A stretch of DNA of 11,629 nucleotides, taken from NCBI GenBank assembly GCA_001803565.1, contig MHDQ01000126.1, positions 1 to 11,629 on the forward strand, in the 5' to 3' direction. This DNA comes from Nitrospinae bacterium RIFCSPLOWO2_12_FULL_45_22 (lineage in GTDB: Bacteria; 2-12-FULL-45-22). The position numbers and the translations under genes are program-made. Shown in pieces: positions 1 through 11,629 of this stretch (positions are counted from its first letter, which is position 1; the number at the start of each line of letters is the position of its first letter). The notes below the pieces were generated by a model. That model made no database searches. It was given only the letters and a program-made list of their open reading frames with translations, and had not been told where the DNA came from.

Positions 1-15
1 ACAAAATTAGCACTG

Positions 16-71
16 CAAAATTAGCAATTAACAAGAAGGAATTGCTTTTGAAATGCTAATTGCTAATTTTG
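16..71. repeat. AT-rich inverted repeat / potential hairpin upstream of comEC
   Basis: Bases 16-30 (CAAAATTAGCAATTA) and 57-71 (TAATTGCTAATTTTG) are perfect 15-bp reverse complements around a 26-base spacer. The unit CAAAATTAGCA also occurs directly repeated at 2-12 and 16-26. TGCAAAAT (14-21) has its complement ATTTTGCA at 73-80, so several alternative pairings exist. There is no U-run in the right place and no GC-rich stem, so it is not a standard terminator. It could be an intergenic repeat of the REP or MITE kind, or the end of an element extending left of the window. Confidence 0.6.
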
Positions 72-120
72 TATTTTGCATTGAGTAATCAGGCCTTGGT
101 GGCTGAAGAGTTCACAGATA

Positions 121-2634
121 ATGAAGCAGCCCCTAATCCCTCTGGTCGTATCTTATATCCTCGGCATCTTAATAGGTACTATTTATCCCCTGAAGCTTGT
201 TCTTTTATTCTTCTATGTCGGCATTGGCGCCCTTCTTTACATTATTTTAATCTTACCCTTACCTAGGTTTTTGCTGCTAAACAGGAAGGTTGCACCCTTA
301 CTCCTGTTTCTATTCCTACCCCTGGTAAGTGGCCAGGCCTACATGACTTTTCTTAGTATATATGGACAATATTACCCGACGAATCATCTAAAGAGCCTCT
401 CCTTTCCCTACCGGCTTGATTTAGAAGGTCGGCTTTATGCCCCATCGGAAAAATTTCCTAAGAAGACCAGCCTCTATTTAGAAACCAGTCGGGTATGGGC
501 TGGGGGTTCAGAGCGACCGGTTATAGGCCGGGCCAGGATAAACGCTTATGGTCCGATGGATAACCTGGGATTAGGAGATAAGGTAATAATAAGGGGGGTC
601 AAGCTTTATCCGCCTAAAGGGTTTAGAAATTTCTACGGGTTTGATTATCAAAAATATATGGCGCAAAAGGGAATATATGCCCTGGGTTGGGTAAAAGAAG
701 GGTCGAGGATAGAGGTAGTGGATCGGGAAGGTGGCAATTATATCTTCCGGGGCATAGCTCAGTTAAAGACCAGGATGCTAAGCTTTGTTGAGCGCTACTC
801 CCCTCAACCACAAGGGGCTATATTAAAGGCTATGGTCTTAGGGGATAAGGGCTTTCTCGACCGGGGCACTAAGCAGTTATTCAGGGATGCAGGTATTGCC
901 CATCTCCTGGTGGTCTCTGGATTGCATGTAGGGTTTGTGGCCCTGGCTTTTATTGTGCTAGTCCATCCCCTATTGCGCTTTGTCCGATTCCATTTCCTGG
1001 CTGATTGGCCTTATGTCTTGAGGCCCCGTAAGCTGGCTATTGGCCTATCGCTTTTTCCTATCATCTTCTATTCGTTATTAGTAGGTGGAGGTTATGCTAC
1101 CCTACGGGCAACCATAACCGCCCTGGTATTTTTGCTAATATTATTGCAGGATCGGCCCAAAGACCTTTATAGTGCTACCGCTTTTGCCGCCTTATTGCTG
1201 CTCATCTGGCAACCCTATGGTCTTTTTGATCCAGGGTTTCAGCTCTCTTTTGTGGCCGTGCTGGCTATTGCCCATATAATCTCCAGGATAAGCTCAGCCT
1301 ATAAGAAGGGAAACAGCACACAGAGAGCGGAAAACAGGTTAGAGGATAAAGCTAACTCCTCTGGTCTGTTTCCTGCTTTCCTGTTTCCATATATATTAGT
1401 AGCCCTGTTCACTAGCTTAGCTACTTATCCCTTGACGGCTTATTATTTCCATCAGGTATCCCTGGTAGCCCCCCTGGCCAATATGGCTATTATACCTTTG
1501 GGGTCTGTAGTTGTGCCTCTTGGGTTAGCAGCTTGTGGGGCTGCCCTGGTTTGGGAACCGCTAGCCCAGATACTCTTGCAAGTAAATATCCTGATCCTGT
1601 CAGGGATCCTCTATTTGGCCAAATTATTTATCAGCCTACCCGGCGCTTCCTGGCGCATACCTACACCATCTCTACTGAGTATGCTAGCCTTTTATCTTTT
1701 GTTATTCACTGCCAGCAGTTACAAAAAAGCACAAAGGGTCTATCTATGGTCGGCTGTGTTTGCAGGGACGGTTCTGATCATATCCCTATTGGCCCAGTAT
1801 CTCCCCAGGGGAGAGGATGGGTTGCTAAAGGTAACCTTCTTAGATGTAGGGGAGGGGGACGCAATCTTTATAAAGACCCCTTATGGGAAGACCATGATGA
1901 TTGATAGCGGGGGTATCTATTCTGATACCCTGGATATTGGTGAAGATGTGATAGCACCATTTATCTGGAACCAGGGGTTTACTGGAATAGATCATATGGT
2001 AGCTACTCACCCTGACCGGGATCATATCCAGGGGTTTTCTGGCCTGGTAAAGAATTTCCGGGTAAATTCTTTTTGGCATAATGGCGATCGAAAGGCATAT
2101 CATTTCCCTGAAGGGTTTGAAGGGTTGATCAGCCGAAGGGGGGCGAATTATAGTGCCCTAAAGGATAAACATCGTTTTCTTGGGGATCATGGCGTCCTAA
2201 TCCAGGTCTTTAACCTAAGGGAGGCCCTAGCGAAAGAGTCTGGGCCAGAAGATCAGCTTAGGGATAACAATAAGTCCCTGGTCATAAAGCTCCATTATGG
2301 ACGGATAAGCTTCCTGTTCACGGCAGACATAGAAGAGTTAGCAGAAGGTTATTTAGCAGGCCGGGCAAAAGGTTTGCAGAGTACAGTCCTTAAAGTACCC
2401 CACCATGGCAGCCGCTCCTCCAGTAGCAAAAAATTTCTGGAAAAAGTTAACCCCGAGGTCGCGGTAATATCTGTGGGCAACCATAACCCCTTTGGCCATC
2501 CCTCACCCGCAGTGATAGAAAGATTAAAGGAATTAGGTGCCAGGATATATCGCACGGATCAGCACGGCTCTATCCAGATAACCACTAATGGCCAGGATTA
2601 CTCCATACAGACCTACACGGAACTTCAGGATTGA
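121..2634 (+). CDS. comEC: ComEC/Rec2 family DNA-uptake channel protein
   Basis: This is a full-length (837 aa) inner-membrane protein of the ComEC/Rec2 family, which carries single-stranded DNA across the cytoplasmic membrane during natural transformation. The first ~70 residues are hydrophobic segments starting directly at the Met. Residues ~75-200 form the DUF4131-type soluble region (NFYGFDYQKYMAQKGIY near 170-185). The Competence membrane domain begins near 230 and carries the family motif HLLVVSGLHVG at 261-271, then runs through many helices to about 555. A metallo-beta-lactamase-like domain follows from ~570, with DVGEGD at 575-580, THPDRDH ending at His635, PHHGS at 760-764 and GHPSP near the C-terminus. 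All three parts are intact. The binding site before ATG 121 is weak (GAAGAG around 104-109), but this start gives the expected N-terminal membrane segment. No comEA or comEB lies nearby in the window. A cytoplasmic loop near residues 397-423 is polar and built on repeated DNA. The family call is firm; whether the cell is competent is unknown. Confidence 0.95.
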   Translation: MKQPLIPLVVSYILGILIGTIYPLKLVLLFFYVGIGALLYIILILPLPRFLLLNRKVAPLLLFLFLPLVSGQAYMTFLSIYGQYYPTNHLKSLSFPYRLDLEGRLYAPSEKFPKKTSLYLETSRVWAGGSERPVIGRARINAYGPMDNLGLGDKVIIRGVKLYPPKGFRNFYGFDYQKYMAQKGIYALGWVKEGSRIEVVDREGGNYIFRGIAQLKTRMLSFVERYSPQPQGAILKAMVLGDKGFLDRGTKQLFRDAGIAHLLVVSGLHVGFVALAFIVLVHPLLRFVRFHFLADWPYVLRPRKLAIGLSLFPIIFYSLLVGGGYATLRATITALVFLLILLQDRPKDLYSATAFAALLLLIWQPYGLFDPGFQLSFVAVLAIAHIISRISSAYKKGNSTQRAENRLEDKANSSGLFPAFLFPYILVALFTSLATYPLTAYYFHQVSLVAPLANMAIIPLGSVVVPLGLAACGAALVWEPLAQILLQVNILILSGILYLAKLFISLPGASWRIPTPSLLSMLAFYLLLFTASSYKKAQRVYLWSAVFAGTVLIISLLAQYLPRGEDGLLKVTFLDVGEGDAIFIKTPYGKTMMIDSGGIYSDTLDIGEDVIAPFIWNQGFTGIDHMVATHPDRDHIQGFSGLVKNFRVNSFWHNGDRKAYHFPEGFEGLISRRGANYSALKDKHRFLGDHGVLIQVFNLREALAKESGPEDQLRDNNKSLVIKLHYGRISFLFTADIEELAEGYLAGRAKGLQSTVLKVPHHGSRSSSSKKFLEKVNPEVAVISVGNHNPFGHPSPAVIERLKELGARIYRTDQHGSIQITTNGQDYSIQTYTELQD

Positions 2635-2819
2635 AAATCCTCTCTCTTTTCTAGTAAGTGGGGTATTGGAGAAGACAGTAAGGAAAGGTCATAGAAATCT
2701 TTATAAATGCAAAAGGCGTACTGTTCAAATTCAACAAGCATTATGTAATGTAATGACTGTTATAAGAGGATTTTTCTTACCTTTAAGACACCCATGACTC
2801 AATCGAGCAGGGAACAATC

Positions 2820-2942
2820 ATGAAAATTTTGTTATACTTATTACTCATGAGATATAGTGGGTCCATTATTCGTTGTGGTTATTGTTTGTTATTGCCGCCG
2901 ATAGTGTATAAATACATGTTTTTCAGACATGAGCCCAAATAA
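2820..2942 (+). CDS. possible 40-residue small hydrophobic protein (doubtful)
   Basis: ATG at 2820 follows AGGGA (2809-2813) at a 6-base spacing and opens a 40-codon frame ending in TAA at 2940-2942. The product starts MKILLYLLLMRY, then has two cysteines three residues apart (RCGYC) and a hydrophobic stretch around LLLPPIVY, ending in charged residues. It could be a small membrane peptide. Against this, the region is AT-rich, promoter-like sites fall within it, and a 40-codon frame can occur by chance. No family is recognised. Confidence 0.2.
   Translation: MKILLYLLLMRYSGSIIRCGYCLLLPPIVYKYMFFRHEPK
2829..2858 (+). promoter_or_regulatory. weak sigma70-like promoter candidate
   Basis: TTGTTA (2829-2834) and TATAGT (2853-2858) are separated by 18 bases, matching the sigma70 consensus at 4 of 6 and 5 of 6 positions. 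Such matches are expected by chance in AT-rich DNA. It would give a leader of about 160 bases before the sigma-factor gene, including the 2951-2983 palindrome. Confidence 0.2.
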
Positions 2943-2950
2943 GATCGAGG

Positions 2951-2983
2951 CATTATAAGACCGTTAAAACCGGTTTTATAATG
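2951..2983. promoter_or_regulatory. 33-base palindrome upstream of the sigma-factor gene (operator or RNA hairpin)
   Basis: The left arm CATTATAAGACCG (2951-2963) and right arm CGGTTTTATAATG (2971-2983) pair over 13 positions with only one G-T wobble, around a 7-base loop (TTAAAAC). It ends 42 bases before the TTG start of the sigma gene. Each arm contains a TATAAT-like hexamer reading outward, at 2977-2982 on the plus strand and mirrored on the minus strand. No U-run follows, so a transcription terminator is unlikely. A dimeric repressor or activator operator controlling the operon, or a leader RNA hairpin, is the most natural reading. The binding protein is unknown. Confidence 0.55.
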
Positions 2984-3025
2984 TTTATGTAACATCAAAT
3001 CGTTATAGATAATAGGGGAAGGAAG

Positions 3026-3640
3026 TTGACCCTTAGCGCTGATAAGCCGGATATGCATATGGAGGAGCTTGCTAAGAGGATGGTTGCCTTGGACCAGGAA
3101 GCATATCGCGAGTTTGCGGATATTTTCGGCCCACGGTTCAGGTCCTTTTTCTTGAAACGGGGGCTTACGGCTTCAGATGCAGAGGATCTGGCAGTCTCTT
3201 GCATTACCGATATTGCTCTCAAAATAGAAAAATACAAGTCTGAAAAAAAGGGGAGTTTTGTAGCCTGGATATACACAATCATACGCCATGAGTTGGTGAA
3301 CTGGTGGCGTAAGAAACCTGATGAAGTCCCCCTCACCAATGACGGGTTGTTAAATATCGCTCAGGAGGATGATCCAAGGCAGAATATTGACATCATCTGT
3401 GCGGTCGAAAATGCGGTAGCCAAGCTTTCGGATACCGATCAAACCATTATTCAACTCCGGGACCTTGGAGCACAACACTCATATGCCGAAATAGCCGAAC
3501 TCCTAGATATCAAACCCGGTAATGTAAGAGTCCGTCATCATCGGGCATTACAACGACTGCAATCTATCCTGGAAGAAGACCCGCACATCAGGAAACTACT
3601 GAATCGGAAAGAGAATAATGATCGGAGGGAATCCAAATGA
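3026..3640 (+). CDS. ECF-type sigma-70 family RNA polymerase sigma factor
   Basis: This 204-residue protein has the two-domain form of group 4 (ECF) sigma factors. Region 2 spans about residues 22-97, with DAEDLAVSCITDIALKI (51-67) as the core-binding and -10 helix pair and FVAWIYTIIRHELVNWWRKK (78-97) at its end. After an acidic linker, region 4 spans about 124-182, with LSDTDQTIIQLRDLG and a helix-turn-helix (YAEIAELLDIKPGNVRVRHH, 153-172) that would read the -35 element. The chosen start is TTG at 3026, preceded by GGGG (3015-3018, 7 bases away); an in-frame ATG at 3053 is the alternative and would lose nine non-essential residues. It opens the operon, overlaps the next gene by 4 bases (ATGA), and has a large palindrome upstream. 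It probably directs transcription of this operon and perhaps other loci, but its promoter motif cannot be read here. Confidence 0.9.
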   Translation: MTLSADKPDMHMEELAKRMVALDQEAYREFADIFGPRFRSFFLKRGLTASDAEDLAVSCITDIALKIEKYKSEKKGSFVAWIYTIIRHELVNWWRKKPDEVPLTNDGLLNIAQEDDPRQNIDIICAVENAVAKLSDTDQTIIQLRDLGAQHSYAEIAELLDIKPGNVRVRHHRALQRLQSILEEDPHIRKLLNRKENNDRRESK

Positions 3641-4263
3641 GAAGAAAAAAGGAATATCAAGCTTCGCAGATAGAAACCTATCAGGAGCCAGAGTGGTTCA
3701 CTGAAGCCTTACGGGCAACCCGCGATGCAGCCTATTTCGTTAATCCTGTTATTGAGCCGGAACAAATCTCTTTGTCTTTCCGAGAGAGATGCCGCAAAGC
3801 GGCGGAAGTCGCATTGATTCTTGAAACCCTTCGCAGGGAACGGCGGCGTGTTGGTTTCGTGCCATTATCGCTGGCTAACTATATAGAAGGGCTTGCCAAG
3901 GTAACTAACGTGTCACTGACTCCTGTACTGTTATGGCTGGGTATTACCGATCTTGCCGGGTTTGATCATGGCTCAGTGAAGGCCCTTGCCCGGTTAGCGA
4001 AAGATATTGAGATCAGCATCCGTGAGACGCTTGTTCATTTGCGCATTAGCTTTGCTGACCGGTTCGGCCTGGCGCCTATCTCCATGTTGCTCGCACACCG
4101 TCGTTCAACCGATGCTAGGCACAGCCAGTTGGAGGAATGCGAAGCGGCGCTTGATCAGGTCGAGCTGGAATTTGATCCCAAAACAAAAAGGGATTTCCGG
4201 CAAATCAGCGCTGAGGTTCGCTCGGTATATAAGTCTTCAGAAGAGGGTTCTTCTCTGTTCTGA
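3637..4263 (+). CDS. helical protein of unknown function, coupled to the sigma factor
   Basis: I do not recognise this 208-residue protein. It is predicted to be almost wholly alpha-helical and soluble, with no signal peptide or membrane segment. Residues 48-72 form a basic helix ending RRERRRVGF. Residues 75-105 (LANYIEGLAKVTNVSLTPVL within it) resemble a compact helix-turn-helix-like unit. Residues 112-155 form further amphipathic helices, and 163-196 is a charged, possibly coiled segment. Its ATG overlaps the sigma-factor stop (ATGA at 3637-3640), so the two are translationally coupled, the position usually held by an anti-sigma factor. However, it lacks both the membrane helix and the HxxxCxxC zinc motif of common anti-sigma factors. 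A soluble sigma-binding regulator is a reasonable guess from position only; a DNA-binding or adaptor protein is equally possible. Confidence 0.75.
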   Translation: MRRKKEYQASQIETYQEPEWFTEALRATRDAAYFVNPVIEPEQISLSFRERCRKAAEVALILETLRRERRRVGFVPLSLANYIEGLAKVTNVSLTPVLLWLGITDLAGFDHGSVKALARLAKDIEISIRETLVHLRISFADRFGLAPISMLLAHRRSTDARHSQLEECEAALDQVELEFDPKTKRDFRQISAEVRSVYKSSEEGSSLF

Positions 4264-4279
4264 TTGGGGTGATGCTATT

Positions 4280-5827
4280 ATGACCGACAGAGAGGTTTCG
4301 ATAAGCGCTTTGTTAAATAAGCTGGCCGATGGTTGGTCTGCCTCCCATCGTAGTCTCTTAGATGAGGTGATACTGCGATGGGAGAAGAGGTTCGACACAC
4401 GGGTTCAGGTCAAGGATATTGATGAGAATATCTGCAACTTTGTGACCTACCTGAGTAAGATTCGCCTCCGTGGAATGTATCGGCTTCCATGCCTGATCGT
4501 CGGCGGAAAAACTTCAGATTTAACCCCGGCTGTTAAGAAGTTCTGGGAAAAGGTAAAATGTCCAGGTCGCATACCGTTTGTGTTGACCTTATCCGACATT
4601 GCTTACCAACAAGCGCTGTATGTTGTCCCTCGTTCGGATTGTCTATTGCTCCCTCCTGATCAAGTCTTGTCCCTGCTGGATAGCGCTGATCCTCAGGATA
4701 CGCTTAAAGCATATCTCCGACAACAGATTCCAATACGACGGCTTAATCCATATACCATACTTCACTCAACCGACGGGAATATGTTTTTTGGGAGAAGCAA
4801 AGAGTTGGATAGGCTTCGGTACGAGAAAGATGTCAGCTTTGCCATCGCCGGCCCGAGTCGTATCGGAAAGACCTCTCTTTTGAAGCAGTACAATCGTGAG
4901 ATGATCCGCGAGGGTGATTCACGGGTTGCTCATATACGTGAGGTTGACTTCCATGATTGTCAGGATAGAACCCCGAATGGGGTGGCACGTTTTTTTGCGA
5001 TGGAGATTAATCCATCAAATCGGAGTAACAGGATGACTGCCGAGGGCCTGGTTAATTTCTTGAAGTACCAGCGTTCTGAGCATGGACACCGACTGGAGTT
5101 GTTATTAGACGAGGTGGATGAGGTTTGTCAGGGAGGGGCCTTCAATTGTCTCGGCAAGGCGGCCAAGGAAGGTATCTGTCGATTGATACTTTCCGGAAGA
5201 GGATCTTTGCTGAAGATGGCGTTGAGCTCACACTCTCCCATAGGTCATCGCCTGGATCTGATCCGTCCTGAACCCCTTGATACCGAATCAGCGAAAAAGC
5301 TGATTTTGGAACCACTGATGGACCTCGGCTTTCGTGTGATAGGCGTAGATCAAATTATCCACGACGTATTTCATTTAACAGGTCGTTTACCCCATCTTCT
5401 TCAATCCTATGGAAATAAGCTGGTGGATATTGCTCTTGTTGAGGGCACAGATACGATCTCCATAGAGCATATTGATAGACTCAAGTGGGATTTCGAATTC
5501 GCTCAATATTTGACCAGCCCGCTTCAAGACATTGTGGATCCCAAAGGGCGTCTTTTGGCCCTAAGTCTACTGAAGGAGAGCCATCGAGACTTCGATATTC
5601 CGTCTATCCAGAAATTTGCTGAAGGTCTAGGATTTAACCTTGATTATCAGAAAACTAAAGAAATGTGCAATGATCTAGTTATTCACAATATTCTGGCTTG
5701 GAACCAAGGGTTGTATCGAATCGCCACAGGAGCGCTGTCATACTATGCACGCGAGATGAGGTTTTTAGATGATGCTATAGACAAAGCACGCCATGCGATT
5801 AAGACGTGTCCTGACTCCGGCATGTGA
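4280..5827 (+). CDS. STAND/Orc1-like P-loop ATPase with N-terminal alpha/beta domain and C-terminal winged helix
   Basis: The start chosen is ATG 4280, preceded by GGGGTGA (4265-4271) at 8 bases; an upstream in-frame ATG at 4007 lies deep in the previous gene and is rejected. The product has 515 residues. Residues 1-150 contain an alternating alpha/beta domain (LPCLIVGG at 69-76, PFVLTL at 99-104, CLLLPPDQVL at 121-130). A linker (LNPYTI, then MFFGRSKEL at 168-176) leads into a P-loop NTPase of the kind seen in Orc1/Cdc6-like and STAND ATPases. Walker A is GPSRIGKT (191-198), Walker B is LELLLDEVDEV (272-282) with Asp277 and Glu278, a sensor-like ILSGRG lies at 303-308, and LTGRLPHLLQSYG (366-378) matches the family's TGxxPxLLQ helix. 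Residues ~420-490 look like a winged helix. All catalytic residues appear intact, so nucleotide-dependent switching is likely. No membrane segment is present. It precedes the kinase by 32 bases and is probably its sensing or scaffolding partner; the ligand is unknown. Confidence 0.85.
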   Translation: MTDREVSISALLNKLADGWSASHRSLLDEVILRWEKRFDTRVQVKDIDENICNFVTYLSKIRLRGMYRLPCLIVGGKTSDLTPAVKKFWEKVKCPGRIPFVLTLSDIAYQQALYVVPRSDCLLLPPDQVLSLLDSADPQDTLKAYLRQQIPIRRLNPYTILHSTDGNMFFGRSKELDRLRYEKDVSFAIAGPSRIGKTSLLKQYNREMIREGDSRVAHIREVDFHDCQDRTPNGVARFFAMEINPSNRSNRMTAEGLVNFLKYQRSEHGHRLELLLDEVDEVCQGGAFNCLGKAAKEGICRLILSGRGSLLKMALSSHSPIGHRLDLIRPEPLDTESAKKLILEPLMDLGFRVIGVDQIIHDVFHLTGRLPHLLQSYGNKLVDIALVEGTDTISIEHIDRLKWDFEFAQYLTSPLQDIVDPKGRLLALSLLKESHRDFDIPSIQKFAEGLGFNLDYQKTKEMCNDLVIHNILAWNQGLYRIATGALSYYAREMRFLDDAIDKARHAIKTCPDSGM

Positions 5828-5859
5828 AGGCCGTAAATAAAGCAGATGGAGGATAAACA

Positions 5860-8800
5860 ATGATTCCTTTTTATTACAAAAAAATCAGTCTTTCGTTTGT
5901 CCAGGAATTGTGCGATAAGGTCCATGACGGTGAGAGCGCGGTCTTGCTGGGATCTCGCTATGCTGGTAAGAGATGGATAATAAACCGGCTCTACTTACAT
6001 TTACCAGAGTCGGGGTTTATACCTATTATTCGAGTCTATTTCCAACGCGAATCCACGGTAAAATCTGCATGGGAAGTACATCAATTAATAGAAAAAGAGA
6101 TTAATGAAACAGGTGTGAACCTGAAGTTAGGGGAATATCAGGGAGATGAAATCTTTGAACCCATAGACCAATTATACTTGGAAACCAAGAAACCGATCAT
6201 CCTGCTTGCAGCCAATGTGGATAGTATGGCCCATTACCTGGCACGGCAATTCCTCGAGGGGGTAAGGACACGGGTTGAATCAAGACGGTTAGTTGTCGTA
6301 TTAAGTGGAGAGGATGATTTCCGTGACCTTGTTCATGGGCCAAAGTCCGAATTCAATTGCGCCAATCGGTATTTTGTCCAGGGTTTTGCCAAAGACGATT
6401 TTAAAGCCATTATTTCCCAATACGCAACTAGCCTGAACATCACATTCGAGGACGACACCGAGGCATATCGCATTCTTTGGGAACTGACTGAGGGGAACGT
6501 ATTTTTGCTCAAGTCATTGCTGTGGTCCGTGGTTGAGGGTCGTGTCCATTCAGACATTTCTCTAACCGTACCTGTTAGAGTTTCAGATATTCCGGACTCA
6601 TTCGAAAAGATGCAAATACCCGGTGTCTATGGACCTGATTTTCTTCGCTATGCGATTCGAGTCATTACCCGAAGACCGGATTGTTGGCAGGATTTAGAAT
6701 GCCTTATTAATAATAAACCTACAAATACGATCCCAATAGCTAGCGCTCCTGGCCCACTCGAGTTAGTCGGTATCGCTGTACGTGGTAATAACAATCGACT
6801 CCAGTTCGCCTCCCCATTGATGGCAAATTTTATACGACATTATTATGATGATCGTTGTTTCGGAGACCTCTATGCGGGTGACGGACAGTGGGATATGGCA
6901 TTTAAAAAATATAGTTTTCTCGGTCCACAGGAAAAAATTCGACCTTTAAACATTGAAGACAGGGTGAAAGTTGAAGAGACGCTCAATGCGTTTTGTTCTT
7001 CTCTGCATTTGGCCGCTACAGTGAATATTGATGCCGTAAAGGATCTTTTTACTCAAGGCTGTTTGCACATACTTGGATTCCAGGAAATTACATTCTGGGA
7101 ATACAATAACGGGTGGCATTTCCAACCGATGACCGAAAGCCCTGTCAAAATAGATATCAAAGATAATGTGCTGAAAATCCTTCCTCCTATGCCGCCAATG
7201 TTGCGTGGATTGCTACCGATGCCTGATCCCTGGAACGAAGATGCACTGTGCGTGTTACTCCCACCACTCCGTGCCAATCAATGTGGCGCGGTGGTAATGA
7301 GTACCTTTGAAAAAGAGAAAGCTATCTCTCGTGAACGTGGGAGTTTGGCCCGTAAACTGATTCACCATTTTGTGGATGCATATACCCATGCCGTCTCGGT
7401 TGAAAAGAATACTATGCGTCTTCGTGTACGGGATCAGCATATTGCGATCATAAACTCTATCTTTGATTCCCTGGGGAGCCGCATTCTGAATGTAGATCAG
7501 GCCATTGCCATGGCGGCACGGGGATTGCGTAATTTGGGATACAAGCGCGTCCTGTTCAGCTTGGTAGATCCGGAGGGCAAAAGGATTCAAGCCGTGCTGG
7601 ATGACTCCAGTGATTCATTAATTGACATCACTCAAATGTCTGATTGGCCTTTGGCCGAACCTACGGCCGATCTCCAGCCTTATATTATTCATACAAAACA
7701 GCCAAAGATCATCAAGGACGCCAGGCGGGAACCCCTTGCAAATAAAAAAATCGTCCGACTTGCACGCATGAAGGCCGAGGCCCTGGTTCCCATTTTGAAT
7801 CAAAATGGCGATGCCATTGGCACAATCCATGTCGAGCGTGAGGATGAGGCCGTCCCAACGCAAGAGGAAGTGGATGATCTATTAGTTTTTGGTCGCCAGC
7901 TTTCCATAGCCATCGAACAGAGTAAGAGGGTAAACATGTTGCAGTCGACGCTGGATAAGATCCCTGAACCTGTTGTCATCATCGATCGGCTTAAACGGCT
8001 CCTGTATGCAAATAGACCCGCCAATGATCTTTTTGGAACCAAGGCTGGTTGGCAGGACCAGCCAGGGGCTAAACCACCCAATGGGGGCGAGATGGATAAG
8101 ATGTTGGAATACCTCGATGAATCCCTGATATCTGGGCGCCGCATAGTTCATCACGCCGAAGGAATTGGGAAAAAGCCGACATATTGTGGTGCGGTCCTGT
8201 CCGATGTCATTCAAGATTGGCAAAATAAAACAATTGGTGCGCTATTACATATTCAAGATATGAACTATCTCTACCATGTGTTCGCCGCATTTCGCGTTAT
8301 TGCTGAATCTAACGACACTGACTCTGCTATACGCTCCATGATGGAAGCGACGCAGTTATTGGGGCATAAATGGGGACGTTTGTACCTTGTTGATGAAATG
8401 GATCCTGATTGCCTCGTGAGTGTGCGGTCTTTCGGTTTTGGGGACAAGACAATCCAAGAAGAATTCACCAAGGGTCACATTAGATTGCCGCGCTCCGATG
8501 AACCTGGGTATGTTTCGTGGAAATGTATAGACCTCAAAACCCCTCTGGTCTTTTGCTGGAAGGAGGATCTCCCAAATGATACTGAAGTAGTAACCCGGCA
8601 AGGTTTGCGGGCAACCAATGTAAACCCTCCAAGATCTCCCAAGCCGGTGCAGAAGCAACCCGGGGATTTCTGGATCGACTTTCCTCTCATCTCCCAGGCA
8701 AAAGTCTTGGGCAAGGTGGTCCTCCAGTGCGACGAGAGCCTACGCCCTGAAGAATTTGAGCTGCTCAAAGTGCTTTCTGATATAACAACCGGACTGTTGG

Positions 8801-9552
8801 GTGCCTTTCTTCGTCGAGGCCAAACATTCCATGAACGCGAGGATTGGATAAGAAGGGCGGCTGATGAAACCATGGCGGTCACGGCACACAATATTGCCAC
8901 TCGCTTTTCCGCTTTGCCGGTATTACTGGACAGATATAAAAAGCTCCAACAAAAAGTGCCGAAATTGGAGGAACTAAATAGAGATTTCTCTCACATAATG
9001 AAAGAGACCCTGGATTTAGTCAAAAGGACAAAGGACCGACTGTCGCCGGTGACTCCCCTCCTTACCAAGATCAATATTTCAGACCGAATAAGAAATGCCC
9101 TAAGGTCTGCACTTCCTGCTGATGCATGGGATATTAAGTGTGAGGATCCTGATTTAATCGTGCACGCTGATACCCACCTATTAGAGAATGCTATACAGGA
9201 ATTCCTTCAAAATTCACGGGATGCAATCCCAGATGTCACGGATATGCATGTATCGGTCAATATTCGAAGCAAGGATAATTGGGTGAAATTAGTATATAGC
9301 GACAACGGTCCTGGTGTGCCTGGAGATTTTAAGGAACGGATTTTCGAAAATTTCTTTAGCTATCGGCCTGGGCGAAAGACCGGGACGGGTCTTGGTTTGG
9401 GGTTTGTCCGTAGAGTGATTGAAGCTCACGGTGGAACTGTTCGGGAAGAGGGAAGGCCTGGCCAGGGAGTGAAATTCGTAATTGAAATACCAAAATCGGG
9501 AATAATTAATGAAAAGGAGGAAGAATTTCATGTTTCGAATCCTAATCGTTGA
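5860..9552 (+). CDS. large cytosolic hybrid sensor histidine kinase: P-loop NTPase-like domain, GAF/PAS modules, kinase core
   Basis: This 1230-residue protein starts at ATG 5860 behind GGAGGA (5848-5853, 6-base spacing). Residues 1-~330 form an NTPase-like module with GSRYAGKR (31-38), a P-loop whose usual Ser/Thr is Arg, and a hydrophobic strand IILLAANVD (113-121) with a single Asp as Walker B. Residues ~370-515 look like a divergent GAF domain. Residues ~524-690 are a clear second GAF (ALVPILNQNGDAIGTIHVER at 641-660). Residues ~692-800 are a PAS domain (LDKIPEPVVIIDRLKRLLYA at 698-717), and ~803-985 a third GAF. The kinase core follows: phospho-acceptor candidate His1010 in AHNIATRFSALP, N-box EFLQNSRDAI (Asn1118), G1 box SDNGPGVP (1147-1154), F box IFENFF (1161-1166), and G2 box GTGLGLG (1175-1181). 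No membrane helices are seen, so it senses intracellular signals. The response-regulator gene begins inside its 3' end, making a cognate pair. Kinase assignment is firm; the signals are unknown. Confidence 0.92.
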   Translation: MIPFYYKKISLSFVQELCDKVHDGESAVLLGSRYAGKRWIINRLYLHLPESGFIPIIRVYFQRESTVKSAWEVHQLIEKEINETGVNLKLGEYQGDEIFEPIDQLYLETKKPIILLAANVDSMAHYLARQFLEGVRTRVESRRLVVVLSGEDDFRDLVHGPKSEFNCANRYFVQGFAKDDFKAIISQYATSLNITFEDDTEAYRILWELTEGNVFLLKSLLWSVVEGRVHSDISLTVPVRVSDIPDSFEKMQIPGVYGPDFLRYAIRVITRRPDCWQDLECLINNKPTNTIPIASAPGPLELVGIAVRGNNNRLQFASPLMANFIRHYYDDRCFGDLYAGDGQWDMAFKKYSFLGPQEKIRPLNIEDRVKVEETLNAFCSSLHLAATVNIDAVKDLFTQGCLHILGFQEITFWEYNNGWHFQPMTESPVKIDIKDNVLKILPPMPPMLRGLLPMPDPWNEDALCVLLPPLRANQCGAVVMSTFEKEKAISRERGSLARKLIHHFVDAYTHAVSVEKNTMRLRVRDQHIAIINSIFDSLGSRILNVDQAIAMAARGLRNLGYKRVLFSLVDPEGKRIQAVLDDSSDSLIDITQMSDWPLAEPTADLQPYIIHTKQPKIIKDARREPLANKKIVRLARMKAEALVPILNQNGDAIGTIHVEREDEAVPTQEEVDDLLVFGRQLSIAIEQSKRVNMLQSTLDKIPEPVVIIDRLKRLLYANRPANDLFGTKAGWQDQPGAKPPNGGEMDKMLEYLDESLISGRRIVHHAEGIGKKPTYCGAVLSDVIQDWQNKTIGALLHIQDMNYLYHVFAAFRVIAESNDTDSAIRSMMEATQLLGHKWGRLYLVDEMDPDCLVSVRSFGFGDKTIQEEFTKGHIRLPRSDEPGYVSWKCIDLKTPLVFCWKEDLPNDTEVVTRQGLRATNVNPPRSPKPVQKQPGDFWIDFPLISQAKVLGKVVLQCDESLRPEEFELLKVLSDITTGLLGAFLRRGQTFHEREDWIRRAADETMAVTAHNIATRFSALPVLLDRYKKLQQKVPKLEELNRDFSHIMKETLDLVKRTKDRLSPVTPLLTKINISDRIRNALRSALPADAWDIKCEDPDLIVHADTHLLENAIQEFLQNSRDAIPDVTDMHVSVNIRSKDNWVKLVYSDNGPGVPGDFKERIFENFFSYRPGRKTGTGLGLGFVRRVIEAHGGTVREEGRPGQGVKFVIEIPKSGIINEKEEEFHVSNPNR
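9514..9520 (+). promoter_or_regulatory. strong ribosome binding site inside the kinase gene that fixes the response-regulator start
   Basis: AAGGAGG lies 9 bases before ATG 9530 and within the last codons of the kinase gene. It favours ATG 9530 over the in-frame ATG at 9509, because the receiver domain proper begins with MFRILIVED. Confidence 0.85.
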
Positions 9553-10222
9553 AGATATTGAATTAACCCTCGAACAACTTGAAAAAACTCTATCCGAGGA
9601 GTTTCCTCAGTCAACAATTGACACCGCTGAAACGGTTAAGGAAGGGCTTGAACGGATTGAAGCGGCAGTGGATAAGGGCCAACATTATCATGCGGCTGTC
9701 CTGGATTTCAAGTTGCCTGAAGATAAAGGAAAACAAGATGAGGTGGACGAATCGCTGTGTGAAAAAATCAGGCATGAAATGCCGGATATAATCGTCGCTC
9801 ACATTTCCGCATACCCAGGTGACCCCAAAATTCAGGATCATGTGAAAAATTATCATCTAGATCGCAGGGACTCTAGCGCGGCATTAATCTCCAAGGACGA
9901 AGTAGACTGGCCCTCGGAACTCGTCAAAAAGTTGAAGGAATTTCTCTATGGAACACGCATTGAAGAACAGATAAATAATCTATTTCGCAAGCAACCAGTG
10001 AGCGCATATCGTGAACCGATTTATCGCAGAAGAACAGGAACAATAGGTAATGGAAGCGTCACCCATGAACTCGCCGCCTTGTTTCGTGACATTTTGGAAA
10101 ACTGGACAGCGCTGGATGACAGATTACGGACCAGGATTATGTCTCTGTTTCGCGTAGATACCTCAAGTGATCCCATACGCATCGGTTTGATAAAAGACAT
10201 AGATGCCATGATGAAGGAGTAA
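9530..10222 (+). CDS. response regulator with receiver domain and unassigned helical C-terminus
   Basis: This 230-residue protein is the likely phospho-acceptor partner of the upstream kinase, whose gene it overlaps by 23 bases. Residues 1-~145 are a CheY-like receiver with all key positions: Glu8/Asp9 (LIVEDIE), phospho-acceptor Asp59 in AAVLDFKLPED, Ser93 in HISAYPGD as the switch residue, and Lys122 in LISKDE. The loop after Asp59 is longer than usual (residues ~64-75, rich in Lys, Asp and Glu). Residues ~150-230 form a short, mostly helical tail (THELAALFRDILENW, then LRTRIMSLFRV) with no recognisable helix-turn-helix, enzymatic or RNA-binding motif. Direct promoter binding is therefore unlikely; the tail may mediate dimerisation or contact with another operon product. 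The peptidase-like gene begins 3 bases after its stop. Confidence 0.9.
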   Translation: MFRILIVEDIELTLEQLEKTLSEEFPQSTIDTAETVKEGLERIEAAVDKGQHYHAAVLDFKLPEDKGKQDEVDESLCEKIRHEMPDIIVAHISAYPGDPKIQDHVKNYHLDRRDSSAALISKDEVDWPSELVKKLKEFLYGTRIEEQINNLFRKQPVSAYREPIYRRRTGTIGNGSVTHELAALFRDILENWTALDDRLRTRIMSLFRVDTSSDPIRIGLIKDIDAMMKE

Positions 10223-10225
10223 AAT

Positions 10226-11509
10226 ATGCCGGTTCTTAGGATGGAAGACATCCTTGAGAAACTCCCGCTAATACTGGAATCCGACCACTTTATTGTCCGC
10301 TTTGCCCTTCGAAATCCACAGGAAGGCAGGGGAGAGAAGCGAGGTGGTGTTAGAAACCAACGATTACTCCTGGCTTATCTTGATGCCCTTGAAAGGCTAT
10401 ATGCGACAATGACCGAGGGGCCCTGGAAACGTTATCCGCCTAATACCGGTGGCCAGGGAAAGACTCTTGTATTCGTCTTTGACACCTCGGAGTTTTTACG
10501 AAGCGCTGACTGCCCCTTCACTAGTGTTGACCACAAAGGTATCCCTTTTATTGGCCTCCCATACCAGAACAATGAACCTATCATACATGGCGAGCTCCAG
10601 CGAGCAGCGGTAGAAGCCATTCATGAGGCAACGCATGTTTTTAATTTTCGCGAGCGGCCTCTTCTTGATCCCCAAACGGGCATTTGGGATCCTGCTGTAA
10701 AATTATGGGTATGGTTTGACGATGCTATGGCTGTTTTCATGGAGACGCTGGTCTTGTCAGGATGCCCCGAGCATCTTCGTTTTATCATGGAATGGAGTGA
10801 CAGGCCGGATATGCCGCTTGATGGCTTTTATTCAAGATACCAATCGAGCATGTTTGTCCGTTATCTGGGAAGGAGAATGGGGCTAGAATTTATCAATAGG
10901 GTATGGACAGAGTCTAAGAGGGATGAGATACCAATCCAGGCGCTTGATAGATTGTTACGGCAGGAAAACCTGGAGTTCTCTTCATCCAATCCAGAGATTC
11001 GAGACATCTTTGCCTCGGGCTACTGCATGGATTCTTATTTTCTGATCGATCCCAGGAGTCCAGGCTTCGCGCCTGAGGTATACGAGAGATTTCGTGAACG
11101 GGCAATATCGGAAAGTTTCTTATTAGGTGCAGGGAAAACCGCAGAGACTGAAGGTTGTCTGGACCACCTCGCTTGTCAATACTACCGGCTCTATGTCATG
11201 AATAGCGTCAAGGCTATTCAAGTTCAGCTTGAAACCAAAGCCCTTGGAGGAGATACCCCACTCAAGGCAGAGATAGCGACAGTAACTGATGAAATGCAGC
11301 GGGGTAAAGTCCGGCCATTGAAACGGACCACTTTCCCTGGGCAAGATGATACGGTGCAATTATCCACTGTATTGAACGAAACAAACCTAGAGGATATTGA
11401 CCATCTCGTCCTTGTTGTCAGCAATTGTGGAGTCAGAGCTGTACAGGAAAAACCTGGCATTGAGCACGATGACCAACAGGAGTATAAAATTGTTGTTGCA
11501 GCTTACTAG
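10226..11509 (+). CDS. cytoplasmic HExxH zinc-metallopeptidase-like protein
   Basis: This 427-residue protein starts at ATG 10226, with AAGGAG (10214-10219) overlapping the end of the response-regulator gene. The central feature is AIHEATHVF with HEATH at 133-137, the zinc-binding and catalytic signature of zincin peptidases. A second helix, WFDDAMAVFME (163-173), sits where gluzincins carry the third ligand (compare WLNEGFA in M1 enzymes), but the aligned ligand position is Asp166 rather than Glu; Glu173 is an alternative. Downstream, YQSSMFVRYLGRRMG (205-219) and FINRVWTES (222-230) match the helical layout of such peptidases. Residues ~325-427 look like a beta-sandwich tail ending in YKIVVAAY. 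The N-terminus (MPVLRMEDILEKL) has no signal peptide, so the protein should stay in the cytosol, unlike most secreted relatives. As the last gene of the operon it is the best candidate effector. The peptidase-like fold is likely; activity and substrate are inferred. Confidence 0.75.
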   Translation: MPVLRMEDILEKLPLILESDHFIVRFALRNPQEGRGEKRGGVRNQRLLLAYLDALERLYATMTEGPWKRYPPNTGGQGKTLVFVFDTSEFLRSADCPFTSVDHKGIPFIGLPYQNNEPIIHGELQRAAVEAIHEATHVFNFRERPLLDPQTGIWDPAVKLWVWFDDAMAVFMETLVLSGCPEHLRFIMEWSDRPDMPLDGFYSRYQSSMFVRYLGRRMGLEFINRVWTESKRDEIPIQALDRLLRQENLEFSSSNPEIRDIFASGYCMDSYFLIDPRSPGFAPEVYERFRERAISESFLLGAGKTAETEGCLDHLACQYYRLYVMNSVKAIQVQLETKALGGDTPLKAEIATVTDEMQRGKVRPLKRTTFPGQDDTVQLSTVLNETNLEDIDHLVLVVSNCGVRAVQEKPGIEHDDQQEYKIVVAAY

Positions 11510-11629
11510 AAAATTTTAGAGAGGAGCGTCAGTCTCTTCTAAGTTCACCTTGGTAAAATTAAACCTATTCTGCATCTAAAGCATGGTGCTCCATTTCTAT
11601 CCTCCACTCAAAAAAAATCCCTAACCAAT
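11510..11629. other. noncoding end of window, no clear terminator
   Basis: Only a weak 5-bp hairpin is visible just after the last stop (AGAGA at 11518-11522 with TCTCT at 11533-11537), without a U-run. An A-run of eight lies near 11610. On the minus strand a GGAGG (11601-11605) precedes an ATG (11594-11592) that meets a stop after nine codons. No gene is supported here. Confidence 0.5.

What the first reader, a model, noticed from the sequence alone, without database searches (positions are those of the whole stretch)
3026..11509. Six-gene sigma factor / NTPase / NTPase-kinase / response regulator / peptidase operon as a candidate undescribed signalling system
Seen: six same-strand genes with junctions from a 23-base overlap to a 32-base gap encode an ECF sigma factor, a helical protein, an intact STAND/Orc1-like ATPase, a degenerate NTPase fused to GAF/PAS sensors and a histidine kinase, a response regulator lacking a DNA-binding domain, and a cytosolic HExxH protein. 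Known: STAND-type ATPases often work as switch-like sensors, and such NTPases have been found beside peptidases in prokaryotic conflict systems. Inference: the ATPase pair gates a phosphorelay whose output is regulated proteolysis, with the sigma factor controlling dosage. I do not know a named system with this composition.
Basis: partly seen in the sequence, partly recalled or inferred. Interest (0 to 1): 0.78.

Follow-up and report, generated by a model that had tools for sequence, protein, structure and literature searches.

The report
Paired-NTPase phosphorelay operon with immune effectors
Six neighbouring genes (a sigma factor, a small helical protein, an active ATPase, a dead ATPase fused to a sensor kinase, a response regulator and a metalloprotease) travel together as one unit in very distant bacteria, and in some relatives the unit also carries TIR-type immune toxin genes and seems to control a dead reverse-transcriptase gene, so it is probably an undescribed signalling system for cell defence.

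Summary
Six same-strand genes (3026-11509) with junctions from -23 to +32 bases encode an ECF sigma factor, a helical protein, an intact STAND/Orc-like ATPase, a pseudo-NTPase-GAF-PAS-histidine kinase, a receiver protein and a DUF6055-like HExxH protein. It is a conserved unit. The same genes in the same order, at about 40% identity, occur in three of 396 sampled Acidobacteriota genomes, twice in one of them. The first four genes are seen in all five operons; the last two are seen wherever the contig reaches them. The STAND and helical genes were not found apart, distant STAND relatives aside. A TIR gene sits between regulator and protease in two operons. A cis-element, TGTAAC-N6/7-CGTT(AT), lies upstream of all five sigma genes. 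The same element precedes a nearby unit (RDD membrane protein plus degenerate reverse transcriptase) at all three loci that have it. Best reading: a phosphorelay-gated, ECF-sigma-amplified conflict system built on an active/inactive NTPase pair. Closest published design: the two-gene active/inactive STAND system of Kaur et al. 2021; Detocs is a functional analogue. The mechanism is inferred; no expression or phage data exist.

The parts
2988..3006 (+). Conserved cis-element TGTAAC-N7-CGTTAT, 19 bp upstream of the sigma start codon; candidate autoregulatory ECF promoter or operator
   Evidence: Present upstream of all 5 sigma genes (0 of 300 shuffles reach the score) and of all 3 RDD/degenerate-RT units
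2951..2983 (.). 13-bp inverted repeat CATTATAAGACCG/CGGTTTTATAATG just upstream of the cis-element; not apparent in the other operons' upstream sequences
   Evidence: upstream sequences
3026..3640 (+). Gene 1: ECF-type sigma factor, 204 aa, TTG start
   Evidence: sigma70-ECF E=2.4e-20; homologue in 5/5 operons
3637..4263 (+). Gene 2: 208-aa helical protein without known family, overlaps gene 1 by 4 bases; candidate anti-sigma/adaptor
   Evidence: no Pfam hit; 5/5 operons, not found elsewhere
4280..5827 (+). Gene 3: active STAND/Orc-like ATPase, 515 aa, alpha/beta N-terminal region plus NTPase plus helical C-terminus
   Evidence: nSTAND1 E=2.7e-7; Walker A GPSRIGKTSL and Walker B LLLDEVDEV intact in 5/5
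4850..4876 (+). Walker A of gene 3 (GPSRIGKTS)
5860..9552 (+). Gene 4: pseudo-NTPase - GAF - PAS - GAF-like - histidine kinase, 1230 aa
   Evidence: HATPase_c, GAF, PAS_8; 5/5 operons
5950..5973 (+). Degenerate Walker A of gene 4 (GSRYAGKR; Ser/Thr replaced by Arg/Lys in 5/5)
8887..8889 (+). Probable phospho-accepting His1010 of gene 4 (AHNIATR)
   Evidence: invariant in 5/5
9530..10222 (+). Gene 5: receiver protein, 230 aa, no DNA-binding domain, conserved helical C-terminus with invariant TH.LA.L.RDI
   Evidence: D9, D59, K122 and C-terminal motif conserved
10226..11509 (+). Gene 6: cytosolic HExxH zincin-like protein, 427 aa (DUF6055/MXAN_6640-related)
   Evidence: DUF6055 E=8e-9, MXAN_6640 1e-10; HExxH kept in 4/4
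10622..10636 (+). HEATH zinc-binding motif of gene 6

Best explanation
A self-contained conflict (immune-type) signalling system. Proposed steps: (1) gene 3, an active STAND/Orc-like ATPase, and the ATPase-dead domain at the front of gene 4 form a mixed sensor-switch complex that responds to an intracellular invader or damage cue; the GAF/PAS domains of gene 4 add a second input. (2) Assembly turns on the gene-4 histidine kinase, which phosphorylates the receiver protein, gene 5. (3) Gene 5, lacking a DNA-binding domain, acts by protein contact: it frees the ECF sigma factor (gene 1) from the helical protein (gene 2, taken as a cytosolic anti-sigma or adaptor) and/or switches on the effectors. 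(4) The sigma factor raises its own operon and, where present, the RDD/degenerate-RT unit through the shared TGTAAC-N6/7-CGTT element. (5) Effectors act: the HExxH protein in all operons where it can be seen, plus a TIR protein in two. Shown by sequence: gene content and order, intact versus eroded NTPase motifs, kinase and receiver residues, TIR insertion, the shared cis-element. Inferred: all protein contacts, the phosphotransfer, the anti-sigma role, protease activity and the defence role.
For: Order sigma-helical-STAND-kinase in 5/5 operons; receiver (+/-TIR)-HExxH in every operon long enough to show it: window, G060a (contigs joined by a 131/132-base overlap), G351, with G060b inferred across a contig break. 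Window gene 2 alone found two strong hits in a 6.1-Mb genome, both inside such operons. Helical and STAND families at the same loci and not found elsewhere in 396 Acidobacteriota and 386 wider genomes, save distant STAND relatives in G428 and G661. Walker motifs intact in gene 3 and eroded in gene 4 in 5/5; collinear though weak profile match between the two. TIR gene between receiver and HExxH in G060b (TIR_2 E=4.6e-24) and G351. Shared cis-element at 5 sigma genes and 3 RDD/RT units. TIR domains and active/inactive STAND pairs are recurrent in prokaryotic immunity (PMC11249213, PMC8195603).
Against: No defence island around the operons: neighbours are ComEC, DnaG, MgtC/DUF4010, an ABC ATPase, peptidases. 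PADLOC gives no convincing match to the core genes. The window operon has no TIR gene. The kinase H-box has Asn, not Glu/Asp, after His. The cis-element spacer (6-7 bp) is about one helical turn shorter than that of known ECF promoters (about 17 bp in the example). Gene 2 as anti-sigma rests only on position. No expression, phosphotransfer or phage data. Structure models were unusable.
Confidence: 0.45

Rival explanations
1. A cytoplasmic stress-response regulon switch, analogous to the EcfG-NepR-PhyR general stress response: kinase and receiver release the ECF sigma factor from gene 2 under metabolic or redox stress sensed by GAF/PAS, and the HExxH protein is a housekeeping protease of the response. 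No invader is involved.
For: ECF sigma with an adjacent small helical gene, often translationally coupled, in 5/5; receiver without output domain; GAF/PAS sensors; shared cis-element at sigma and RDD units; no defence island.
Against: TIR genes inside two operons; patchy presence (3 of 396 Acidobacteriota) and two divergent copies in one genome, unlike a core stress response; paired active/dead STAND NTPases; receiver has no sigma-like domain hit.
Confidence: 0.25
2. Proteolysis-output version: the phosphorylated receiver directly switches the HExxH protease, which cleaves a host or phage target; the sigma factor only sets dosage.
For: Receiver and HExxH genes adjacent, or split only by TIR, in all resolvable operons; HExxH motif kept 4/4.
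Against: TIR genes between the two in two operons; second regulon unit with the same cis-element; zinc-ligand position is Asp in the window; activity unproven.
Confidence: 0.15
3. An operon whose genes merely share regulation: the STAND/kinase pair senses its own signal and the HExxH, TIR and RDD/RT genes are loosely attached cargo.
For: TIR and RDD/RT genes are not in every operon.
Against: Fixed order of the six core genes across two phyla and exclusivity of gene 2; the HExxH family was not found outside these genomes in 352 Acidobacteriota.
Confidence: 0.12

Closest known systems
Two-gene nSTAND2 conflict system (Kaur et al. 2021, PMC8195603, Fig. 6C)
   Same: Neighbouring active and motif-eroded STAND NTPases, the inactive one fused to a variable C-terminal module; predicted toroidal hetero-multimer; described as mobile, and patchy here too.
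   Different: Here the fused module is GAF/PAS-histidine kinase (calcineurin-type phosphoesterase in a distant relative, L034) instead of GT4/HEPN; plus ECF sigma, helical gene, receiver and HExxH genes; gene 3 matches Pfam nSTAND1.
Detocs, defensive two-component system (described in PMC11249213)
   Same: A kinase and receiver pathway proposed to gate an immune effector rather than transcription.
   Different: Detocs is a three-gene family whose best-described member uses an ATP-cleaving PNP effector; it is not described with a STAND pair, an ECF sigma factor or HExxH/TIR genes.
EcfG-NepR-PhyR partner switch (PMC4814048)
   Same: ECF sigma factor, adjacent small helical protein, receiver protein and kinase.
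   Different: PhyR carries a sigma-like domain (own knowledge), absent here; kinases there are HWE/HisKA2 type; no STAND, TIR or protease genes.
EACC2/caspase systems with ECF sigma and TPR genes, and iSTAND/MoxR-vWA ternary systems (PMC8195603, PMC7159879)
   Same: Inactive STAND domains, receiver domains, peptidase and TIR effectors, occasional ECF sigma genes.
   Different: No MoxR, vWA, caspase or EAD genes recognised in these operons; histidine kinases are not reported among those effectors.
Cyanobacterial Ser/Thr kinase-AAA-GAF-histidine kinase proteins (HstK type; from memory)
   Same: NTPase-GAF-histidine kinase domain order as in gene 4.
   Different: No Ser/Thr kinase domain; NTPase eroded; fixed six-gene context.

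Membership tests
nSTAND2 two-gene system | Two adjacent STAND-type NTPases, one with eroded NTP-binding motifs | tested here: met
   Gene 3 intact, gene 4 eroded in 5/5 operons; collinear but weak profile match between them, so that gene 4 is STAND-type rests on motif layout
nSTAND2 two-gene system | Inactive partner fused to variable effector, most commonly GT4 or HEPN | tested here: not met
   Module is GAF/PAS-histidine kinase; variability itself is seen in distant L034 (calcineurin-type)
nSTAND2 two-gene system | Two-gene operon | tested here: not met
   Six to seven genes
nSTAND2 two-gene system | Sequence membership in the nSTAND2 family | tested here: inconclusive
   Gene 3 homologues match nSTAND1/AAA_22/ATPase_2; no nSTAND2 match listed, but the presence of such a model in the library was not verified
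Detocs | Histidine kinase plus receiver proteins in a defence operon | tested here: inconclusive
   Kinase and receiver present; defence role untested
Detocs | Three genes with a PNP-type or similar effector | tested here: not met
   No PNP domain found; receiver has no recognised effector domain; six to seven genes
EcfG-NepR-PhyR | Response regulator with sigma-like domain | tested here: not met
   Receiver proteins match only Response_reg
EcfG-NepR-PhyR | Anti-sigma binds the sigma factor | not testable with these tools
   Needs binding assay
MoxR-vWA ternary systems | MoxR AAA+ and vWA genes | tested here: not met
   No such Pfam hit in the window proteins or scanned neighbours
Avs | STAND protein matching Avs models | tested here: not met
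   No Avs hit for gene 3 in PADLOC; the Avs1a hit belongs to the MBL domain of ComEC
MXAN_6640/DUF6055 HExxH proteins | Family model score | tested here: inconclusive
   DUF6055 35 bits over cut-off 27; MXAN_6640 42 bits under cut-off 140

The most novel reading that the evidence does not exclude
A previously undescribed class of bacterial immune system in which an active/pseudo STAND pair gates a two-component phosphorelay and a dedicated ECF sigma factor amplifies it and switches on a small regulon (own operon plus RDD/degenerate reverse transcriptase), with HExxH and interchangeable TIR effectors.
Probability: 0.4. Interest if true: 0.85.

Novelty: new variant of a known kind. Interest (0 to 1): 0.7.

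Why it matters
If true, it joins three signalling logics usually studied apart (NLR-like STAND switches, two-component phosphorelays and ECF sigma factors) in one portable immune unit, and offers a natural case of a pseudo-NTPase controlling a histidine kinase. It also links a degenerate reverse transcriptase and an RDD membrane protein to that unit through a shared cis-element, which gives directly testable predictions about regulation and effectors.

Tried and rejected
Viral contigs and plasmids: no relatives of gene 4 in either and none of gene 3 in viral contigs. AlphaFold models of the HExxH protein (pLDDT 38) and of gene 3 (50) with two-row alignments were too poor for fold searches, so none were run. 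Solved-structure searches gave nothing useful. The second gene of the RDD unit was first an unknown (one weak DDE hit), then shown to match RT models while lacking recognisable catalytic motifs. The own genome has no close copy of that gene; its only match is a CRISPR-associated RT. Internal promoters or terminators: no excess over shuffles inside the operon. GC content gives no sign of recent foreign origin. Other genome hits of gene 4 in G000 match only the generic kinase domain. Considered and rejected as membership: Avs, MoxR-vWA ternary, Detocs and EcfG-PhyR systems (see Membership tests).
Full report
Observation. The window is a whole contig (C126) of a 3.67-Mb, 85%-complete assembly; in the sample one genome is of the same order and all the others are only 'same domain'. 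Six + strand genes lie at 3026-11509, 391 bases downstream of a complete comEC gene (121-2634). Junctions are -4, +16, +32, -23 and +3.

Conservation. A search of GTDB genomes with gene 3 returned one contig, from an Acidobacteria MAG (JABFSD01; G060), carrying homologues of genes 3 to 6 in order (41, 41, 42 and 32% identity). A search of that genome with window gene 2 alone gave two strong hits, each preceded by an ECF sigma gene and followed by a STAND gene. One hit (contig C457) overlaps the first contig by 132 bases (131 identical), so copy a is a complete six-gene operon. The other (C473) is a second, divergent copy ending inside the kinase; its receiver-TIR-HExxH part is probably contig C543, an inference because the kinase end is missing between them. 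A profile search of 396 Acidobacteriota genomes found two more operons, G351 (complete) and G232 (contig ends in the kinase), plus one distant STAND in G428. Among 386 genomes sampled across the domain only the window's own genome and a distant relative (G661) hit. The gene 2 profile found the same four Acidobacteriota loci and the window, and nothing else. If the two genes were independent, their falling in the same 3 of 396 genomes would have a chance of about 1e-7 (my arithmetic; the profile was built from these loci, so the informative result is the absence elsewhere). The HExxH profile found only G060 (two loci) and G351 in 352 genomes.

Anatomy. Gene 3 keeps Walker A (AGP..xGK[TS]SL) and Walker B (LLLDEVD) in 5/5. 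The front of gene 4 has a collinear NTPase layout (weak profile match) but always [GA]xRxxGK[RK] in place of GK[ST] and no acidic Walker B pair, so it is a conserved pseudo-NTPase. The kinase keeps His1010-Asn in 5/5 and, where the contig extends, DNGPG; the GxGLG(L/M) box is visible in the three complete kinases. The receiver keeps D9, D59 and K122 and a family-specific C-terminus with invariant Thr178-His179. HExxH is kept in 4/4; the following WxW(F/I/V)D(E/D)xxAVxME motif has Asp in the window and Glu in the other three.

TIR. In G060b and G351 a TIR-domain gene (203 and 145 aa; TIR_2 E=4.6e-24 for the first; the two share 30% identity over 186 columns, E=1e-25) lies between receiver and HExxH genes; the window and G060a have no gene there. 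TIR domains are recurrent antiphage effectors or signal makers (PMC11249213).

Second unit and cis-element. At three Acidobacteriota loci (G060a, G060b, G351) the operon has a neighbouring two-gene unit: an RDD membrane protein and a protein matching RT models (PADLOC RT E=1e-19 to 8e-13; profile match to a CRISPR RT) without recognisable catalytic motifs, thus a degenerate RT. It lies convergently downstream in G060a and G351 and upstream in G060b. De novo comparison of the 70 bp upstream of the five sigma genes gave GTAAC-N8-GTTAT (39 of 40 matching positions; 300 shuffles: mean 27, maximum 31). A relaxed scan of the held loci then found the same element (TGTAAC-N6/7-CGTT) upstream of all three RDD units. 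The half-sites resemble ECF elements (B. subtilis SigX -35 TGTAAC, Acinetobacter SigAb -10 CGTT; PMC12153292), but the known spacer there is about 17 bp, here 6-7 bp. It may be an unusual promoter geometry or an AAC/GTT dyad operator; this is unexplained.

Interpretation. Paired active/inactive STAND NTPases, with the inactive one fused to variable modules, are published as a mobile two-gene conflict system (PMC8195603). A distant G428 locus pairs a STAND gene with a protein carrying a P-loop-like HGPQFCGQR fused to a calcineurin-type phosphoesterase, which fits the 'variable module' rule. The present operon replaces the effector fusion by a histidine kinase and adds a phosphorelay, an ECF sigma factor and separate effectors. 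I therefore favour a phosphorelay-gated conflict system (0.45); a stress-response switch of EcfG-NepR-PhyR type without an invader (0.25) is the main rival. What is shown is co-inheritance, motif status, effector insertion and the shared element; contacts, phosphotransfer, anti-sigma role and defence are inference. No paper found in the library describes this composition; the library is open-access only, so absence is weak evidence.

Limits.

Noticed in passing
G000:C291 (L053 1-8116): CRISPR locus of the same genome: Cas1, Cas6, an RT-TPR-archaeo-eukaryotic primase fusion (997 aa, AEP-TOTE) and repeat-like sequence at 2147-2536.
   Followed up: partly
L034 8001-11689 (G428): Distant STAND gene followed by a protein with a GPQFCGQR P-loop-like motif fused to a calcineurin-type phosphoesterase: possible sister system with another output.
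   Followed up: partly
L037 1774-7131 and L038 9333-14606 (G661): Two approximately 1,760-1,785-aa proteins with repeated propeller-like segments and a STAND-like domain, each next to an AAA_35-like NTPase gene and near a flavodoxin-like gene.
   Followed up: no
window 1-72: AT-rich inverted repeat (acaaaattagca ... tgctaattttgt) at the contig start, upstream of comEC; could be a small mobile-element end.
   Followed up: no
window 2951-2983: 13-bp inverted repeat overlapping a TATAAT box just upstream of the conserved cis-element; not apparent in the other operons' upstream sequences.
   Followed up: partly
L032 2971-4890, L026 6713-8687, L024 965-3171: RDD membrane protein plus degenerate reverse transcriptase unit with the same cis-element as the sigma genes.
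   Followed up: yes
window 9530-10222 (residues 176-192 of the receiver protein): Invariant Thr-His-x-Leu-Ala...Arg-Asp-Ile motif in the receiver C-terminus; a second phosphotransfer site is conceivable.
   Followed up: no
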